Below, piece after piece: positions 1 to 64,000 of a stretch of DNA of 64,000 bases (the first letter of the stretch is position 1; each line of letters starts with the position of its first letter). The translations under genes and the position numbers were made by a program. The notes under the pieces are model-generated. The model did not search any database. It had not been told where the DNA came from and was given only the letters and a program-made list of their open reading frames with translations. Source of the DNA: Paracoccus fistulariae (GTDB lineage Bacteria; Pseudomonadota; Alphaproteobacteria; Rhodobacterales; Rhodobacteraceae); assembly GCF_028553785.1 (NCBI RefSeq), contig NZ_CP067136.1, positions 1,894,001-1,958,000 on the forward strand, given 5' to 3'.

Positions 1-1310
1 ACGGCATAGGCCAGCTGGTAATCCTCTTCGCGCAGCTTGGCGGTCGCCTCGACCTCGGCGGCTTCGGCCTCGATCTGCTTGCGCTCTTCCTCGCTGATGG
101 AATCATTGTTCAGCGCGCCACGAAGATCAGCCTCGGAGCGGCCGAAATTCGACTGGCTGCGCGGGCCGTCCCCATCCTCGCCGGCCTCATCTCGGGGCGC
201 GCGGCGCGGCTGGGCCACGATGATGTCGGGCTGGATGCCCAGCGACTGGATAGACCGGCCCGAGGGCGTGTAATAGCGCGCCGTGGTCAGACGGATCGCG
301 CTGTCCGAGGTCACGGGCATGACTGTCTGGACCGAGCCCTTGCCAAAGCTCTTCTCGCCAACGACGATGGCGCGGCGGTGATCCTGCAACGCGCCGGTGA
401 CGATTTCCGAGGCGCTGGCAGAGCCGCCATTGATCAGCGCAACGATGGGCTTGCCCTGCGCCAGATCGCCCTCTTCGGCATTCCAGCGCTCGCTTTCCTC
501 GGGGTTGCGGCCGCGGGTCGAGACGATCTCACCCGCATCAAGGAAGGCATCCGAAACGCTGATCGCCTGATTCAGCAAACCGCCCGGATTGTTGCGCAGA
601 TCCAGAACGAAGCCCGTCACCTTGTCGATGCCGCCGACCTCTTCCACGGCCTTTTCCAGTTCATCGGACAGGGTGTCATAGGTCTCGTCATTGAAGGTCG
701 AGATCCGCAGAACGATGGCATGACCCTCAATCCGGGTCTTCACCACGGTCAGCTTGATCGTGTCGCGGGTCATGGTCAGGTCAAACGGCTCTGTCTCGCC
801 CTCGCGCAGGATAGTGACGGTGATTTCGCTGCCGACCGGGCCGCGCATCATGTCGACCGCCTGATCCAGCGTCAGCCCCATCAGCGATTCCCCGTTCACA
901 TGGGTGATGAAATCGCCCGAGGTCACGCCCGCTTGCGCCGCAGGCGTATCATCGATGGGTGAAACGACCTTGACCAGGCCATCTTCCTGGCTGACCTCGA
1001 TCCCCAGGCCGCCAAAGCTGCCCCGGGTCTGGGTCTGCATATCCTCGTAATCATTGGCCGACAGGAAAGAGCTGTGCGGATCCAGCGAGGTCAGCATGCC
1101 GTTGATCGCCGCCTCGATCAGTTTCTTGTCATCGGGCGCCTCGACATAATCGGCGCGCACGCGTTCAAAGACGTTCCCGAACAGTTCAAGCTGTTCGTAA
1201 ATCGAGGTGTTGCGTCCGGCATCTTGCGCCAGCAGCGGCCCCGCCACCTGGGTCGTCAGCACCGTCCCCGCGACAATGCCGCCAATCCCCGCGATCAGGT
1301 AATTTTTCAT
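1..1310 (-). CDS. ctpA: S41 C-terminal processing peptidase, partial
   Basis: Periplasmic serine protease of the CtpA/Prc family that trims or degrades envelope proteins. The N-terminus MKNYLIAGIGGIVAG looks like a signal or anchor segment. A PDZ domain follows (GGLGIEV, then roughly 70 residues), then the S41 protease core with the nucleophile serine in GGSASASEI and the general-base lysine in GEKSFGKGSVQ. Family members are about 440 residues; the reading frame is still open at position 1, so the C-terminal tail lies outside the window. The ATG at 1308-1310 follows the envC-like gene by 17 nt, so the two are probably co-transcribed. Neighbouring an EnvC-like amidase activator and gpmI is common in Rhodobacteraceae, and a role in cell-wall turnover is inferred. 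Confidence 0.93.
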   Translation of the reverse strand, partial: MKNYLIAGIGGIVAGTVLTTQVAGPLLAQDAGRNTSIYEQLELFGNVFERVRADYVEAPDDKKLIEAAINGMLTSLDPHSSFLSANDYEDMQTQTRGSFGGLGIEVSQEDGLVKVVSPIDDTPAAQAGVTSGDFITHVNGESLMGLTLDQAVDMMRGPVGSEITVTILREGETEPFDLTMTRDTIKLTVVKTRIEGHAIVLRISTFNDETYDTLSDELEKAVEEVGGIDKVTGFVLDLRNNPGGLLNQAISVSDAFLDAGEIVSTRGRNPEESERWNAEEGDLAQGKPIVALINGGSASASEIVTGALQDHRRAIVVGEKSFGKGSVQTVMPVTSDSAIRLTTARYYTPSGRSIQSLGIQPDIIVAQPRRAPRDEAGEDGDGPRSQSNFGRSEADLRGALNNDSISEEERKQIEAEAAEVEATAKLREEDYQLAYA

Positions 1311-1327
1311 ATCGGCCTTTCCTGCCT

Positions 1328-2521
1328 TCAGTCCTGTTCAGGCTCCACAACGGGATTCAGCACGAACCAATCCGCCGGGTCCAGTGTTTCCTGTCCTCTG
1401 CGCAATTCCAGATACAGCGTTTCCGGTCGGCCCGCAGCACCGCCCTGCGCCGCATCGGCCACGAATTGCGCGCCAAATTCCTGCGCCGGCGCCTCTTCGC
1501 CGCCCATCAGCCCGATGGGTTCACCCGCGTTCAGCACATCGCCGACCTCGCCAAAGACCTGCGACATTCCCGCAAATATCAGAAGATAATCCCGCGCGGG
1601 TTCCAGTATCATCACATTGCCGTAATCCAGCAAGGGGCCACGATAGCGGATCGTGGCGGGCCAGGGCGTCGTGACCAGCGCCGCAGGCGGCGCGGCAAGG
1701 ATCCAGCCGGGGCGACGCACCCCGGCGCCGTCAGCCTCGTTATAGGGGCGCAGGACACTGCCCACGACGGGAAGGGGCAGACTGCCCTGCGCGCCTTCGA
1801 AATCCTCCATCGGCGGGCCGACATCGGACTGCATCTGGCTGACGCCATTGGCAAATTCATCCAGGGTTTGTGCCGCATCATGCAGCTTTTGCAGCTCTTC
1901 CGGGGCCTCGGCAAAGCGCAGCGGCATGGTCGAGCGGTCGGTCACGGCACTTGCCAGCAGCCGACGGGCCTCTTGCACCGAGGCCAGACCCTCGCCCAGC
2001 ATCGTGGCGGCACTGGCCTGCAGCTCGCGCACGGTGGCGATTTCATCCAGCGCGGCCTGCAACTCTTCGGCCTCGGCGCGCAGGCCGGGGGTGACATCGG
2101 ACAGGATCATCCCGGAACGCGCATTCGACAGCGCCCCCGCCGGATGCAGCAGCATGGCCGATTCGGGCGATTGCTGCAGCGAGGTCATCGCGCCCAACAC
2201 ACTGGCCAGACGGGCGCGCTGGCGTTCGAACTGTGCGCGCAATTCGGCCTCTCGGGCGCTGGCCTCGCGCAGGCCGCCGCGCAGGGCCGAAAGCCCCTGT
2301 TCATAGCCGCGGATCACCTCGGTCAGGGCGACGACCTGATCGTCCTGATTCAGCGCATCGGACAGCTTGGCGACCGCCGCGCGCAGTTGCGCCGCGGCGT
2401 CCTGCGCGTCCAGCACGGCCTGACTGGCGGGCGAGACATCGGCATCCTGCGCCGTCGCAAGGACAGGCGCAGCCGCGATCAGGCCGCCAAGCAGCAGGGG
2501 AAACAGAAGTCGGGGCGTCAT
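1328..2521 (-). CDS. EnvC-like murein hydrolase activator (degenerate M23)
   Basis: 397 residues. A signal peptide (about residues 1-24, ending ATAQ) is followed by a long coiled coil (about 30-230, rich in A, E, Q and R) and a C-terminal LytM/M23-type beta domain (about 250-390). In active M23 enzymes the strand after YGN carries the zinc-binding HxH motif. Here YGNVMILEPARDYLLIFAGM has no histidines, so the domain is probably inactive, as in E. coli EnvC and NlpD, which activate amidases instead of cutting peptidoglycan. The start overlaps the gpmI stop (ATGA), so translation is probably coupled. The EnvC role is inferred from architecture; direct activation of an amidase has no evidence here. 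Confidence 0.85.
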   Translation of the reverse strand: MTPRLLFPLLLGGLIAAAPVLATAQDADVSPASQAVLDAQDAAAQLRAAVAKLSDALNQDDQVVALTEVIRGYEQGLSALRGGLREASAREAELRAQFERQRARLASVLGAMTSLQQSPESAMLLHPAGALSNARSGMILSDVTPGLRAEAEELQAALDEIATVRELQASAATMLGEGLASVQEARRLLASAVTDRSTMPLRFAEAPEELQKLHDAAQTLDEFANGVSQMQSDVGPPMEDFEGAQGSLPLPVVGSVLRPYNEADGAGVRRPGWILAAPPAALVTTPWPATIRYRGPLLDYGNVMILEPARDYLLIFAGMSQVFGEVGDVLNAGEPIGLMGGEEAPAQEFGAQFVADAAQGGAAGRPETLYLELRRGQETLDPADWFVLNPVVEPEQD

Positions 2522-4035
2522 TCGGTCACGATCAGGCTTTCACCGGTCATTTCCGCCGGGGGCTGCACGCCCATCAATTGCAGAACGGTGGGCGCAAGGT
2601 CAGACAGCCGGCCATTGCGCAGACGCGCCCCCGGGGGACCGTTATAGACGATGACCGGGACGGGATTGACCGTATGCGCGGTATGCGGCCCGCCGGTTTC
2701 GGGATCGACCATGGTTTCGCAATTACCGTGATCGGCGCAGATCACCGCCGCCCCGCCCGCCTTGTCCAAGGCGGCGATCATGCGGCCAAGGCCCTTGTCC
2801 ACCGCCTCGCAGGCGCGCATCGCCGCAGGCAGGCTGCCGGTATGGCCGACCATGTCGGGATTGGCGAAATTCACCACGATCATGTCGTACCCGGCCTCGA
2901 TCGCCTCGACCAGCTTGTCGCTGACCTCTTCGGCGGCCATTTCCGGCGCCAGATCATAGGTCGCGACCTTCGGGCTTTGCGGCATGAAACGATCCTCGCC
3001 CGGTTCGGGCGCTTCCTTGCCGCCATTCAGGAAGAAGGTGACATGCGGATATTTCTCGGTTTCGGCCAGACGGAATTGCCGCAGGCCCTGCTGTGCGACC
3101 CATGCGCCAAGCGTATTCACCACCTGCCGCTTGGGATAGGCAGAGCTCATGTAATCCCGATGCCGGTCGCTGTAATCGACCATGCCCAGCAGCGCGGCCC
3201 ATTCGGGACGGTCACTGACATCGAAGCCGGTGAAATCGGTATCGCCGATAGCCGAGAGGATCTCTCGCGCGCGGTCGGCGCGGAAATTCAGGCAGAAGAA
3301 CCCGTCGCCATCCATCGCACCGTTATAGCCGTCGATCACATAGGGCTGGATGAATTCATCCGTCTCGTCACGCGCATAGGAATTGGCGACGGCGTCATCC
3401 GCATTTGCCGCAAGCTCTCCCTCTCCGGTCACGATGGCACGATAGGCGCGCTCGACCCGGTCCCAGCGGTTGTCGCGATCCATGGCGAAATAGCGGCCAA
3501 TGACCGTGCCGATCCGCGCGCCCGCAGGCAGGTTTCCCTGCAATTCGGTGACAAAGCCCTGCGCGGATTTCGGCGGCACGTCGCGGCCATCGGTGATCGC
3601 ATGGACCACCACAGGCACGCCCGCATCGGCCAGCGCCTTCACCGCCGCCAGCACATGCATGATATGGCCATGCACGCCCCCATCCGACACGACGCCCATC
3701 ACATGCGCGGTGCCGCCGCTGGATTTCATCTTCTGGATAAAACCACCCAGCGAGTCATTACTGAAAAAGCTGCCATCCTCGATCGCCAGGTCGATCTGCC
3801 CAAGATCCATGGCGACCACGCGGCCCGCGCCGATATTGGTGTGGCCCACTTCGGAATTGCCCATCTGGCCACGCGGCAAGCCGACATCGGGTCCGAAGGT
3901 GGTCAGCGTCGCATGGGGGCATTCCGCCATCAGCCGGTCGAAATTCGGCGTATTCGCCTGATCGGGCGCGCTTTGTTCGGGCCGGTCCGAGATACCCCAG
4001 CCGTCAAGAATGCACAGGATCACCGGTTTCGTCAT
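2518..4035 (-). CDS. gpmI: 2,3-bisphosphoglycerate-independent phosphoglycerate mutase
   Basis: Interconverts 3- and 2-phosphoglycerate in glycolysis and gluconeogenesis using two Mn ions and a phosphoserine intermediate. 505 residues, the usual length. The metal-binding start ILDGWG (about residues 9-14), the catalytic Ser61 in GNSEVGH and the C-terminal metal-ligand motif ADHGN are all present. The ATG at 4033-4035 is chosen because the protein family begins MTKPVILCILDGWG and GAGG lies just upstream; an in-frame extension to 4116 has no support. It heads a probable operon with the envC-like gene (4-nt overlap) and ctpA. Confidence 0.97.
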   Translation of the reverse strand: MTKPVILCILDGWGISDRPEQSAPDQANTPNFDRLMAECPHATLTTFGPDVGLPRGQMGNSEVGHTNIGAGRVVAMDLGQIDLAIEDGSFFSNDSLGGFIQKMKSSGGTAHVMGVVSDGGVHGHIMHVLAAVKALADAGVPVVVHAITDGRDVPPKSAQGFVTELQGNLPAGARIGTVIGRYFAMDRDNRWDRVERAYRAIVTGEGELAANADDAVANSYARDETDEFIQPYVIDGYNGAMDGDGFFCLNFRADRAREILSAIGDTDFTGFDVSDRPEWAALLGMVDYSDRHRDYMSSAYPKRQVVNTLGAWVAQQGLRQFRLAETEKYPHVTFFLNGGKEAPEPGEDRFMPQSPKVATYDLAPEMAAEEVSDKLVEAIEAGYDMIVVNFANPDMVGHTGSLPAAMRACEAVDKGLGRMIAALDKAGGAAVICADHGNCETMVDPETGGPHTAHTVNPVPVIVYNGPPGARLRNGRLSDLAPTVLQLMGVQPPAEMTGESLIVTE

Positions 4036-4145
4036 CTTGGCCTCATCGTGTTTTGTGTTCTTGTTACGCTGCTCTGCGAAAGCCGACAACCGGGCAAAAC
4101 CCGGACTGCGCCCCAATCCGCTGGAAATAGGCGCTCACCCGGCGA

Positions 4146-4613
4146 TCAGGCGCGGTGATAGGGAGATCCGGCCAGAATGGTGGCGGCGCGATACAGCTGT
4201 TCGGCCAGCATCACCCGCACCAGCATATGCGGCCAGACCATCCGGCCAAAGCTGATCTGCCAGTCGGCGCGCTGACGCAGGGCAGGCTCGATCCCATCAG
4301 CACCGCCGATCACGAAGCACAGATCGCGGGCCTGATCGCGGTAACCCGCGATGCGTTCGGCAAATTCGGGGGATGTGGGTTGCGTGCCGCGCTCATCCAG
4401 CATCACCAGCGCAGAGCCCGATGGAATGGCGCGGTCCAGAAGATCGGCCTCGGCTTGCGGGCCGCCGCCGCGCTTGTCCTCGACCTCGATCACATTGATC
4501 GCGGGCAGGCCAAGCGGACGGCCGGTCCGGGCAAATCGTTGCAGGTAATCCGAAACGAGGTCAGCCTCGGCGCCGCTGCGAAGCCGACCGACGGCGGCAA
4601 TATCAATCCGCAT
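4146..4613 (-). CDS. rlmH: 23S rRNA (pseudouridine-1915 N3)-methyltransferase RlmH
   Basis: SPOUT-family enzyme that uses SAM to methylate pseudouridine 1915 in helix 69 of 23S rRNA. 155 residues, full length. The family motifs LDERG, GGADG (SAM knot) and the C-terminal HMLVRVMLAEQLYRA are all present. It lies 14 nt downstream of rsfS in the same direction; rsfS-rlmH pairing is one of the most conserved bacterial gene neighbourhoods and supports both calls. Confidence 0.97.
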   Translation of the reverse strand: MRIDIAAVGRLRSGAEADLVSDYLQRFARTGRPLGLPAINVIEVEDKRGGGPQAEADLLDRAIPSGSALVMLDERGTQPTSPEFAERIAGYRDQARDLCFVIGGADGIEPALRQRADWQISFGRMVWPHMLVRVMLAEQLYRAATILAGSPYHRA

Positions 4614-4627
4614 CAGCCCGCCGCGAC

Positions 4628-5053
4628 TTAACGGTCTGGCCGGGCGGCTTCACGGCTGCGGCTGAGCGCGTCGGCGGGAAGCCACATCTTTTCCAGTTGA
4701 TAGAATTCACGGACTTCGGGGCGGAACACATGCACGATGACATCGTCGGTGTCGATCAGCACCCAATCCCCGGCATCCTTGCCTTCGATACGGGCTGTGC
4801 GGCCGGTCTGCTGCTTGAACCGGTCAGCCAGCTTCTCCGCGATTGCGGCGACCTGACGCGTGCTGCGGCCCGAGGCGATCACCATGTGATCCGCGATCGA
4901 CGACCGGCCACGCAGATCGATGGTCACGATATCCTCGGCCTTGTCATCCTCAAGCGAGGTCAGGATGCTGGCAAGAAGCTGATCACTGGTCAGCTTATCG
5001 CCCTTGGCGGCGGCCGCAGCAGAACTGGCGGCCGGCGAGACGTCATTTGACAG
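4628..5053 (-). CDS. rsfS: Ribosomal silencing factor RsfS (Iojap/DUF143)
   Basis: Binds uL14 on the large subunit and blocks subunit joining during starvation. The conserved core runs from about LLASILTSLEDDKAEDIV through SSIADHMVIASGRS to HVFRPEVREFYQLEKMW. The core opens upstream of any in-frame ATG: the first in-frame stop lies just beyond 5066, and ATGs near 5062 and 5046 are in another frame that terminates. The best in-frame start is CTG at 5051-5053, 8 nt after a perfect GGAGG, giving 141 residues. A GTG at 4946-4948 would delete conserved sequence. So the gene is certain, but its start is either non-canonical or hidden by a frameshift or sequencing error. Confidence 0.85.
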   Translation of the reverse strand: MSNDVSPAASSAAAAAKGDKLTSDQLLASILTSLEDDKAEDIVTIDLRGRSSIADHMVIASGRSTRQVAAIAEKLADRFKQQTGRTARIEGKDAGDWVLIDTDDVIVHVFRPEVREFYQLEKMWLPADALSRSREAARPDR

Positions 5054-5130
5054 GGTTCCATCCTCCGGTCAGCGCATCGATCAGCCCCGATGCAGGGATA
5101 CCTATAAAGATAGCATCTTTTTGCGCCGTC

Positions 5131-6498
5131 TCAATCATCGGTCACGCTTTTGGCACCAATATCTTGCGTCACGGGCGATGTTTTGCCCCGCCTGAGGGTG
5201 ATCGCGTCATTCATCACGCGCACCTCACGCTGCGGGAAGGGGATGGAGATGCCATGTTCCTTGAACGCATCCCACAGTGCCAGAAACACCTGCCCGCGCA
5301 CATTGGTCAGCCCGGTCGAGGCGTCGCGGATCCAGAACCGCAGCACGTAATCCACGGAATTGTCACCGAAACCGGTGATCCAGCAGACCGGGCGGCGATG
5401 GGCCTGAACACGGTTGACGCTGACGGCAGCGGCAATGGCGATCTCACTGACCTGATGGGGGTCATCGTCATAAGAGGTGCCGAAATGCAGATCGACCCGG
5501 ACGTAATTGTTCGAATGTGACCAGTTGACCACCTGCCCGGTGACCAGATCCTCATTCGGGATCAGGTATTCCTTGCCGTCCCGTGTCACCACGCTGACAT
5601 AGCGTGCGCCCAGCTGCTCGATCCAGCCGAAGGTGTCTCCCAGGCTGATCACATCGCCGGGCTTCACCGATTTATCCAGCAGGATGATCACGCCCGACAC
5701 CAGGTTCGAGACGACCTTTTGCAGACCGAAACCCAGCCCCACACCGACAGCGCCGGAAAAGACCGCAAGCCCGGTCAGATCGAAACCCACCGCTTTCAGA
5801 CCGACAATCACTGCAAGGCTGAACAGAACCACCTGCAACAGCTTGCCCGTCAGCACCCGCATGGTGGGCGAAATATCCTCGTTCTGCGCAAGCCGCCCGT
5901 TGATCAGCCTGGACAGGGCGCGCGCGCCCGCCAGCATCAGCCCGGTGATCGCCAGCGCCTTCAGCACGGTCAGCAGCGACAGCCGGAAATCGCCGATATG
6001 CAGGGCCACGCTGTCCAGAAACTCTCCGAAAGGCTGTGTCAGTTGCAGCAGATGCAGCGTCACCCAGATCCACGCGATCCATGTCACCAACCGCCGCAGG
6101 AAGCGGTTGGCGATGATCCGCGCCAGAAAGAAGGTGATCGCCCAGGCCGTCGCGATCGAGGCGGCCAGCGCAATCAGCTGGCTGCGGAACCCGAAAGTCA
6201 CCTCTCGCATGACCAGCACCACCGACCAGCTGAGGATGACAAAGATGATCAGGGTCAGCTTGCGCTCGATCAGAAGGCCCAGCCGAAGCCGCCATTTCGG
6301 CCAATGTTCGCGGCGGCGCAGCCAGCCCGTGAAACGGGGCGAGATCAGGCGTGCCAGCAGCCAGGACAGCAGCATCAGCCCCAGAATCGCGGGAACCTGA
6401 TACAGGCGCGACGGTATCAGCAATGTGTCGGCGAACAGTCGAATCCGATACCAAAGACCCTGCGCGGCATCTATGACCTGCGGATCCAGTTGTTCCAT
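5131..6498 (-). CDS. MscS-family mechanosensitive channel
   Basis: Inner-membrane channel of the small-conductance mechanosensitive family, larger than E. coli MscS (455 vs 286 residues). About four to five extra N-terminal helices precede the pore helix AVFSGAVGVGLGFGLQKVVSN, rich in Gly and Ala as in TM3. The beta domain starting IILLDKSVKPGDVISLG and an alpha/beta cytoplasmic domain follow. The ATG at 6496-6498 (MEQLDPQ) is preferred over an in-frame upstream ATG at 6582 because AGGGGG lies immediately before it. Release of solutes under osmotic downshock is the family role. It is transcribed toward rsfS with a 77-nt gap, so possibly a separate unit. Confidence 0.9.
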   Translation of the reverse strand: MEQLDPQVIDAAQGLWYRIRLFADTLLIPSRLYQVPAILGLMLLSWLLARLISPRFTGWLRRREHWPKWRLRLGLLIERKLTLIIFVILSWSVVLVMREVTFGFRSQLIALAASIATAWAITFFLARIIANRFLRRLVTWIAWIWVTLHLLQLTQPFGEFLDSVALHIGDFRLSLLTVLKALAITGLMLAGARALSRLINGRLAQNEDISPTMRVLTGKLLQVVLFSLAVIVGLKAVGFDLTGLAVFSGAVGVGLGFGLQKVVSNLVSGVIILLDKSVKPGDVISLGDTFGWIEQLGARYVSVVTRDGKEYLIPNEDLVTGQVVNWSHSNNYVRVDLHFGTSYDDDPHQVSEIAIAAAVSVNRVQAHRRPVCWITGFGDNSVDYVLRFWIRDASTGLTNVRGQVFLALWDAFKEHGISIPFPQREVRVMNDAITLRRGKTSPVTQDIGAKSVTDD

Positions 6499-6745
6499 CG
6501 CCACCCCCTTCCCAAATCGCAAAACCAAGCATGCGCAACGGCACAATATTGCGTCAACGCAGAAAGAGACGTAAAAGCCCAACTATGTCTGGATTCATTT
6601 ATTTCGACATACATGATCGCGCCCGCCTGCCGTCCCGGTTTTTTGGCGAAGCGCTGTGCGTGACAGCCCGGGGCTGAACGGTCGCGGCATTGCCTGCCGC
6701 AGCCAATGATATGTCGCACCTACATCACAGCCGAAAGCTACAGCC

Positions 6746-8176
6746 ATGACGAACACAGCCGCAGCACGCACATTATATGACAAGATCTGGGACGCCCATG
6801 TGGTTGACCGGTCCGAAGACGGCACCTGCCTGCTTTATATCGACCGCCATCTGGTCCACGAGGTCACCAGCCCGCAAGCCTTCGAGGGGCTGCGGATGAC
6901 CGGCCGCAAGGTCCACGCGCCCGAGCGCACCATCGCCGTGCCCGATCACAACGTGCCGACCACCTGGGACCGGCAGAACGGCATCGATAATGAGGAAAGC
7001 CGTATCCAGGTCGATGCGCTGGACAAGAATGCCCGCGAATTCGGCGTGCATTACTATCCGGTCAACGACATCCGGCAGGGCATCGTCCATATCGTCGGCC
7101 CGGAACAGGGCTGGACCCTGCCCGGCATGACCGTCGTCTGCGGCGACAGCCATACCGCCACGCATGGCGCCTTCGGGGCGCTGGCCCATGGCATCGGCAC
7201 GTCAGAGGTGGAACATGTTCTGGCCACGCAGACGCTGATCCAGAAGAAATCGAAGAATATGAAGGTCGAAATCACCGGCCGCCTTGCGCCGGGCGTCACC
7301 GCCAAGGATATCGTGCTGGCGATCATCGGCCATACCGGCACGGCGGGCGGCACCGGCTATGTCATCGAATATAGCGGAGAGGCGATCCGCAACCTGTCGA
7401 TGGAAGGCCGCATGACCATCTGCAACATGGCCATCGAGGGCGGCGCCCGCGCCGGTCTGATCGCGCCGGATGAAACCACCTTCGAATATGTCAAAGGCCG
7501 CGCACATGCGCCCAAGGGCGCCCAGTGGGAGGCCGCGCTGACCTGGTGGCGCACGCTTTACAGCGATGACGATGCGCATTGGGACAAGGTCGTGACCCTG
7601 CGGGCCGAAGATATCGCCCCCACCGTCACCTGGGGCACCAGCCCCGAAGACGCCCTGCCCATCACCGCCGATGTGCCCGCCCCCGACAGCTTTACCGGCG
7701 GCAAGGTCGAGGCCGCGCGCCGCGCGCTGGATTACATGGGCCTGACGGCAGGCACCCCGCTGACCCAGATCGCCATTGATGCGGTGTTCATCGGATCCTG
7801 CACCAATGGCCGGATCGAGGATCTGCGCGCTGCGGCCGATGTGCTGCGGGGCCGCAAGCTGGCCGATGGGGTGCGGGGCATGGTGGTTCCGGGGTCCGGC
7901 CTCGTGCGCGCGCAGGCCGAGGAAGAGGGGCTGGACCAGATCTTCAAGGATGCCGGGTTCGAATGGCGTCTGGCGGGATGCTCGATGTGTCTGGGGATGA
8001 ACCCGGACCAGCTGGCCCCCGGCGAACGCTGCGCGGCGACCAGCAACCGCAACTTCGAAGGACGTCAGGGCTACAAGGGCCGCACCCATCTGATGTCGCC
8101 TGCCATGGCGGCGGCGGCCGGCGTGACAGGCCACCTGGTCGATATCCGCGACTTCGCGGCCGCCCCTGCGGTCTGA
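6746..8176 (+). CDS. leuC: 3-Isopropylmalate dehydratase large subunit
   Basis: Aconitase-fold 4Fe-4S subunit which, with LeuD, isomerises 2-isopropylmalate to 3-isopropylmalate in leucine synthesis. 476 residues, full length. Cluster-ligating cysteines are visible in VFIGSCTNG and [10 protein letters not shown], and [11 protein letters not shown] is the conserved substrate-region motif. About 250 nt upstream are free of genes and include an AT-rich stretch near 6595-6615 that probably holds the promoter. A classical leucine-rich attenuator peptide was not recognised. The partner gene leuD is separated from it by a lipase gene. Confidence 0.97.
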
Positions 8177-8187
8177 ACATCAGTTCG

Positions 8188-8226
8188 CGCGATAGATGTG
8201 ATACCCTTGGTGCCACTTCTATCGCG
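8188..8226 (+). promoter_or_regulatory. Hairpin between leuC and lipase gene
   Basis: CGCGATAGA at 8188-8196 is the exact reverse complement of TCTATCGCG at 8218-8226. A T-T mismatch and three further pairs (GTG/CAC) lie inside. No T-run follows, so it is not a standard intrinsic terminator. It could weaken read-through into the lipase gene, protect the leuC mRNA end, or mark the insertion junction of that gene. Confidence 0.55.
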
Positions 8227-8248
8227 TGAATTTGAAAGGTGATGACCG

Positions 8249-9274
8249 ATGACTTTCCGGCTTCTCTCTTGCGACGGCGGCGGGATCCGCGGCTATATCT
8301 CTTCGACGCTCATTGCCCGGCTGAACAAGGACACAGGCGGCAAGCTTCTGGATAATATCGACGGCTATGCCGGAACCTCGACCGGCGGGCTCATCTCGAT
8401 CGCGCTCGCGGCGAAGGTCTCGATCGATACGATGGTCTCGATATATGAAAACGACGCCGGGAAGATATTTACCGAAAACAGCGCTTATTTTGCGCGAAAC
8501 GCCGAAAAGTCGCGGCAGGTTGCACAGTTGGCGCAACAGCCCCTTGCTGGGCCGGGCATTTTTGAATGCCAATATACCGCCAATGGGCTGCATGACACAT
8601 TGCTGCCCTATCTGGGTCAAACCACCTTCGGCGACATCACGGACAAGCTGCTGGTCATTAACGCGGCGCGGCTGGATAACGGCGATCCCGCAGGAGGCAG
8701 CTGGACCCCGGCCTATCTGAACAATTGCGGCATACAGGCCGATTACTCTGACATCTCGCTGCTGAACGCCGCCCTTGCGACCTCAGCGGCCCCGACCTAT
8801 TTCCCGCCACACAATATTCCCGGCCTCGGCTTTTTCGCGGACGGCGGCACTTTCGCCAATAATCCTGTCCTGAACGGCGTGCTTGTCGCACTGGCCAGCG
8901 GTCGCGCGGCGACCTTATCCGAGATCGAGGTCCTTTCCTTCGGCACAGGATCGACGCCGGTGGCGATTTCGGAAAAGGCCGTCGGCGATCCGCTGAGTTG
9001 GGGTGTCACACGCTGGCTTTGGCCCACCGCGTCTGATGGCGTTCCGGCAACGCCGCTGCTCGGCATGATGTTCGATCTGTCGGCCAACAATATCGCCGAT
9101 ATCGCCGGAATCATCCCCAATGGCAAAATGGTGCGGATCAATCCGCCGCTGCCCGCTGAAGTCCCCTTGGACGGCTACAGCGCGCAGGATTATCATTACA
9201 TGCAGCAGGCAATCGACGCTGCAATCAACAGTTCGCAATGGCAAGACGCTGTCGCTCTGGTCAACAGCTGGTAG
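8249..9274 (+). CDS. Patatin-like phospholipase
   Basis: 341-residue patatin-fold lipid acyl hydrolase. The oxyanion-hole motif GGGIRG (10-15), nucleophile motif GTSTG with Ser44, and the catalytic-dyad Asp198 in ADGG are intact, so activity on phospholipids is likely. No signal peptide or membrane segment is seen, so it is probably cytoplasmic. It sits between leuC and leuD on the same strand, where no leucine-pathway function is known for this family. Runs such as GAAAACGACGCCGGGAAGAT show lower GC than the neighbouring leu genes, suggesting later acquisition. No CD-NTase or other defence gene is adjacent, so a CBASS effector role is not supported. AAAGG lies 9 nt before the ATG. Confidence 0.9.
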   Translation: MTFRLLSCDGGGIRGYISSTLIARLNKDTGGKLLDNIDGYAGTSTGGLISIALAAKVSIDTMVSIYENDAGKIFTENSAYFARNAEKSRQVAQLAQQPLAGPGIFECQYTANGLHDTLLPYLGQTTFGDITDKLLVINAARLDNGDPAGGSWTPAYLNNCGIQADYSDISLLNAALATSAAPTYFPPHNIPGLGFFADGGTFANNPVLNGVLVALASGRAATLSEIEVLSFGTGSTPVAISEKAVGDPLSWGVTRWLWPTASDGVPATPLLGMMFDLSANNIADIAGIIPNGKMVRINPPLPAEVPLDGYSAQDYHYMQQAIDAAINSSQWQDAVALVNSW

Positions 9275-9292
9275 CGTTTGAAGGAGAGTTAA

Positions 9293-9898
9293 ATGGACAA
9301 ATTCACGACCCTTACAGGTATCGCCGCGCCCATGCCGCTGGTCAATATCGACACCGATATGATCATCCCCAAGCAGTTCCTGAAAACCATCAAACGCTCG
9401 GGCCTTGGGGTGAACCTGTTCGATGAATTGCGCTATGACCGCGAGGGCAACGAGATCCCCGATTTCGTGCTGAACCAACCCGCCTATCGCCAGACGCAGA
9501 TCCTGGTGGCCGGTGACAATTTCGGCTGCGGATCGTCCCGCGAACATGCGCCCTGGGCCCTGCTGGATTTCGGCATCCGCTGCGTCATCTCGACCAGCTT
9601 CGCCGATATTTTCTTCAACAATTGCTTCAAGAACGGCATCCTGCCCATCACCCTGCCGCAAGAGGCGGTGGATGTGCTGATGGATGATGCGCAAAAGGGC
9701 GCAAATGCCCGCATGACCGTGGACCTTGAGGCGCAGACGGTCAGCACCTCGGACGGGCAGGAATTTCATTTCGACATCGACCCCTTCCGCAAGCATTGCC
9801 TGCTGAACGGGCTGGACGATATCGGCCTGACCATGGAAAAGGCTCCGGCCATCGAGGATTTTGAAGAGCGGATGTCGCAGGCGCGCCCTTGGATCTGA
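9293..9898 (+). CDS. leuD: 3-Isopropylmalate dehydratase small subunit
   Basis: Swivel domain partner of LeuC. 201 residues, full length. The signature [17 protein letters not shown] is present, as are the N-terminal [15 protein letters not shown] and the C-terminal [22 protein letters not shown] strong AAGGAG precedes the ATG. The end overlaps the start of the following endonuclease-fold gene by 10 nt, indicating co-transcription. Confidence 0.97.
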
Positions 9899-10956
9899 GG
9901 CTTCTTGCCATTGCGGCGCTGATCGGCCTGCCCGCCCTGGCCGAGCCGGTCCGCATCGCCACCTATGATCCCGGCCTGTCACGCAAGGGGCCGGGGCTTT
10001 TGCTGCGCGATATCGAAAAGGGCGATCCGCAGGTCAGCGCGGCGGCGCAGGTCATCGCGGCGGCTGCGCCGGATGTGATACTGCTGACCGGCATCGACTG
10101 GGATCTGGACGGTCGCGCGCTGTCGGCCTTTGGCGCGGTTCTGGCGAAGGCGGGGCATCAGATGCAGTATCGCTTCACCGCCCGGCCCAATCGCGGGATC
10201 GCCACGGGTCTGGACCTGAACGGCGATGGCCGCAGCGGACGGGCCGAGGACGCGCAGGGCTTTGGACAGTTTTCGGGACAAAACGGCATGGCCGTCCTGT
10301 CGCGGCTGCCAATAGATCAGGTCGTGGATTACTCATCCGATCTATGGAAAGATTTTCCGGGCAACATCATGCCGCCTGTCTCGCCAGAGGTCGCCGCGAT
10401 CCAGCGCCTGTCGTCAACCAATCACTGGAATGTGCAGATCACCACGCCGGATGGCCCGCTGCATCTTCTGGCATGGGCCGCCACGCCGCCGGTCTTTGAC
10501 GGCGCAGAGGATCGCAACGGCCGCCGCAACCATGATGAAGCGGTCGTCTGGCTGGATCGCCTGCCCGATGCGCCCTTCGTCATGCTGGGCAAGATCAATC
10601 TCGATCCGGTCGATGGTGAAGGCCGGGCCGGGGCCATCACCGCCCTTCTGCAACACGCCCGGGATCCCCTGCCCCAGGGCGCCTATCAGCCCCCGCAACT
10701 TGGCGCGAATGCCGCGCATCGCGGCGATCCTGCGCTGGACACCGCGCAGTTCGACGAGGCCGGACCCGGCAATCTGCGGGTGGATTACGTGCTGCCCGCC
10801 AAGGGCCTGCGCGTGCTGGACAGTGGCGTGCTGTGGCCTCTGCCCGATAGTGATCCGGGTCAACTGGTCGGTCTTGCCTCCGATCATCGTCTTGTCTGGG
10901 TCGATCTGGATCTGACGCCCGCAGAAGACTCCGCAGCACCTGCCACCCTTCAATAG
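9889..10956 (+). CDS. Exported endonuclease/exonuclease/phosphatase-fold protein
   Basis: 355 residues of the EEP (DNase I-like) superfamily. A signal peptide ends about residue 18 (IGLPALA before EPVRIATYD), so it acts outside the cytoplasm. The C-terminal end (LRVDYVLP, then [12 protein letters not shown]) matches the family Dx(Y)V and SDHR active-site signature, and the internal [13 protein letters not shown] segment corresponds to the GDFN region with G and N partly altered. Substrate is unknown; nuclease or phosphodiesterase are both possible. The only plausible start is a TTG overlapping the end of leuD, with AGG 7 nt upstream. It ends head-to-head with a flagellar gene, overlapping it by 7 nt. 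Confidence 0.8.
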
Positions 10957-11321
10957 ACGTCCCCCGGCCCCTTGGGCCGATGCTTGTCGGCCAAGGTCAA
11001 CAGCACCTCTGCCCGTCCGAATTCCCGCACGGCATCCTTGCGGGCGGCCTCGAATTTGGGTTGCAGGCGCAGGATCTCACGCTGCGCATAACGCAGCTCG
11101 CGCGCGCTGCGGCCCGCCTGCGCATTGGCCATCCGGGCCTCGGACAAATGCAGCGGCGCGGTGCTGCGATAGCTTTGCGTCATGGCCATCTGCAGGGCCT
11201 CGGCCCGTTGCCTGGCCTGAACCATATGCTGGTTGAAGGCGGCGAATTTCTTCAATTCAAGATCCGCCTTGATCCGGGCGATCCGCTCCAGCATCTTCAA
11301 CTGATCCCGCTTATTCACCAT
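10950..11321 (-). CDS. FliJ-like flagellar export protein
   Basis: 123 residues, predicted entirely alpha-helical and rich in charged residues and alanine, with coiled-coil periodicity (KADLELKKFAAFNQHM onward). Size, helicity and position after flhB fit a FliJ-like chaperone or ATPase-complex stalk protein, but primary similarity to FliJ is weak and the call rests largely on context. Its start overlaps the flhB stop by 7 nt. It is the last gene of the minus-strand flagellar unit. Confidence 0.55.
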   Translation of the reverse strand: MVNKRDQLKMLERIARIKADLELKKFAAFNQHMVQARQRAEALQMAMTQSYRSTAPLHLSEARMANAQAGRSARELRYAQREILRLQPKFEAARKDAVREFGRAEVLLTLADKHRPKGPGDVY

Positions 11322-12376
11322 CCCGTTCTGGCCTTCTGCCGCATCTGCTCTGCAAATCGTATCGCCGCAGCCACCGCCGCGAAATGTTCATGCCGGATTT
11401 CACGGCCGATATCGACCGTGGCATGGATGGCCCTTGCACAAGGCGGATCCGACCAGATCGGCACCTTGTGGTCCTTTGCGCGTTCGCGGATCCGGGCCGC
11501 GACCTCATCCACGCCCTTGGCAAGGCAGACAGGCGCCTTGCCGCTGCCCCGCTTCCATTCCAGCGCCACGGCATAATGGGTGGGGTTCACGATGATCACA
11601 TCGGCTTTGACCACATCCGCCAGCATCTGCCTGGTCGCCATATCGATGGCTTTCTGGCGACGCGCGGCCTTCAGATGGGGATCGCCCTCGTTCTCCTTGT
11701 ATTCATCCTCCATCTCCTTGCGCGTCATCCGGTTCTTGCGCCGGTGATCGAACCAGCGCCAGCCCATATCAACCGCCCCGATCACGACCGAGATCGCCAG
11801 CGCCATCAACAGCACCCGCCCCAGGATCAGCCCCAGATCGCCGACCCAGCGACCACCGCCCATCGCGCTGCCCGCCAGCCGGTCCAGCAGCGCGCGAAAC
11901 ATCAGCCAGCCGCCGATGCAGACCAGCGTCACCTTGCACAATGAGATGCCGAAATTGACCAGACCAGAGATCCCGAATTTCTGCTTCGCATTCGAGACAG
12001 GGTTGATCCGCTTGATATCCGGCGCCAGCTTTTGCGGCGCAAAGACAAGCCCGCGCTGCAGCACAAGACAGATCAGGATCGCGATCGCGGGCACCGTGGC
12101 CAGCCCCACCGTCGCCCAGCCCGCAAAGCTTCCGATGGCGCGGGCGGTCATAAAGGTGGCATCCGGCGCCCAACCCTCGACCCCGACCGCACGGCTGGTC
12201 ATGGACAGCCAGCGCTTGACGGCAAAGCTCGCCGCCAGACCAAAGGCCAAGGCCGCGCCCAGATACATGGCCGCCACGTTCAACTCGGTAGAGCGCGCGA
12301 TATCCCCCTTTTCACGTGCCCGTTGCAGCTTCTGTTCCGAGGCCTCGAATGGTTTGTCGTCGTTCTCTTCGCTCAT
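11315..12376 (-). CDS. flhB: Flagellar type III export protein FlhB
   Basis: Export-gate protein that switches substrate specificity from rod/hook to filament type. 353 residues. The N-terminus has the family sequence KPFEASEQKLQRAREKGD; four membrane helices lie at about 35-205; the cytoplasmic domain carries the autocleavage motif NPTH (264-267), intact. The ATG at 12374-12376 overlaps the fliR stop (ATGA). A longer in-frame opening upstream lies inside fliR and is not used. Confidence 0.96.
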   Translation of the reverse strand: MSEENDDKPFEASEQKLQRAREKGDIARSTELNVAAMYLGAALAFGLAASFAVKRWLSMTSRAVGVEGWAPDATFMTARAIGSFAGWATVGLATVPAIAILICLVLQRGLVFAPQKLAPDIKRINPVSNAKQKFGISGLVNFGISLCKVTLVCIGGWLMFRALLDRLAGSAMGGGRWVGDLGLILGRVLLMALAISVVIGAVDMGWRWFDHRRKNRMTRKEMEDEYKENEGDPHLKAARRQKAIDMATRQMLADVVKADVIIVNPTHYAVALEWKRGSGKAPVCLAKGVDEVAARIRERAKDHKVPIWSDPPCARAIHATVDIGREIRHEHFAAVAAAIRFAEQMRQKARTGW

Positions 12377-13131
12377 CCGGACCTCGGCAGGGTAAAGCTC
12401 AGAACTGCATCGCTCCAGATACCGATCAACATCGGCGCAAGGATCGCCAGCGCGGCCAGCGCCATCAGGACGGCAATGGGCGAGCCGATGAAGACAACCG
12501 GCAAGGCGGGCATCACGCGATTGACAACCCCGGAAAGAGCCTGAAACAGGAACCCACCCAGTGAGAAAGGCGCCGCAAGCAGCATCGCCAGGCCAAAGCT
12601 GTAGCTGAGAACGCGGACGGCTTCGGACATCATCATGCCCGCATCCGGCCAGGTCCCGATCGGCCACAGCAGGAAGCTATCGGCCATCAACTGCACCATC
12701 ATCACCGGCGCGCCCAGCGCCATCAGGATCGCGACCCCGCCCAGATGCAGCATGTTCCCGATCGGATGGGGCGCGGCCTCGTTCTGGCCACCGACGATCT
12801 GCGACAGCGATGCCGTGGCGGCTATGGCCGAGGTGGCAATGTCGATGGACAGCGCCAGAAGGCGCAGCAGCATCCCCGCCGACAGGCCGATGACCATCTG
12901 GCCTGCCGCCTGCGACAACATCAGGGCCGGACCGTCGGGCATCGCGACCTTGGTGACAGCCGCCGCCAGCAACGGCGAAAGCGCCATGGCGATGGCAACG
13001 CGGACGCGCACCGGGATCACGCGCTCGCCCAATGCAGGCAGCGCCATGACGAAGGCCTGAACGCGCAGATAGACCAGCAACAGCGTCCAATCCAATCCCG
13101 GGAAGGTCGCGACAAGCTGGGGCCAGGTCAT
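12373..13131 (-). CDS. fliR: Flagellar export protein FliR
   Basis: 252 residues, about six hydrophobic helices, the normal size for FliR, which forms the export gate with FliP and FliQ. Conserved features include the early LRVQAFVMALPALG, SQIVGGQNEAAPHPIGN and the C-terminal FLFQALSGVVNRVMPALPVVFIGSP. It overlaps flhA upstream and flhB downstream by ATGA-type junctions, so flhA-fliR-flhB are translationally coupled. Confidence 0.94.
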   Translation of the reverse strand: MTWPQLVATFPGLDWTLLLVYLRVQAFVMALPALGERVIPVRVRVAIAMALSPLLAAAVTKVAMPDGPALMLSQAAGQMVIGLSAGMLLRLLALSIDIATSAIAATASLSQIVGGQNEAAPHPIGNMLHLGGVAILMALGAPVMMVQLMADSFLLWPIGTWPDAGMMMSEAVRVLSYSFGLAMLLAAPFSLGGFLFQALSGVVNRVMPALPVVFIGSPIAVLMALAALAILAPMLIGIWSDAVLSFTLPRSG

Positions 13132-15227
13132 GCGGCCTCGACCGTGCCGACGAATTGCAGATCCATTCCGGGATCGATTTCCTCGAAGCCGATGACAGGG
13201 ATGGCGATGCCATTCGCCCCAAGCACCGCGCGGATCATGCGTCGGCGATGGTCTGGAATGACCAGAACGGGCCGCAGAAGCGGCTCGGACCTGGCCAGCG
13301 CACGGCGCGTCTGTTCCAGCAGTTTCTGGGACAGTTGCGGTGTCATTGCCCCGGCGCCCGGCCTGCCGATTTCGCTGTCAGACCTGACAAAATCAGCCTC
13401 CCATGCCGGGTGCAGTTGCAAGGCGCGGATCTGGCCAAGATCATCCGCATGCTGCTGAGAGATCTGGCCGCGCAGACGTTTGCGCACCATTTCATATTGG
13501 GTTTCCAGCGACTCGATGCTGCGGAATTCGGCCATGGCGTCCAGGATCAGCGGCAGGTTGCGGATCGAGACACGCTCTTCCAGCAGGGCGCGAAGTATCG
13601 TCAGCAGGGCTTCCGGCGTCACCTTGTCCGGGATCATCCCCTCAAAATAGCGGCGATTGCGTTCCGCGCGCCCCGAGTCGGACAGCGACTTCAGCTCATC
13701 TATCTGCCGCTGCATCGCGCCCAATGTCATCAGCGCGGGGAGATTGCTTTTGACCACCTCCATCAGGTGGGTCGACAGCACCTCCATCGGGCTGACCACG
13801 GTGGCTCCGCAGGTCGCGGCCTCATCCTGATGATCCGGAGAAATCCACAGCGCGGGGCTGTCATAGACGGGCTCTTTCACCGGCGCGCCCGAGAGGGATT
13901 TCAGAACGCTGTCTGGACCAAGCGCCAGCACCTCTTTCGGGCGCAGCAGGCCACGGCCCCGCACCACGCCATGCACACGGATCTGATAGCTGCCAGCGGG
14001 CAGATCATCCATATCGGTGATCCTCACATCCGGCAGGATCAAACCGTAGCTGCGGGCGATGTGGATACGAAGATTTGCAATCCGGCTGCCCAGACCGCGC
14101 GCCTGATCCAGCGCGATCAGGACCAGATCCGGACCGATCTCGACGCTGACCTCATCCGTATCCAGAACATCCCCGATCCGCGCAGCCGGTCGCGTGGCTT
14201 TTTCCTCGACCGGCAGGTCGGGAATCGAGTCCTCCTCCTGCCGCTGTCGCCTCGCGACCAGAAACGCGACGATCGCCATGAGTGCAGCCATCGACAGAAA
14301 CAGCGGCCTGGGCATGCCCGGTATCAGCGACATGATCAGCATCGCAGCGGCCACAACCGCGGCGGGCTGCCAGCTCCGCAGCAATTGTCCCGACATCAGC
14401 TGCGCGGTCGTATCGGTCGCGCCGCCCCGGGACAGCAGCAGCGCCGCCGCCATCGAGGTAATCAGCGCCGGAATCTGCGTCACCAGTCCGTCGCCGATCG
14501 TCAGATGGGAATAGGTCGACATCGCTTCCAAGACCGGAAGCCCGTGCACGACGACCCCGACGCTTAACCCGATCAGCAGATTGATGATGGTGATGACGAT
14601 ACCTGCAATCGCATCGCCCTTGACGAATTTCGATGCGCCATCCAGCGATCCGAAAAAGCTGATTTCGCGCTGCTCCTGCGTGCGACGGCGCTTGGCTTCC
14701 TGATGGTCGATGGCACCTGCATTCAGATCTCCGTCAATCGCAAGCTGTTTGCCCGGCAGCGAATCCAGCGCAAAGCGGGCTGCGACCTCGGCCATACGTC
14801 CTGACCCCTTGGTGATGACCATGAAATTCACCACCGAAATCACGGCAAAAACCGTCAGACCCACCAAAAGCGACCCGCCCGCGACGAAATTGGCAAAACC
14901 GTTGATGACATTGCCCGCGGCCGTGGTGCCATTATGGCCCTCGGTCAGGATCAGGCGGGTCGAGGAGACGTTCAGAGACAGACGGATCACCAGACTGACC
15001 AGAAGCAGAACCGGGAAGGCCTGAAAATCGGTCGGCTTTTCGACCAGAGAGGCCATGACAAGAACCAGAGTCGCTGTCGCGATGGACAGGGCGATCCCGA
15101 AATCCAGCAGCCCCGGCGGGAGCGGGATGACCAGCGAAATCACGATCAGCACCAGCGCGCCCGTCACCATCAGTGAGGCGTCCAGCCCGCGCGAAGATTT
15201 CGCGACTATCGCGCCAACGGCTTTCAT
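13128..15227 (-). CDS. flhA: Flagellar export protein FlhA
   Basis: Central nonameric component of the flagellar export gate, 699 residues. The N-terminal half has eight membrane segments with the FHIPEP-family signature region (RMAEVAARFALDSLPGKQ, then DGDLNAGAI). The C-terminal half is the cytosolic substrate-docking domain. Overlaps the small unknown gene upstream by 4 nt and fliR downstream by 4 nt. Confidence 0.97.
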   Translation of the reverse strand: MKAVGAIVAKSSRGLDASLMVTGALVLIVISLVIPLPPGLLDFGIALSIATATLVLVMASLVEKPTDFQAFPVLLLVSLVIRLSLNVSSTRLILTEGHNGTTAAGNVINGFANFVAGGSLLVGLTVFAVISVVNFMVITKGSGRMAEVAARFALDSLPGKQLAIDGDLNAGAIDHQEAKRRRTQEQREISFFGSLDGASKFVKGDAIAGIVITIINLLIGLSVGVVVHGLPVLEAMSTYSHLTIGDGLVTQIPALITSMAAALLLSRGGATDTTAQLMSGQLLRSWQPAAVVAAAMLIMSLIPGMPRPLFLSMAALMAIVAFLVARRQRQEEDSIPDLPVEEKATRPAARIGDVLDTDEVSVEIGPDLVLIALDQARGLGSRIANLRIHIARSYGLILPDVRITDMDDLPAGSYQIRVHGVVRGRGLLRPKEVLALGPDSVLKSLSGAPVKEPVYDSPALWISPDHQDEAATCGATVVSPMEVLSTHLMEVVKSNLPALMTLGAMQRQIDELKSLSDSGRAERNRRYFEGMIPDKVTPEALLTILRALLEERVSIRNLPLILDAMAEFRSIESLETQYEMVRKRLRGQISQQHADDLGQIRALQLHPAWEADFVRSDSEIGRPGAGAMTPQLSQKLLEQTRRALARSEPLLRPVLVIPDHRRRMIRAVLGANGIAIPVIGFEEIDPGMDLQFVGTVEAA

Positions 15228-15502
15228 TCGGTCACCTCAGCAGGGATGGCGGGGCGCAAGATGTCCTGCAGCGCCCATCCATCGGCCTGAAGCAGGCCCA
15301 CGCGACGCAGGAAAATCAACGTTTGCAGCCGCGCCTCTGGCGACATTTCCAGAAGCGTGACACGGTAGTCGGGGGGCAGCGTGCGACCGTCCAGCAGCCA
15401 GCCACTTGCGGTTTCGGCATAGGCCGCCGCATCAGGCAGCAAAGGCAGCTCTGCGACCGCCGAGTTCAGCAGGCCTACGGACAGGATCGCGGCACCAAAC
15501 AT
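15224..15502 (-). CDS. Small exported protein in flagellar operon, unknown
   Basis: 92 residues. The N-terminus MFGAAILSVGLLNSAVA looks like a cleavable signal peptide. The mature part is short, Leu/Pro/Glu-rich and has no motif I recognise (WLLDGRTLPPDY, IFLRRVGLLQADGW). It overlaps motA (TGATG) and flhA (ATGA), which argues strongly that it is translated. A periplasmic accessory role in the motor or basal body is possible from context alone. GTG at 15503-15505 is an alternative start. Confidence 0.75.
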   Translation of the reverse strand: MFGAAILSVGLLNSAVAELPLLPDAAAYAETASGWLLDGRTLPPDYRVTLLEMSPEARLQTLIFLRRVGLLQADGWALQDILRPAIPAEVTE

Positions 15503-16368
15503 CACGCCGCCTTCTTCAGATCGCGCAATGCGCTTTCCAGCGTGTCAAAGCTGGGCCGGACATGCTCTGGCACCGCCTGGCGGCCGACCTCGACACAAAG
15601 ATTCGTCGCGTGCTGGTGCAACCCGGCGATCAGCACGGATTTGATCACATCGAAGAAACCAAGATCCTGCTTCACGACACCGCTCAGGCGGTTGGCCAGC
15701 GGCGCAACAAAACCATAGGCGAGGAAAACCCCCAGGAAGGTTCCCACCAGCGCGCCGCCGATCATCTTGCCCAGAACCTCTGGCGGCTGGTCAATCGAAC
15801 TCATCGTCTTGATAACGCCCAGAACCGCCGCAACGATGCCCAGGGCGGGCAAGGCATCCGCCATGGTCTGCAGGGCGTGGGGCACATGCATCCGCTCTTC
15901 CCGCAGGATGGACAGGCGCTGGCCGATCATTTCCTCGACCTGATAAGGGTCGTCATAGTTCAGACTGATCGAGCGCAAGGTGTCAGCGATCAGCGAGACG
16001 ACGTCATGATCCGCAAGCAGCCGGGGATAGGCCGCGAAGATATCGGATTCGTTGGGCGTCTCGATATGCTGTTCCAGCGCGACGGGGTTTTCGCGGGCGA
16101 TGCGCAGCAACTGAAACATCAGGCAAAGCACATCCTGATGGTCGCTTTCCTTCCATTTCGGCCCTTTGAAGGCCTGGATCAGGCCACCAACCGTGTGTTT
16201 CAGCACGTGACTGTCATTCGACAGCAGGTAAGAGCCGATCGCCGCCCCCATGATCATCATCATCTCGAATGGCAGCGCATGGGTGATCACGCCCATCTTG
16301 CCGCCCGCCAGAATATAGCCGCCAAAGACCATCGCCAGGGTCAGGAAGATTCCTACGAAACCGAACAT
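15502..16368 (-). CDS. motA: Flagellar motor stator protein MotA
   Basis: 288 residues, four membrane helices. It forms the proton-channel stator with MotB. Conserved channel helix segments DALPALGIVAAVLGVI and FLAYGFVAPLANRL carry the two functionally essential prolines of MotA; the cytoplasmic loop contains charged residues (LREERMHVPHAL) that contact FliG. No motB lies in the window, so the stator partner must be encoded elsewhere. Confidence 0.96.
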   Translation of the reverse strand: MFGFVGIFLTLAMVFGGYILAGGKMGVITHALPFEMMMIMGAAIGSYLLSNDSHVLKHTVGGLIQAFKGPKWKESDHQDVLCLMFQLLRIARENPVALEQHIETPNESDIFAAYPRLLADHDVVSLIADTLRSISLNYDDPYQVEEMIGQRLSILREERMHVPHALQTMADALPALGIVAAVLGVIKTMSSIDQPPEVLGKMIGGALVGTFLGVFLAYGFVAPLANRLSGVVKQDLGFFDVIKSVLIAGLHQHATNLCVEVGRQAVPEHVRPSFDTLESALRDLKKAA

Positions 16369-16380
16369 GGAATTTTCTCC

Positions 16381-16929
16381 TTACCGCTTGCGAAGATTGC
16401 GAGCGCCCATCTGGGCGGTCAGCAGGGCAGCCTGTCGAGGCTCGACCGAGGCGATGATCCTTGCGCCGTTTTCGGGCTGGACGCGCATCAGGATCTCGGC
16501 CGCGAAATCGGCGGGCAGATTGCTCAGCACGGCGGCGGCCTCTGTCGGCTTCATCTGGTCATAGACCGCGACGAGCCGGTCGATGTCGCTGCGTACCGCA
16601 GAGGTGTCATTGCTGCGCCGCGCGCGGATCCCGTCTTTCTGTGCCCGCAACTCACCCAATCGAACAACCAGAGCGCGTTCGGCGGCGGCAAGTTCGGCCT
16701 TCTTTTCGTCGATCGATTGCATGTAGCGCTCGACACGCAGGGCCCTGTCGCGCAATTCGGTCGCCAGCGTCATCGCCTCTGGCACATCCGTGCAGCCCTG
16801 CAAGAGCCCCGGCGGCTCGGCAAAGGCAGCGAAGAACCGGGACGCATCCTGCGACTTCCACAGAACCGCCGCGGCAGGCAGGGCAAAGCCCGCCATTAAA
16901 AGGGAGAGCCAGGACCTACGCATGCGCAT
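16381..16929 (-). CDS. MotE-like flagellar protein
   Basis: About 182 residues. An N-terminal hydrophobic segment (SWLSLLMAGFALPAAAVLW) anchors or exports the protein. A long coiled coil rich in E, R and A follows. The C-terminal MgtE_N/FliG-like domain contains YDQMKPTEAAAVLSNLP and FAAEILMRV. This is the architecture of MotE, which stabilises the stator partner MotC in rhizobia and occurs beside motA in many alphaproteobacteria. Two ATGs lie 6 nt apart (16929 and 16923), both overlapping the preceding gene; the true one is uncertain. The functional equivalence to MotE is inferred. Confidence 0.8.
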   Translation of the reverse strand: MRMRRSWLSLLMAGFALPAAAVLWKSQDASRFFAAFAEPPGLLQGCTDVPEAMTLATELRDRALRVERYMQSIDEKKAELAAAERALVVRLGELRAQKDGIRARRSNDTSAVRSDIDRLVAVYDQMKPTEAAAVLSNLPADFAAEILMRVQPENGARIIASVEPRQAALLTAQMGARNLRKR

Positions 16930-17269
16930 TTTCCACACGTTTGCGCAAACGCCGCGTCGCAACGACCGTCGTTTCCGGACTAGCAGCCGCGCGATCGATC
17001 TTCTGTCGCAAATCCCACAGCGCGCGCTCTTTCCGGGCTGCCGTGATGCTTTGGGTCAGTGCCTCGCCGGCCTCGGTCGCGTCGTCGCGCGCGGCGCGCA
17101 TCGCGACTTCCAGCCGATCCACCTCGGCTGCCATGACGGCAATCGCACCTCCAAGCCCGGTTTCCAGATCATTCAGCCGCCGCAACCGCCGCGACAGGAT
17201 CAGACAGAAGAAGGCAAGTCCGACGGAGGCCATGACCAGCACGGCCTGAAAGAGGTATTCTACACTCAT
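16916..17269 (-). CDS. Membrane-anchored coiled-coil protein in flagellar operon
   Basis: 117 residues: an N-terminal membrane helix (YLFQAVLVMASVGLAFFCLIL), a basic stop-transfer RRLRRLN, then a coiled-coil region full of Ala, Glu and Arg. I do not recognise a family. Overlaps fliL upstream by 4 nt and the motE-like gene downstream, so it belongs to the fliL-flhA transcript. A scaffold or stator-associated role is only suggested by position. Confidence 0.75.
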   Translation of the reverse strand: MSVEYLFQAVLVMASVGLAFFCLILSRRLRRLNDLETGLGGAIAVMAAEVDRLEVAMRAARDDATEAGEALTQSITAARKERALWDLRQKIDRAAASPETTVVATRRLRKRVENAHA

Positions 17270-17733
17270 TTTAAGCGAAACTCCGTAATCAGCAGGTCAT
17301 TGACCATGTCCTCGCCAAGGGCCTGTCGCGTCCGCGACAGAAGCTCGGCGCGAATGATTTCCAGCACGCCGCGCTTGTCATAGGCAGCCGGGTCGATAGC
17401 AGTAAGAAAGATCGTATAGGCGTCCAGCACACGCGGCATCTGCGCCTCGACATCCTTTTTATAGGCCTCATCGGTTTCGATGCTGGTTGCCAGCCAAAGG
17501 TTCAGCCGGCTACCGGCGATGCTCAGATCCAGGGGCGGAACCTCGACAAAAGCCGGTTTTGACGAAGGCTCTTTCTTCGCCCCATCAGAGACGAGCAGAG
17601 CGGACGGCGTCCAAAATCCCATATAGGTTGACGCAAAGCCCGCGCCCGCCAGGGCAACGGCGACGAGAATGGGGATCAGCTTTCGCTTTTTTTTCGGGAC
17701 CTGCTCTGCAGGGTCCAGGGCGACGTCAGTCAT
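17266..17733 (-). CDS. fliL: Flagellar basal body-associated protein FliL
   Basis: 155 residues: short basic cytoplasmic tail (PKKKRK), one membrane helix (LIPILVAVALAGAGFASTYMG) and a periplasmic stomatin-like domain (from about residue 60) ending RTRQALGEDMVNDLLITEFRLK. The C-terminal VNDLLITEFxxK is characteristic. FliL surrounds the stator and supports torque. It is the first gene of the minus-strand flagellar unit, facing fliF across a 118-nt intergenic region. Confidence 0.93.
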   Translation of the reverse strand: MTDVALDPAEQVPKKKRKLIPILVAVALAGAGFASTYMGFWTPSALLVSDGAKKEPSSKPAFVEVPPLDLSIAGSRLNLWLATSIETDEAYKKDVEAQMPRVLDAYTIFLTAIDPAAYDKRGVLEIIRAELLSRTRQALGEDMVNDLLITEFRLK

Positions 17734-17741
17734 GGTGATTC

Positions 17742-17790
17742 TCCGTCCTGATAAGACGGAATTAGCACTGTGCGACTAACCAAATATTAA
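17742..17790. promoter_or_regulatory. Divergent flagellar control region with CtrA-like box
   Basis: Between fliL and fliF. CTAA at 17776-17779 and TTAA at 17787-17790 are separated by exactly 7 nt, matching the CtrA consensus TTAA-N7-TTAA with one mismatch; the left half continues as CTAACCA, close to the TTAACCAT extended half-site. A second inverted repeat, TCCGTC at 17742-17747 and GACGGA at 17755-17760, lies nearer fliL. CtrA activation of flagellar genes is established in Rhodobacteraceae; use of this particular site is inferred. Confidence 0.5.
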
Positions 17791-17851
17791 TGTGCGCCAT
17801 GCCATTGATGACAGGACAACGGAACCTGACGACGATTCGAAAGGAACGGTT

Positions 17852-19426
17852 TTGCAAAAACTGCAGGACTATTGGAGTGAGCGAAGCTCTCAGCAGAAAG
17901 CGATCCTGGCCGGTGCATTTCTGGCGACATTTCTAGCTATTTTCAGTTTTGCCTGGATCGCGAGTCGGCCTAACATGTCAATGATCTATGGCGGGCTGGA
18001 TGCGGCGCAGGCGGGTGAAGTGGTCGCCGGTCTGGAACGCAGCGGTGTGCCCTATGAGGTGCGCGGCGATGCGATCTGGGTTGAAACATCGCAGCGCGAC
18101 CGTCTGCGCATGGAACTGGCCGCGCAGGGCCTGCCCGCCGCGGGCAGCATGGGGTATGAATTGCTGGACGGAATGTCCGGTTTCGGCACCACGTCGCAGA
18201 TGTTCGACGCCGCCTATTGGCGCGCAAAGGAAGGAGAGCTGGCACGCACCATTCTGGCGCTGCCCAATGTGAAATCGGCGCGCGTGCATTTGGCTGTTGA
18301 AGCCGGGCGCGGATACCGGCGGGACGTGACGGGCAATGCTTCTGTCACGCTGACGACCAATGGCCAGGCGATCAGCCGCGATCAGGCGGTTGCGCTGAAA
18401 TATCTGGTCTCGTCGGGCGTTCCCGGCATGATGCCCGACAGCGTGACCGTCATTGATACGCAGCGCGGGATCGTCGCCGCCTCGGAAGATGACACCGGCG
18501 CGGATCGCGCGGCCGACATGAAGCGCAATGTCGAACGGATTCTTGAACCGCATGTCGGCACGGGAAATGCGATCGTGGGCCTGAATCTGGACCTCGTGAC
18601 CGAGACGGAGCTGCTGACCGAGCAGCGCTTCGACCCCGACCAGCGTGCTTTGATTTCGCAGGTGACGGAAGAAACGTCGGATCAAAGCAACTCATCGGGA
18701 TCGGGGGCTGTCACGGCTGCGTCCAATTTGCCCGACGGTCAGGATGCACAGGGCGACCAGACTCAATCCGCGCGGTCGGAAAATCGCCAGCAGGCGAATT
18801 ACGAGGTCAGCCACGTTACCCGAGAGGTATCTCGTCAACCCGGCACGATCCGCAGGCTCACGGTCGCCGTGCTTCTGAATGGTGTCGCGCAGACCAATGC
18901 CAGTGGCGAGACGGAAATCGTCCCGCGTTCGGATGCCGAGCTTCAGACCCTGCGTGAGTTGGTCGCATCCGCGGTGGGTTACGACGAATCTCGCGGCGAC
19001 CAGATTACGGTCAAGTCCCTGCCCTTCGCCGCGCTGGGAGAAGATGGCACGGCCGCGCAGACCGGCTTGCTTGACCGTCTGGAGCCGAACGGGCTGCTGC
19101 GGATCCTGCTGATCGGGTTCTTTGCAATGGCCATGATCTTCATGATCCTGCGCCCGATCCTGAAGATACGAAATGCCGCACCGGGCAAGCCCATGCTGGA
19201 CGATTCCTCGCCAGCCGAACCTGCCTTGACCGGCGTTATCGAAACCGACGATGCCCAGCCCAGCCCGGCCAGCACCCTGATCGCGCCAGAACCGCGCGAG
19301 CCGGAACCGCTAGCCCTGCCCTCGGCAGATCCGGTCGCCAGGCTTCGCAGCATGATGCGGGAACGCCATGACGAAAGCGTCAAGGTTCTGTCCGGCTGGA
19401 TCGACAACAAGGAGAACGCGCATTGA
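17852..19426 (+). CDS. fliF: Flagellar MS-ring protein FliF
   Basis: Forms the MS ring in the inner membrane, housing the export gate. About 524 residues: a membrane helix (AILAGAFLATFLAIFSFAWIA), the periplasmic ring-building motifs (GGLDAAQAGEVVAGLERSG and ALPNVKSARVHLA), a second membrane helix near the C-terminus (LLRILLIGFFAMAMIFMIL) and a short cytoplasmic tail that binds FliG. I prefer the TTG at 17852-17854 because AAGGAA lies 6 nt upstream; a GTG at 17792 would add 20 polar residues and has no ribosome binding site. First gene of the fliF-fliH-fliN-fliP unit. Confidence 0.93.
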   Translation: MQKLQDYWSERSSQQKAILAGAFLATFLAIFSFAWIASRPNMSMIYGGLDAAQAGEVVAGLERSGVPYEVRGDAIWVETSQRDRLRMELAAQGLPAAGSMGYELLDGMSGFGTTSQMFDAAYWRAKEGELARTILALPNVKSARVHLAVEAGRGYRRDVTGNASVTLTTNGQAISRDQAVALKYLVSSGVPGMMPDSVTVIDTQRGIVAASEDDTGADRAADMKRNVERILEPHVGTGNAIVGLNLDLVTETELLTEQRFDPDQRALISQVTEETSDQSNSSGSGAVTAASNLPDGQDAQGDQTQSARSENRQQANYEVSHVTREVSRQPGTIRRLTVAVLLNGVAQTNASGETEIVPRSDAELQTLRELVASAVGYDESRGDQITVKSLPFAALGEDGTAAQTGLLDRLEPNGLLRILLIGFFAMAMIFMILRPILKIRNAAPGKPMLDDSSPAEPALTGVIETDDAQPSPASTLIAPEPREPEPLALPSADPVARLRSMMRERHDESVKVLSGWIDNKENAH

Positions 19427-19998
19427 GCCTTGCCATGTTCAAACTGGAATCCTTCACATCCGCGCTGACCCATCAGGGCGCCATGGTCACTTTCACCCGC
19501 GAGGCGGTCGATAAGGCCTATGCCGACGGTCTGAGCGAGGGACTGTCCCGAAAGGAGGACGAAGATATCCGCGGCCTCGCGGCAGGCCTGGAGCAGCTTC
19601 GTCTTTGCCTGCGCGATGATCAGATCCGGCGCGCAGAACTGCGTCAGGAGGCTGTGATCTCACTAACGCCGATCCTCGAACAGATGCTGGAATGTCTGCT
19701 GCCCGCCCAGACATCGCAACGGCTGGAAAGCATATTGAAGGACGAATTGCTGCGGCTGTCGCAACTGGCTACCCCGCTGCGTGCCGTCATTTCCTGCAAC
19801 GCGCGGCTGCGCGAAACTGTGGAAAAATGCCTGTCAGAGGCGGGTATCGAAGAGGTCGAACTGATCGACACGCAATCCGACAAGATCAGCCTGTCCTTGC
19901 AAGGCGGTCGGGTCGAGCTTTGCCCACAAAAGATCGCTGAGGATATCCGCCACATGATTTCCGAACTGAAGCTTGAGGACCCGACATGGACGCACTGA
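19423..19998 (+). CDS. fliH: FliH-like flagellar export regulator
   Basis: 191 residues, mostly helical. The N-terminal half has a tyrosine/glycine-containing helical stretch (DKAYADGLSEGLSRKEDEDI) typical of FliH GxxxG-type helices. The C-terminal half resembles the V-ATPase subunit E-like domain. The position between fliF and fliN fits FliH, the partner of the FliI ATPase (not in this window). Starts at TTG overlapping the fliF stop (TTGA), with GGAG 8 nt upstream; ATG at 19435 is too far from it. Sequence similarity to FliH is low, so context weighs heavily. Confidence 0.7.
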   Translation: MSLAMFKLESFTSALTHQGAMVTFTREAVDKAYADGLSEGLSRKEDEDIRGLAAGLEQLRLCLRDDQIRRAELRQEAVISLTPILEQMLECLLPAQTSQRLESILKDELLRLSQLATPLRAVISCNARLRETVEKCLSEAGIEEVELIDTQSDKISLSLQGGRVELCPQKIAEDIRHMISELKLEDPTWTH

Positions 19999-20243
19999 AA
20001 CATCTGATCGACACCGACAATATTCAGGTCGAGGTCACCATCCGCCTGGGCCGGACCCGCCGGACCGTCGCACAACTTTCCGCGCTGACGGCGGATGACG
20101 TCCTGCTGCTGGACCAGACCATCGATGACGGTGTCGAGATCTGCGTGGGAGACAAGGTCATCGCGCGCGGCGAACTGACCGGGGACGGGTCGCCGGAGCA
20201 ACGGTTGTGCGTGCGTATTCTGGGGGCATCGGAAGTCGCGTGA
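19986..20243 (+). CDS. fliN: Flagellar motor switch protein FliN
   Basis: 85 residues, a single SpoA (surface presentation of antigens) domain. The pattern VEVTIRLGRTRRTVAQLSALTADDVLLLDQ followed by VGDKVIARGEL is that of FliN C-ring proteins. Short relative to E. coli FliN (137) because the N-terminal extension is missing, which is normal in this family. Overlaps fliH by 13 nt. Confidence 0.9.
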   Translation: MDALKHLIDTDNIQVEVTIRLGRTRRTVAQLSALTADDVLLLDQTIDDGVEICVGDKVIARGELTGDGSPEQRLCVRILGASEVA

Positions 20244-20953
20244 TCCGCTGTCTGATCATCTGCCTGCTGCTGGTCCTGCCATCGGCCGCGCTGGCGCAAA
20301 GTCTGGCCGGGCTGGATCAGGCTGCGGGCCAGGGTTTGGGCCAGAATGCCGTCCTGCTTGTCGCGGCGCTGACCGCGCTGTCGCTGGCGCCGGGCATCGC
20401 AATCATGGTGACCTGCTTTCCCTTCATCGTGACGGTTCTGTCGATCTTGCGACAGTCGCTTGGCCTGCAGCAATCGCCCCCAAATATGCTGATCGTCAGC
20501 CTGGCGCTCTTTCTGACCTGGTTCATCATGGATCCGGTGCTGCAGGAAGCCTGGCGCGTCGCCGGCGCGCCGCTTCGCGACGGGCAGATCGACATTGCCG
20601 AAGCCATCCAGCTTGGCATCCGTCCGTTTCAGTCCTTCATGATCGCGCGCACCGATCCGGCGACACTTCAAAATCTAGCAGAAATCGCGCCCGGTGTGGG
20701 CGATCCGGCCCAGCGTTTGTCGGTGATCATCCCCTCTTTCATGCTGTCGGAGATTCAGCGCGCCTTCGAGATCGGCTTTCTGGTCGCGCTGCCATTTCTG
20801 ATCATCGACCTGGTCGTCTCGGCCGTGCTGATGTCGATGGGGATGATGATGGTGCCACCGGTGGTGGTCTCGCTTCCCTTCAAGCTGGCGTTTTTCGTCG
20901 TGGTCGACGGCTGGGGCATGATTGCCGGTGCATTGGTCAGAAGCTATCAGTAG
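20240..20953 (+). CDS. fliP: Flagellar export protein FliP
   Basis: 237 residues, including a cleavable signal peptide (CLIICLLLVLPSAALA), as known for FliP. Four membrane helices carry conserved sequences FPFIVTVLSILRQSLGLQQSPPN, IPSFMLSEIQRAFEIGFL and the MGMMMVPPVVVSLPFKLAFF core. I choose the GTG at 20240, which overlaps the fliN stop (GTGA), so the signal peptide is at the N-terminus; an upstream in-frame GTG at 20207 lies inside fliN. Last gene of the plus-strand flagellar unit. Confidence 0.94.
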   Translation: MIRCLIICLLLVLPSAALAQSLAGLDQAAGQGLGQNAVLLVAALTALSLAPGIAIMVTCFPFIVTVLSILRQSLGLQQSPPNMLIVSLALFLTWFIMDPVLQEAWRVAGAPLRDGQIDIAEAIQLGIRPFQSFMIARTDPATLQNLAEIAPGVGDPAQRLSVIIPSFMLSEIQRAFEIGFLVALPFLIIDLVVSAVLMSMGMMMVPPVVVSLPFKLAFFVVVDGWGMIAGALVRSYQ

Positions 20954-20955
20954 GC

Positions 20956-20979
20956 CGGACAGGGGTTTGACCCTGTCCG
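20956..20979. terminator. Bidirectional hairpin between fliP and dxs
   Basis: CGGACAGGG at 20956-20964 pairs perfectly with CCCTGTCCG at 20971-20979 around a 6-nt loop. It lies between convergent fliP and dxs and probably ends transcription from both sides, although no good T-run follows on either strand. Confidence 0.65.
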
Positions 20980-20997
20980 ATACCAAATGCGCATCAT

Positions 20998-22914
20998 TCA
21001 GGCGCGGCGATCCGAGAGCGCTTCGATTCCCAGCACGCTCAAGACCTTGGCCTCGATATGCGCGGCGTTCAGTGCCGAGCTGTCATACATCGCAACCGGC
21101 GCATCATGGTCGACGAAACGATCCGGCAGCACCATCGAGCGGTATTTCAGCCCGTGATCAAAGACGCCCTCTTCCGCCAGAAGCTGGGCGACATGGCTGC
21201 CGAAGCCGCCCACGGCGCCCTCTTCGATGGTGATGAGCGCGTCGTGGCCGCGCGCCAGTTTCAGGATCAGATCGCGGTCAAGCGGCTTGGCGAAACGCGC
21301 ATCCGCAATGGTCGGCTTGATCCCGCGCGAGGACAGTGCCTCGGCCGCCTTCGACACCTCGGACAGGCGGGTACCGAAGGACAGGATCGCGACACCCTTT
21401 CCTTGCGTCACGATGCGGCCCTTGCCAATCGGCAGGATCTGACCGTGTTCGGGCAGGTCGACACCGGTGCCTTCGCCGCGCGGAAAACGGAAGCTGATCG
21501 GGCCGTCATCATAGGCGGCGGCGGTGGCAACCATATGCATCAGTTCCGCCTCATCGGCGGCGGCCATCACCACCATGCCGGGCAGGTTTGCCAGAAATGC
21601 GGTATCGAAAGCCCCGGCATGGGTCGGACCATCCTGCCCCACCAGACCGGCACGGTCGATGGCGAAGCGAACGGGCAGGCCCTGCACGGCAACATCATGG
21701 ACGATCTGATCATAGCCGCGCTGCAGGAAGGTCGAATAGATCGCACAGAACGGCTTCAGCCCGCCCGCCGCGAGACCTGCGGAAAAGGTCACCGCATGCT
21801 GTTCGGCGATGCCGACGTCAAAACTGCGGCGCGGAAAACGCTCGGCGAATTGCTTCAGCCCTGTGCCGTCGGGCATGGCAGCGGTGATGCCGACAATCCT
21901 GTCGTCACGGCCCGCCTCATCAATCAGCGCCTTGGCAAAGACCGAGGTATAGCTGGGCGCATTGGATTTCGCCTTGGCCTGCTGGCCGGTAACGACATCG
22001 AATTTCGCCGTGGCATGGCCCTTGTCGGCGGCGTTTTCGGCGGGGCCATAGCCCTTGCCCTTGCGCGTCACCGCATGGATCAGCACCGGCCCGGTGGCCC
22101 GCGACTTCACCGTCCGCAGCAGCGGCAGAAGCTGGTCCAGATCATGCCCGTCCACCGGACCGATATAGGAAAAGCCCAATTCCTCGAACAAGGTGCCACC
22201 GACGGCCATGCCCTTCAGCATTTCCTTGGCCCGGCGCGCGCCCTCTTGCAGGGGTTCTGGCAGCAGGCCTACCGCCCCCCGCGCTGTCGCCTTCAATTCC
22301 TGAAACGGACCGCCCGTGTAAAGCCGCGTCAGATAGGACGACATCGCCCCAACCGGCGGCGCGATCGACATTTCGTTATCATTCAGGATCACGATCAGCC
22401 GCTTGCCCAGATGGCCCGCATTGTTCAGCGCCTCATAGGCCATGCCGGCACTCATCGAGCCATCGCCGATCACGGCAATCGCGTCGCCCGGATCCCCGCC
22501 CAGATCGCGCGCCACCGCAAAGCCAAGCGCTGCAGAGATCGAGGTAGAGCTGTGCCCCGCGCCAAAGGGGTCATAGGGGCTTTCCGCGCGCTTGGTGAAT
22601 CCGGCCAGACCACCACCCATCCGCAGCGTGCGGATGCGGTCGCGCCGCCCGGTCAGGATCTTATGCGGATAGCATTGGTGGCCGACATCCCAGATGATCT
22701 TGTCGCGCGGCGTGTCAAACACCGCATGCAGCGCGACGGTCAGTTCAACAACGCCAAGCCCTGCCCCCAAATGGCCACCCGTTACGCTGACCGCGCTGAC
22801 GGTTTCGCTGCGCAGCTCATCGGCCAGCTGGCGAAGCTCTGCATCGCTCAGCCCCTTCAGATCGGAGGGCAGATTGACGCGGTCGAGGATCGGCGTCTTG
22901 GGGCGGTCATTCAT
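20998..22914 (-). CDS. dxs: 1-Deoxy-D-xylulose-5-phosphate synthase
   Basis: Thiamine-diphosphate enzyme that condenses pyruvate and glyceraldehyde-3-phosphate, the first step of the MEP isoprenoid pathway. 638 residues, full length. Seen: the N-terminal [37 protein letters not shown], the ThDP motif [18 protein letters not shown], and the transketolase pyrimidine domain [15 protein letters not shown]. It follows ispA by 27 nt on the same strand, forming an xseB-ispA-dxs isoprenoid operon found widely in proteobacteria. Confidence 0.98.
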
Positions 22915-22941
22915 TTGGCTGGCCCTCCGGCCGGGCTGTCA

Positions 22942-23805
22942 TCAGGTGTCGCGTTCGATAACGAAACGCGCAAGATCACGCAAGTTTCCTGCGGCCTCGC
23001 CATAGGGCGACAAGCCGCCCTCCGCCTGTTGCACGAGGGCCTCGGCGCGCGCGCGCGCCTGATCCAGACCCAGCAGCGAAACGAAGGTGGCTTTGCCCGC
23101 CGCGTCATCCTTGCCGACGCGCTTGCCGGTCACGTCTTCGCTGCCGGTCACGTCAAGAATGTCATCGGCGATCTGAAAGGCCAGACCAAGCGCACGGGCA
23201 TAATCATCCAGCGGCGCGGTGTCCGCATCCGCGATCAGCGGCCCGGCCGTGGCGGCAAAGCGGATCAGCGCACCGGTCTTGCCATCCTGCAGCCGGGTGA
23301 TGGCCTGCAGATCCAGCGGTTCCGAGGCAGCCTCGGCCGCGATGTCAAGCGCCTGCCCCCAGACCATGCCCTGCGCACCAACCGCGCGCGCAAATCCCGC
23401 GATCAGACGCAAACGCGCCTCTGCCGTGCCGATGCGCGGATCTGCAAGCAGTTGAAAAGCCAGCGTTTGCAGCGCATCCCCGGCCAGTATGGCGGTGGCT
23501 TCGTCCCACTGGACATGCACCGTCGGCTGACCACGGCGCAGATCGTCGTCATCCATCGCAGGCAGGTCGTCATGGACCAGCGAATAGGCATGCAGCGCCT
23601 CGACCGCGGCGGCGACAGACAGGGCCGCCTGGTCCGAGATCCCGTGCAGCCGGGCAGATTCCATCACAAGAAAAGCGCGAAGCCGCTTGCCGCCCGTCAC
23701 CGCATAGGCCATCGCATCGCGCAGATCCCCCGCAGGCAAATCCGCAAGCGACTGATCCAGCGCCTGCTGAACCAGCGCTTTGACCTGCGTCAGCCGCGCC
23801 TCCAT
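22942..23805 (-). CDS. ispA: Farnesyl/geranyl diphosphate synthase
   Basis: 287-residue trans-prenyltransferase. First Asp-rich motif HDDLPAMDDDDLRRG, second FQIADDILDVTG; short-chain type with an insert between Asp residues of the first motif, as in bacterial farnesyl-diphosphate synthases. Start overlaps the stop of xseB by 1 nt. The chain length of the product (C15 versus C20) cannot be fixed from sequence, but context with xseB and dxs fits IspA. Confidence 0.94.
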   Translation of the reverse strand: MEARLTQVKALVQQALDQSLADLPAGDLRDAMAYAVTGGKRLRAFLVMESARLHGISDQAALSVAAAVEALHAYSLVHDDLPAMDDDDLRRGQPTVHVQWDEATAILAGDALQTLAFQLLADPRIGTAEARLRLIAGFARAVGAQGMVWGQALDIAAEAASEPLDLQAITRLQDGKTGALIRFAATAGPLIADADTAPLDDYARALGLAFQIADDILDVTGSEDVTGKRVGKDDAAGKATFVSLLGLDQARARAEALVQQAEGGLSPYGEAAGNLRDLARFVIERDT

Positions 23806-24041
23806 TACAGACCCTCGGCCGGTTCCGTTCCCGTCGGCTGGCCATTGGCCGACAGCGTGATCTTTTCGACCCGCTCTTCAGCCTCGCGCAGGCGATCCTC
23901 GCAAAGTTTGCGCAACTCGGCGCCGCGTTCGTACAGCTTGATCGATTCTTCCAGCGTCGCTTCGCCGGTTTCCAGCTTGCCGACGGTGGCTTCCAGTTCG
24001 CGCATGGCGTCTTCGAAGGACAGCTTCTTTTTTTCGCTCAT
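23805..24041 (-). CDS. xseB: Exodeoxyribonuclease VII small subunit
   Basis: 78 residues, a helical hairpin that binds XseA. The conserved sequence SFEDAMRELEATVGKLETGEATLEESIKLYERGAEL fits the family throughout. First gene of the xseB-ispA-dxs unit. The gap to mtaB (24042-24135) has a small GC-rich hairpin, CGGGG/CCCCG at 24063-24078, which may terminate the mtaB transcript. Confidence 0.96.
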   Translation of the reverse strand: MSEKKKLSFEDAMRELEATVGKLETGEATLEESIKLYERGAELRKLCEDRLREAEERVEKITLSANGQPTGTEPAEGL

Positions 24042-24135
24042 AGCTTCGCTCCTTGAGGTCGGCGGGGCCTCGGCCCCGAATTTGGCGGATCATAGCCATC
24101 CCGGGCGGCAGTTGCCACCGGATCGCAGGTCAAGA

Positions 24136-25389
24136 TCAGCCCATCAGCCGCTGGCCGTCATGGCCACGGATCGGCAAGGACATCAGCGCCCCTTCCGGCT
24201 GATCGCTGTAAAAGGCCACCTCGGTGAATTGCTCGGTCCGGCCCAGACGCGGGCCTTCGGTCAGGACACGATGTTCGACGCCGACCTGCGCCTCCAGATG
24301 CGCCTGCAATGCCCGATCGCCCGCCTCGCGCAGCCGCGCGGCGCGTTCGCGGACCACCGGCCCCTTGACGGCGGGCATACGCGCGGCAGGGGTGCCCTTG
24401 CGGGCGGAATAGGGAAAGACGTGCAGGAAGGTCAGTCCGCAATCCCCGATCAGCCGCAGGGAATTGTCGAACATCTCGTCGGTTTCCGTCGGGAAACCGG
24501 CAATGATATCAGCACCAAAGACGATATCGGGTCGCAGGCTGCGCGCCTCTTCGCAAAAGCGGATGGCATCGTCGCGCAGATGACGGCGCTTCATCCGTTT
24601 CAGGATCATGTCGTCCCCCGCCTGCAGCGACAGATGCAGATGCGGCATCAGCCGGGGCTCGGTCGCGATGGCCAGCATCAGGTTTTCATCCGCCTCGATC
24701 GAATCGATGCTGCTGATGCGCAGGCGCGGCAGATCGGTAACCAGCCGCAGGATCCGCATGACAAGATCGCCCAGCCTCGGCTCGCCGGGCAGATCGGCGC
24801 CCCATGAGGTCAGGTCGACCCCGGTCAGGACCACCTCATTGAATCCGCGCTGAACCAGCCGCTTGATCTGTTCGACGACGACACCGGCCGGGACGCTGCG
24901 CGAATTTCCACGACCATAGGGGATAATGCAGAAGGTACAGCGATGGTCACAGCCGTTCTGCACCTGCACATAGGCGCGATGTCGGCCAAAGCCGTCGATC
25001 AGATGGCCCGCCGTTTCCCTGACCGACATGATGTCATCAACGCGGATCTTTTCCGTCTCGCCGATCAGATCGGGGGCCTGCAGGCTGGCCCAGGTCTGCG
25101 GCTGCATCTTTTCATGATTGCCGATCACCTTGGTGACTTCCGGCATGGCGGCAAAGGTTTCGGGCTCGGTCTGGGCCGCGCAGCCTGTGACGATGACCGG
25201 TGCGCCCGGATTTTCCCGCGACAGGCGGCGGATTTCCTGCCGCGCCTTGCGCACAGCCTCGGCCGTGACGGCGCAGGTATTCACCACGACCGCCCCCGAC
25301 AGGCCCGCAGCCTCGGCCATTTCGCGCATCGCCTCGGTCTCATAGGCATTCAGGCGGCAGCCCAGCGTGGAAAAGACCGGCGCGCTCAT
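24136..25389 (-). CDS. mtaB: tRNA t6A37 methylthiotransferase MtaB
   Basis: Radical-SAM enzyme converting t6A37 to ms2t6A in tRNAs reading ANN codons. 417 residues. N-terminal UPF0004 domain with cysteines in STLGCRLN, VNTCAVTAEA and VTGCAAQTEP; radical-SAM motif CDHRCTFC; C-terminal TRAM-type end. The ATG at 25387-25389 is chosen because it begins MSAPVFSTLGCRLN and overlaps the dapF stop (ATGA); a longer opening reading upstream is inside dapF. Confidence 0.95.
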   Translation of the reverse strand: MSAPVFSTLGCRLNAYETEAMREMAEAAGLSGAVVVNTCAVTAEAVRKARQEIRRLSRENPGAPVIVTGCAAQTEPETFAAMPEVTKVIGNHEKMQPQTWASLQAPDLIGETEKIRVDDIMSVRETAGHLIDGFGRHRAYVQVQNGCDHRCTFCIIPYGRGNSRSVPAGVVVEQIKRLVQRGFNEVVLTGVDLTSWGADLPGEPRLGDLVMRILRLVTDLPRLRISSIDSIEADENLMLAIATEPRLMPHLHLSLQAGDDMILKRMKRRHLRDDAIRFCEEARSLRPDIVFGADIIAGFPTETDEMFDNSLRLIGDCGLTFLHVFPYSARKGTPAARMPAVKGPVVRERAARLREAGDRALQAHLEAQVGVEHRVLTEGPRLGRTEQFTEVAFYSDQPEGALMSLPIRGHDGQRLMG

Positions 25390-26225
25390 GCGGACAGCCA
25401 TTCGGGCGTCAGCACGCCCGAAAAGACATGCGCGGTCGGCCCCTCCATCCAGACGCCATCCTCGCGCCAGTCGATGGTCAGCATGCCGCCCGGCACATTC
25501 ACCCGCACCCGCCGCTCCGTCAGCCCACGCCGCGCAGCAGCCACCACCGCCGCGCAAGAGCAGGAGCCCGAGGCAAGCGTCGCCCCCGTCCCCCGCTCCC
25601 AGATGCGCAGCAGGACTTCATCGCGCGACAGGACCTGAACGATCTCGACATTCGTGCGCTCGGGGTAAAGCGGATGATGTTCCATCGCCGCACCGAAAGC
25701 GGCCAGATCGACGGCCTGCGCATCCTCGACGAAAAAGGTCATATGCGGATTGCCCATCCCCGTCGCCACCGGATCCCCCTCAATCGGCAGATGGTCGATC
25801 TCCACCTCGCGGGCCAGAGGGATCGCACGCCAGTCCAGAACCGGAGGCCCCATATTCACGCGCGTCAGGCCGCCACCGGCATCTTCGGCCAGCAGAATCC
25901 CGTGATCGGTCCGCAACCGCAAAGAGGCCTGCCCGGTCTCATCCAGCAACACCCGCGCGATGCAGCGCGTGGCATTGCCGCAGGCACCGCTGACAGAGCC
26001 ATCCGCATTCCAGAACCGCAACCGCGCATCGGCATCTTCACAGGTCTCAAAGGTCGCCAGCTGGTCGAAACCGACGCCCTGATTCCGATCGGCCAGCCGC
26101 GCAACCAGCGGCGGCGCAGGAGGGTCACCCCCGCCACGCAGATCTATCACGACGAAATCATTGCCCAGCCCGTGCATCTTCGCAAAAGGCAGTCCGGCCT
26201 GCTGAATATAACTCATTCCGCGCAT
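25386..26225 (-). CDS. dapF: Diaminopimelate epimerase
   Basis: Interconverts LL- and meso-diaminopimelate for lysine and peptidoglycan. 279 residues. N-terminal FAKMHGLGNDFVVID, first catalytic Cys in GACGNATRC, second in the SGSCSCAAV segment (usually CGTGACA; the first Cys of that motif is Ser here but the catalytic position is retained). Start ATG at 26225 or a second at 26216; neither has a strong ribosome binding site. dapF-mtaB form a two-gene unit. Confidence 0.95.
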   Translation of the reverse strand: MRGMSYIQQAGLPFAKMHGLGNDFVVIDLRGGGDPPAPPLVARLADRNQGVGFDQLATFETCEDADARLRFWNADGSVSGACGNATRCIARVLLDETGQASLRLRTDHGILLAEDAGGGLTRVNMGPPVLDWRAIPLAREVEIDHLPIEGDPVATGMGNPHMTFFVEDAQAVDLAAFGAAMEHHPLYPERTNVEIVQVLSRDEVLLRIWERGTGATLASGSCSCAAVVAAARRGLTERRVRVNVPGGMLTIDWREDGVWMEGPTAHVFSGVLTPEWLSA

Positions 26226-26309
26226 ATAGGTCGGAATTCTCGATTCTGCCAGTAGCGTTCATTTTTCTGCTTGACGCCCCCGGCCAGCTTGCCTAGGAAG
26301 CCCCTCGTT

Positions 26310-26385
26310 GGGCCCGTAGCTCAGTTGGTAGAGCAACTGACTTTTAATCAGTGGGTCACAGGTTCGAATCCTGTCGGGCTCACCA
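26310..26385 (+). tRNA. tRNA-Lys(TTT)
   Basis: 76-nt cloverleaf. Acceptor GGGCCCG (26310-26316) pairs with CGGGCTC (26375-26381, one G-U). D loop AGCTCAGTTGGTAGAGC; anticodon stem ACTGA/TCAGT with loop CTTTTAA, anticodon TTT; T arm ACAGGTTCGAATCCTGT. Discriminator A and CCA are encoded. It borders the mobile region downstream. Confidence 0.98.
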
Positions 26386-26602
26386 CTTATCATTATTGTG
26401 ACGACTCGTGATGTTTGACCATTCGGGTCATGTTTTTGGTCATTATGGTCACTAAGTTTGGTCATTCGCCCGGTTGAGCGTGGTATCACATGGTTATCGG
26501 GACGGCGACTCGCGCTTGGATGGTTCGTGCTACAACCGGTCGAACGCCCTACAGCGCAGGTGACCAATCCAGCAACGGCCAGCCGTCAGCGCCACGGACT
26601 TT
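26386..26602. other. Region downstream of tRNA-Lys with GGTCATT repeats
   Basis: No convincing gene. TTTGGTCATT occurs at 26435-26444 and again at 26457-26466, spaced by 22 nt (two helical turns), with an inverted, near-identical TTTGACCATT at 26414-26423 and further GGTCAT at 26426. AT content is higher than in flanking genes. Such phased direct repeats are typical of regulator binding or plasmid/ICE control regions. Presumably it contains the promoter of the following gene. Confidence 0.45.
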
Positions 26603-27229
26603 GTGGAATTGCAGCACGAGGCATGGCACCATCCCGTCATGATCGAATTTCGTACTCTCGCCGATGACCATCCCGATCTCGCGCATTCTCCGTTGCTTCG
26701 GGGCGCTCTCCTGACCCTGCACTATGTGCAGGAGCACGGATCAATCGGGCTGACCCAGACCAAGGCCTTCAAGCGCACCTTCGTCCATTGGGCTGTCGAG
26801 CATTTCAATTGGCCGGGCAAAAGCGCGGAAGAAATGTTCCGCTACAACAAGGTGATCAACGAATATGAGTTCCCACCGCTTGAGCTTCTGCACTTCCTGC
26901 TGATTTCCCTGCGCTTGGGGCGTCATTTCAAGGATGAGTTTCGGCTGACCAAACGCGGCGCAGAGCTGGCGCAAGTGCCTGGCCGCCTGTTTGCCGAGTT
27001 GATCCCATACTTTGTGTTCCAGGTCGATCACGCGTCCTATGCGCGCTTCGACGACCGTCCTTTCGGAAAATGGGACGTTTGGATGAACGTGATCAATGTA
27101 GAAGCGGATCAGGGCACGACCGAGGCCGCCTTGTTCGAAGCCTTCTACGGTGAGACACAAGACTGGCATACTGCGGGTTGGCGAGAGATGGTCGCATTCT
27201 CATCCTACGTGCTGCGGCCGCTCATGTGA
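26603..27229 (+). pseudogene. Unknown gene, 3' end cut by IS256-family element
   Basis: 208 codons, no family I recognise with confidence. The product looks globular and soluble, with helices rich in Leu, Phe and Trp (FVHWAVEHFNW, ELLHFLLISLRLGRHF, WREMVAFSSYVLRPLM). The stop TGA at 27227-27229 overlaps the left end of the IS (27228), so the natural C-terminus is most likely lost. GTG at 26603 or ATG at 26639 could be the start; neither has a good ribosome binding site. The gene lies in the tRNA-Lys-linked accessory region, suggesting acquisition. Confidence 0.6.
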
Positions 27230-28560
27230 GAGTGTCCGGTCTTCTGTGGATGGCTGATTGGGTCCATGCTTCCTGAGAGGAGCAAGGACCATGACGATTT
27301 CGAACGAACTGCTGGACGAGCTGCTGAAAGGCTGCAAACGGCCTGAGGATCTGCTGGGCGACGCCGGACTGATGAAGGAACTGAAGATCCGGCTGATGGA
27401 GCGGATGCTCGGGGCCGAGTTGACGGCACATCTGGGCTATGAGGCTGGTGCGGAGCCGCCGGCTGAGCAGACCAACCGCCGGAACGGGATCGCGACGAAG
27501 AGGGTGAAGGGCTCGGACGGCGAGGTGCCGCTTTCGGTGCCGCGAGACCGGGAGGGCAGCTTCGAGCCCGAGCTGGTGAAGAAGGGCCAGACCCGGATCG
27601 ATGGGGTGGATGACAAGATCATCGGGCTTTACGCTGCTGGGCTGTCGGTTCGGGACATCCAGGCCCACCTGGAAGATCTTTACGGCCTGCGGGTTTCGCC
27701 CGACCTGATCAGCCGCGTCACGGATGCCGTGCTGGACGAGGTCCGCGAGTGGCAGCACCGGGCGCTGGACCGGATGTATCCGATCGTCATTTTCGATGCC
27801 CTGCGCGTGAAGATCCGCGATGCTGACAGCCGGATGGTCAAAAACAAGGCCGTTTACATCGCCTTGGGCGTCACCCGGGAAGGGGATCGCGAGGTTCTGG
27901 GGCTCTGGATCGCCGACAACGAGGGCGCGAAGTTCTGGCTGTCGGTGATGAATGAGCTGCGCAACCGGGGCGTTCAGGACATCCTGATCGCGGTCGTGGA
28001 CGGGCTGAAGGGCTTCCCCGAGGCCATCACTGCGGCCTTCCCCGAGACCACGGTCCAGACCTGCATCGTTCACCTGATCCGGCATTCGATGAACTTCTGC
28101 AGCTGGAAGGACCGCAAGGCCGTGGCGGCCGACCTGCGCCCGATTTACGAGGCCCCCACCGCTGAGCAGGCCGCCCGCCAACTGGGTGCCTTCGAGGAGA
28201 AATGGGCCGGGAAATACCCATCCATCGCCCCGGCCTGGCGCCGGGCATGGGCGGAAGTGACCCCGCTCTACGCCTTCAGCGCGGCGATCCGGAAGATCAT
28301 CTACACCACGAATGCGGTGGAATCGCTGAACCGCGTGCTGCGGAAAACGCTGAAGACCAAGGGCTCGTTCCCAACCGAGGAGGCCGCAACGAAGCTGATC
28401 TTCCTCGCCATCCGCAACTTCGAAAAGGGCGGCCGCGCGGTCCGGGAATGGGTTGCGGCCCGCAATCAGCTGGCCATAATGTTCGCAGGGCGCTTCGACG
28501 CCTGAACGTATCTGAAAACCGCATGGGCCACATCAGATACACAGAGTTTCAGACACACCC
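27228..28560 (+). mobile_element. IS256-family insertion sequence, complete
   Basis: 1333 nt with one transposase gene. The left end (GAGAGTGTCC from 27228) and the reverse complement of the right end (GGGTGTGTCT from 28560) are imperfect inverted repeats whose similarity continues about 35 nt inward (CTGTGGATGGCTGA against CTGTGTATCTGA). No target-site duplication is seen: 27220-27227 and 28561-28568 differ. The right flank is a stray fragment of the same transposase, so the junctions have been rearranged after insertion. Confidence 0.85.
27291..28505 (+). CDS. IS256-family transposase
   Basis: 404-residue DDE (Mutator-type) transposase, apparently intact. Visible landmarks: helical N-terminus ELLDELLKGCKRPEDLLG, catalytic-core segments YPIVIFDALRVKIRD (first Asp region), ILIAVVDGLKGFPEAI (second Asp, in DGLKG), TCIVHLIRHSM, and the C-terminal YTTNAVESLNRVLRKTLKTKG containing the catalytic Glu. 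Start at ATG 27291 with GAGAGGAGCAAGG just before it; an in-frame upstream opening at 27258 lies in the IS end. Confidence 0.93.
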   Translation: MTISNELLDELLKGCKRPEDLLGDAGLMKELKIRLMERMLGAELTAHLGYEAGAEPPAEQTNRRNGIATKRVKGSDGEVPLSVPRDREGSFEPELVKKGQTRIDGVDDKIIGLYAAGLSVRDIQAHLEDLYGLRVSPDLISRVTDAVLDEVREWQHRALDRMYPIVIFDALRVKIRDADSRMVKNKAVYIALGVTREGDREVLGLWIADNEGAKFWLSVMNELRNRGVQDILIAVVDGLKGFPEAITAAFPETTVQTCIVHLIRHSMNFCSWKDRKAVAADLRPIYEAPTAEQAARQLGAFEEKWAGKYPSIAPAWRRAWAEVTPLYAFSAAIRKIIYTTNAVESLNRVLRKTLKTKGSFPTEEAATKLIFLAIRNFEKGGRAVREWVAARNQLAIMFAGRFDA

Positions 28561-28621
28561 CGATGCTGACAGCCGGATGGTCAAAAACAAGGCCGTTTAC
28601 ATCGCCTTGGGCGTCACCCGG
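28561..28621 (+). repeat. 61-nt exact copy of internal transposase sequence
   Basis: Positions 28561-28621 are identical to 27818-27878 inside the IS256-family transposase (beginning CGATGCTGACAGCCGGATGG). The copy starts at the very first base after the IS right end, and both of its borders lie inside the transposase gene, so it is a relic of another copy of this element, left by deletion or recombination. Confidence 0.9.
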
Positions 28622-28860
28622 AAGCCGGTCTGCTTTTTCAGGGCGCTGCCAACCGGCGCACCGCAAACCACACATTGACGTTTACATTGGATGCCACCGC
28701 CAGAGACAACTTTCTCGCGCAACTCCGTTTTAGGATGCTGACAGGCTGAATCCCGGTGTTGCTCGATCTCCTTGAGATACTGCTCCGCCAGATCGCCCAG
28801 AAGTTCGATCTGCTCATCTTCGTCAGGATGGCTGAAGGTTGCCCGTGTCAATTTCGCCAT
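28597..28860 (-). pseudogene. Zinc-ribbon small protein, 3' truncated
   Basis: The first 79 codons (28860 down to about 28622) encode a protein with a helical start (IELLGDLAEQYLKEIEQHR) and a putative zinc site, CQHPKTEL followed by QCKRQCVVCGAPVG. The remaining eight codons are antisense transposase fragment, so the original C-terminus is missing. CxxH plus CxxC ribbons of this type are frequent in phage and integrative-element proteins of unknown role. The ATG lies 16 nt beyond the preceding small gene. Confidence 0.6.
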
Positions 28861-28876
28861 TATTGTTCAGCCAGCT

Positions 28877-28999
28877 TCACGACAACCAGGGCTTCAGTCG
28901 TTCTTCCACCCGCTGCATCTGTTTGCGCATTTCGTCTTGGGTGACGTTCTGGGCTGTCAGGTAGTCGCGTATTGCGGCCTCGGCTTCGCTCCAGCTCAC
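28877..28999 (-). CDS. Small hypothetical protein (40 aa)
   Basis: GTG-initiated gene encoding 40 residues, starting MSWSEAEAAIRDYLTAQ and ending RLKPWLS; predicted helical, acidic then basic. Its GTG overlaps the stop of the upstream 40-residue gene (GTGA), and the zinc-ribbon gene follows at once. The tight coupling and preserved reading frame support translation. AGAGAGGGG precedes the start. Family not recognised. Confidence 0.55.
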   Translation of the reverse strand: MSWSEAEAAIRDYLTAQNVTQDEMRKQMQRVEERLKPWLS

Positions 29000-29118
29000 C
29001 CCCTCTCTTGCATCGTTTCCATCATGGCCCGCGCCCTTTTCTCATCGTTGGGGTGCATCGCAAAAGGGGCGGTCATACCTGCGAAGCAACCTGGAATCTG
29101 TTCTTGCCACGTCTTCAT
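28996..29118 (-). CDS. Small hypothetical protein (40 aa)
   Basis: ATG-initiated gene for 40 residues, beginning MKTWQEQIPGCFAGM and ending MMETMQERG. GGAAAG lies upstream. It starts 19 nt after the stop of the ImmA/IrrE remnant and its stop overlaps the next small gene. Part of a phage- or ICE-like string of small genes. Function unknown. Confidence 0.5.
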   Translation of the reverse strand: MKTWQEQIPGCFAGMTAPFAMHPNDEKRARAMMETMQERG

Positions 29119-29137
29119 TTTTTCTTTCCATCATTCG

Positions 29138-29403
29138 TTATTTAACGACCCGGAGCTGGCTGCCCTTTTGAGGTCGAATGGGATCAGCGGCTAATCCGAA
29201 GGTCAGCTTCTCAATTTCGTCCAGGGGCAGATTCAAGGTGCGTGCAATCGTGTCCTTGGTTTTACCTTCCTGCCAGAGATGATCGAAAACCTGCTTCCAG
29301 ACGCGCGATTTGTCTCGATCGGTCCCGTCCGGCTCGCCGGTTCGATACCCTCTTTGGGTCAGGTCAATACACATGGATCGGTACTGCCAATCAGTCAGCA
29401 ACC
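29138..29403 (-). pseudogene. ImmA/IrrE-type protein, C-terminal remnant
   Basis: Only the C-terminal about 87 codons remain (LLTDWQYRSMCIDLTQRGYRTGEPDGTD onward). The pattern 'QYRxM..xLTQRGYRxxEP' followed by a short helical region matches the tail of HTH/ImmA-IrrE metalloproteases (COG2856), which cleave phage- or ICE-type repressors. The HEXXH protease domain and the HTH are missing; the IS5-family remnant joins at about 29403/29404. Not functional as an ImmA protease. Confidence 0.6.
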
Positions 29404-29822
29404 CCACTCGCCTTCGCCCTCGACCTTGATGCCGGTGCTGTCGATCAGCAGCTGCAGCGGCTCCTTGGAGCCGCGATACGGGATGTCCACAGCCAGGGTC
29501 TTCTGGCGGCGGGACAGGGTACTGAAGTCAGGCGCCGTCCAGTCGAGGCCAGCCAGTCGCAGCAGGCTCTTGACGAAGCCGGTCGTCTGCCTGAGCGTCA
29601 TGCCGAACAGCACATTCATCACGAGGCACGTCTGTATGGCGGAGACGCTGTAGCTCTGCTGGCGGCCACGCCTGCATGTCGGGGCGGCCTCCCGGCTCAT
29701 CTCGGGGTTGACCAGATCGTCCGCAAGCAGCGGCGCTTGAGCGACTTATTATAGGCAGGCCAGTTCATGGTCTTGTAGCCAGTTCCTGGTCTTGTAGGTC
29801 GGGGGCGCGAGTCTGCTCATGT
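29404..29822 (-). pseudogene. IS5-family transposase, broken
   Basis: N-terminal residues match IS5 transposases (MSRLAPPTYKTRNW), then an imperfect tandem duplication of about 20 nt (CAGTTCATGGTCTTGTAGC / CAGTTCCTGGTCTTGTAGG, 29762-29800, plus-strand sense) shifts the frame and brings stops. Later frames recover IQTCLVMNVLFGMTLRQTTG, LDWTAPDFSTLSRRQKTL and LLIDSTGIKVEGEGEW, the last holding the first catalytic Asp. The C-terminal half, with the other two catalytic residues, is deleted. Confidence 0.8.
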
Positions 29823-29885
29823 GCTTCAACTAACACAATGGATTCATGATATTAATCCTACAAGGGACTTGTGTGATAGAGCCTC
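29404..29885 (-). mobile_element. IS5-family insertion sequence remnant
   Basis: Carries the 5' half of an IS5-family transposase and an outer end whose inner sequence reads GAGGCTCTATCACACAAGTC on the minus strand (starting near 29885). The other end is missing: the transposase stops abruptly after EGEGEW at about 29404, where the ImmA remnant begins. It abuts ygfZ and forms the right border of the accessory region. The exact outer boundary is approximate. Confidence 0.65.
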
Positions 29886-29894
29886 TTCGACCAC

Positions 29895-30614
29895 TCATTC
29901 GACAAAAACCGCGCAGTCGCCCGCCTGCATTCCATCGCCAACCCGGTCGAAGCGCAGATAGGCGATGGCGTGATCGCGCGATTGGGTGAAGATCGTGCCG
30001 ACCTCTTTTCCGTCGCGCAGGATCGGGGTCCCGACCGGCGCCTTGCCCTCGGTCCGGACTACCCGCAATCCCTTGCGGAGCTCTGTCTTGTGCTTCATCC
30101 GGGCCGTGACCTCTTGCCCGACATAGCAGCCCTTGCGGAAATCGACGCCGTGCAGCCGGTCGAAGCCAGCCTCCAGAATATAGGTGTCATTCGGGATCAG
30201 TTCGACCAGCGTCTCGGGGATCACATGCTGCACCCGGATGGCATCGAAATCAGTGCCATCATCGCCCTGCCCGCCGTAAAGACGCCAGCCAAGCGCCGCG
30301 TGGCGCGGGTCGGTGATCGCACCGTCGGGCGCGGGGCCGGTGCCGCGGGCGACGGTCATATCCGTCGCTTCGATCTGCACATTCGAGCGCAGCTTGTACA
30401 TCGACAGGCGGCGGATCAGATCGTCGGCCAGATCCTCGTGGACATCCAGAAGCAGGGCGTCACCATCCGGCACGATCAGGAAATCGGCCAGATATTTCCC
30501 CTGCGGGGTCAGGATCGCGGCCCAGACCGGCGCCTTGGCGACGTCATTCGTCACCAGCCCCTGCAGAAAGGCGGTGCGATCCTCGCCGGTGATGCGGATG
30601 ATGCGACGGGTCAT
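29895..30614 (-). CDS. ygfZ: Folate-binding protein YgfZ (Fe-S maturation)
   Basis: 239 residues, GcvT-like fold. The signature KGCYVGQEVTARMKHK contains the conserved cysteine of YgfZ/CAF17/IBA57 proteins that assist 4Fe-4S assembly on selected enzymes. Shorter than E. coli YgfZ (326) but normal for alphaproteobacteria. Start overlaps the stop of the ABC exporter gene by 4 nt (ATGA). Confidence 0.92.
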   Translation of the reverse strand: MTRRIIRITGEDRTAFLQGLVTNDVAKAPVWAAILTPQGKYLADFLIVPDGDALLLDVHEDLADDLIRRLSMYKLRSNVQIEATDMTVARGTGPAPDGAITDPRHAALGWRLYGGQGDDGTDFDAIRVQHVIPETLVELIPNDTYILEAGFDRLHGVDFRKGCYVGQEVTARMKHKTELRKGLRVVRTEGKAPVGTPILRDGKEVGTIFTQSRDHAIAYLRFDRVGDGMQAGDCAVFVE

Positions 30615-32362
30615 TGGCTGTCTCCGAATTGCAGGGCAACAAGGCGGGCATAGGCGCCTTCCAATGCCATCAATTGGTCATGATTGCCCTGCTCGACAAC
30701 CCGTCCGGCGTCCAGAACCACGATCTTGTCGGCATTCCGGATGGTCGACAGGCGATGAGCGATGACCAGCGTGGTCCGCCCCTGTGACAGGTTGTCCAGC
30801 GCATCCTGCACCAGACGCTCGCTGGCGGTGTCCAGCGCGCTGGTCGCCTCGTCCAGAAGCAGGATCGGGGCATCGCGCAGGATCGCGCGGGCAATGGCAA
30901 TCCGCTGTCGCTGACCGCCAGACAGGGCCGAGCCGCGCGGTCCCGCCATGCTGTCCAGACTGCGCGTCGTGCCATCCACGAAATCGGTCACATGGGCGGC
31001 GTCCATCGCGCGTTTCAGCGACGCCTCATCGGCCGAGGGACGCCCCATCAGGATATTGTCGCGCAAGGTTTCGTCGAACAGCGCCGATTCCTGCGCCACG
31101 GTGGAAAACTGATCGCGCAGCACAGCCAGATCGTAATCCTGCACCGGCACATTGCCCAGCAGCACCTGCCCCTTGTCGGGGTCGGTCATGCGCGTCAGCA
31201 GGTTGAACACCGTGGATTTCCCGGCCCCCGACGGCCCGACCAGCGCGGTGGTTTGCCCCGCCTCTGCCTGAAAGCTGAGCCCCCGCAGAACCTGCTGGTC
31301 GTCATAGGACAGCCAGACATCGTCGAGCCGGATCGAGGTATCTTCGGGCGCTTCCCGGCGCGGGCCAGAGATGATCGAGGGCTTGGTGTCAAAAACCTGA
31401 TAGATCCGCTCCAGACTCGCGGCGGCGGTCTGCCATGTGCCCGCCAGCCCGCCCAGACGCCGCATCGGCTGAAAGGCCAGCGCCAGCGCGGTAAAGAAGG
31501 ACATGAAGTCACCGACGCTGCGGTCGCCCTCCATCACTTGCGATCCGCCAAGTGCCAGCACCGCGACAAAGCCGATGCCGGTGACGATATCTGTCAGGGC
31601 AGGCATCAGGCTGGCCATGGCGGCGACCTTGACCTCGGCCTGGCGGATGCGGGCCACGATCTTGGCATAGCGGCGGGTCTGATCCTCTTCCGCGCGGTTC
31701 AGCCGGATCGAGGTGATGCCGTGCAGAACCTCATCCAGACGGGTTGCACGGGCGCTGGCATTGGCGCGGTTCTGGCGTACCTTGCGGCGGATATAGCGCT
31801 GCACCATCGCGGCAGGCAGGATCAGGATCGGCGCGCCGATCAGCGCCGCGGCGGTCCAGACCGGGTCGATCGTGATCGCCACCGCAAACAGCATGATCAG
31901 CGAGATCACGTCCCGGGTCGAGCTGGTGATGATCGTCGCCCAGACCCCTTGCACGGCAATCGTATCCCCCTGAATCCGCTCGATCATGGCGCCCGGAGGG
32001 TTGTCGCGGAAAAACTTTCCATCCAGCGTCAGGATATGCGCCAGAAGGTCGGTCTGCATCTTGGTCGAAATCCCCAGAGAGATCCGGCTCAGCATCGAAC
32101 GGCTGGCCACCAGCGTCACCGCCCGCAACAGGAAGATGCCAAAGATCGCTCCGCCGACCCACCAGATCGCCCCGGCCTCCTTGCCGATGAACACCCGGTC
32201 GAAGAGCGGCTTCAGCATCCAGGAAATCAGCGCCAGGGTGGATCCCTCGACCGTCATCAGCAGAAAGGCCCCCAGCATGCCGCCGCGATGTTCCCGCAGA
32301 TAATCGGTCCACAATCGGCGGAACAGGCGGGCAGAGTTTTCAGGCTGGGTCACGAGCTGCAA
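30611..32362 (-). CDS. ABC exporter, fused permease-ATPase (MsbA-like)
   Basis: 583 residues: six-helix membrane domain (about 25-310) followed by an ATPase domain with Walker A GPSGAGKST, signature LSGGQRQRIAIARAI, Walker B ILLLDEATSALD and switch His IAHRLST. Homodimeric half-transporter of the lipid/multidrug type; MsbA (lipid A flippase) is the closest functional class, but the substrate cannot be told from sequence. Co-transcribed with ygfZ. Confidence 0.92.
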   Translation of the reverse strand: MQLVTQPENSARLFRRLWTDYLREHRGGMLGAFLLMTVEGSTLALISWMLKPLFDRVFIGKEAGAIWWVGGAIFGIFLLRAVTLVASRSMLSRISLGISTKMQTDLLAHILTLDGKFFRDNPPGAMIERIQGDTIAVQGVWATIITSSTRDVISLIMLFAVAITIDPVWTAAALIGAPILILPAAMVQRYIRRKVRQNRANASARATRLDEVLHGITSIRLNRAEEDQTRRYAKIVARIRQAEVKVAAMASLMPALTDIVTGIGFVAVLALGGSQVMEGDRSVGDFMSFFTALALAFQPMRRLGGLAGTWQTAAASLERIYQVFDTKPSIISGPRREAPEDTSIRLDDVWLSYDDQQVLRGLSFQAEAGQTTALVGPSGAGKSTVFNLLTRMTDPDKGQVLLGNVPVQDYDLAVLRDQFSTVAQESALFDETLRDNILMGRPSADEASLKRAMDAAHVTDFVDGTTRSLDSMAGPRGSALSGGQRQRIAIARAILRDAPILLLDEATSALDTASERLVQDALDNLSQGRTTLVIAHRLSTIRNADKIVVLDAGRVVEQGNHDQLMALEGAYARLVALQFGDSQ

Positions 32363-32595
32363 AACCCTTCTTCGCGGATACGTCTTCTGACAGGCTTAGC
32401 CCGGACCGGGTGCAGGCGGCAAGGCCGGGCGAAGATCGGGCACCGATGGCCGGTCCTGTCCCGTCATCGGTAACCTGCTGCATTGCAACGCATTTGCCAT
32501 CCGCCGTCGCGGGACGCAATCAAAGGCGCGAAGCCCCGTTGACCTTGCGACGCGCTGGCCCTACCGATCCTTGCGATATTCAAAGGATCCCCGCC

Positions 32596-33774
32596 ATGAG
32601 CCTTGCCGCCGGCTATCCCCTGATCGCCATTCCCGGCCCCTCGCCCCTGCCAGAGCGCGTCCTGCGCGCGGCGCATCGGATTTCGCCCGATATCTACGGG
32701 ACAGAGCTTGCGGCGACGAATGAGCATGTCATGGCGCAGTTGAAGCGGCTGGCGGGCACCACGGGCCATCTGGCGCCCTATATCGGCAATGGGCATGCGG
32801 CATGGGAAGCCTCGGCCGCGAATATGTTCCATCGCGGCGATCATGTGCTGGTGATCACCTCGGGTCATTTCGGCCGCTCCTGGGCGCAGCAGGTCAATGA
32901 AATGGGCGTCATGGTCGAAACGCTGGATTTCGGCGCCCTTCCGCCAGAGCCAGAGGCGCTGGCCCGGCGGCTTGCGGCGGATCGCGATCAGATCATCAAG
33001 GCGGTGATGGTCTGCCAGACCGACACGGCCAGCGCCTGCATGGCGGATATCCCGGCGCTGCGCGATGCGATGGGCGATCATCCGGCGCTGCTGGTGGTCG
33101 ATGCCATCGCCTCGCTGGGCTGCGCGCCGATGATGATGGATGACTGGGGGGTCGATGTGCTGATCTCGGCCAGCCAGAAGGGGCTGATGAGCCCAGCCGG
33201 TGCCAGCTTTGTCTGGTTTTCGGACCGCGCGGCGCTGCGCGGACGGACCGATCTGACGACGCCCTATTGGGATTGGCATCTGCGCGCCAATGCGACGCCG
33301 GACGCGTTGTGGCGCTTTTGGGGCGGGACGCCGCCGGTGCAAATGATCTTTGCGCTGGATGAGGCGCTGCGCATGATCCTGGATGAAGAGGGTCTGATCG
33401 CCGTCTGGGCGCGTCATGCGGCACTGGCCCGGGCCGTCTGGGCGGCGGGCGAGGCCTGGGGCCAGGACGAAAGCGGCATCCGCCTGTCCGTGGCCGATCC
33501 CGCGTCGCGCGCGGCCTCGGTCACGGCGATGCGCCTGCCCGAGGCCGAGGCCCTGCGCGCCTGGACCGCGACCCATTGCGGCGTCACGCTGGGCATCGGG
33601 CTGGGTGCCGAAGATCCGGCCAATGCGCTGCGGGTGGCGCATATGGGCCATTGCAGCGCGGGCATGCTGATGGGGGTTCTGGGCGCGATGCAGGCGGGGA
33701 TGGTCGCGCTTGGCATCCCGCATGGTGCCGGGGCGCTGGACGCGGCGGCGCGGGCGATAGCCGAACCGGCCTGA
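32596..33774 (+). CDS. Class V aminotransferase (alanine/serine-glyoxylate type)
   Basis: 392-residue PLP enzyme. PLP lysine Lys195 in SASQKGLMSP, conserved VVDAIASLGC (Asp binds the pyridine nitrogen), N-terminal IPGPSPLPERVLRA substrate loop, GNGHAAWEASAANMF phosphate-binding region. These mark the alanine-glyoxylate/serine-glyoxylate/pyridoxamine-pyruvate group; the amino donor is undetermined. ATG at 32596 is chosen because AAAGGA lies 6-9 nt upstream and the fold starts there. About 230 nt upstream separate it from the divergent exporter gene. Confidence 0.88.
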   Translation: MSLAAGYPLIAIPGPSPLPERVLRAAHRISPDIYGTELAATNEHVMAQLKRLAGTTGHLAPYIGNGHAAWEASAANMFHRGDHVLVITSGHFGRSWAQQVNEMGVMVETLDFGALPPEPEALARRLAADRDQIIKAVMVCQTDTASACMADIPALRDAMGDHPALLVVDAIASLGCAPMMMDDWGVDVLISASQKGLMSPAGASFVWFSDRAALRGRTDLTTPYWDWHLRANATPDALWRFWGGTPPVQMIFALDEALRMILDEEGLIAVWARHAALARAVWAAGEAWGQDESGIRLSVADPASRAASVTAMRLPEAEALRAWTATHCGVTLGIGLGAEDPANALRVAHMGHCSAGMLMGVLGAMQAGMVALGIPHGAGALDAAARAIAEPA

Positions 33775-33894
33775 TCCGACAATCGCCGCGATGTGCTGAA
33801 CGCGGCGGCAGAGGTCATGAGCCTTTGGCGGATCCTGAGGCCGCGTTCTGACAGCGCGAACACCCTGGCGCGATGATGTCGGCCCTGTCCGGGG

Positions 33895-34308
33895 TCAGTC
33901 CGGGGCCTTACCCTGCTCTACCGCGACGAAGGGGCCGCCCGTCGCCGGATTATAGCCGTTCTGGATCAGCCAGTCCTGCATCCAGCGAAGTTCGGCCTCA
34001 TGAGCGGCGATGATTTCCCGTGCCAGTTCCTGGATCTCGGGGCCGCGACCCAGTTCCAGCGCCGCCTTGGCCATGTCGATGGCGTTCTGATGATGCGGGA
34101 TCATGCCAAGGACGAAATCCACATCGGCATTGCCGGTGGGCTCCATCGCCATGTCATTGGGAAGATCCTGCAGACCGTCGGCATAGCCCCCTGCGGCACC
34201 GGCGTCGTTGGCGACGGGTTCCTGTTCTGCCTCTTGCGCGTAGGCGCCAAAGGCCAGCGCGAAGAAGATCGGGCTGAGCCCGGCTGCGCGACGAATTTCC
34301 TTTGTCAT
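33895..34308 (-). CDS. DUF305 periplasmic protein
   Basis: 137 residues with a signal peptide (GLSPIFFALAFGAYAQ). The mature part is the DUF305 helical bundle: MIPHHQNAIDMAKAALELG, then IQELAREIIAAHEAELRWMQDWL, with paired histidines and a methionine that suggest metal (often copper) binding. Family role is uncertain; several members lie in copper-resistance loci, but no copper gene is adjacent here. ATG at 34306-34308 follows AGGAGCTTGG. Confidence 0.85.
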   Translation of the reverse strand: MTKEIRRAAGLSPIFFALAFGAYAQEAEQEPVANDAGAAGGYADGLQDLPNDMAMEPTGNADVDFVLGMIPHHQNAIDMAKAALELGRGPEIQELAREIIAAHEAELRWMQDWLIQNGYNPATGGPFVAVEQGKAPD

Positions 34309-34403
34309 CCAAGCTCCTGACTTGCGCGTGAATTCAGCGGGTTCTGCAATATAGGCATGGGCCGGTTGCCAAAAGGAAATCACGTTTCGGACATGTCGCC
34401 GGA

Positions 34404-34970
34404 TCAGGAGGCGGGCATGCGCGCAATGGTAATGAGGCTGTTGCCATAGCGGCGCTGGTCGATCAGATCCAGCGGCGCAGGCAGGATGGGCGGGGTCGCC
34501 TCTTCCCAGACGATCGTGGCGTCGGGCGCGATCCAGCCGCCGTCAAGGGCCGAGGCGATGGCGCGCTCTCCCAGGCCCTGACCATAGGGGGGGTCGAGAA
34601 AGATCAGCCCATATCCCTGCCCGCGATTGTCGCCCAGTCGGGTCGCGTCGCGCCGCCAGATATCGGTGCTGCCCATCGCACGCGCCTTTTCGACATTGCT
34701 GCGGATCAGGGCGCGCGATTTCACCCCGTCATCGACAAAGGCGACGCGGGATGCGCCCCGCGACAGCGCCTCCAGCCCAAGGGCGCCGGTTCCGGCAAAA
34801 AGGTCCAGCACCCGCACACCGGGCAGCGGGTTTTCGGGAAGGCTGTTGATCAGCAGATTGAAAATGGCTTCGCGAACCCGGTCGGTCGTGGGGCGCAGAT
34901 GGGCGGCCATGTCGCCCTCGCCCAGTTCCGCCAGTTTCAGGCCGCGCAAGGTGCCGCCGACGATCCTCAT
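34404..34970 (-). CDS. rsmD: 16S rRNA (guanine-966 N2)-methyltransferase
   Basis: 188 residues. SAM-binding VLDLFAGTGALGLEALSRGA and the catalytic motif DPPYG (in LIFLDPPYGQGL) match RsmD, which modifies G966 near the P site of the small subunit. N-terminal MRIVGGTLRGLKL is the family start. A hairpin and the rhodobacterial intergenic element lie upstream. Confidence 0.95.
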   Translation of the reverse strand: MRIVGGTLRGLKLAELGEGDMAAHLRPTTDRVREAIFNLLINSLPENPLPGVRVLDLFAGTGALGLEALSRGASRVAFVDDGVKSRALIRSNVEKARAMGSTDIWRRDATRLGDNRGQGYGLIFLDPPYGQGLGERAIASALDGGWIAPDATIVWEEATPPILPAPLDLIDQRRYGNSLITIARMPAS

Positions 34971-34982
34971 GCCGGTTGCCGC

Positions 34983-35033
34983 CCGGGGGCTGTCTGCCCC
35001 CGGACCCCCGAGGATATTTTTGCAAAGAAGAAG
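34983..35033. repeat. Intergenic hairpin plus GAGGATATTT element
   Basis: CCGGGGGC at 34983-34990 pairs with GCCCCCGG at 34996-35003 over a 5-nt loop; then ACCCCCGAGGATATTTTTGC and AAAGAAGAAG (35004-35033). The sequence CGAGGATATTT followed by AAGAAG is found repeatedly between genes in Rhodobacterales. On the plus strand the hairpin-plus-T pattern resembles a terminator; on the minus strand it precedes rsmD. Seen once in the window. Confidence 0.6.
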
Positions 35034-35034
35034 A

Positions 35035-36234
35035 TCACAGCAGCGCCTTGAGGTCGGGGGTTGCGGGGATAAGGGCCGGGTCGGGGGATTTACCGGCCTC
35101 GATCAGGCGCTTGCCGATCATATAGGCGCGGGCGTCGTTCAGCGCGTCCACCGCGATCAGACTGTCGCCGTTGTAATACCAGACCGAGCCTGCATGCGCG
35201 CCCTCGGCCGCGCGGGTGACAACATGGTCATAGCCGGTGGAGAGGCCCGCGATTTGCAGTTTTGCGTCGAACTGATCGGACCAGAACCATGGTTTTGCCT
35301 GATAGGGTTTGCGGGCGCCAAGGATGTTGTCTGCCACGGTTTCGGCCATGTCGATGGCATTGCCGACGCTTTCCAGCCGCAGATGGGCGACCGGGCCGGG
35401 GAAGCTGGCGCAATCGCCTGCCGCCCAGATGGCGGGGTCCGAGGTGGTGCCGAACTGATCCGTCACGATGCCGTTTTCGACGATGAGGCCTGCGGCTTCG
35501 GCGATCCCGGTGTCCGGGGTCACGCCAATCCCGGTCAGGATGAGATCGGCGGGCAGGTGCTGGCCATCGGCCAGCTCGATGCCGGTTGCGTGATCCGTAC
35601 CGGTCACGCGCCGGATCCGGACGCCTTCACGGATCCGGACGCCATGGGCCAGATGCAGATCGCGGATCAGATCGGCGGTTTCGGCGGCTGCGACCCGGCC
35701 CAGGATCCGCGGCGCGGATTCCAGCAGTGTCACATCCAGCCCCATCTTGCGGGCGACGGCGGCGCCTTCCAGCCCGATATAGCCGCCACCGATCACGATC
35801 AGTTTCCTGCCGGGCTGCAGATCGGGCGCCATGGCCTGCACATCCTCCAGATTGCGGATGGTATGGGTGCCGGGCAGATTGCCGCCCATCGCGGCGGGCA
35901 GGCGGCGCGGCGTGGCGCCAAGGGTCAGGGCCAGCGCGTCATAGGGGATCTGGCCGCGATCGGTGGTGACGGTCCGGGCAGCACGGTCGATGGAGAGGGC
36001 GCGTTCTGACAGGCGCAGATCGATCCGCTGTTCCGCCCACCAATCCGCGCCCCGCAGCAACAGCCGGTCCAGCCCCATCTGGCCCAAGAGATAGGCCTTG
36101 GACAGCGGCGGGCGTTGATAGGGTGCGACGGGTTCCGCGCCGACCACCGTGATCGGCCCGTCATGCCCGCGGGCCCTCAGCCGCGCTGCCATCGAGGTCG
36201 CGGCCTGCCCTGCCCCAAGGATCACGATCTGCAT
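35035..36234 (-). CDS. FAD/NAD(P)-dependent ferredoxin reductase-like protein
   Basis: 399 residues. FAD-binding VILGAGQAATSMAARLR at the N-terminus, NAD-binding KLIVIGGGYIGLEGAAVARKMG in the middle, second FAD motif AIWAAGDCA, C-terminal reductase domain (PYQAKPWFWSDQFDAKLQIAG). This is the rubredoxin/putidaredoxin-reductase type that feeds electrons to small ferredoxins of oxygenases or P450s. No oxygenase or ferredoxin gene is adjacent, so its partner is unknown. Confidence 0.92.
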   Translation of the reverse strand: MQIVILGAGQAATSMAARLRARGHDGPITVVGAEPVAPYQRPPLSKAYLLGQMGLDRLLLRGADWWAEQRIDLRLSERALSIDRAARTVTTDRGQIPYDALALTLGATPRRLPAAMGGNLPGTHTIRNLEDVQAMAPDLQPGRKLIVIGGGYIGLEGAAVARKMGLDVTLLESAPRILGRVAAAETADLIRDLHLAHGVRIREGVRIRRVTGTDHATGIELADGQHLPADLILTGIGVTPDTGIAEAAGLIVENGIVTDQFGTTSDPAIWAAGDCASFPGPVAHLRLESVGNAIDMAETVADNILGARKPYQAKPWFWSDQFDAKLQIAGLSTGYDHVVTRAAEGAHAGSVWYYNGDSLIAVDALNDARAYMIGKRLIEAGKSPDPALIPATPDLKALL

Positions 36235-36319
36235 GGCCTGCCCCTTTCCGGTCTATGGCGTGTCACCCGGCCGCACCCTATAGTCGCCGCGAATCCGTTG
36301 CAATTCAGGAGGACATGTC

Positions 36320-36802
36320 ATGACGATTGCCACCGGCGAGACCTTTCCCGCAGGCCAGCTGCTGAAGCTGGGCGAAAACGGTCCCGAACCCGTCGATACC
36401 GCAAGCCTGACCGGGCGCGTGGCGATCTTCGGCGTGCCCGGCGCCTTTACCGGCACCTGCACCACGGCGCATATGCCCAGCTTCATCCGCACCGCCGATC
36501 AGTTCCGCGAAAAAGGTGTCAGCCGCATCGTCTGCCTGACGGTCAATGACCCCTTCGTCGCCGATGCCTGGGCCAAGGCCACGGGCGCGGATGCGGCGGG
36601 GATCGAGGTTCTGGCCGATGCCGATGGCAGCGTGACCAAGGCGCTTGGCCTGTCCTTCGACGCCCCGCCTGCCGGTCTGATCGGCCGCAGCCAGCGTTTC
36701 GCGGCGCTGCTGAAGGATGGCGTGGTCGAGGTGCTGGAGATCGAGGATTCGCCCGGTCTGTGCGGGGTCAGCGCCGGCGAAGCCCTGCTGGAGAAGGTCT
36801 GA
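36320..36802 (+). CDS. Peroxiredoxin, Prx5 type
   Basis: 160 residues. Thioredoxin-fold peroxidase reducing H2O2 and organic peroxides; peroxidatic Cys47 in PGAFTGTCTTAHMPSF (family motif PGAFTPxCS). A second cysteine near the C-terminus (SPGLCGVSAGEAL) may be resolving. Strong AGGAGG lies 8 nt before the ATG. Single-gene unit, convergent with the FemAB-like gene. Confidence 0.93.
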   Translation: MTIATGETFPAGQLLKLGENGPEPVDTASLTGRVAIFGVPGAFTGTCTTAHMPSFIRTADQFREKGVSRIVCLTVNDPFVADAWAKATGADAAGIEVLADADGSVTKALGLSFDAPPAGLIGRSQRFAALLKDGVVEVLEIEDSPGLCGVSAGEALLEKV

Positions 36803-36811
36803 ACCAGATCC

Positions 36812-36834
36812 GAAAGGGGCCGCGCGCCCCTTTC
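36812..36834. terminator. Bidirectional terminator-like hairpin
   Basis: GAAAGGGGC at 36812-36820 pairs with GCCCCTTTC at 36826-36834 around CGCGC, with A- and T-runs at the stem ends. It lies between convergent peroxiredoxin and FemAB-like genes and touches the stop of the latter (36833-36835). Confidence 0.75.
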
Positions 36835-37963
36835 ACCCCTTGCGGAACGGCGTCCAATCGGCCAGCGCCTGAATTTCCTGACCCATCAACGCGCGTTCGC
36901 GATCCAGATAATCGTCCAGCGCGCGGGCAAAGCCCTGATCCTGCACCCAATGCAGCGAATGGATCGGGACCGGCTCATATCCCCGCGCAAGCTTGTGTTC
37001 GCCCTGTGCCCCGGCCTCGACCCGCGACAGGCCATTGGCGATGGCATGGTCGATGGCCTGATGATAGCACAGTTCGAAATGCAGGAAGGCGTGGTTTTCC
37101 AGACAGCCCCAATAGCGGCCGTAAAGAGCATCGGGGCCTATGAAGTTCAGCGCGCCCGCAATCGGAAAACCATCCTCTTCCGCCAGCACCAGCAGGATAT
37201 CGTCGCGCATGGTCTGGTGAATATGGTCGAAAAACGCGCGCGTCAGATAGGGGCGGCCCCATTTGCGGCTGCCCGTATCCTGATAGAAGGCCCAGAAGGC
37301 ATCCCAATGTTCGGGCCGCAGATCGTCGCCCGTCAGGTGGCGGATGCTGCCGCCAAAGCCCTGCGCCCGCGCGCGCTCTTTCCGGATCGCCTTGCGCTTG
37401 CGCGATGACAGCGCGGCAAGGAAATCGTCATAGCTGTCATAGCCCCTGTTCAGCCAATGGAATTGTTGGGTCACGCGGGGCAGAAAGCCCGTCTCTTCGC
37501 CCAGTTCCGCCTCGGCCTTAGTGCAGAAGGTGACATGGGCGCCGGATGCGCCGCCCCGTTCGGCCACCTGCGTCATCCCGGCCAGCAGCGCCTGCCGCAC
37601 GCCCGGATCATGCGCCAGCAGCCGTGCACCCGTGGCCGGGGTAAAGGGCACCGCGCATTGCAGTTTGGGATAGTAATCGCCACCCGCGCGGGCATAGGCA
37701 TCCGCCCAGGCATGATCGAAGATATATTCGCCCTGGCTGTGGGATTTGGCATATAGCGGCGCGACACCGACCGTCTGGCCGTCATGGTCCACCGACAGAT
37801 GCAGCGGTTGCCAGCCCGTTCCCGGCCCGACCGATCCCGATTCCTCCAGCGCCATCAGAAAGCGGTGCGAGGTGAAGGGGTTGCCATCGCCCAGCCCATC
37901 CCAATCCGCGGGCGCGATCTGGGAAATCGAGGCATGTGTGGTCAGGGTCAGGGGCGTGCTCAT
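36833..37963 (-). CDS. FemAB/GNAT-fold protein (COG3146)
   Basis: 376 residues of the COG3146 'peptidogalycan' family, a double GNAT fold like FemX/FemAB aminoacyl transferases. Recognisable: the N-terminal WDGLGDGNPFTSHRFLMALEESGSVG, SSRKRKAIRKER, and the C-terminal HFELCYHQAIDHAIANGLSRVEAGAQGEHKLARGYEP. True substrate in bacteria is unknown. ATG at 37961-37963 is chosen because the family begins near there; an in-frame extension toward 38122 overlaps the next gene. Confidence 0.88.
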   Translation of the reverse strand: MSTPLTLTTHASISQIAPADWDGLGDGNPFTSHRFLMALEESGSVGPGTGWQPLHLSVDHDGQTVGVAPLYAKSHSQGEYIFDHAWADAYARAGGDYYPKLQCAVPFTPATGARLLAHDPGVRQALLAGMTQVAERGGASGAHVTFCTKAEAELGEETGFLPRVTQQFHWLNRGYDSYDDFLAALSSRKRKAIRKERARAQGFGGSIRHLTGDDLRPEHWDAFWAFYQDTGSRKWGRPYLTRAFFDHIHQTMRDDILLVLAEEDGFPIAGALNFIGPDALYGRYWGCLENHAFLHFELCYHQAIDHAIANGLSRVEAGAQGEHKLARGYEPVPIHSLHWVQDQGFARALDDYLDRERALMGQEIQALADWTPFRKG

Positions 37964-38021
37964 GGGCCTGAACCTAGGCATTGCCAAGGCGATTGTCAGG
38001 GGCCTGAACCTCACAATCGGA

Positions 38022-38942
38022 TTATGTCGCGCGACCCGATGGCAGCACCGGGTGCGCAACGGGCATCGACGCCCAGTCATCCAGCAAATGACGCGACAAC
38101 CCGCCGAATTGCGGGTGGTCATGGGCGTCCATCAGATCCGCCAGCCTGTGAATGCCGGTCAGGATGGCGATGCGCCGCAGGTCGATCTGACGACCGGAGA
38201 TATGCTGGTAATGCGCGACCATCCTGCGGGTCAGATCCGGGTGGATCAGGTTGGTGTGCTGAAGATCCCAATGGGGCGATCCGATGGACGCATCGGCAAA
38301 ATCAAACGCACCGCGCAGGATCCCCTGCCGGCGGTCAAAGGCCATGTTCCAGCCGTGACCGTCGAACCAGCTGAAGACCTGATCGCTTTCGGGCGGCAGA
38401 TCCTGCCAGGCCACCACCACAGCGCGCGCCCAGCCTTGCTGTGCATCGGACAGCAGCGGCAATGTCGTCGACAATATCTCATCCGGTGGTGGCAGATCCT
38501 CGACCGGGGGTGCCCCGATTTCGACGGCCTGAGCCAGCGGGATGGCGTGCAGCTGGGCGTAAAGACGCGCCAGATCACGGGCCAGCAGATCGCGCCGTGC
38601 CGCATCCAGCGCCAGATATTCCGGCGCGCCCAGCGTCTGACCCGGGATCAGACGATGGCTGGAAAAGACCGGCGGACCATCATGGATACGCAGATCGGGG
38701 ACCGGCAGATCGACATGCGGACGGATCAGCGACAGAAAGGCGGCCTCTGTCACCAGCCGCGCGCGGGCCTGATCGTGGCGCGGCAGGCGAAAGACATGGG
38801 TGCGGGTGATGATGGCGATATTGTCAAAGCCATTCGCCATCACATGCCGGGGCTGCGGGTCCGGGAAATCGCGCGCGATCACGGCAAGCGCCGCCGCCAG
38901 ATCGAAATCAGGGGGCGGCTTGTGCGAAAAGGGATCGATCAT
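38022..38942 (-). CDS. Aminoglycoside phosphotransferase-family kinase
   Basis: 306 residues of the APH/ChoK small-molecule kinase fold. Catalytic-loop-like FSWFDGHGWNMAFD (the usual HGD is HGW here) and metal-binding DFADASIG are visible; the N-terminal ANGFDNIAIITRTHVFRLPRH is the nucleotide loop/lysine region. The His-Gly-Trp change of the catalytic Asp is notable, although the Asp just before may substitute. Substrate unknown; drug resistance is not implied. ATG at 38942; a TTG at 38981 directly after the upstream stop would add 13 residues. Confidence 0.75.
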   Translation of the reverse strand: MIDPFSHKPPPDFDLAAALAVIARDFPDPQPRHVMANGFDNIAIITRTHVFRLPRHDQARARLVTEAAFLSLIRPHVDLPVPDLRIHDGPPVFSSHRLIPGQTLGAPEYLALDAARRDLLARDLARLYAQLHAIPLAQAVEIGAPPVEDLPPPDEILSTTLPLLSDAQQGWARAVVVAWQDLPPESDQVFSWFDGHGWNMAFDRRQGILRGAFDFADASIGSPHWDLQHTNLIHPDLTRRMVAHYQHISGRQIDLRRIAILTGIHRLADLMDAHDHPQFGGLSRHLLDDWASMPVAHPVLPSGRAT

Positions 38943-38981
38943 CGCCGCCGCCTGTTCCGGATCATGGTTGCGCCGCCGCAA

Positions 38982-39758
38982 TCACGTCTGCGGCGCGGCA
39001 TCCCCGACAACCGGACGATACCCCTCGAAGGTGATATTGTCGGCCATGTGCCGGGCGGTCGCCTCGTCTTCGTGGCTGCGGATGGTCCAGCACAGGACCG
39101 GATGGCCAAGCGCCTTCAGCGCGTCGACCCGTGGATTGCCCAGATCGCGCCAGTCATGAGAGATGAAGCAGGCCCCCGAGGGATCGAAATCATCGATTGC
39201 GGCCAGCGAGACACGTTGATCGCCGGTCAGCAGGGGCCAGTCCTTTTCGGGAAAGCCGCAACTGGTCAGGCCCACGGGAATTTCGGGCGCGATATGGTGA
39301 AATGCCGTCACGACATGCGGGTTGAAGGACATCACCGCCACCGGCCCGTCATAGCCCTGCAGGGCGTCGGCGACCCGCTGATGTAAATCGCCGATGTCGG
39401 CGCCAAGACGGCCATCCTGATCCTTGATCTCGATCAGCAGCGGCACACGGCCCGCCACCAGTTCCAGCATCTGGGTCAGCGTCGGAATGGGCTGGTCGCT
39501 GCCCAGCAGGCGCATCCCCTCCAGCGTCGAGGGCAGATGGTTGCGGATCATGCCCTGCTCGCCGGTCAGCCGCTCCAGCGCGTAATCGTGAAACACCATC
39601 GGCGTGCCGTCATTGGCGGGCTGGATGTCGATCTCTATCCCGTAGCCCGCGTCGATGGCGGCACCGGCAGCGGCCAGAGAATTCTCTGGCACGCCCATTC
39701 CGTGCAGACCACGATGGGCCAATGGGATCGCAGTGAAACCGGCGGGCAGGCCGGTCAT
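38982..39758 (-). CDS. Glycerophosphodiester phosphodiesterase
   Basis: 258 residues, TIM-barrel GDPD. Catalytic motif HRGLHGMGVPENSLAAAG and metal ligands in GIEIDIQPANDGTPMVFHDYALERLTG (E, D and H) are intact. No signal peptide, so cytosolic like UgpQ, hydrolysing deacylated phospholipids to glycerol-3-phosphate. Start overlaps the ridA stop by 1 nt (TGATG). Downstream are a kinase and a FemAB-like gene on the same strand. Confidence 0.93.
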   Translation of the reverse strand: MTGLPAGFTAIPLAHRGLHGMGVPENSLAAAGAAIDAGYGIEIDIQPANDGTPMVFHDYALERLTGEQGMIRNHLPSTLEGMRLLGSDQPIPTLTQMLELVAGRVPLLIEIKDQDGRLGADIGDLHQRVADALQGYDGPVAVMSFNPHVVTAFHHIAPEIPVGLTSCGFPEKDWPLLTGDQRVSLAAIDDFDPSGACFISHDWRDLGNPRVDALKALGHPVLCWTIRSHEDEATARHMADNITFEGYRPVVGDAAPQT

Positions 39759-40213
39759 CACTTGACCTCGAAGACGGCATCGACCTCGACGGCGACGCCA
39801 AGGGGCAGCGATCCTGCCGAAACGGCGGCGCGGGCGTGGCGTCCGGCATCGCCGAAAACCTCGACCATCAGATCGGAACAGCCGTTCACCACCTTGGGCT
39901 GGTCGGTGAAATCGGGCGTCGAATTGACGAAACCGCCCAGCTTGACCACCCGGACCACCCGGTCCAGATCGCCAATCGCGGCTTTCAACTGGGCAATCAG
40001 CGCCAGACCGCAGCGACGGGCGGCGGCCTGCCCTGCCTCGACATCCAGATCCGCGCCCAGCTTGCCGGTGATCAGGCCATTTTCGCCCGCGCTGATCTGG
40101 CCCGAGACAAAGACCAGATTGCCGGTCTGCACGAAGGGCACGTAATTGGCCGCAGGCGCAGGCGCGTCGGGCAAGGTGATGTTCAGATCTTTCAGGCGGG
40201 CTTCGATGGACAT
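39758..40213 (-). CDS. RidA family protein (enamine/imine deaminase)
   Basis: 151 residues, the longer YjgF/RidA subgroup. Hydrolyses reactive enamines such as 2-aminoacrylate. The pattern YVPFVQTGNLVFVSGQI, then a C-terminal RVVRVVKLGGFVNSTPDF with the substrate-binding Arg, fits. First gene of a probable ridA-gdpD-kinase-FemAB unit. Confidence 0.92.
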   Translation of the reverse strand: MSIEARLKDLNITLPDAPAPAANYVPFVQTGNLVFVSGQISAGENGLITGKLGADLDVEAGQAAARRCGLALIAQLKAAIGDLDRVVRVVKLGGFVNSTPDFTDQPKVVNGCSDLMVEVFGDAGRHARAAVSAGSLPLGVAVEVDAVFEVK

Positions 40214-40240
40214 GGGACACCTTTTTCTGTGAATGCGAGG

Positions 40241-40259
40241 CCGCCCCGGTCCGGGGCGG
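40241..40259 (-). terminator. GC-rich hairpin after FMN reductase gene
   Basis: CCGCCCC at 40241-40247 pairs with GGGGCGG at 40253-40259 around GGTCC. It lies between the FMN reductase stop (40294) and the ridA start (40213), both on the minus strand. No T-run follows, so termination would be partial or factor-assisted. Confidence 0.5.
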
Positions 40260-40293
40260 TTGCGACGTTACAGATCATCAGGAGAATGCGGCG

Positions 40294-40854
40294 TCAACGC
40301 AAGGTTTTCAGCGCCCCGGCCCAGCGGGACAGTTCAGGCAGCATCGCATCGGCGCTTTCGATCATCGGCTTGGTCGGCTGCAGCTTGCCATCCTTCAGAT
40401 GTTCGAACACCATCGGCATCATCACCTGCTCGGTCAGCGGCATGACCTTCAGCGTCGTCAGGATCGGCTTGGCCGATTGCGTCGCCCGCAGCCCGCCCGA
40501 GATCCCCCCGTAGGAGACAAAGCCCGCGGGCTTGTAGCCCCATTCCTTCACCAGATAATCCAGCGCGTTGAAATAGCTGGGCGGCGCGGTGAAGTTATAT
40601 TCCGGCAGCACGAAGACAAAGGCATCCGAGCCATCGACAATCGCCGCCCATTTCTTCGTATGGTCGTGCTGATAATCCTGCTTGGCGGGGTGGTTCGGCT
40701 CATCGAAGACCGGCAGGTTCAGTTCTGCCAGGTCCGTCAGGATCACCTCATCAAAGCCCGAGGGGTTTTCGCGGGCGTAATCGAAGAACCAATCTCCGAT
40801 GGCTTTCCCGATGCGGCCCGGACGGGTCGAGACGATGATGACATTCAGTTTCAT
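40294..40854 (-). CDS. NADPH-dependent FMN reductase
   Basis: 186 residues, flavodoxin-like fold. FMN-phosphate loop STRPGRIGKAIGDWF, then FVFVLPEYNFTAPPSYFNALDYL, matching the SsuE/ArsH/chromate-reductase type family. Reduces FMN or quinones with NADPH. Probably monocistronic. Confidence 0.9.
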   Translation of the reverse strand: MKLNVIIVSTRPGRIGKAIGDWFFDYARENPSGFDEVILTDLAELNLPVFDEPNHPAKQDYQHDHTKKWAAIVDGSDAFVFVLPEYNFTAPPSYFNALDYLVKEWGYKPAGFVSYGGISGGLRATQSAKPILTTLKVMPLTEQVMMPMVFEHLKDGKLQPTKPMIESADAMLPELSRWAGALKTLR

Positions 40855-40931
40855 TCCGTTCTCCTGCTGATGTGGCGCCGATATAGCGCGTCATGTCAGC
40901 AAGGCAACGCAGCAAGGGGCTTTAAGGTCCG

Positions 40932-43900
40932 TCAGGCGACCAGGGCTTCTGCACGTTTCAGATCGACGCTGACCAACTGGCTGACGCCCTGTTCGACCAT
41001 GGTCACGCCGAACAGCCGGTCCATCCGCGCCATCGTGACCGCGTGGTGGGTGATGATCAGAAAGCGCGTATCGGTGCGGCTGGTCATTTCATCCAGCAGA
41101 TCGCAGAAGCGGCTGACATTGGCATCATCCAGCGGCGCGTCAACCTCGTCCAGCACGCAGATCGGGGCCGGATTCGCCAGAAAGACCGCAAAGATCAGCG
41201 CCAGCGCGGTCAGCGTCTGTTCGCCCCCCGACAGCAGCGACAGCGTTGACAGCTTCTTGCCCGGCGGCTGGCACATGATCTCCAGCCCGGCTTCCAGCGG
41301 GTCATCGGATTCGACCAGAACCAGACGCGCCTCACCCCCGCCGAACAGCGTGGTGAAAAGCGTGCCAAAATTGGCGTTCACGGTCTCGAACGCGGCCAGC
41401 AGACGTTCGCGCCCCTCGCGGTTCAGACTGCCGATTCCCGCGCGCAGCTTGCGGATCGCCTCTTCCAGATCGGTTTTTTCTCCGGCCAGCCGGTCACGCT
41501 CTGTTTCCAGTTCCTGCTTGTCCTCATCGGCGCGCAGATTGACCGCACCAAGGGCGTCGCGCTGCCCGCGCAACCGGGCGATCTGATCCTCCAGCGCATC
41601 GGCGGGGGCGTCGGTGCTGACCTCGCCCAGCGAGGCCAGCAGATCCTGGGGCGAGCCCTCGGTTTCCTCGAAAATCCGGCTGCGGGCGGCGGTTTCGGTG
41701 TCGCGGGCGGCTTCGGCGCGGGCTTCCCGAGCGGCGCGGTCTTCGCGCGCGTCCGAGGCCAGGCGCGCCGCATCGCGTTCGGCATGGGCCGCCGCGCGAG
41801 CCGCATCATCGGCGGCAGATAACGTCGCGCGGGCAGCGGTCAGGCGGTCATTGGCCTGATCTTCCCGATCCGACAGGCTGGCGCGGCGTTCGGCCAGAAT
41901 GGCGGGCTGCGCCTGCGCGCTGGTCAGATCCTCGCTGGCCGCATCGCGCCGCGACGCCAGTTCCGAGGCCCGCGTCCCCGCCTGCTGCAACCGCAGCTTC
42001 CAGCCCGATTCCTCTTTCGCGATCTCTTGCAGGCGCTTGATCCGGGCATTCGCCTCGCGCCGCAATTCATCCAGTGCAGCGCGGCGGGTCATGGTGGCGA
42101 TCCGTGCGGCTTCGACACCGGTACGGGCGTTTTCGACGGCCTGGGCGGCATCGCTGCGATCGGGCAGATCGGCCAGCGCGCGTTCGGCCACCGCCAGCCG
42201 CGCCTGCGCGTCCGAGGCATCGGCACAATGGCGCGACAGTTCAGAGCGGGCCGATTCGACACGGCTATTGGCCATGGCCAGATCGGATTCCGCACGGGTC
42301 GCGGCGCGCGAGGCCTCGGACAGCAGCCTTTCGGCTTCGCGGCGCGCGTCGCGGGCGGATTTTTCGGTGCCGACGGCATCGGCCAGATGCGCCTTTGCCT
42401 CGTCATGCGCCTCGACCGCGACGGCGACGCGGGCCTGCATCTCTTCGGCCTGCGCGGTGATTTCGTTCAGCTGGTTCACCTTCTGCAGATGCAGCGCGGC
42501 CGAGGACGAGGCCTCGCCCGACATCACCCGCATCCCGTCCCAGCGAAACAGATCGCCCTCGGCCGTGACCAGCCGCTGACCGGGCAGCAGGTCGGCCTGC
42601 ATCGCCGCCGCAGTATCAGGATCGGCGACAAGGCCCACCTGTGACAGCCGACGCGACAGCGCATCCGGCGCGGTGACATGCTGCGCCAGCGGCTGCGCCC
42701 CGGCGGGCAAGGGCTGCGGCGCGTCCCAGCCGGGCAGGCTGTGCCAGCCGCTTTCGCCATCCACCGCCAGACCGGCGCGCAGATCATCGCCAAGCGCGGC
42801 ACCAAAGGCGATCTCGAACCCCTTCGTCACCTGCACCTTGTCCAGTATCGCCTTGCCATCCGACTGGCCGCGTTCGACCAGACGGCGCAGCGCGGCCATT
42901 TCGGCGGTCAACGCCCCGGCCTCGCCCTCGGCCTCGGACCGGGCGATGCGGGCGGCGGCTTCGGCGGTTTCGGCATCGCTGCGGGCGGCCTCGGCTTCGG
43001 CCAGCGCATCTTCGGCGGCCTCGGCCCTGTCGCGGGCCAGATCCTGCGCCTCTTCCGACTGGCGCAGGCTGTCGGCGGCGCTTTCGCCAGCCTCAGCGGC
43101 GCGATTGGCGGCCTCTTCGGCCTCACCGGCAGCGCGCTGCGCACGGTCCAGCATGTTGCGCAGATCCGATACCAGACGTTCGGCAGATTGGTGACGGGCG
43201 GCCAGACGCGCGGCCTCATCGGTCAGTTCGGCCAGTCGCGCCTCGACCTCGCGCAGGGCATCTGCGGCCTCATCTGCGGTATCGCCCGCGAGTTGCAGCC
43301 GTTCGTCATGGCCATGACCCGCCTTCTCTAGCTCTCCCCGCTCCCAGGACAGGCGTTCGACCACCTCTCCGGCATCGCGGTTCAGCGATTCCTCGCGCTC
43401 GATATCGCGGTCAAGCTGGGCAATGCGGGCGGTCAGGGCGGTGATCGCCTCGGCGGCGCGGGTTTCAGCCTCATCCAGCGCCTCGCGCTCGACCACGACG
43501 CGGGACAGGATCGCGGCGGCTACCTGCTCTTCCTCGCGCAGCGGCGGCAGGGCGGCCTCGGCCTCTTCGCGGCGGGCCTCGGCCTCGCTGGCGGTGGCGG
43601 CGCTGGCGGCAGCGGCCTTGACCGCCTCGGCCAGCGCCTCGGCCGCAGTCAGCCGCGCGGCTTCGGCCTCGGCCCAGCGGCGATACAGCAAGACGCCTTC
43701 GGCCAGCCGCAGCGCCGCACCGATTTCGCGATATTTCGCCGCCGCCCGCGCCTGACGCGCCAAGGACGCCGCCTGCGTGGACAGCTGATCCAGCGTGTCA
43801 TCCACGCGGGTCAGGTTGTTTTCAGCGGCATTCAGCTTCAACTCGGCCTCGTGCCTGCGCTGATACAGACCGCTGATTCCGGCGGCCTCCTCAAGAATGC

Positions 43901-44384
43901 GGCGCCGGTTCTTGGGCTTGGCGTTGATCAACTCGCTGATCTGGCCCTGCCGCACCAGCGCCGGCGAATGCGCCCCGGTCGAGGCATCCGCGAACAGCAT
44001 CTGCACGTCGCGCGCCCGCACATCGCCGCCGCCGATCTTATAAGCGGAACCCGCATCGCGGGTGATCCGGCGGACGATGTCGAAATGGTCGTTATCGTTG
44101 AAGCCCGCAGGCGCCAGCCGGTCGCGATTGTCGATGGTCAGCGTCACCTCGGCATGCGCGCGCGCCGCGCGGCGGGTGGTGCCCGCGAAGATCACATCCT
44201 CCATCCCCGCGCCGCGCATCGCCTTGGCCCGGTTTTCGCCCATGACCCAACGCAGCGCCTCCAGCAGGTTCGACTTGCCACAGCCATTCGGCCCGACAAC
44301 CCCGGTCAACCCCTCGCGGATGATCAGGTCGGTCGGATCCACAAAGCTTTTGAAGCCATTCAGGCGCAGCCGGTCAAAGCGCAA
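40932..44384 (-). CDS. smc: Chromosome segregation ATPase SMC
   Basis: 1150 residues, a complete SMC: N-terminal ATPase half with Walker A GPNGCGKSNLLEALRW, coiled coil (about 165-500, Ala/Glu/Arg), hinge (about 500-640, KAILDKVQVTKGFEIAFG onward), second coiled coil, C-terminal half with signature LLSGGEQTLTALAL and Walker B ICVLDEVDAPLDD. Works with ScpA and ScpB to compact and partition DNA; those are not in this window. Confidence 0.97.
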   Translation of the reverse strand: MRFDRLRLNGFKSFVDPTDLIIREGLTGVVGPNGCGKSNLLEALRWVMGENRAKAMRGAGMEDVIFAGTTRRAARAHAEVTLTIDNRDRLAPAGFNDNDHFDIVRRITRDAGSAYKIGGGDVRARDVQMLFADASTGAHSPALVRQGQISELINAKPKNRRRILEEAAGISGLYQRRHEAELKLNAAENNLTRVDDTLDQLSTQAASLARQARAAAKYREIGAALRLAEGVLLYRRWAEAEAARLTAAEALAEAVKAAAASAATASEAEARREEAEAALPPLREEEQVAAAILSRVVVEREALDEAETRAAEAITALTARIAQLDRDIEREESLNRDAGEVVERLSWERGELEKAGHGHDERLQLAGDTADEAADALREVEARLAELTDEAARLAARHQSAERLVSDLRNMLDRAQRAAGEAEEAANRAAEAGESAADSLRQSEEAQDLARDRAEAAEDALAEAEAARSDAETAEAAARIARSEAEGEAGALTAEMAALRRLVERGQSDGKAILDKVQVTKGFEIAFGAALGDDLRAGLAVDGESGWHSLPGWDAPQPLPAGAQPLAQHVTAPDALSRRLSQVGLVADPDTAAAMQADLLPGQRLVTAEGDLFRWDGMRVMSGEASSSAALHLQKVNQLNEITAQAEEMQARVAVAVEAHDEAKAHLADAVGTEKSARDARREAERLLSEASRAATRAESDLAMANSRVESARSELSRHCADASDAQARLAVAERALADLPDRSDAAQAVENARTGVEAARIATMTRRAALDELRREANARIKRLQEIAKEESGWKLRLQQAGTRASELASRRDAASEDLTSAQAQPAILAERRASLSDREDQANDRLTAARATLSAADDAARAAAHAERDAARLASDAREDRAAREARAEAARDTETAARSRIFEETEGSPQDLLASLGEVSTDAPADALEDQIARLRGQRDALGAVNLRADEDKQELETERDRLAGEKTDLEEAIRKLRAGIGSLNREGRERLLAAFETVNANFGTLFTTLFGGGEARLVLVESDDPLEAGLEIMCQPPGKKLSTLSLLSGGEQTLTALALIFAVFLANPAPICVLDEVDAPLDDANVSRFCDLLDEMTSRTDTRFLIITHHAVTMARMDRLFGVTMVEQGVSQLVSVDLKRAEALVA

Positions 44385-44485
44385 GGCGAATTCCTTTCGT
44401 CATGTCGCGAAGGATTGTCGCAAGCCCGGGGCCAGAGTCAATCAAAACCGCAATATCTAGCGGTAAAAGGGCAGTTATCCACAAG

Positions 44486-44911
44486 ATGCAAGTACTCGCC
44501 ACAAGATTTTTAGCGGCTATGATGGCGCTTATGATAGCTGCATTGTCCCTGATTCTTGCCTTTCAGCTGGTGGGAGAGGTCATCTCTCGGCTGCTGGATC
44601 TGCCGCTGCCCGGCCCGGTGATCGCGATGGTCCTGCTGGTCGCGGCCTGCCTGTGGCGGCCCTCGCTGGCCGCCCGGATCCGCCCGGTGACCGAGGTGTT
44701 GCTGGCCAATCTGTCGCTGTTCTTCATCCCGGCGGGCGTCGGGGTGATCGCGCATATCCCGACGCTGCGCGAATACGGGCTTGGGCTGGCGGCGGCGATC
44801 GTCGGATCGACGATTCTGGCCATTGCCGCAGGGGCGCTGGCCTTTTCGCTGGTGGCGCGCTGGACCGGCGCGACCGATCCGTCGGCAATGAAGGATGGCG
44901 GCCATGACTGA
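44486..44911 (+). CDS. CidA/LrgA family membrane protein
   Basis: 141 residues, four predicted membrane helices. The holin-like family with IAALSLILAFQLVGEVISRLLDLPLPGPVIAMVLL and the second motif LFFIPAGVGVIAHI. CidA/LrgA proteins influence lysis and, in some bacteria, transport of small metabolites such as pyruvate. ATG at 44486 or one at 44519/44522; none has a clear ribosome binding site. Overlaps the lrgB-like gene by 8 nt. Confidence 0.88.
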   Translation: MQVLATRFLAAMMALMIAALSLILAFQLVGEVISRLLDLPLPGPVIAMVLLVAACLWRPSLAARIRPVTEVLLANLSLFFIPAGVGVIAHIPTLREYGLGLAAAIVGSTILAIAAGALAFSLVARWTGATDPSAMKDGGHD

Positions 44912-45623
44912 TCCGGCGCTGATCTGGTCCTATCTGGCGGAAGGCCCGCTGTTATGGCTGACGGCGACGCTGTTTGCCTATCTGATCGGCAATGCCTGCT
45001 TTCAGGCCGCCAGACGGCAAAGCTGGGCCAATCCGGTGCTGATCGCGGTGGTGCTGCTGGGCCTGTTGCTGGGCCTGACGGGCACGCCCTATCAGACCTA
45101 TTTCGAGGGCGCGCAATTCGTCCATTTCATGCTGGGCCCGGCGACCGTGGCGCTGGCCATGCCGCTTTATGACAACCTGTCGCGGGTGCGCCGTGCCGCA
45201 CTGCCGATGCTGGCGGGGCTGGTGGTGGGATCGACCGTGGCCGTCGTCTCGGCCCTGGCCATCGCGCGGGCCTTTGGCATCAGCGGGCAATTGCTGGCCT
45301 CGCTGGCGCCGAAATCCACCACGGCGCCGGTCGCCATCGGCATCGCGGAAAAGATCGGCGGGCAACCGACGCTGACGGCGCTGCTGGTGCTGCTGACGGG
45401 GATCTTCGGCGCCATCATCGTGACCCCGCTGCTGAACCTGCTGCGGATCAAGGATTGGCGCGCGCGGGGCTTTGCGGTGGGCGTGGCCGCGCATGGGATC
45501 GGCACGGCGCGGGCGTTGCAGGTGAATGCCACCGCCGGGGCGTTTTCCGGCATCGGCATGGGGCTGAACTCGGTCCTGACCGCGATCATCGCGCCCATCG
45601 TGCTGCAACTGTTCGGCGGTTAG
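44904..45623 (+). CDS. CidB/LrgB family membrane protein
   Basis: 239 residues, about six to seven helices. The conserved SLAPKSTTAPVAIGIAEKIGG and AAHGIGTARALQVNATAGAFSGIGMGLNS are diagnostic. Forms a two-component membrane system with the CidA/LrgA-like protein. ATG at 44904 with AAGGA 9 nt upstream. Ends overlapping the convergent mog gene by 4 nt. Confidence 0.93.
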   Translation: MTDPALIWSYLAEGPLLWLTATLFAYLIGNACFQAARRQSWANPVLIAVVLLGLLLGLTGTPYQTYFEGAQFVHFMLGPATVALAMPLYDNLSRVRRAALPMLAGLVVGSTVAVVSALAIARAFGISGQLLASLAPKSTTAPVAIGIAEKIGGQPTLTALLVLLTGIFGAIIVTPLLNLLRIKDWRARGFAVGVAAHGIGTARALQVNATAGAFSGIGMGLNSVLTAIIAPIVLQLFGG

Positions 45624-46165
45624 GCGCCCTTGGGACGAAACGCCTTGATCCGCGCGGGATCCGTCTCGATCCGCGCCGCCCCCATCAGGTCAAGGCAATA
45701 GGGCACCGCCGCGAAAACCGCGTTCATGCAGGTGGCAATGGCCGAGGGTTTACCGGGAATGGTGATGATCAGCGAGGCTTTGCGGATCACCGCCGTCTGC
45801 CGCGACAGGATCGCCGTCGGCACTTCGGCCAGCGACGCCCGGCGCATTTCCTCGCCAAAGCCGGGCAGTTCCTTATCGGCCACATCCATCACCGCCTCGG
45901 GCGTCTGATCGCGCGGCGCAGGGCCGGTGCCGCCGGTCACAAGGATCAGATCCGTGCCCGCATCGGTCAGTTCGCGCAGCTTGGCCGCAACGACCTCTCT
46001 GCCGTCCGGGACGATGTGGCGGTCGATCTGAACCGGCGAGGTGATGACATCACGCAGCCAGTCCTCGGCCCCTGGACCGCCCTTATCCTCGTATTCGCCG
46101 CGGCTTGCACGATCCGAGACGGTGACAATGGCAATACGGGCGGGGCGCGAGGGGTTCTGTGTCAT
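45620..46165 (-). CDS. mog: Molybdopterin adenylyltransferase (MoaB/Mog)
   Basis: 181 residues, MPT-binding fold. ILVTGGTGPAPRDQTPEAVM is the conserved nucleotide/MPT site, IPGKPSAIATCMNAVF the C-terminal one. Activates molybdopterin with ATP before Mo insertion. ATG at 46163-46165 is chosen because the family domain begins just after (RIAIVTVSDRASRGEYEDKGG); an in-frame opening up to 46309 has no ribosome binding site. Confidence 0.9.
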   Translation of the reverse strand: MTQNPSRPARIAIVTVSDRASRGEYEDKGGPGAEDWLRDVITSPVQIDRHIVPDGREVVAAKLRELTDAGTDLILVTGGTGPAPRDQTPEAVMDVADKELPGFGEEMRRASLAEVPTAILSRQTAVIRKASLIITIPGKPSAIATCMNAVFAAVPYCLDLMGAARIETDPARIKAFRPKGA

Positions 46166-46256
46166 GGGCTGCAATCTGTCGCAGGTCGCGCGGAAAAGAA
46201 AGCCCCCGCCGCCATGCCAGCTTCCGGCGGGCGCGATCCTGACATAGACAAGGCCC

Positions 46257-47447
46257 ATGACATCACGTTCTGCCCTTGCCCTGCTGTGCCTTGTCGTCGT
46301 CTGCGGCATGTCGCCCTGGTTCGCGACCGCCGCCGTGCTGACCGATATGGCGCGCGAGGGCGGCTTTGGCCACGCCCGTCAGGCGCTGCTGAGTTCCGGC
46401 GTTCAGGCGGGCTTTGTGATCGGGGCGCTGATCTCGGCCATGCTGGGGCTGTCGGACCGGTTCGACCCCCGCCGCGTCATGGCCTGCGCCGCGCTGATGA
46501 ACGCGATCGCGACGGCAGGGCTGTTTCTGGTGCCACTGGGCTCTGATGCGGCGATCGGGCTGCGGGTGATCGCGGGGGCGGGTTTCGCGGGCATCTATCC
46601 ACCGGGCATGAAGATCGCCGTGGGTTGGAGCCGACGTCAGCGCGGTCTGGTGGTCGGGCTGCTGGTGGGCGCGCTGACCTTTGGATCGGCGCTGCCCTAT
46701 CTGTTCGCCTGGTGGGGTGCGGCCGAATGGCGGCCGGTCGTGGCGGCGGCATCGCTGGCCTCGGCCTGTGCGGCAATCGGCAGCTTTGCGATGCGGCTTG
46801 GACCCCATCACGCGCGGGCGGCGGCCTTTTCGCCACGCGCGATCCGGCTGATGTGGACCGATCAGCGCGTGCGCAGCGCCACCGGCGGATATCTGGGCCA
46901 TATGTGGGAACTTTATGCCATGTGGGGCTGGATCGGCGCTGCTGCGGCGGCCGGCTATGCGCAGCGCATCCCGCCCGAACAGGCGCAACAACTGGCGGCG
47001 CTGACCGCGTTTCTGGCCATTTCCACCGGCGCGCTTTTCTGCGCTCCGGCCGGGCTGCTGGCGGATCGGATCGGCAAAGCGCCCGTCTCGGCCATGGCGA
47101 TGCTGGGATCGGGCAGCATGGCCGTCGCGGTGGCGCTTTGCTTTGGCGGGCCGGTCTGGCTCAGCTTTCTGCTGATCCTGTGCTGGGGCGCGCTGATCAT
47201 CCCCGACAGCGCCCAGTTTTCGGCCATCATCGCCGATGCCGCCCCGCCCGAGGCCGCAGGCAGCCTGATGGCGATGCAGACCGCGCTTGGCTTTGCGCTG
47301 TCAATCGTCACGGTGCAGATCACCCCGGTGATTGCGGCATGGCTGGGCTGGCCCGGGGCGCTGGCGCTGATGGCGCTTGGGCCGACATTCGGCATCGCGG
47401 CGCTCAGACCGCTGCTGGCGAAAAGGCAGGTGCAGGGCAGTCCCTGA
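46257..47447 (+). CDS. MFS transporter
   Basis: 396 residues, twelve predicted helices. Cytoplasmic loop 2-3 motif GLSDRFDPRRVM and central basic WSRRQRGLVVG fit major facilitator antiporters of the CynX/NimT or multidrug branch. Substrate cannot be assigned. The gene is divergent from mog by about 90 nt and convergent with the DUF1513 gene (4-nt gap). Confidence 0.85.
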   Translation: MTSRSALALLCLVVVCGMSPWFATAAVLTDMAREGGFGHARQALLSSGVQAGFVIGALISAMLGLSDRFDPRRVMACAALMNAIATAGLFLVPLGSDAAIGLRVIAGAGFAGIYPPGMKIAVGWSRRQRGLVVGLLVGALTFGSALPYLFAWWGAAEWRPVVAAASLASACAAIGSFAMRLGPHHARAAAFSPRAIRLMWTDQRVRSATGGYLGHMWELYAMWGWIGAAAAAGYAQRIPPEQAQQLAALTAFLAISTGALFCAPAGLLADRIGKAPVSAMAMLGSGSMAVAVALCFGGPVWLSFLLILCWGALIIPDSAQFSAIIADAAPPEAAGSLMAMQTALGFALSIVTVQITPVIAAWLGWPGALALMALGPTFGIAALRPLLAKRQVQGSP

Positions 47448-47451
47448 CGGG

Positions 47452-48522
47452 CTACAGCGCCACGATGTGATTGTCCCAGGCACAATCGGTCCGGCTGAGC
47501 AGCGCGGGTTCCTGTTCCCTGACCGAAATCAGCCCGCCCAGCCCGTCACTGGCCAGATAGCCCGCATCGCGCGGCGCCAGACCGCAGACATCGCTGCGCG
47601 ACACCGCGCCCAGAAAGGCGCCTTGCCCCGAAAAGCGATGCAGCCGCCCGCCACGTGGCGAGGTGATAGCAAGCTCGGCCCCCTCACCGCTAAAGGCGAT
47701 GCTGCCCGCATATCCCTGCATCGCCAGTTCATCCGCCAGCGGCGCTTCGGCCAGAATGGCCTCCGCACCGCGCCGGTGCAGACCCAGCAAGGGCGGCGCG
47801 GCGTCAGCCTCACCCTCCCATTGCATGGCAAAGCCGACCAGCCCGTCCGAGCGCAGGGCAAGGTGGCGGATCGAATTCTGCTGCAGATCCGGCGCCAGTT
47901 CGACCTGATCCAATATGTCGCCCTGCAGGTCCTGATAGGTCAGGTTGGGGCGCATGGTCGCGATGTTCAGCTTGCGCCGGTCGGTCGGATCGGTGGCAAT
48001 GCCGCCATTGGCGATCACGATTGTCACGCCATCGGGCATCAGCCGCAGATCATGCGGACCGATGCCCCCGCTGGGCCGTTCCGCAATCCGCCGATAGCCC
48101 GCCGCGACATCCCAGACGCCGATCACGCCCTGACTGTCCTCGGCCCGCTGTTCGCTGGTCAAAAGCAGCGCGCCGTGCCGGGCAAAGACGCCGTGACCAT
48201 TGAACTGGCGACCCTCGGGCGGCGTCAAGCGGTGGCGCACCGCGCCGGTCGCGCAATCGATGACCAGCGCGAACTGGCCGGGGCGCCGGGCAAAGGCCAC
48301 GGCTTCGGCCCGCGTCGGATGGCCCGCGCCGGCATGACCGCGCGCGGGCAATGGCACGCGGAACGTGGTCTGGCCCTGATGATCCAACCCGAACAGTGCG
48401 AAACTGCCATCCTGCAATCGTGCCGCCGCCAGCCATGACGGGTTGCCGACCGCCGCCCAGCCCAGACGCGGCGCGGCCCCTGCGGCCAGCAGCGCGGCCA
48501 GAAAATTGCGACGCGTCGTCAC
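47452..48522 (-). CDS. DUF1513 Tat-exported beta-propeller protein
   Basis: 356 residues. The twin-arginine signal TTRRNFLAALLAAGAAP sends it folded to the periplasm. The rest resembles a beta-propeller (DUF1513/COG3490): FNGHGVFARHGALLLTSEQ, PHDLRLMPDGVTIVIANGG and DCAWDNHIVAL are family hallmarks. It is found with imelysin and DHOR genes; role presumably iron handling. GTG at 48520-48522 is the only start giving the Tat motif at the N-terminus. Last gene of the ICMP-type operon. Confidence 0.85.
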   Translation of the reverse strand: MTTRRNFLAALLAAGAAPRLGWAAVGNPSWLAAARLQDGSFALFGLDHQGQTTFRVPLPARGHAGAGHPTRAEAVAFARRPGQFALVIDCATGAVRHRLTPPEGRQFNGHGVFARHGALLLTSEQRAEDSQGVIGVWDVAAGYRRIAERPSGGIGPHDLRLMPDGVTIVIANGGIATDPTDRRKLNIATMRPNLTYQDLQGDILDQVELAPDLQQNSIRHLALRSDGLVGFAMQWEGEADAAPPLLGLHRRGAEAILAEAPLADELAMQGYAGSIAFSGEGAELAITSPRGGRLHRFSGQGAFLGAVSRSDVCGLAPRDAGYLASDGLGGLISVREQEPALLSRTDCAWDNHIVAL

Positions 48523-48526
48523 GACC

Positions 48527-49513
48527 CTAATCCCCGTCCTGAGAGTTGAAGCCGACGGCAATGCCAAGCGGGGTTCCGATCTCGGCTTCGATGGCCTCCT
48601 GCATGGCGCGAACCGCCTGTTGCACCTGTTCGGCATGCAGCCGCGCCTGCGGCTGCGTCAGGTTCTGAAAGCCCGGATCGTCGATCCGTTCGGCAAGCGC
48701 GTGAATTCGCGCCGCTGCCGCATCCGTTTCGGGCAGATCCGCATCGGTCAGCCGATGCGCCAGCGCCTGCGCGGCATCGACCGACAGCAGCACATTGCGC
48801 AGGGAACGGCCCGAGCGCCAGGCCTCGGCCCGGGACGGGCGCGGCTGCTGAAACGTGCCCATCGGACGCCCAAGCCGCTGATCGGCGGTGAATTCCAGCC
48901 CCGACAGAAGTTGCGTGTAAAGCGCGCGCAACGCCTCGGACTGGTCCAGATAGGTGGTGTTGCCGGGGGCACCCGCGCTGCGCAAGGTCGCCGCGAAATC
49001 CTGCTGCCAGGCCTGGTCCAGCGCCACCGCCTGATCGGCCAGATCGACACTGACCGCCCGAACCAGCGCGCAGCTATAGCTGTCCGGGCCATAATCGGCG
49101 AAATCCGGATCGAAGATCAGCATTTCCAGCGCGAACAGCCCGCGCGCCGCAATCGAGACCTGCGAATAAAGCGCGGGATCGAAAGCGGCCGGATCCTGAT
49201 CGGCGATGAATTGCGACAGGCTGCGCTGCGTGAACCCGCGCTTGTCGGGCCAGAAGGCGATAGAAAGCGCCCCGGTCTCGGACGGGCCAAGGCGCAGGTC
49301 GGCAATCGTCATCCAGGCGTCGAATGTCGTCTGATAGGCCGGGGCGACGGCATCGGCGCGGCAATCCTGCGCGGCGGTTTTCTGCAACGCCTGCGCCGCG
49401 TCGGCAAAGCCTTCGAAGCCGGGCAGGATATGGCGCTGCAACGCCTGATCCACATCGGCCCATATCGGGGTTGCCAGCGTCAGCGCGGCAAGGCAGGCGG
49501 CAAGATGTTTCAT
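48527..49513 (-). CDS. Imelysin family periplasmic protein
   Basis: 328 residues with a signal peptide (AACLAALTLATPIWA). The imelysin/M75-like helical domain spans about 20-310 (QTTFDAWMTIADLRLGPSE, then GLFALEMLIFDPDFADYG). The classical GxHxxE motif seen in the first imelysin of this operon is replaced by RGLFALE, retaining the Glu only; so iron binding differs. Overlaps the DHOR gene by 4 nt. Confidence 0.88.
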   Translation of the reverse strand: MKHLAACLAALTLATPIWADVDQALQRHILPGFEGFADAAQALQKTAAQDCRADAVAPAYQTTFDAWMTIADLRLGPSETGALSIAFWPDKRGFTQRSLSQFIADQDPAAFDPALYSQVSIAARGLFALEMLIFDPDFADYGPDSYSCALVRAVSVDLADQAVALDQAWQQDFAATLRSAGAPGNTTYLDQSEALRALYTQLLSGLEFTADQRLGRPMGTFQQPRPSRAEAWRSGRSLRNVLLSVDAAQALAHRLTDADLPETDAAAARIHALAERIDDPGFQNLTQPQARLHAEQVQQAVRAMQEAIEAEIGTPLGIAVGFNSQDGD

Positions 49514-51066
49514 AGACTCTCCAGATATCGGATCAGGGCGGCGCGATCCTCGGGCGGCATTTCGACCACTGCATCGCGGGCGGCCTGCGCCTCGCCACCA
49601 TGCCACAGCACGGCTTCAAGAAGCGAGCGGGCGCGCCCGTCATGCAGGAAATAGCTGTGCCCCGACACGGTTTGCGTCAGCCCGATGCCCCAAAGCGGCG
49701 CGGTGCGCCATTCGCGGCCATCGGCGCGGCCTTCGGGTCGGTTATCGGCCAGATCCGGGCCCATGTCGTGCAGCAGCAGATCGGTATAGGGCCAGATCAG
49801 CTGAAAACTGGCCGGGTTTTCACCTTGCAACCGGTTCGTCACAAAGCTGGGCCGGTGGCAGGCGGTGCAGCCGGTTTCGTAAAACACCTGCTTGCCGCGC
49901 AGGACCTGCGGATCGTCCAGATCGCGCCGCGCGGGCACGGCCAGATTGCGGCTGTAGAAGGTCACCAGATCCAGCGCCGCCTGATCGATTTCGAACCCGT
50001 CCTGTTCGGGATCACCGCCATCCAGCGCGGCAAGACAATCGGCCTGCGCGGCGGTGCATTCGCCGGACCCTGCCGGGTGCAGCGGGTTCGAAATGCCGAT
50101 ATCGCCCGAAAAGGCCGAGGCGCTTTGTTCCAGCACCGTCGGATTGCCCGCCTTATGCCCGAAACGGCCCAGCATCGGCTGATCATGGACCTGCGACCAG
50201 ACGATCTGCGGATTGCCGGAGATTCCGTCGCCATCGGCATCGTCCGGGTCTGCCCAGGACAGGATATCCTGCGCGGGGATCGCCTCCAGCAGGCCCATGC
50301 CGATCATCTGCGGCGCGACACGCGGCGACAGCATCGCATCGGGATGCAGCGGGCCATAGCCCAGATCGGCAGCGCGATAGGTCGGGCGGCGCAGTGTGGC
50401 GACCTCCTGCCCTGACAGCGGCACCTGAAATTCCTCATAGCTGATGTCCAGCCGATATTCCGCGGCATGGCCGGGCAGGCTGAAATCCTGCAACTGCAGG
50501 CCATAGGTCGGTTCGGGCGCGGTCGGATGCGTGCCCTCGATATAATTGCGGATCCTGTCCCGGTCAGCATCCGCCATCGGGATCGAGACGCGCAGGAACA
50601 TCGACACGGCATTGTCCTCGGGGCCTTCGGGCGGATGGCCGCGCCCATCCTTCAGATGGCAGCGCTGGCAGGACCGCGCATTATAAAGCGGTCCCAGCCC
50701 GTCCGATGCGATGGTCGAGGCCGGGGGCGACACCCAGATCCGGCGGAACATGCCATTGCCGACCTTGAAATCCAGCTCCTGCTGGAAGCTGAGATTACCG
50801 GCGGGCTGTGAAAAGGCATCTGCGGTGGCGCGGGCACGCACGGTCTGCGCGCCGCCCGGATTTTCCTCGAAGGGCCAGGGGGCCGAAAAATCGGGCTTCG
50901 GGGTGGTGACGGTGGCGATGCGGTCGCGCTCTTCGGCGGTCCGGGGAATGACATCCAGATGCGGGTCGCGCAGATCGGCCCAGGGCGCGGCGGGATCGGC
51001 CTGCGCGATCTGAACGTAACAGGCGGCCATCAGCATGGCCGCCAAAGCTGTCTTTATCGGCTTCAT
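49510..51066 (-). CDS. Di-haem oxidoreductase (DHOR, DUF1111)
   Basis: 518 residues, periplasmic (signal peptide ALAAMLMAACYVQIAQA). Two haem c motifs: CQRCH at about residue 135 and CTACH at about residue 397. COG3488 'thiol oxidoreductase' family, related to MauG-type di-haem peroxidases, associated with iron-regulated imelysin operons. It may handle electrons for ferric/ferrous interconversion; this is inferred from context. Confidence 0.9.
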   Translation of the reverse strand: MKPIKTALAAMLMAACYVQIAQADPAAPWADLRDPHLDVIPRTAEERDRIATVTTPKPDFSAPWPFEENPGGAQTVRARATADAFSQPAGNLSFQQELDFKVGNGMFRRIWVSPPASTIASDGLGPLYNARSCQRCHLKDGRGHPPEGPEDNAVSMFLRVSIPMADADRDRIRNYIEGTHPTAPEPTYGLQLQDFSLPGHAAEYRLDISYEEFQVPLSGQEVATLRRPTYRAADLGYGPLHPDAMLSPRVAPQMIGMGLLEAIPAQDILSWADPDDADGDGISGNPQIVWSQVHDQPMLGRFGHKAGNPTVLEQSASAFSGDIGISNPLHPAGSGECTAAQADCLAALDGGDPEQDGFEIDQAALDLVTFYSRNLAVPARRDLDDPQVLRGKQVFYETGCTACHRPSFVTNRLQGENPASFQLIWPYTDLLLHDMGPDLADNRPEGRADGREWRTAPLWGIGLTQTVSGHSYFLHDGRARSLLEAVLWHGGEAQAARDAVVEMPPEDRAALIRYLESL

Positions 51067-51101
51067 CCATTCCTACACATGGCTGAAGAAAAGCTGCGGC
51101 A

Positions 51102-52370
51102 TTACTGAAAGACCGCCGAAGGGTTGTCCAGACTGTCCGAGCCCTCGATCGCGATGCCATCCAGTTCCAGCGCCGTCACCACCCGCTCGATCGAGCGGGT
51201 CTGCGCGACCAGCGCATCGACGCCGCCCATGATCAGCGCCTCGCCTTGCGAATTGCCGCGTTCCAGCATCTGGTCATAGGCGAAACCGGCCTCGGAGGCG
51301 GTCTTGATCCGGGCCAGCGCCTTCATCGTGTCGGACAGGCGCGCTTTCATCTCGGCATCCAGTTCGGGGTTGCCCTCGGCCACCAGATCCGACAGCGACG
51401 CGCCGGACACGACCGATCCGTCGATGCGCATATAGTCGCCCAGATAGACATTCTGCACGCCCAGCCCGTCATAGTAATGGCTGTTCGGCGTGTTGTCCGA
51501 GAAGCAGTCATGCTCTTCCTCGGGGTCGTTCAGCATCAGGCCAAGGCGCATCCGCTCGCCCGCCTGTTCGCCATAGGACAGCGAGCCCATACCGGTCAGC
51601 ATGGCCGACAGGCCCGCCGATTCATCCCCGGTCAGCGCGGTGCGGGCGGCGCCACCTTCGGCCCATTGCGCCGTCATCCATTCCAGATCGGACACCAGCA
51701 GCTGCGATGCCGCCGCCAGATATTCCGCGCGGCGGTCGCAATTGCCATTGGTGCAGGCCTCGCCCTGGGCGTAATCGGTCCAGGGCCGGTTGCCCGCGCC
51801 CTTGCCGTGACCGTTCAGATCCTGACCCCACAGCAGAAATTCGATGGCGTGATAGCCGGTGGCGACATTCGCCTCGATCCCGTCGGCCTCTTGCAGCGTG
51901 TCCTGCAGCAGGGCGGGCGTGATCTCGGTCGCATCGATTTCCGTGCCCGACAGGGTGAAGCGGGGATTGGCAATCACGTTCAGCGTGGCGAACTGGTTTT
52001 CGTCGCTGGGCCCGCCATAGCTGCCATCGACGTAATCGATCAACCCCTCATCCAGCGGCCAGGCATTCACCCGGCCTTCCCAGTCATCGACGATGGCATT
52101 GCCAAAGCGGAACACCTCGGTCTGCTGATAGGGCACGCGCGCCGCGATCCAGGCAGCCCGCGCCGCCTGCAGATTTTCGGCCGAGGGCGCCTCGATCAAC
52201 GCATTCACGGCCTCTTCCAGCGTCCGGGCAGAGATCATGCTGTCCTCATACCCCGCCTGCGCGATATCGGCATAGGTCTCCAGCACCTCGGCCGCCGTCT
52301 GCGCCATGGCCGCATTGCCAAGGCCCGCGGCAAGGGCTGTCACGCTGATCCCGAATGCGATTCTGTTCAT
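51102..52370 (-). CDS. ICMP/IrpA-like imelysin peptidase family protein
   Basis: 422 residues; signal peptide VTALAAGLGNAAMAQ, then two imelysin helical bundles. The conserved GxHxxE motif is present as GYHAIEFLLWGQD, together with DDWEGRVNAWPLDEGLIDYV and the cysteine pair in ACTNGNCDRRAEY. The family (M75, COG3487) is iron-regulated; peptidase activity is unproven, iron binding is supported for several members. It leads the ICMP-DHOR-imelysin-DUF1513 operon. Confidence 0.92.
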   Translation of the reverse strand: MNRIAFGISVTALAAGLGNAAMAQTAAEVLETYADIAQAGYEDSMISARTLEEAVNALIEAPSAENLQAARAAWIAARVPYQQTEVFRFGNAIVDDWEGRVNAWPLDEGLIDYVDGSYGGPSDENQFATLNVIANPRFTLSGTEIDATEITPALLQDTLQEADGIEANVATGYHAIEFLLWGQDLNGHGKGAGNRPWTDYAQGEACTNGNCDRRAEYLAAASQLLVSDLEWMTAQWAEGGAARTALTGDESAGLSAMLTGMGSLSYGEQAGERMRLGLMLNDPEEEHDCFSDNTPNSHYYDGLGVQNVYLGDYMRIDGSVVSGASLSDLVAEGNPELDAEMKARLSDTMKALARIKTASEAGFAYDQMLERGNSQGEALIMGGVDALVAQTRSIERVVTALELDGIAIEGSDSLDNPSAVFQ

Positions 52371-52435
52371 CTTCTCACTGTCCTTGCTTGATCATGATCT
52401 GCGCGCGGCCATCTGCCTGCGGCGCTTTTGGGAAA

Positions 52436-52556
52436 GAGATGCGGTGAAAGATGTTTCCGGGTCCGGCCTGCCAAGGGCAACGCGCGATCCGCAAGGGCGC
52501 ATCCGCCACAAGGCGAAGGTTGCAACCCGTCCTTCGAAACTCTTTCACCGCGTCTC
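52436..52556. promoter_or_regulatory. Long structured hairpin, possible leader or small RNA
   Basis: The arm at 52436-52457 (GAGATGCGGTGAAAGATGTTTC) pairs with 52536-52556 over 21 base pairs with one bulged T and one G-T pair. After a 6-nt bulge a second helix joins CGGGT (52458-52462) and ACCCG (52525-52529). Inside the loop TGCC/GGCA at 52469-52479 forms a further hairpin, and GCAAC near 52477-52481 can pair with GTTGC at 52519-52523 as an alternative. This amount of nested pairing is not expected in random intergenic DNA. Strand and function are unknown; in the minus direction it would lie in the leader of the ICMP gene. Confidence 0.6.
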
Positions 52557-52605
52557 TCCTGTCGCTGCGGCCCGTCAGCCCAGAGCGATGGTTATCAGCA
52601 GTAAG

Positions 52606-52622
52606 CTGAGAGAATTAGTCAG
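52606..52622. promoter_or_regulatory. Palindromic candidate iron-responsive operator
   Basis: CTGAGAGAATTAGTCAG is an imperfect palindrome with outer CTGA/TCAG and central AATT. Its position upstream of an iron-linked operon and resemblance to TTAGTCA-type iron control boxes of Rhodobacteraceae suggest binding by IscR/RirA-like or Fur-family regulators. The consensus was recalled and not searched, so this stays tentative. Confidence 0.35.
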
Positions 52623-52701
52623 ATATGTCAAGACAGCTTATCGGCGCTTATCATCAACCGCAGGATGAGAAATCGGATCTTATGCAGGTGTTTCGCCATG
52701 A

Positions 52702-54468
52702 TCAGGTGATGTGGCCCAGCACCTCACCAAAGCCCAGAACGCTGCCCGGCTGGACGCCGTGGCGCAACTGCCCGGCACGATGCGCCTCGACACGGGTTTC
52801 CATCTTCATGGCCTCCATGATGGCAATGACATCGCCCGCCGCCACCTTGGCCCCATCCTCGACCTGCCAGGCCGTCAGGGTGCCGGGAACCGGGGCGGTC
52901 AGGGCGCTTTCATCCGCCTCTGGCGCGGGTTCGGCCGTGCTCTGGGCGACGGGTGCCGCTGACAGCAGGCCCGGGGGCAGGCCAAGCTCGTGCCGTTTGC
53001 CGTCGATCTCGATCCCGACGCGCAGCAGATCCGGCATCTGCGCCGGGGTGACGCGGGCATGAGGGGCCACGGCACGGGCAAGCGCATCGGCGAAATCGGT
53101 CTCGATCCAGCGGGTATGGACGCGGAATTCGCCATCCTCGGCCAGAAAATCCTCGGCCTCCAGCACGGCGCGGTGAAAGGGCAGCACGGTTGCCACGCCA
53201 TCAATGGTGAATTCAGCCAAAGCGCGGCGCGCACGCTGCAAGGCCTCGGCGCGGGTGGCGCCTGTGACGATCAGCTTGGCCATCATGGAATCGAAACTGC
53301 CCGGAATGACCGAGCCGCTGCGCACCCCGCTGTCAACGCGAATGCCGGGGCCTGCGGGTGCGTCGAATTGCGTCACCGGGCCGGGGGTCGGCAAGAAGCC
53401 ACGGGCGGGATCTTCGGCATTGATGCGAAATTCGATCGCATGACCGCGCGGCGCGGGCACGTCATCATTCGCCAACCTTGCCCCGCGCGCCACGGCGATC
53501 ATGCCGCGCAGCAGGTCGATGCCGGTGGTTTCCTCAGTCACAGGATGTTCGACCTGCAGGCGGGTATTCACCTCCAGAAAGGAAATCGTGCCATTGGCCG
53601 ACAGCAGATATTCCACCGTGCCCACGCCGCTATAGCCCGCATGGGCGCAGATCCGGCGGGCGGAATCGTGGATCCTTTCGCGCTGTTCATCGCTGAGGAA
53701 CGGGGCCGGGGCTTCCTCGACCAGCTTCTGGTTGCGGCGCTGAAGCGAGCAGTCGCGGGTGCCGATCACCTTCACGGTGCCGTGGCGGTCGGCCAGCACC
53801 TGCGCCTCGATATGGCGGGGCCGGTCCAGAAACTGTTCGATGAAACATTCGCCGCGACCAAAGGCGGTCAGCGCCTCTCGGGTCGCGGAATCGAACAGTT
53901 CCTCGACCTCTTCCAGACGCCAGGCCACCTTCATCCCGCGGCCGCCGCCGCCAAAGGCCGCCTTGATCGCGATGGGCAGACCGTGTTCGCGCGCAAAGGC
54001 CAGCGCGTCCGCCGCGCTTTCGACCGGTCCGGGCGTGCCCGCGACCAGCGGCGCGCCCACCGCCTCGGCGATGCGGCGGGCTTCGATCTTGTCGCCAAGC
54101 GCCTGAATGACCTGCGGATCGGGGCCGATCCAGATCATCCCGGCATCGCGCACCGCCTGAGCGAAATCGGCGCGTTCGGACAGAAAGCCATAGCCCGGAT
54201 GAACGGCATCCGCGCCAGCTTTTCGGGCGATGGCAATGATCTTGTCGGCGTCCAGATAGGTCTCGGACGGTTTTTCACCGCCCAGAGCATAGGCGTGATC
54301 GGCCATCTGCACAAACATCGCGTCGCGGTCGCTGTCGGCATAGATGGCGATGGAGTCGATGCCTTCGTCACGGCAGGCACGGATAATGCGCACTGCGATT
54401 TCGCCCCGGTTTGCGATCAGAAGACGCGTCAGGGGCTGCAAGTCAGGGCCTTGGGTAAACAGGGTCAT
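52702..54468 (-). CDS. Biotin carboxylase-BCCP fusion protein
   Basis: 588 residues. N-terminal biotin carboxylase with [23 protein letters not shown]-grasp glycine loop [12 protein letters not shown] and catalytic [18 protein letters not shown]; linker; C-terminal biotinyl domain with the acceptor Lys555 in MEAMKMET. This is the alpha-subunit layout of acyl-CoA or geranyl-CoA-type carboxylases and of urea carboxylase, but no acyl-CoA carboxyltransferase lies beside it. Instead the upstream gene, 7 nt away, is a fused PxpB-PxpC (KipI-KipA), the domain that serves as carboxyltransferase in urea carboxylase. A biotin-dependent 5-oxoprolinase or related amide carboxylase is inferred. Confidence 0.9.
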
Positions 54469-54475
54469 GGTCGCC

Positions 54476-56047
54476 TCAATTCGGATCAATGGGGGTGAAA
54501 TCATGTTCAGCCGTGAAACGGATCCGCGCGCCGGGCGGGATCTGACCGGCCAGGTCCAGCGCCTGCGGCAGCAGGGTGGCAATGACCGGATAGCCGCCAG
54601 TCAGCGGATGATCGGCCAGAAACAGCACCGGCTGGCCGGAATGCGGCACCTGTATCGCGCCGGTTTCCGTGCCTTCCGAGGGCAGTTCAAGGCTGTCCTC
54701 GCGGGTCAGGGGCTGATCACCTTCCAGCCGGATCCCAACGCGCGAGGATTGCGGGCTGACCCGCCATTCCTGCGTCAGAAAGCGGTCGATCATCTGCGGC
54801 GTGAACCAATCCGCGCGCGGGCCAAGGGTCACGGGCAAGGAGACCAGATCATCCGGTCCGGGCAGATCGGGCACAGGCTCTGCTGCGGCGCCCGCCACGC
54901 TGCGCGCCCCGGCGGGCGACAGACGCGCGCCAGCCGTCAACGGATCGGGGCCGATGAAGGCCAGCGTATCGGTCGCGGCAGAGCCAAGGACAGGCGCAAC
55001 CCTGAAGCCGCCACGCAGCGCCAGATAGCTGCGCATCCCGCGCCGTGGCGAGTGGATCAGCAACTCGTCGCCCGCATCCATCGCAAAGGCGCTGCCCGTT
55101 GCGACAGAAAGCGTCTGCCCCCCGGCGATCAGGTCCACCCGGTCCGCCGCGCCGGTCAGGGCCAGCGTCACGGCGGCATCGGCGCGCAGCCGGACCGGGC
55201 CCATGGTGATTTCCAGCGCAGGCGCGGACGCGGGATTGCCGACCGCCCGGTTCGCGCGATGCAGCGCGGCACGGTCCAGCGCGCCAGAGGCGGAAACCCC
55301 CTGCCCGCCCTGCCCCGGTCGCCCGTCATCCTGAAAAACGATGGGAAAGGCCGTCGAAAGAAGGGTCAGCCCGGCCGCCCCCTGTTCTGCGGGCGGTGAG
55401 GTCACCGGATGGGTCTTGGCCTGCCCCTCGACAAAGCGCGCCCGCCGCCCCGGCTGCAGCACAGCGGGCGGATCGCGCGACAGATCCCACATCGGCAGTT
55501 TCGTCGTACCGATCAACTGCCAGCCGCCGGGCGTATCCTGCGGATAGATCCCGCAAAAGCGCGACGCCAGCGCGACCGAGCCCGCAGGGATCCGGGTCCG
55601 GGGCGATTGCCGACGCGGCAGATCGAAGCGCGGGTCGTCGCAGGTCATATAGGCAAAGCCCGGCGCGAAGCCGCAAAAAGCCACCTGCCATGTCGCGGCC
55701 TGATGCGCGGCGATGACCTCGGCCACGGTCAACCCCATCAGGCTGGCCACATCCTCCAGATCCTGACCATCATAGGTCATGGGGATTTCGACCACATCGG
55801 CGGCGCTGTCGCCCTGATCCCGCGCGGCAAGGGGGCGGTGGCGGTCACGGATCGCGGCGGCCAGCGCGGCATCGGCGCCGATGCCCGGCGCCGTGCGGAT
55901 CATCAGGGTCCGGGCCGCCGGGATGATCTCGGCAATGCCCGCGATCGGATCTGCAAGCAAGGCATCGAACAGCGCCAGCGTCTGTTCCAGATCCTCAAGC
56001 TCGACCAGCAGGCTGCGCGGACCGACGGGCAGGAAACGCATCGTCAT
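54476..56047 (-). CDS. 5-Oxoprolinase subunits B and C, fused (KipI-KipA)
   Basis: 523 residues. About 1-225 is the KipI/PxpB domain ([41 protein letters not shown]). About 230-520 is the KipA/PxpC domain ([35 protein letters not shown]). In E. coli and B. subtilis these are separate genes; fusion is also known from urea amidolyase-type proteins. With PxpA it hydrolyses 5-oxoproline to glutamate using ATP. ATG at 56047 overlaps the upstream stop (ATGA) and has GGTGG before it; a GTG at 56056 is the alternative. Confidence 0.92.
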
Positions 56048-56829
56048 ATCTGCCACCGGCTGTCAGGAATATCGGTGATGAACATGTGTCCGGGGGCATG
56101 TGTGATCGCAAAGGGCGGCCTGGATGCCATGACCGCCGCCTGCGGGGTCACGCCGCAGGCCCAGAAGACCGGCACCTCGCCCGGATGGATCGCGACCGGA
56201 TCACCGAAATCAGGCTGCGTCAGATCCGTGATCCCCAGGGCCTCGGGCGCACCGATATGGATGGGGGCACCATGCACCGCCGGGAAACGGCCCGAGATCA
56301 TGGCCGCCTCGGCCACGCGATCGGCGGGGATCGGACGCATCGAGACCACCATATTGCCATGCAGGCGCCCTGCGGGGCGGCAGGCGCGGTTGGTCAGAAA
56401 CATCGGGACATTGCGGCCCTGGGCGATATGGCGCACCTCGATCCCGGCCTGCTGCAACGGCGTTTCGAAGGTGAAAGAGCAGCCGATCAGAAAGGTGACC
56501 AGATCGCCCTGTTCTGCCCAGAGATCGGTGACATCCGGCAGGCTGTCCACCAGTTCGCCATCGCGCCACACGCGATACAGCGGGATATCGCGGCGCAAAT
56601 CGGCATCCGGGGCCAGTGACGTGCGGAAGTCGCCCGGATCGGTCACATCCAGGATCGGGCATGGCTTGGGGTTGCGCTGCCCGAACAGCAGGAAATCCCA
56701 CGCCCAATCGCGTGGCAGCGAGATCATGTTGCATTGCGTGAAACCGGGCGCCATGCCTGCCGTGGGGGCCACGGCACCGTCGCGACAGATCAGGCGGGCG
56801 GCGCGGGCCGTTTCGGGATCGGGCAGCAT
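56044..56829 (-). CDS. DUF1445 putative hydro-lyase (YcsI-like)
   Basis: 261 residues of the UPF0317/DUF1445 family, related to D-glutamate cyclase. Conserved [41 protein letters not shown] and the C-terminal [13 protein letters not shown]. In mammals the related D-glutamate cyclase converts D-glutamate to 5-oxo-D-proline and back; linkage to pxp genes makes a similar 5-oxoproline step plausible. Overlaps pxpA by 1 nt (TGATG). Confidence 0.9.
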
Positions 56830-57599
56830 CAGCCTGCCTCCGGCGCGAAGGGGGCGACTGTCACACCGGCCGCGATCAGCCCCTCGCGGATGTGCTGTGC
56901 CATCTGGACCGCACCGGCACTGTCGCCATGCACGCAGATGCTGTCGGCCTTCAGCGTCAGGGTCGAGCCGTCAATCGCCTCGATCACGCCCTCGGTGGCC
57001 AACCGCACCATGCGCGCCGCGACCATCTTCGCATCATGCAGCACCGCACCAGCTTCGCGCCGCGAGACCAGATGACCCTGCGGCGTATAGGCGCGATCGC
57101 CGAAAGCCTCGGCCACGGTGGCCAGCCCGGCCTCTTGCGCGCGCGACAGGATCGGCGCGCCCGCCAGCCCCATCAGGATCAGGCCGGGATCGACCTCGCG
57201 GATCCCGGCAATCACCGCATCGGCCTGACGCGCATCACCGGCGATGGTGTTATACAGCGCGCCATGCGGCTTGACATAGCTGACGCGCGTGCCCGCCGCT
57301 GTCGCCAGCCCCTGCATCGCGCCAATCTGATAGATGACATCCGCCGTCAGCTCGGCCGAGGTGACATCCATCGGGCGGCGGCCAAAGCCGACACGGTCGG
57401 GATAGGACACATGCGCCCCGACCGCGACCCCGCGCGCAGCGGCCTGACGAAGCGTGGTCAGGATGCCCTGCGGATCGCCCGCGTGAAAACCGCAGGCCAC
57501 ATTGGCAGAGCTGACAATATCCAGCATCGCCTCGTCGTCGCCCATTTTCCATGCGCCATAGCCTTCGCCAAGGTCGCTGTTCAGGTCGATGGAAGTCAT
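56829..57599 (-). CDS. pxpA: 5-Oxoprolinase subunit PxpA (LamB/YcsF family)
   Basis: 256 residues. Family start [24 protein letters not shown], then [41 protein letters not shown], and C-terminal SICVHGD. Metal-binding-like His and Asp residues in the [11 protein letters not shown] and CVHGD motifs are conserved. Acts with PxpB and PxpC on 5-oxoproline. It follows the transporter gene by 61 nt, with a strong hairpin in the gap. Confidence 0.96.
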
Positions 57600-57630
57600 A
57601 GCACTCTCTATCTCCGGTGGCTGTGGACAA

Positions 57631-57653
57631 GGCGGCCCGGCAATCGGGCCGCC
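57631..57653 (-). promoter_or_regulatory. Intercistronic hairpin, transporter to pxpA
   Basis: GGCGGCCCG at 57631-57639 pairs perfectly with CGGGCCGCC at 57645-57653 over a 5-nt loop. It lies between co-directional transporter and pxpA genes and lacks a T-run, so it may act as a partial terminator or an mRNA-stability element and set different expression of transporter and enzymes. Confidence 0.6.
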
Positions 57654-57660
57654 TGCGGGA

Positions 57661-58896
57661 TTACACGCTCAAGAAAGCAAAGATCGGGCCGATGGATTTG
57701 AAGCCCATATACCATGTCAGCACGCAAACGATGGCGCTGGCAATCAGCAAGGGCCGGTTATAGCGGTGCCCGCCCATCAGGTCGGACCGCGCAAAGCCGA
57801 CATAGGTAAAGATCGACAGGCCGATGGGCAGGATCAGGCCGTTGAAGCCGCCGACAAAGACCAGAATGGCTGCGGGCGCGGTGCCCATCATCAGATAGAC
57901 CAGCAGCGAAAAGCCGATAAAGATCACCGTCGCGATATTCCGGCTGCGCTCGTTCAGGCGCTGGAAGACGTTAATGAAGCTGACCGAGGTATAGGCCGCC
58001 CCGATGACCGAGGTGATGGCCGCCGCCCACAGCACCACGCCAAAGATGCGCATGCCCCATTCGCCCAGGGCCGCGGCAAAGGCCTGTGCCGCCGGGTTGG
58101 CCGCCTGGCTGGACAGATCCAGCGTGACGCCCGATGCCACGACGCCAAGGATCGCCAGGAACAGCACAAAGCGCATGACGCCGGTCATCGCGATGCCCGA
58201 CAGCGCGGCATTGGTGACCGCACGCAGGTTTTGCGGCCCGACCAGCCCCTTGTCCAGCAGCCGGTGCGCGCCGGAATAGGTGATATATCCGCCGACCGTG
58301 CCGCCCACGATGGTGGTGATGGTGGCAAAGTCGATCACCTCGGGAAAGATGGTCTGACGCAGCGCATCGCCCACCGGCGGGTTCGAACTGAGCGCGACGA
58401 ACACCGTCATGATCATCATCAGGATACCCAATCCGATGATCGCCCGATCCAGAAGGAAACCGGCCCGCTGCGACAGAAAGACCCCGATGGCCAGCAGGGC
58501 CGAAATCGCGCCGCCGATCTTGGGATCCAGCCCGATCATGGCATTCAGGCCCAGCCCGCCGCCCGCGATATTGCCGACATTGAAGGCCAGACCGCCGATC
58601 ATCACCAGAATGGCCAGCAGATATCCCGATCCCGGGATCGCGGCATTCGCCGTTTCGGACGCATTGCGCCGCGTCAGCGCGGTGATCCGCCAGATATTCA
58701 GCTGCACGACAAAATCAATGACAATCGAGGCCATGATCGCAAAGGCAAATGCGGAACCCAGCTTGGCCGTGAACGTGGCCGTCTGGGTGATGAATCCCGG
58801 CCCCACGGCCGAGGTCGCCATCAGAAATATCGCGGCCAGAAATCCGCCCCGCATCACCTCGGTCGGGATGGGGGACGTCTGTGGGGTTTGGCTCAT
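57661..58896 (-). CDS. NRAMP-related transporter (YcsG-like)
   Basis: 411 residues, about eleven helices, NRAMP fold. Metal-transporting NRAMPs have DPGN in helix 1 and MPH in helix 6; here the helix-1 motif is GPGF (32-35) and helix 6 reads [14 protein letters not shown], so the manganese/iron site is not conserved. The orthologue in B. subtilis, YcsG, lies in the ycsF-ycsG-ycsI-kipIA locus. Uptake of 5-oxoproline or a related acid is a reasonable inference; direct evidence is lacking. First gene of the operon. Confidence 0.85.
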
Positions 58897-58998
58897 CAGT
58901 CATGCTCCTGCTGCAAGGGTGGATATCGGTCTGGGAATAGCTGGAACCTGCATTCAGTTCGTCAATCGGTCAAGAATTATTTATCAATGCTTTATATT

Positions 58999-59009
58999 TT
59001 GTTGAACAA
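58999..59009. promoter_or_regulatory. Candidate GntR-type operator
   Basis: TTGTTGAACAA is a perfect palindrome around a central G, within an AT-rich stretch (58970-59035) between the NRAMP-like gene and the divergent GntR regulator. Similarity extends outward (ATATTTTGTT / AACAATATAG). FCD-class GntR proteins bind short palindromes of this size. Only one copy was found. Confidence 0.45.
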
Positions 59010-59185
59010 TATAGCTGAAACGTAGGGATATTATGCCTGTTTCTTGGGCGCCGGCCTGTTTTCCTGTCAGGCTGCTATCATCCGATTGCGTGAAAATATC
59101 GGGGAAATACGCGAATCAGCGGCGGAACATGCTTGATCCTCTTGCAGCTTCCGGCCCATGATCGGCCGCCATTCAGGACCGTGAC

Positions 59186-59836
59186 ATGACCCCAGCCACC
59201 TCGCCCAGCCTTGCCGAAGAAACCGCCGCCAGACTTCGCGAGCAACTGGCCAGCGGCAGCTTGACGCCGGGGCAACGCCTGTCCGAAGCCAGACTGGCGG
59301 CCGAGCTTGGCATCTCTCGCAACACGCTGCGCGAGGTGTTCCGCCTGCTGACCCGCGAGGGTATCTTGCGGCATGAGCCCAATCGCGGTGTCTTTGTCGC
59401 CACGCCCTCGATGGCCTCGGTTCTGGATATCTTCCGCGTCCGCCGCCTGATCGAGGTTCCGGCGCTGGCGCAAGCCTGGCCCCGGCACGACGCGGTCGCC
59501 CGGATGCGCGCCGCGGTCGAGCGTGCGGAAAGCCTGCAGGATGCGCAAGACTGGCAGGCCATCGGCAGCGCCAATATGGAATTCCACACCGCCATCGTCG
59601 CATTAAGTGACAGCCCGCGCCTGACGGCCTTTTTCGCGCAGATCATCGTCGAATTGCGCCTGGCCTTCGGCCTTCTGGCCAATCCAGAGCATCTGCACCG
59701 CCCCTATATCCAGCAGAACCGGGCGATCCTGACCCGACTGGAAGAGGGCGACCCGAAAGGCGCCGCCCAGATGCTGCAGGATTATCTGGAACAATCCGAA
59801 CGCGCGGTCATGGCCGCTTTCGCACGAATTTCCTGA
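59186..59836 (+). CDS. GntR family regulator, FCD type
   Basis: 216 residues: N-terminal winged helix-turn-helix (about 8-75; LSEARLAAELGISRNTLREVFRLLTREG) and C-terminal FCD ligand domain with metal-binding-type residues in FHTAIVALSDSPRL. Divergent from the 5-oxoproline operon across 290 nt; therefore the likely local regulator, with 5-oxoproline or a related acid as the possible ligand. Both points are inferred. Confidence 0.9.
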   Translation: MTPATSPSLAEETAARLREQLASGSLTPGQRLSEARLAAELGISRNTLREVFRLLTREGILRHEPNRGVFVATPSMASVLDIFRVRRLIEVPALAQAWPRHDAVARMRAAVERAESLQDAQDWQAIGSANMEFHTAIVALSDSPRLTAFFAQIIVELRLAFGLLANPEHLHRPYIQQNRAILTRLEEGDPKGAAQMLQDYLEQSERAVMAAFARIS

Positions 59837-59858
59837 TCCCCCGTCCAATTCCAGCGGG

Positions 59859-59895
59859 GCTTGCGCCGACGCTGAAATCGGCGTTCAACGCAAGC
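59859..59895. promoter_or_regulatory. Hairpin between gntR and symporter gene
   Basis: GCTTGCG at 59859-59865 pairs with CGCAAGC at 59889-59895; inside, CCGA (59866-59869) pairs with TCGG (59878-59881). No T-run. It may terminate the gntR transcript or be part of the symporter leader. Confidence 0.4.
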
Positions 59896-59983
59896 TGGGA
59901 AAGACGCGTCCGGTCCCGGGAACCGCGCCGCGTCGTGGAATGGCGCGCGCGGGCATGAGCGGCGCGATATGAGGGAGAGGATC

Positions 59984-61447
59984 ATGGATCAGTTGGAAGC
60001 ATTTCTAGGCCAGATCGGCGGTATCGTCTGGGGGCCATTTCTGTTGATTCCGCTGCTGCTGGGCACCGGTCTTTATCTGACCATCAAGCTGGGCGGCATT
60101 CAGTTCGTGCGCCTGTGGCCCGCGCTGCGCCTTGGCCTGATCAAGCGCAGCGACGATACGGATGACGGCGATATTTCGCAGTTTCAGGCGCTGACAACGG
60201 CCATGGCGGCGACCGTCGGCACCGGCAATATCGTCGGCGTGGCCACCGCGATCAGCACCGGCGGGCCGGGCGCACTGTTCTGGATGTGGGTCACGGCGCT
60301 GCTGGGCATGGCCTCGAAATATAGCGAGGCGTTTCTGGGCGTGCGTTTTCGCACCACCGATTCAGCGGGCGAAAAGAACGGCGGCCCGCAATATTATCTG
60401 GAACGCGGGATCCCCGGCGGGCTGGGCAAGTTCCTGGCCATCAGTTTCGCCATCTTCGCGGTCTGCGCCTGTTTCGGCATCGGCAATTTGACGCAGGGCA
60501 ATTCGATCGCCTCCAACCTGGACAGCAGCTTTGCGATCCCGACTTGGATCACCGGGCTGATCCTGTCGGGTCTGACGCTGGTGGTGCTGATCGGCGGGAT
60601 CAAATCCATTGGCCGCGTCACCTCGGCGCTGGTGCCTGCGATGATCCTGTTCTACGTTTTGGGCGCGCTTTACATCCTGCTGGCCAATATCAGCGCGGTT
60701 CCCGCCGCGCTGGGGCAGGTCTTCAGCGAAGCCTTTACCGGCAGCGCGGCGATTGGCGGCTTTTTCGGCTCGACCATCATGATCGCGGTGCAATATGGCG
60801 TCGCGCGCGGCATCTTTTCGAACGAATCCGGCATGGGATCGGCGGCCATCGCGGCGGCCTCGGCCCAGACCACGCATCCGGTGCGTCAGGGTCTGGTGTC
60901 GATGACCCAGACCTTCATCGACACAATCATCGTTGTCACCTGCACCGGGCTGGTCATCATCACCACCGGCGTCTGGCACGAGATCGACCCGGCCACCGGC
61001 GAACGGATCTCGGCCGCGATCATGACGGGTCAGGCCTTCAGCCACGGATTGCCGGGGCAGTGGGGCCATTGGATCGTCACCGTCGGGCTGACGCTGTTTG
61101 CCTATTCCACCATTCTGGGCTGGGCCTATTACGGCGAACGGAACGTCGAGCGGCTTGGCGGACGCGGCGGCGTCATGCCCTTCCGCGTGCTGTTTTCGCT
61201 GGTCGTCTTTATCGGCTGCACGGTGAAGCTGGGCGTGGTTTGGAACTTCTCGGATGTGATGAACGGGCTGATGGCGATTCCGAACCTGATCGGGTTGCTG
61301 CTGCTATCCGGGCTGATCGCCCGCGAAACCCGCTTCTACCTGCAGCATGACCCCAAGCTGGAGGCCAATGCCGCCGAGATCGAGGCGTTCATGCAGGGCC
61401 AGTCCAGCTGGGAGGAATGGAAGCGCGGCGAAGAACGTCAGGCCTGA
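59984..61447 (+). CDS. Sodium:alanine symporter family protein (AGCS)
   Basis: 487 residues, about eleven membrane helices. Family markers: ALTTAMAATVGTGNIVGVATAI, GGPGALFWMWVTALLGMASKYSEA, GGPQYYLERG, FSNESGMGSAAIAAA. Imports alanine or glycine with Na. ATG at 59984 with GAGGGAGAGG immediately upstream. It lies downstream of the 5-oxoproline regulator but is separated by a hairpin and has its own terminator, so probably an independent unit. Confidence 0.93.
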   Translation: MDQLEAFLGQIGGIVWGPFLLIPLLLGTGLYLTIKLGGIQFVRLWPALRLGLIKRSDDTDDGDISQFQALTTAMAATVGTGNIVGVATAISTGGPGALFWMWVTALLGMASKYSEAFLGVRFRTTDSAGEKNGGPQYYLERGIPGGLGKFLAISFAIFAVCACFGIGNLTQGNSIASNLDSSFAIPTWITGLILSGLTLVVLIGGIKSIGRVTSALVPAMILFYVLGALYILLANISAVPAALGQVFSEAFTGSAAIGGFFGSTIMIAVQYGVARGIFSNESGMGSAAIAAASAQTTHPVRQGLVSMTQTFIDTIIVVTCTGLVIITTGVWHEIDPATGERISAAIMTGQAFSHGLPGQWGHWIVTVGLTLFAYSTILGWAYYGERNVERLGGRGGVMPFRVLFSLVVFIGCTVKLGVVWNFSDVMNGLMAIPNLIGLLLLSGLIARETRFYLQHDPKLEANAAEIEAFMQGQSSWEEWKRGEERQA

Positions 61448-61464
61448 TGAGACAGGACAGGATG

Positions 61465-61493
61465 AAATGCCGCCCTTCCGGGGCGGCATTTTT
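61465..61493 (+). terminator. Intrinsic terminator after AGCS symporter gene
   Basis: AAATGCCGCCC at 61465-61475 pairs with GGGCGGCATTT at 61481-61491 around a 5-nt loop, followed by TTTC. An 11-bp GC-rich stem with T-run, 17 nt after the stop codon. Confidence 0.9.
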
Positions 61494-61570
61494 CGTTCCG
61501 GGCGCTGTCGGCTTTCGGTGGCCGCCGGTTCCTGGCAGAACAGGGCAGCAGATCAGGGAAAGGCCTTGTC

Positions 61571-62521
61571 ATGACCACAAAACCTGACCGCCGCCGGAAC
61601 CTGTTCCGCGAGGGCCATCTGTCGGTCGGGATCGTGCTGCCGATCCGCGACGGCGAGGGCGATGAGGTCGATTTCCGCCAGCAGGTCGATCTGGCCGCCC
61701 TTGCCGATGATCTGGGCTTCGATGCGGTTTGGGTCCGCGATGTGCCGCTGAACGGGCCCTGGTATCCCGAGGCGTTCGGCCATCCCGACCCGTTCGCGAT
61801 GCTGGGCGCGCTTTCCCTTGCTACGCGGCGGATCGCCATCGGGACGGCGGCGACCGTGCTGACCTTGCGCCACCCGCTGCATATCGCGAAATCTGCCATC
61901 TCGCTGGACCGGCTGGCACCGGGGCGCTTTGTCCTGGGGCTTGGATCGGGCGACCGTCGCGAAGAATTCGATGCTTTCGGAGAGGATGCCGCCGATCACA
62001 AGCAGCTGTATCGCCAGCATTGGACCGAATTATCGGCAGCACTGCAGCGACCGCCGCGCATCCTGCATCAGGCGGCTGGGCCGGACATGGCCTTTGAACT
62101 GCGCCCCCCGGCGGCCAGCGACATCCCCATGCTGGCCATCGGATCAGGCGGCCAGACGCTGGAATGGATTGCCCGAAATGCGGCGGGCTGGGTGACCTAT
62201 CACCGCCCTTCGGCGGTTCAGCGCGACCGGTACATGCTGTGGCGCAGCGCCGTCGCGCGTCACGCACCAGGGCAGTTCCGCAGTTTCAGCACCGGGCTGC
62301 GGCTTGATCTGCAGACAGATCCCGCCGCAGCCGTGGAAGAGATCGAGCTGGGCTATCGCACGGGCACCCTTGGCCTGTCCCGGATCCTGCAAGAGATGCG
62401 CGATACGGGTGTGCATCACGTGCTGCTGAACCTGCCGCCGAATGGCAGCTTGGCGCAGGATCGCCTGACGACGATTGCCCGCGATGTGCTGCCCGCCCTT
62501 ACCCCCGCGCCGCAGGGCTGA
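61571..62521 (+). CDS. LLM-class flavin-dependent oxidoreductase
   Basis: 316 residues, luciferase-like TIM barrel. Recognisable: LSVGIVLPIRD, DDLGFDAVWVRDVPLN, IGTAATVLTLRHPLHIAK, LAPGRFVLGLGSGDRREEFDAFG. Substrate and flavin or F420 preference cannot be assigned; FMN is likelier in this lineage. Convergent with dnaE2, 12 nt apart. Confidence 0.9.
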   Translation: MTTKPDRRRNLFREGHLSVGIVLPIRDGEGDEVDFRQQVDLAALADDLGFDAVWVRDVPLNGPWYPEAFGHPDPFAMLGALSLATRRIAIGTAATVLTLRHPLHIAKSAISLDRLAPGRFVLGLGSGDRREEFDAFGEDAADHKQLYRQHWTELSAALQRPPRILHQAAGPDMAFELRPPAASDIPMLAIGSGGQTLEWIARNAAGWVTYHRPSAVQRDRYMLWRSAVARHAPGQFRSFSTGLRLDLQTDPAAAVEEIELGYRTGTLGLSRILQEMRDTGVHHVLLNLPPNGSLAQDRLTTIARDVLPALTPAPQG

Positions 62522-62533
62522 GGGCCATCGGCA

Positions 62534-64000
62534 TCAGTGGAAATCCCGGCTGGGAAACAGGCGTTTGGCCTGCTCTCGGGGGTGCATCGCGCGGGGCTGT
62601 GGCAGGGGGCGCGGGGCGTTATCGGTCTGCGGCGTGGTGCGCCCGACGGCCTCTTCCAGCGGATGCCCCAACTGCCCCAGCAGATGCGAGACATCCTCGA
62701 TATGCCGGGCGATCAGATGCACCACGATCCCTTCGCGCTGCAGCATGCCGGTCACGCGCAAAAGCCGCCCGCCCATGACCTCGCGGCGAAAGCGCTGAAA
62801 GACCTTTTTCCAGACCACGACATTGCTGACGCCGGTTTCATCCTCCAGCGTCAGGAAGATCACCCCCGAGGCCGTGCCGGGGCGCTGGCGGGTGATGACA
62901 AGCCCGCAGACCGAGGTACGGACCAGCGGTGCCTGAACCAGCTTGTCATGCGCCGTCAGGCCGGGAAGCGAGGGGCGCAGCAATTCCATCGGATGCGCGC
63001 GAAGGGTCAGACGGGTGGCGACGTAATCCTCGACCACCTCTTCGCCCAGATGCATGTCGGGCAGCGCCACCTGTGGCTCGTCGATGACCTCGCCATCGAT
63101 CGGATCGTCGAACAGGGGCAAAGGCTGCTGACCGTGGATCGCCTTGACCTGCCACAGGGCATCGCGGCGTTTCAGGCCCAGCCCGGCAAAGGCATCGGCC
63201 TCGGCCAGCCGTTCCAGCACCGGGGGCGGGATGACCGCGCGCAGCCAGACCGCCTGCGGATCGGTATAGCCATTGCCCCGCGCCGCCGCGATCCGTTCGG
63301 CATCCGCCTGTTTCAGCCCCTTGACCTGCCGAAAGCCCAGCCGCAGCGCCAGCACCCCATCGGCACGGCGCTCCAGCGTATTGTCCCAGGCACTGGCATT
63401 GACGCAGACGGGCCGTATCTCGACCTGATGTTCGCGCGCGTCGCGCACGATCTGGGCGGGGGCGTAGAACCCCATCGGCTGACTGTTCAGCAGCGCACAG
63501 GCAAAGACCGCCGGATGATGGCATTTCAGCCAGGCCGAGACATAGACCAGCAGCGCAAAGGCCGCCGCATGGCTTTCGGGAAAGCCGTAATCGGCAAAGC
63601 CCTCGATCTGGGAAAAGCAGCGTTCGGCAATATCCTGCGAATAGCCGCGCGCCAGCATGCCATTGATGAATTTGTCGCGATGCGCGCCAATCGTGCCCAT
63701 GCGCCGGAACGAAGCCAGCGCCCGGCGCAGGTGATCGGCCTCTTCGGCGGTAAAGCCCGCCCCCACCACCGCAATTTGCAGGGCCTGTTCCTGAAACAGC
63801 GGCACGCCAAGGGTGCGGCGGGTCACGGCCTCAAGCTCTGGCCCGAAAGGTTCGGGCTCTTCCAGTTTCTGCCTGCGCCGCAGATAGGGCTGGACCATGC
63901 CGCCCTGAATCGGACCGGGGCGGACGATGGCGACCTCGATCACCAGATCATAGAATTCGCGCGGCTTCATCCGGGGCAGGAAATTCATCTGCGCCCGGCT
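62534..64000 (-). CDS. dnaE2: Error-prone DNA polymerase DnaE2, C-terminal part
   Basis: The frame is open to 64000, so about the last 488 codons of a roughly 1050-residue C-family polymerase are present. Fingers region: SRAQMNFLPRMKPREFYDLVIEVAIVRPGPIQGGMV; then GVPLFQEQALQIA, FADYGFPESHAAAFALLVY and a C-terminal OB domain (SVCGLVITRQRPGTASGVIF). These sequences distinguish DnaE2 from the replicative DnaE1. In SOS mutagenesis it works with ImuA and ImuB, normally encoded just upstream, which would be beyond 64000. Confidence 0.94.
   Translation of the reverse strand, partial: SRAQMNFLPRMKPREFYDLVIEVAIVRPGPIQGGMVQPYLRRRQKLEEPEPFGPELEAVTRRTLGVPLFQEQALQIAVVGAGFTAEEADHLRRALASFRRMGTIGAHRDKFINGMLARGYSQDIAERCFSQIEGFADYGFPESHAAAFALLVYVSAWLKCHHPAVFACALLNSQPMGFYAPAQIVRDAREHQVEIRPVCVNASAWDNTLERRADGVLALRLGFRQVKGLKQADAERIAAARGNGYTDPQAVWLRAVIPPPVLERLAEADAFAGLGLKRRDALWQVKAIHGQQPLPLFDDPIDGEVIDEPQVALPDMHLGEEVVEDYVATRLTLRAHPMELLRPSLPGLTAHDKLVQAPLVRTSVCGLVITRQRPGTASGVIFLTLEDETGVSNVVVWKKVFQRFRREVMGGRLLRVTGMLQREGIVVHLIARHIEDVSHLLGQLGHPLEEAVGRTTPQTDNAPRPLPQPRAMHPREQAKRLFPSRDFH

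Follow-up and report, generated by a model that had tools for sequence, protein, structure and literature searches.

A widespread form of the pyroglutamate-recycling operon, here in Paracoccus fistulariae, with genes that suggest ring activation by biotin and bicarbonate

The genes of a five-gene operon in Paracoccus fistulariae, together with their relatives, suggest a widespread version of the pyroglutamate-recycling enzyme in which the ring is activated with biotin and bicarbonate, much as in urea carboxylase. We rate the probability that the operon encodes a biotin-dependent 5-oxoprolinase at roughly 0.55. That its biotin carboxylase works with the PxpB:PxpC fusion as its carboxyltransferase is well supported, since gene neighbourhood, the tally of partners within the host genome, co-nested trees, a complex of homologues (PDB 9yx5) and residue 167 of PxpB all point to this partnership. 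The window is the whole stretch analysed, 64,000 nucleotides of contig NZ_CP067136.1 (positions 1,894,001 to 1,958,000), and coordinates are counted from its first base.

Open reading frames and profile matches gave five minus-strand genes in the order transporter, pxpA, DUF1445 gene, PxpB:PxpC fusion and biotin carboxylase-BCCP, the same set and order as in the initial annotation. The first gene (57661..58896) encodes an NRAMP/APC-fold transporter of the YcsG/PxpT kind (PF01566, E 6e-22). Its C. glutamicum homologue PxpT is reported to be needed for growth on 5-oxoproline (PMC13274462), and YcsG of B. subtilis has been shown to be a Mn2+ importer (PMC10448178). pxpA (56829..57599; LamB/YcsF, 256 aa; PF03746, E 3e-100) encodes the proposed ring-opening hydrolase and is followed by the gene of a putatively accessory DUF1445/D-glutamate cyclase family protein (56044..56829; 261 aa; PF07286, E 2e-69; NF003969 above cut-off), whose stop codon overlaps the start ATG of the fusion in an ATGA. 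Counted from this ATG, the fusion (54476..56047), our proposed carboxyltransferase, has 523 aa and combines CT_C_D (PF02682, E 1e-62) with CT_A_B (PF02626, E 5e-78), in agreement with a structural model and its fold matches. PxpA, PxpB and PxpC family domains are encoded together. At the level of NCBIfam, the PxpA subfamily (NF003814) is matched above its cut-off, and the PxpB (TIGR00370) and PxpC (NF045499) matches fall below theirs. Seven nucleotides separate the TGA of the fusion from the ATG of the biotin carboxylase-BCCP gene (52702..54468, minus strand), a spacing which, like the biotinyl Lys555, had been noted correctly to the base. A divergent gene on the plus strand (59186..59836; PF00392, PF07729) encodes a GntR/FCD regulator, which may sense 5-oxoproline by analogy with PxpR of C. 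glutamicum, where the PxpABC system also has a GntR-type regulator. This gene had been overlooked before, as had the commonness of the arrangement and a second biotin-linked pxp cluster in the host.

The carboxylase is an AccA3-type alpha subunit of 588 aa (PF00289, PF02786, PF02785, PF00364). It is identical to E. coli AccC at 24 of 27 compared positions, which we take to be the active site and its neighbours, the exceptions being K202 (Gln), H236 (Asn) and I287 (Leu), and judging from this comparison the residues for ATP, bicarbonate and biotin are intact. The predicted BCCP domain (residues 523-586; 52711..52902, minus strand; PF00364, E 9e-13) has the lysine of the biotinyl MK motif as Lys555 within EAMKM (codon 52804..52806, minus strand). 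AccA3 is the best PDB match of the protein (E 3e-215), and window-type BC-BCCP sequences cluster with actinobacterial AccA3-type subunits in one 42-row clade (SH-aLRT 100); by sequence, the carboxylase is of the actinobacterial AccA3 type.

We kept the 80 closest BC-BCCP relatives from named genomes. In 61 of them, all 56 proteobacterial and five actinobacterial, the gene follows PxpBC immediately on its 3′ side in the same orientation; as it recurs in 61 of 80 loci, the pairing exceeds chance. PxpA is encoded upstream in 59 of the 61 Pxp loci, and the transporter in 26. Homologues of the GntR/FCD regulator occur in 49, compared with 0 of the 19 loci lacking Pxp genes. An acyl-CoA carboxyltransferase was found near BC-BCCP in none of the 61 Pxp loci, 13 of which are shorter than 15 kb and ended by contig ends, but in 14 of the 19 others, each of two queries giving the same counts. 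In Pseudomonadota, BC-BCCP adjoins all ten fetched PxpB:PxpC fusions besides that of the window. A general rule that fusion implies a carboxylase fails, as two actinobacterial loci (L279, L295) are fused with no biotin carboxylase nearby. TTHA0988 of T. thermophilus is likewise a fused PxpB:PxpC, with Gln167. In Lactiplantibacillus pentosus, an extra BCCP and biotin carboxylase pair and pxpB plus pxpC are both reported as present and as missing from neighbouring species, adjacency not being stated in the source (PMC12427679).

Two PxpB positions, F167 and R148 of the fusion (numbered in its 526-codon frame), were compared in alignments. Residue 167 is Phe or Tyr in all 72 window-type rows, in all six clusters with separate BCCP and BC and a Lys-type PxpB, and in the three urea carboxylases, out of ten, that aligned, versus one of 58 carboxylase-free Pseudomonadota rows, where Gln predominates. 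E. coli, B. subtilis, P. horikoshii and T. thermophilus also carry Gln, and M. smegmatis carries Phe. In actinobacteria, sets without a carboxylase, the pair in 9yx5 among them, mostly have Phe or Tyr; for the 24 actinobacterial loci with an aromatic residue and no adjacent carboxylase we assume a shared AccA3, with 9yx5 as sole support. Conversely, Gln occupies position 167 in 6 of 41 tree rows with an adjacent carboxylase. The PxpB tree shows just two changes at this residue, which leaves one or two independent pairs, a number insufficient for testing. Gln180 was rejected as a marker of biotin dependence because E. coli YbgJ and B. subtilis KipI carry it too. A scan of 397 genomes for the published C. 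glutamicum operator, meant to locate the PxpB of that species, matched two, both exceeding 9 Mb and neither taken by us to be C. glutamicum. In the tree, window-type PxpBC nests inside a clade of otherwise actinobacterial members, three of which group with the M. smegmatis PxpB/PxpC pair. All trees were built by quick searches under LG+G4 with SH-aLRT support only; that of PxpB includes seven of the 61 Pxp loci from named genomes, and 8 of 128 wide loci, namely seven of the ten fetched urea carboxylases and L307, were dropped as they offered no usable PxpB segment.

That homologues associate physically is documented by 9yx5, entitled ‘long chain acyl-CoA carboxylase complex from M. smegmatis with MSMEG_0435-MSMEG_0436 bound’, whose chains show PxpB/PxpC homologues of the same wider clade bound to an AccA3-type BC-BCCP. 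The alpha subunit there serves an acyl-CoA carboxylase, whereas the Paracoccus one is dedicated and its PxpB:PxpC is fused; a corresponding complex would form in Paracoccus. A function of the mycobacterial contact was not found in the openly licensed PMC literature.

Urea carboxylase (KlUC/DUR1,2; PDB 3va7, 5i8i) likewise combines BC, BCCP and a carboxyltransferase built of CT_A_B and CT_C_D, and shares the aromatic residue and the Gln at PxpB positions 167 and 180. However, it is a single chain, whereas the Paracoccus system consists of two proteins with a different domain order, and its hydrolase is allophanate hydrolase instead of PxpA. The one-chain profile TIGR02712 (cut-off 1303.85 bits) gave 508.8 bits for BC-BCCP and 137 for PxpBC. 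Furthermore, the carboxyltransferase lysine, K1605 in K. lactis, which is held to be the general base (PMC5770610), is aligned by sequence with Arg throughout the 72 window-type rows, Arg148 being that of the window, and in 57 of the 58 rows without a carboxylase. This speaks against a plain copy of urea carboxylase, and at this position the window type resembles the presumed biotin-free enzyme. The earlier proposal of a biotin-dependent carboxylase/amidohydrolase is partly supported, being strengthened as regards the partnership of carboxylase and PxpBC and weakened by this Arg and by reports of biotin-free PxpABC.

In the proposed mechanism, BC-BCCP would use bicarbonate and ATP to charge the biotin at Lys555 with CO2, and the swinging BCCP would carry it to the PxpB:PxpC fusion, which would transfer it to the lactam nitrogen of 5-oxoproline. 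N-carboxylation should make the ring amide easier to hydrolyse; PxpA would open it to N-carboxyglutamate, which would lose CO2 to yield glutamate. The net reaction, 5-oxoproline + ATP + 2 H2O → glutamate + ADP + Pi, would match the established stoichiometry of 5-oxoprolinase, CO2 acting catalytically. Import of 5-oxoproline (or Mn2+) would fall to the transporter. The most economical chemistry appears to be that the ring nitrogen is carboxylated and PxpA then opens the ring, and 5-oxoproline is suggested as the substrate by the family and by the transporter and regulator context.

Possible, though clearly less probable than 5-oxoproline cleavage, is that the same machine acts on another cyclic amide or ureide (5-oxo-D-proline, hydantoin or another lactam), which PxpA opens, while 5-oxoproline is handled elsewhere. 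Window-type and carboxylase-free sets coexist in two genomes (G198, G217), where their substrates may differ, and the adjacent DUF1445 gene of the D-glutamate cyclase family, present in 25 of the 61 related loci, hints at D-forms. PxpA has 24 columns that are at least 93% conserved within every one of three classes (carboxylase-free, window-type, separate-BC), but window-type PxpA departs from the other classes at S8, I46, V64, D78, D87, I119 and Q125. The host also has its second biotin-linked set (L131), one of the BCCP-BC-PxpB-PxpC clusters with PxpA found here and in relatives, which, unlike the window, have separate BC and BCCP, a urea-carboxylase-like Lys in PxpB and a place in the clade with urea carboxylase. 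On the other hand, the setting with transporter and GntR regulator corresponds to that of the C. glutamicum 5-oxoproline system, and 10 of the 11 Pseudomonadota genomes with the window type (all but G198) lack a Gln-type, mostly carboxylase-free set, as for a substitute, although mutual exclusion is not significant (overlap of one genome, 3.3 expected, P 0.11, three Gln-type loci with adjacent BC being scored as carboxylase-free).

It is unlikely that the carboxylase is a co-transcribed passenger which feeds acetyl-CoA carboxyltransferase or another acyl-CoA carboxylase, while a biotin-free PxpABC acts through phosphorylation of 5-oxoproline by PxpBC with ATP, an assumption published for B. 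subtilis (PMC13274462). PxpABC of B. subtilis, E. coli and C. glutamicum shares the PxpA, PxpB and PxpC families and an NRAMP-like transporter with the Paracoccus operon, which differs in having PxpB fused to PxpC, a dedicated BC-BCCP and F167 in place of the Gln of E. coli and B. subtilis. Carboxylase-free sets are commoner (58 of 78 fetched loci not of urea-carboxylase length) and are reported to support 5-oxoproline use in B. subtilis and C. glutamicum (PMC13274462); co-purified PxpB and PxpC reportedly hydrolyse ATP by themselves (PMC8453981). Thus, biotin is not required by the Pxp family as such. In six loci (L140, L158, L186, L268-L270), moreover, an AccC-like or separate BC (with BCCP) adjoins a Gln167-type PxpB. 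Against a passenger stand the bound homologues in 9yx5, the residue of biotin-linked forms in the window PxpB and the lack of a carboxyltransferase near any of the 61 loci. In addition, four of the six biotin carboxylases of the host have ordinary partners and the other two adjoin PxpB/PxpC. In each of two further window-type genomes (G046, G038), BC genes number only two and all PF01039 matches are of AccA or AccD size. The operon contains no PF01039 carboxyltransferase beta partner, so that the claimed absence of an acyl-CoA carboxyltransferase holds locally; genome-wide, the host has four PF01039 matches, which by position and size fit PCC-, MCC- and ACC-type enzymes, and the window BC-BCCP could possibly share one of them. 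Finally, a regulatory role, in which acyl-CoA carboxylation is controlled through binding of PxpB/PxpC homologues to AccA3-type subunits (compare KipI, described as phosphorelay control in B. subtilis) and the operon BC-BCCP is a decoy or sensor, would fit the title of 9yx5 but is very improbable given an alpha subunit that is dedicated to the operon and has its catalytic residues intact, the acyl-CoA partner missing from all 61 loci, and the frequent PxpA and transporter genes.

If the biotin-dependent 5-oxoprolinase is real, the label ‘5-oxoprolinase subunit’ spans two chemistries, biotin-free and carboxybiotin-driven, which one PxpB position helps to separate; the PxpBC fold gains a clear biochemical role, and the binding of its homologues to the mycobacterial AccA3 complex is accounted for. 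Glutamate recycling would be tied to biotin and bicarbonate supply, and a biotin route to mild lactam opening would stand alongside the bicarbonate-dependent caprolactamase. Neither a biotin-dependent PxpABC (in titles and abstract openings) nor the names ‘5-oxoproline carboxylase’ and ‘biotin-dependent 5-oxoprolinase’ were found in the openly licensed PMC literature.

More tentatively, at slightly below even odds, Alpha-, Beta- and Gammaproteobacteria and Actinomycetes (many of the latter with a shared AccA3 donor) would possess a second, biotin-dependent hydrolysis of an unstrained lactam, in which PxpBC carboxylates the nitrogen of 5-oxoproline from carboxybiotin, PxpA opens the ring and CO2 is released, identical with the two-component 5-oxoprolinase of Pseudomonas putida. 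According to PMC8453981, component A (Seddon, Li, Meister) is a hexamer of dimers of 64 and 51 kDa with 5-oxoproline-dependent ATPase activity, and component B has 82 kDa; kinship with PxpABC has already been suggested (PMC8453981, PMC13274462). For seven Pseudomonas loci, with start codons chosen crudely, we predict 60.5-62.1 kDa for BC-BCCP, 55.6-57.6 kDa for PxpBC (the 51 kDa subunit is about 10% lighter) and 26.5-27.4 kDa for PxpA (80-82 kDa as a trimer). Subunit masses are thus similar, as is the division of labour between an ATPase that depends on 5-oxoproline and a coupling hydrolase, which suggests candidate genes for a classical enzyme; the assignment of BC-BCCP to the P. putida component is our own, and the resemblance in mass provides a testable link.

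The operon lies on the minus strand (58896-52702) and comprises five genes, encoding an NRAMP-like transporter, PxpA, a DUF1445/D-glutamate-cyclase protein, a PxpB:PxpC fusion (PxpBC) and a biotin carboxylase with BCCP (BC-BCCP). The start ATG of the 523 aa fusion overlaps the DUF1445 stop codon, and the stop of the fusion gene is followed by a 7-nt gap and then the carboxylase ATG. Lys555 of the 588-aa carboxylase is its biotinyl lysine. Gene positions and domain matches confirm the gene set, the 7-nt gap and Lys555 in the biotinyl domain as described in the initial annotation. The carboxylase is identical to E. coli AccC at 24 of 27 selected positions; K202, H236 and I287 differ. Paracoccus proteins are among the named close relatives of the fusion. 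Two adjacent predicted minus-strand proteins (51102-52370 and 49510-51066) resemble, by eye, an imelysin-type protein and a di-haem cytochrome with CxxCH motifs.

At least 583 relatives of the carboxylase were confirmed in named genomes, and the best 80 of these were analyzed. PxpBC lies directly upstream on the same strand in 61 of these 80 (20 alpha-, 19 gamma- and 17 betaproteobacteria, 5 actinomycetes), in 59 as the full fusion; the remaining two PxpBC matches (loci L038 and L047) begin less than 100 bases from the locus end. Within these 61 Pxp loci, PxpA is found upstream in 59, DUF1445 in 25 and the transporter in 26. The GntR/FCD regulator gene divergent from the window operon (59186-59836) has homologs in 49 of the 61, versus none of the 19 loci without Pxp (18 from actinomycetes, one from an unassigned record). 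Adjoining this gene, an AGCS-like symporter frame was seen by eye (59969-61447, plus strand); it falls outside the conserved set, as it was unmatched in all 80 related loci. An acyl-CoA carboxyltransferase was found with neither of two queries in the 61 Pxp loci and with both in 14 of the other 19, some flanks being short because 13 and 2 loci, respectively, are below 15 kb. The earlier claim that no such partner is present holds locally.

The host genome has six biotin-carboxylase and four PF01039 matches. Judged by position and size, the carboxylase at 743-745 kb is AccC adjoining AccB, and that at 1229 kb, a chain of 1218 aa, has pyruvate-carboxylase size. Two others are PCC-like (307/310 kb, at 2.6 kb distance from a carboxyltransferase frame of 520 aa) and MCC-like (1159/1162 kb, 2.0 kb from another such frame); the other two PF01039 matches are short and consistent with AccA and AccD. 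This leaves the window carboxylase and one at 1389 kb. PF02626 is matched just twice in the genome, beside exactly these two carboxylases. The window carboxylase has no other evident partner in the host. Among ten further genomes with the window-type set, G046 and G038 have only two carboxylases each, their PF01039 matches being only of AccA/AccD size. The second biotin-linked pxp cluster of the host lies beyond the window (G000:C1:1387186-1391491; L131:7186-11491 in the fetched locus) and encodes PxpA, BCCP, BC, PxpB and PxpC as separate genes; its PxpB has K148, F167 and Q180, the Lys being urea-carboxylase-like, and its substrate may differ from that of the window set.

PF02682 was matched in 81 of 199 Pseudomonadota genomes. 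All 78 non-window matches not of urea-carboxylase length were fetched, along with 10 of 34 matches that do have this length; by neighborhood, they comprise 58 carboxylase-free loci, 11 with BC-BCCP, 9 with a separate BC and 10 urea carboxylases. BCCP adjoins the separate BC in 8 of 9 cases, and the ninth locus (L176) ends at a contig end. All ten fused PxpB:PxpC frames fetched from Pseudomonadota belong to the BC-BCCP class, which also includes BC-BCCP beside unfused PxpB and PxpC (L150). A match was present in 27 of 119 actinobacterial genomes; 40 loci were fetched (omitting 7 of 31 matches of one set and 3 of 20 of another), and 6 have BC-BCCP beside PxpBC. The carboxylase accompanies every fetched fusion in Pseudomonadota, but the actinobacterial fusions L279 and L295 have none nearby.

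Both the fusion and the window carboxylase match chains of PDB 9yx5 ('Structure of the long chain acyl-CoA carboxylase complex from Mycobacterium smegmatis with MSMEG_0435-MSMEG_0436 bound'; released 2025-11-26). Hence a physical complex of homologs exists, as known here by its title and sequence alignments. In a 128-row PxpB+PxpC tree, the window type forms one 25-row clade (SH-aLRT 99) within a 48-row clade (SH-aLRT 98) that otherwise consists of 23 actinobacterial members; the M. smegmatis pair joins three of these in a 78-row tree. Window-type BC-BCCP and actinobacterial AccA3-type subunits likewise form a single 42-row clade (SH-aLRT 100), separate from host AccC and pyruvate-, propionyl- and methylcrotonyl-type carboxylases. 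The carboxylase and transferase trees thus indicate the same kinship.

PxpB residue 167 (numbering of the 526-codon fusion frame) is Phe/Tyr in 72/72 window-type rows, in six BCCP/BC clusters grouping with urea carboxylase and in three aligned urea carboxylases. In carboxylase-free Pseudomonadota, 48/58 rows have Gln and a single row (L177) is aromatic; L177 falls within the clade of the six clusters. Gln is found in E. coli, B. subtilis, P. horikoshii and T. thermophilus, and Phe in M. smegmatis. As a marker of biotin linkage the residue is limited by 24 actinobacterial loci that are aromatic, together with Arg148, without an adjoining carboxylase; on the single evidence of 9yx5, we read these as using a shared AccA3. 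Outside the 24 are L287 (PxpC-PxpB in a single frame), L306 (a Lys-type set near a contig end) and L307 (a single frame). Further, Gln-type PxpB stands beside BC (+BCCP) in six loci (L140, L158, L186, L268-L270). Residue 167 has switched only two times across the 128-row tree, which leaves practically no independent replicates. Residue 148 was equated by sequence alignment with K1605 of K. lactis urea amidolyase, most likely the essential general base according to PMC5770610. It is Lys in the six clusters and three urea carboxylases, and Arg in 72/72 window-type and 57/58 carboxylase-free rows. L177 (G198:C6) has no BC or BCCP match within its 16-kb locus, and its genome also carries a window-type and a carboxylase-free set. 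L268-L270 are actinobacterial PxpB-PxpC-BCCP-BC-DUF1445-PxpA clusters whose BC forms a separate clade; they may represent a third case in which biotin carboxylase became associated with Pxp independently.

Neighborhood, host bookkeeping, trees, 9yx5 and residue 167 strongly support the proposal of the initial annotation that the carboxylase works with PxpBC. Most likely, BC-BCCP would make carboxybiotin, PxpBC would move the carboxyl group onto the lactam nitrogen, and PxpA would open the ring before CO2 is lost; this route would preserve the ATP/ADP/Pi balance of 5-oxoprolinase. Alternatively, PxpABC may work biotin-free and BC-BCCP, merely co-transcribed, may serve acyl-CoA carboxylation. 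PMC8453981 reports ATP hydrolysis by co-purified PxpB and PxpC, which favors this alternative and speaks against N-carboxylation, as does the 5-oxoproline phosphorylation by PxpBC modeled in PMC13274462; the reported ATPase raises the odds of mere co-transcription slightly, but we consider it improbable. N-carboxylation of 5-oxoproline is proposed as the best mechanism. The substrate is suggested by context, i.e., family identity, the transporter and the PxpR-like placement of the GntR gene. For C. glutamicum PxpR, a KD of 726 nM toward 5-oxoproline is reported (PMC13274462), but the B. subtilis transporter homolog imports Mn2+ (PMC10448178). Caprolactamase is a precedent for bicarbonate-dependent lactam opening, though judged dissimilar to PxpABC in PMC8453981. 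Group-specific genes of Lp. pentosus include an extra BCCP + BC pair and pxpB + pxpC, treated separately by the authors of PMC12427679.

PxpABC may be related to the P. putida 5-oxoprolinase (PMC8453981), and is traced back to a Pseudomonas enzyme in PMC13274462. Per the former, component A is a hexamer of dimers (64 + 51 kDa) that shows ATPase activity when 5-oxoproline is present, and amide hydrolysis requires component B (82 kDa). Window-kind fusions are common in Pseudomonas, with no named P. putida entry among the 120 proteins listed. For seven window-type Pseudomonas loci, with starts crudely chosen, predicted masses are 60.5-62.1 kDa (BC-BCCP), 55.6-57.6 kDa (PxpBC) and 26.5-27.4 kDa (PxpA; 80-82 kDa as a trimer). 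As a lead, component A could correspond to BC-BCCP plus PxpBC.
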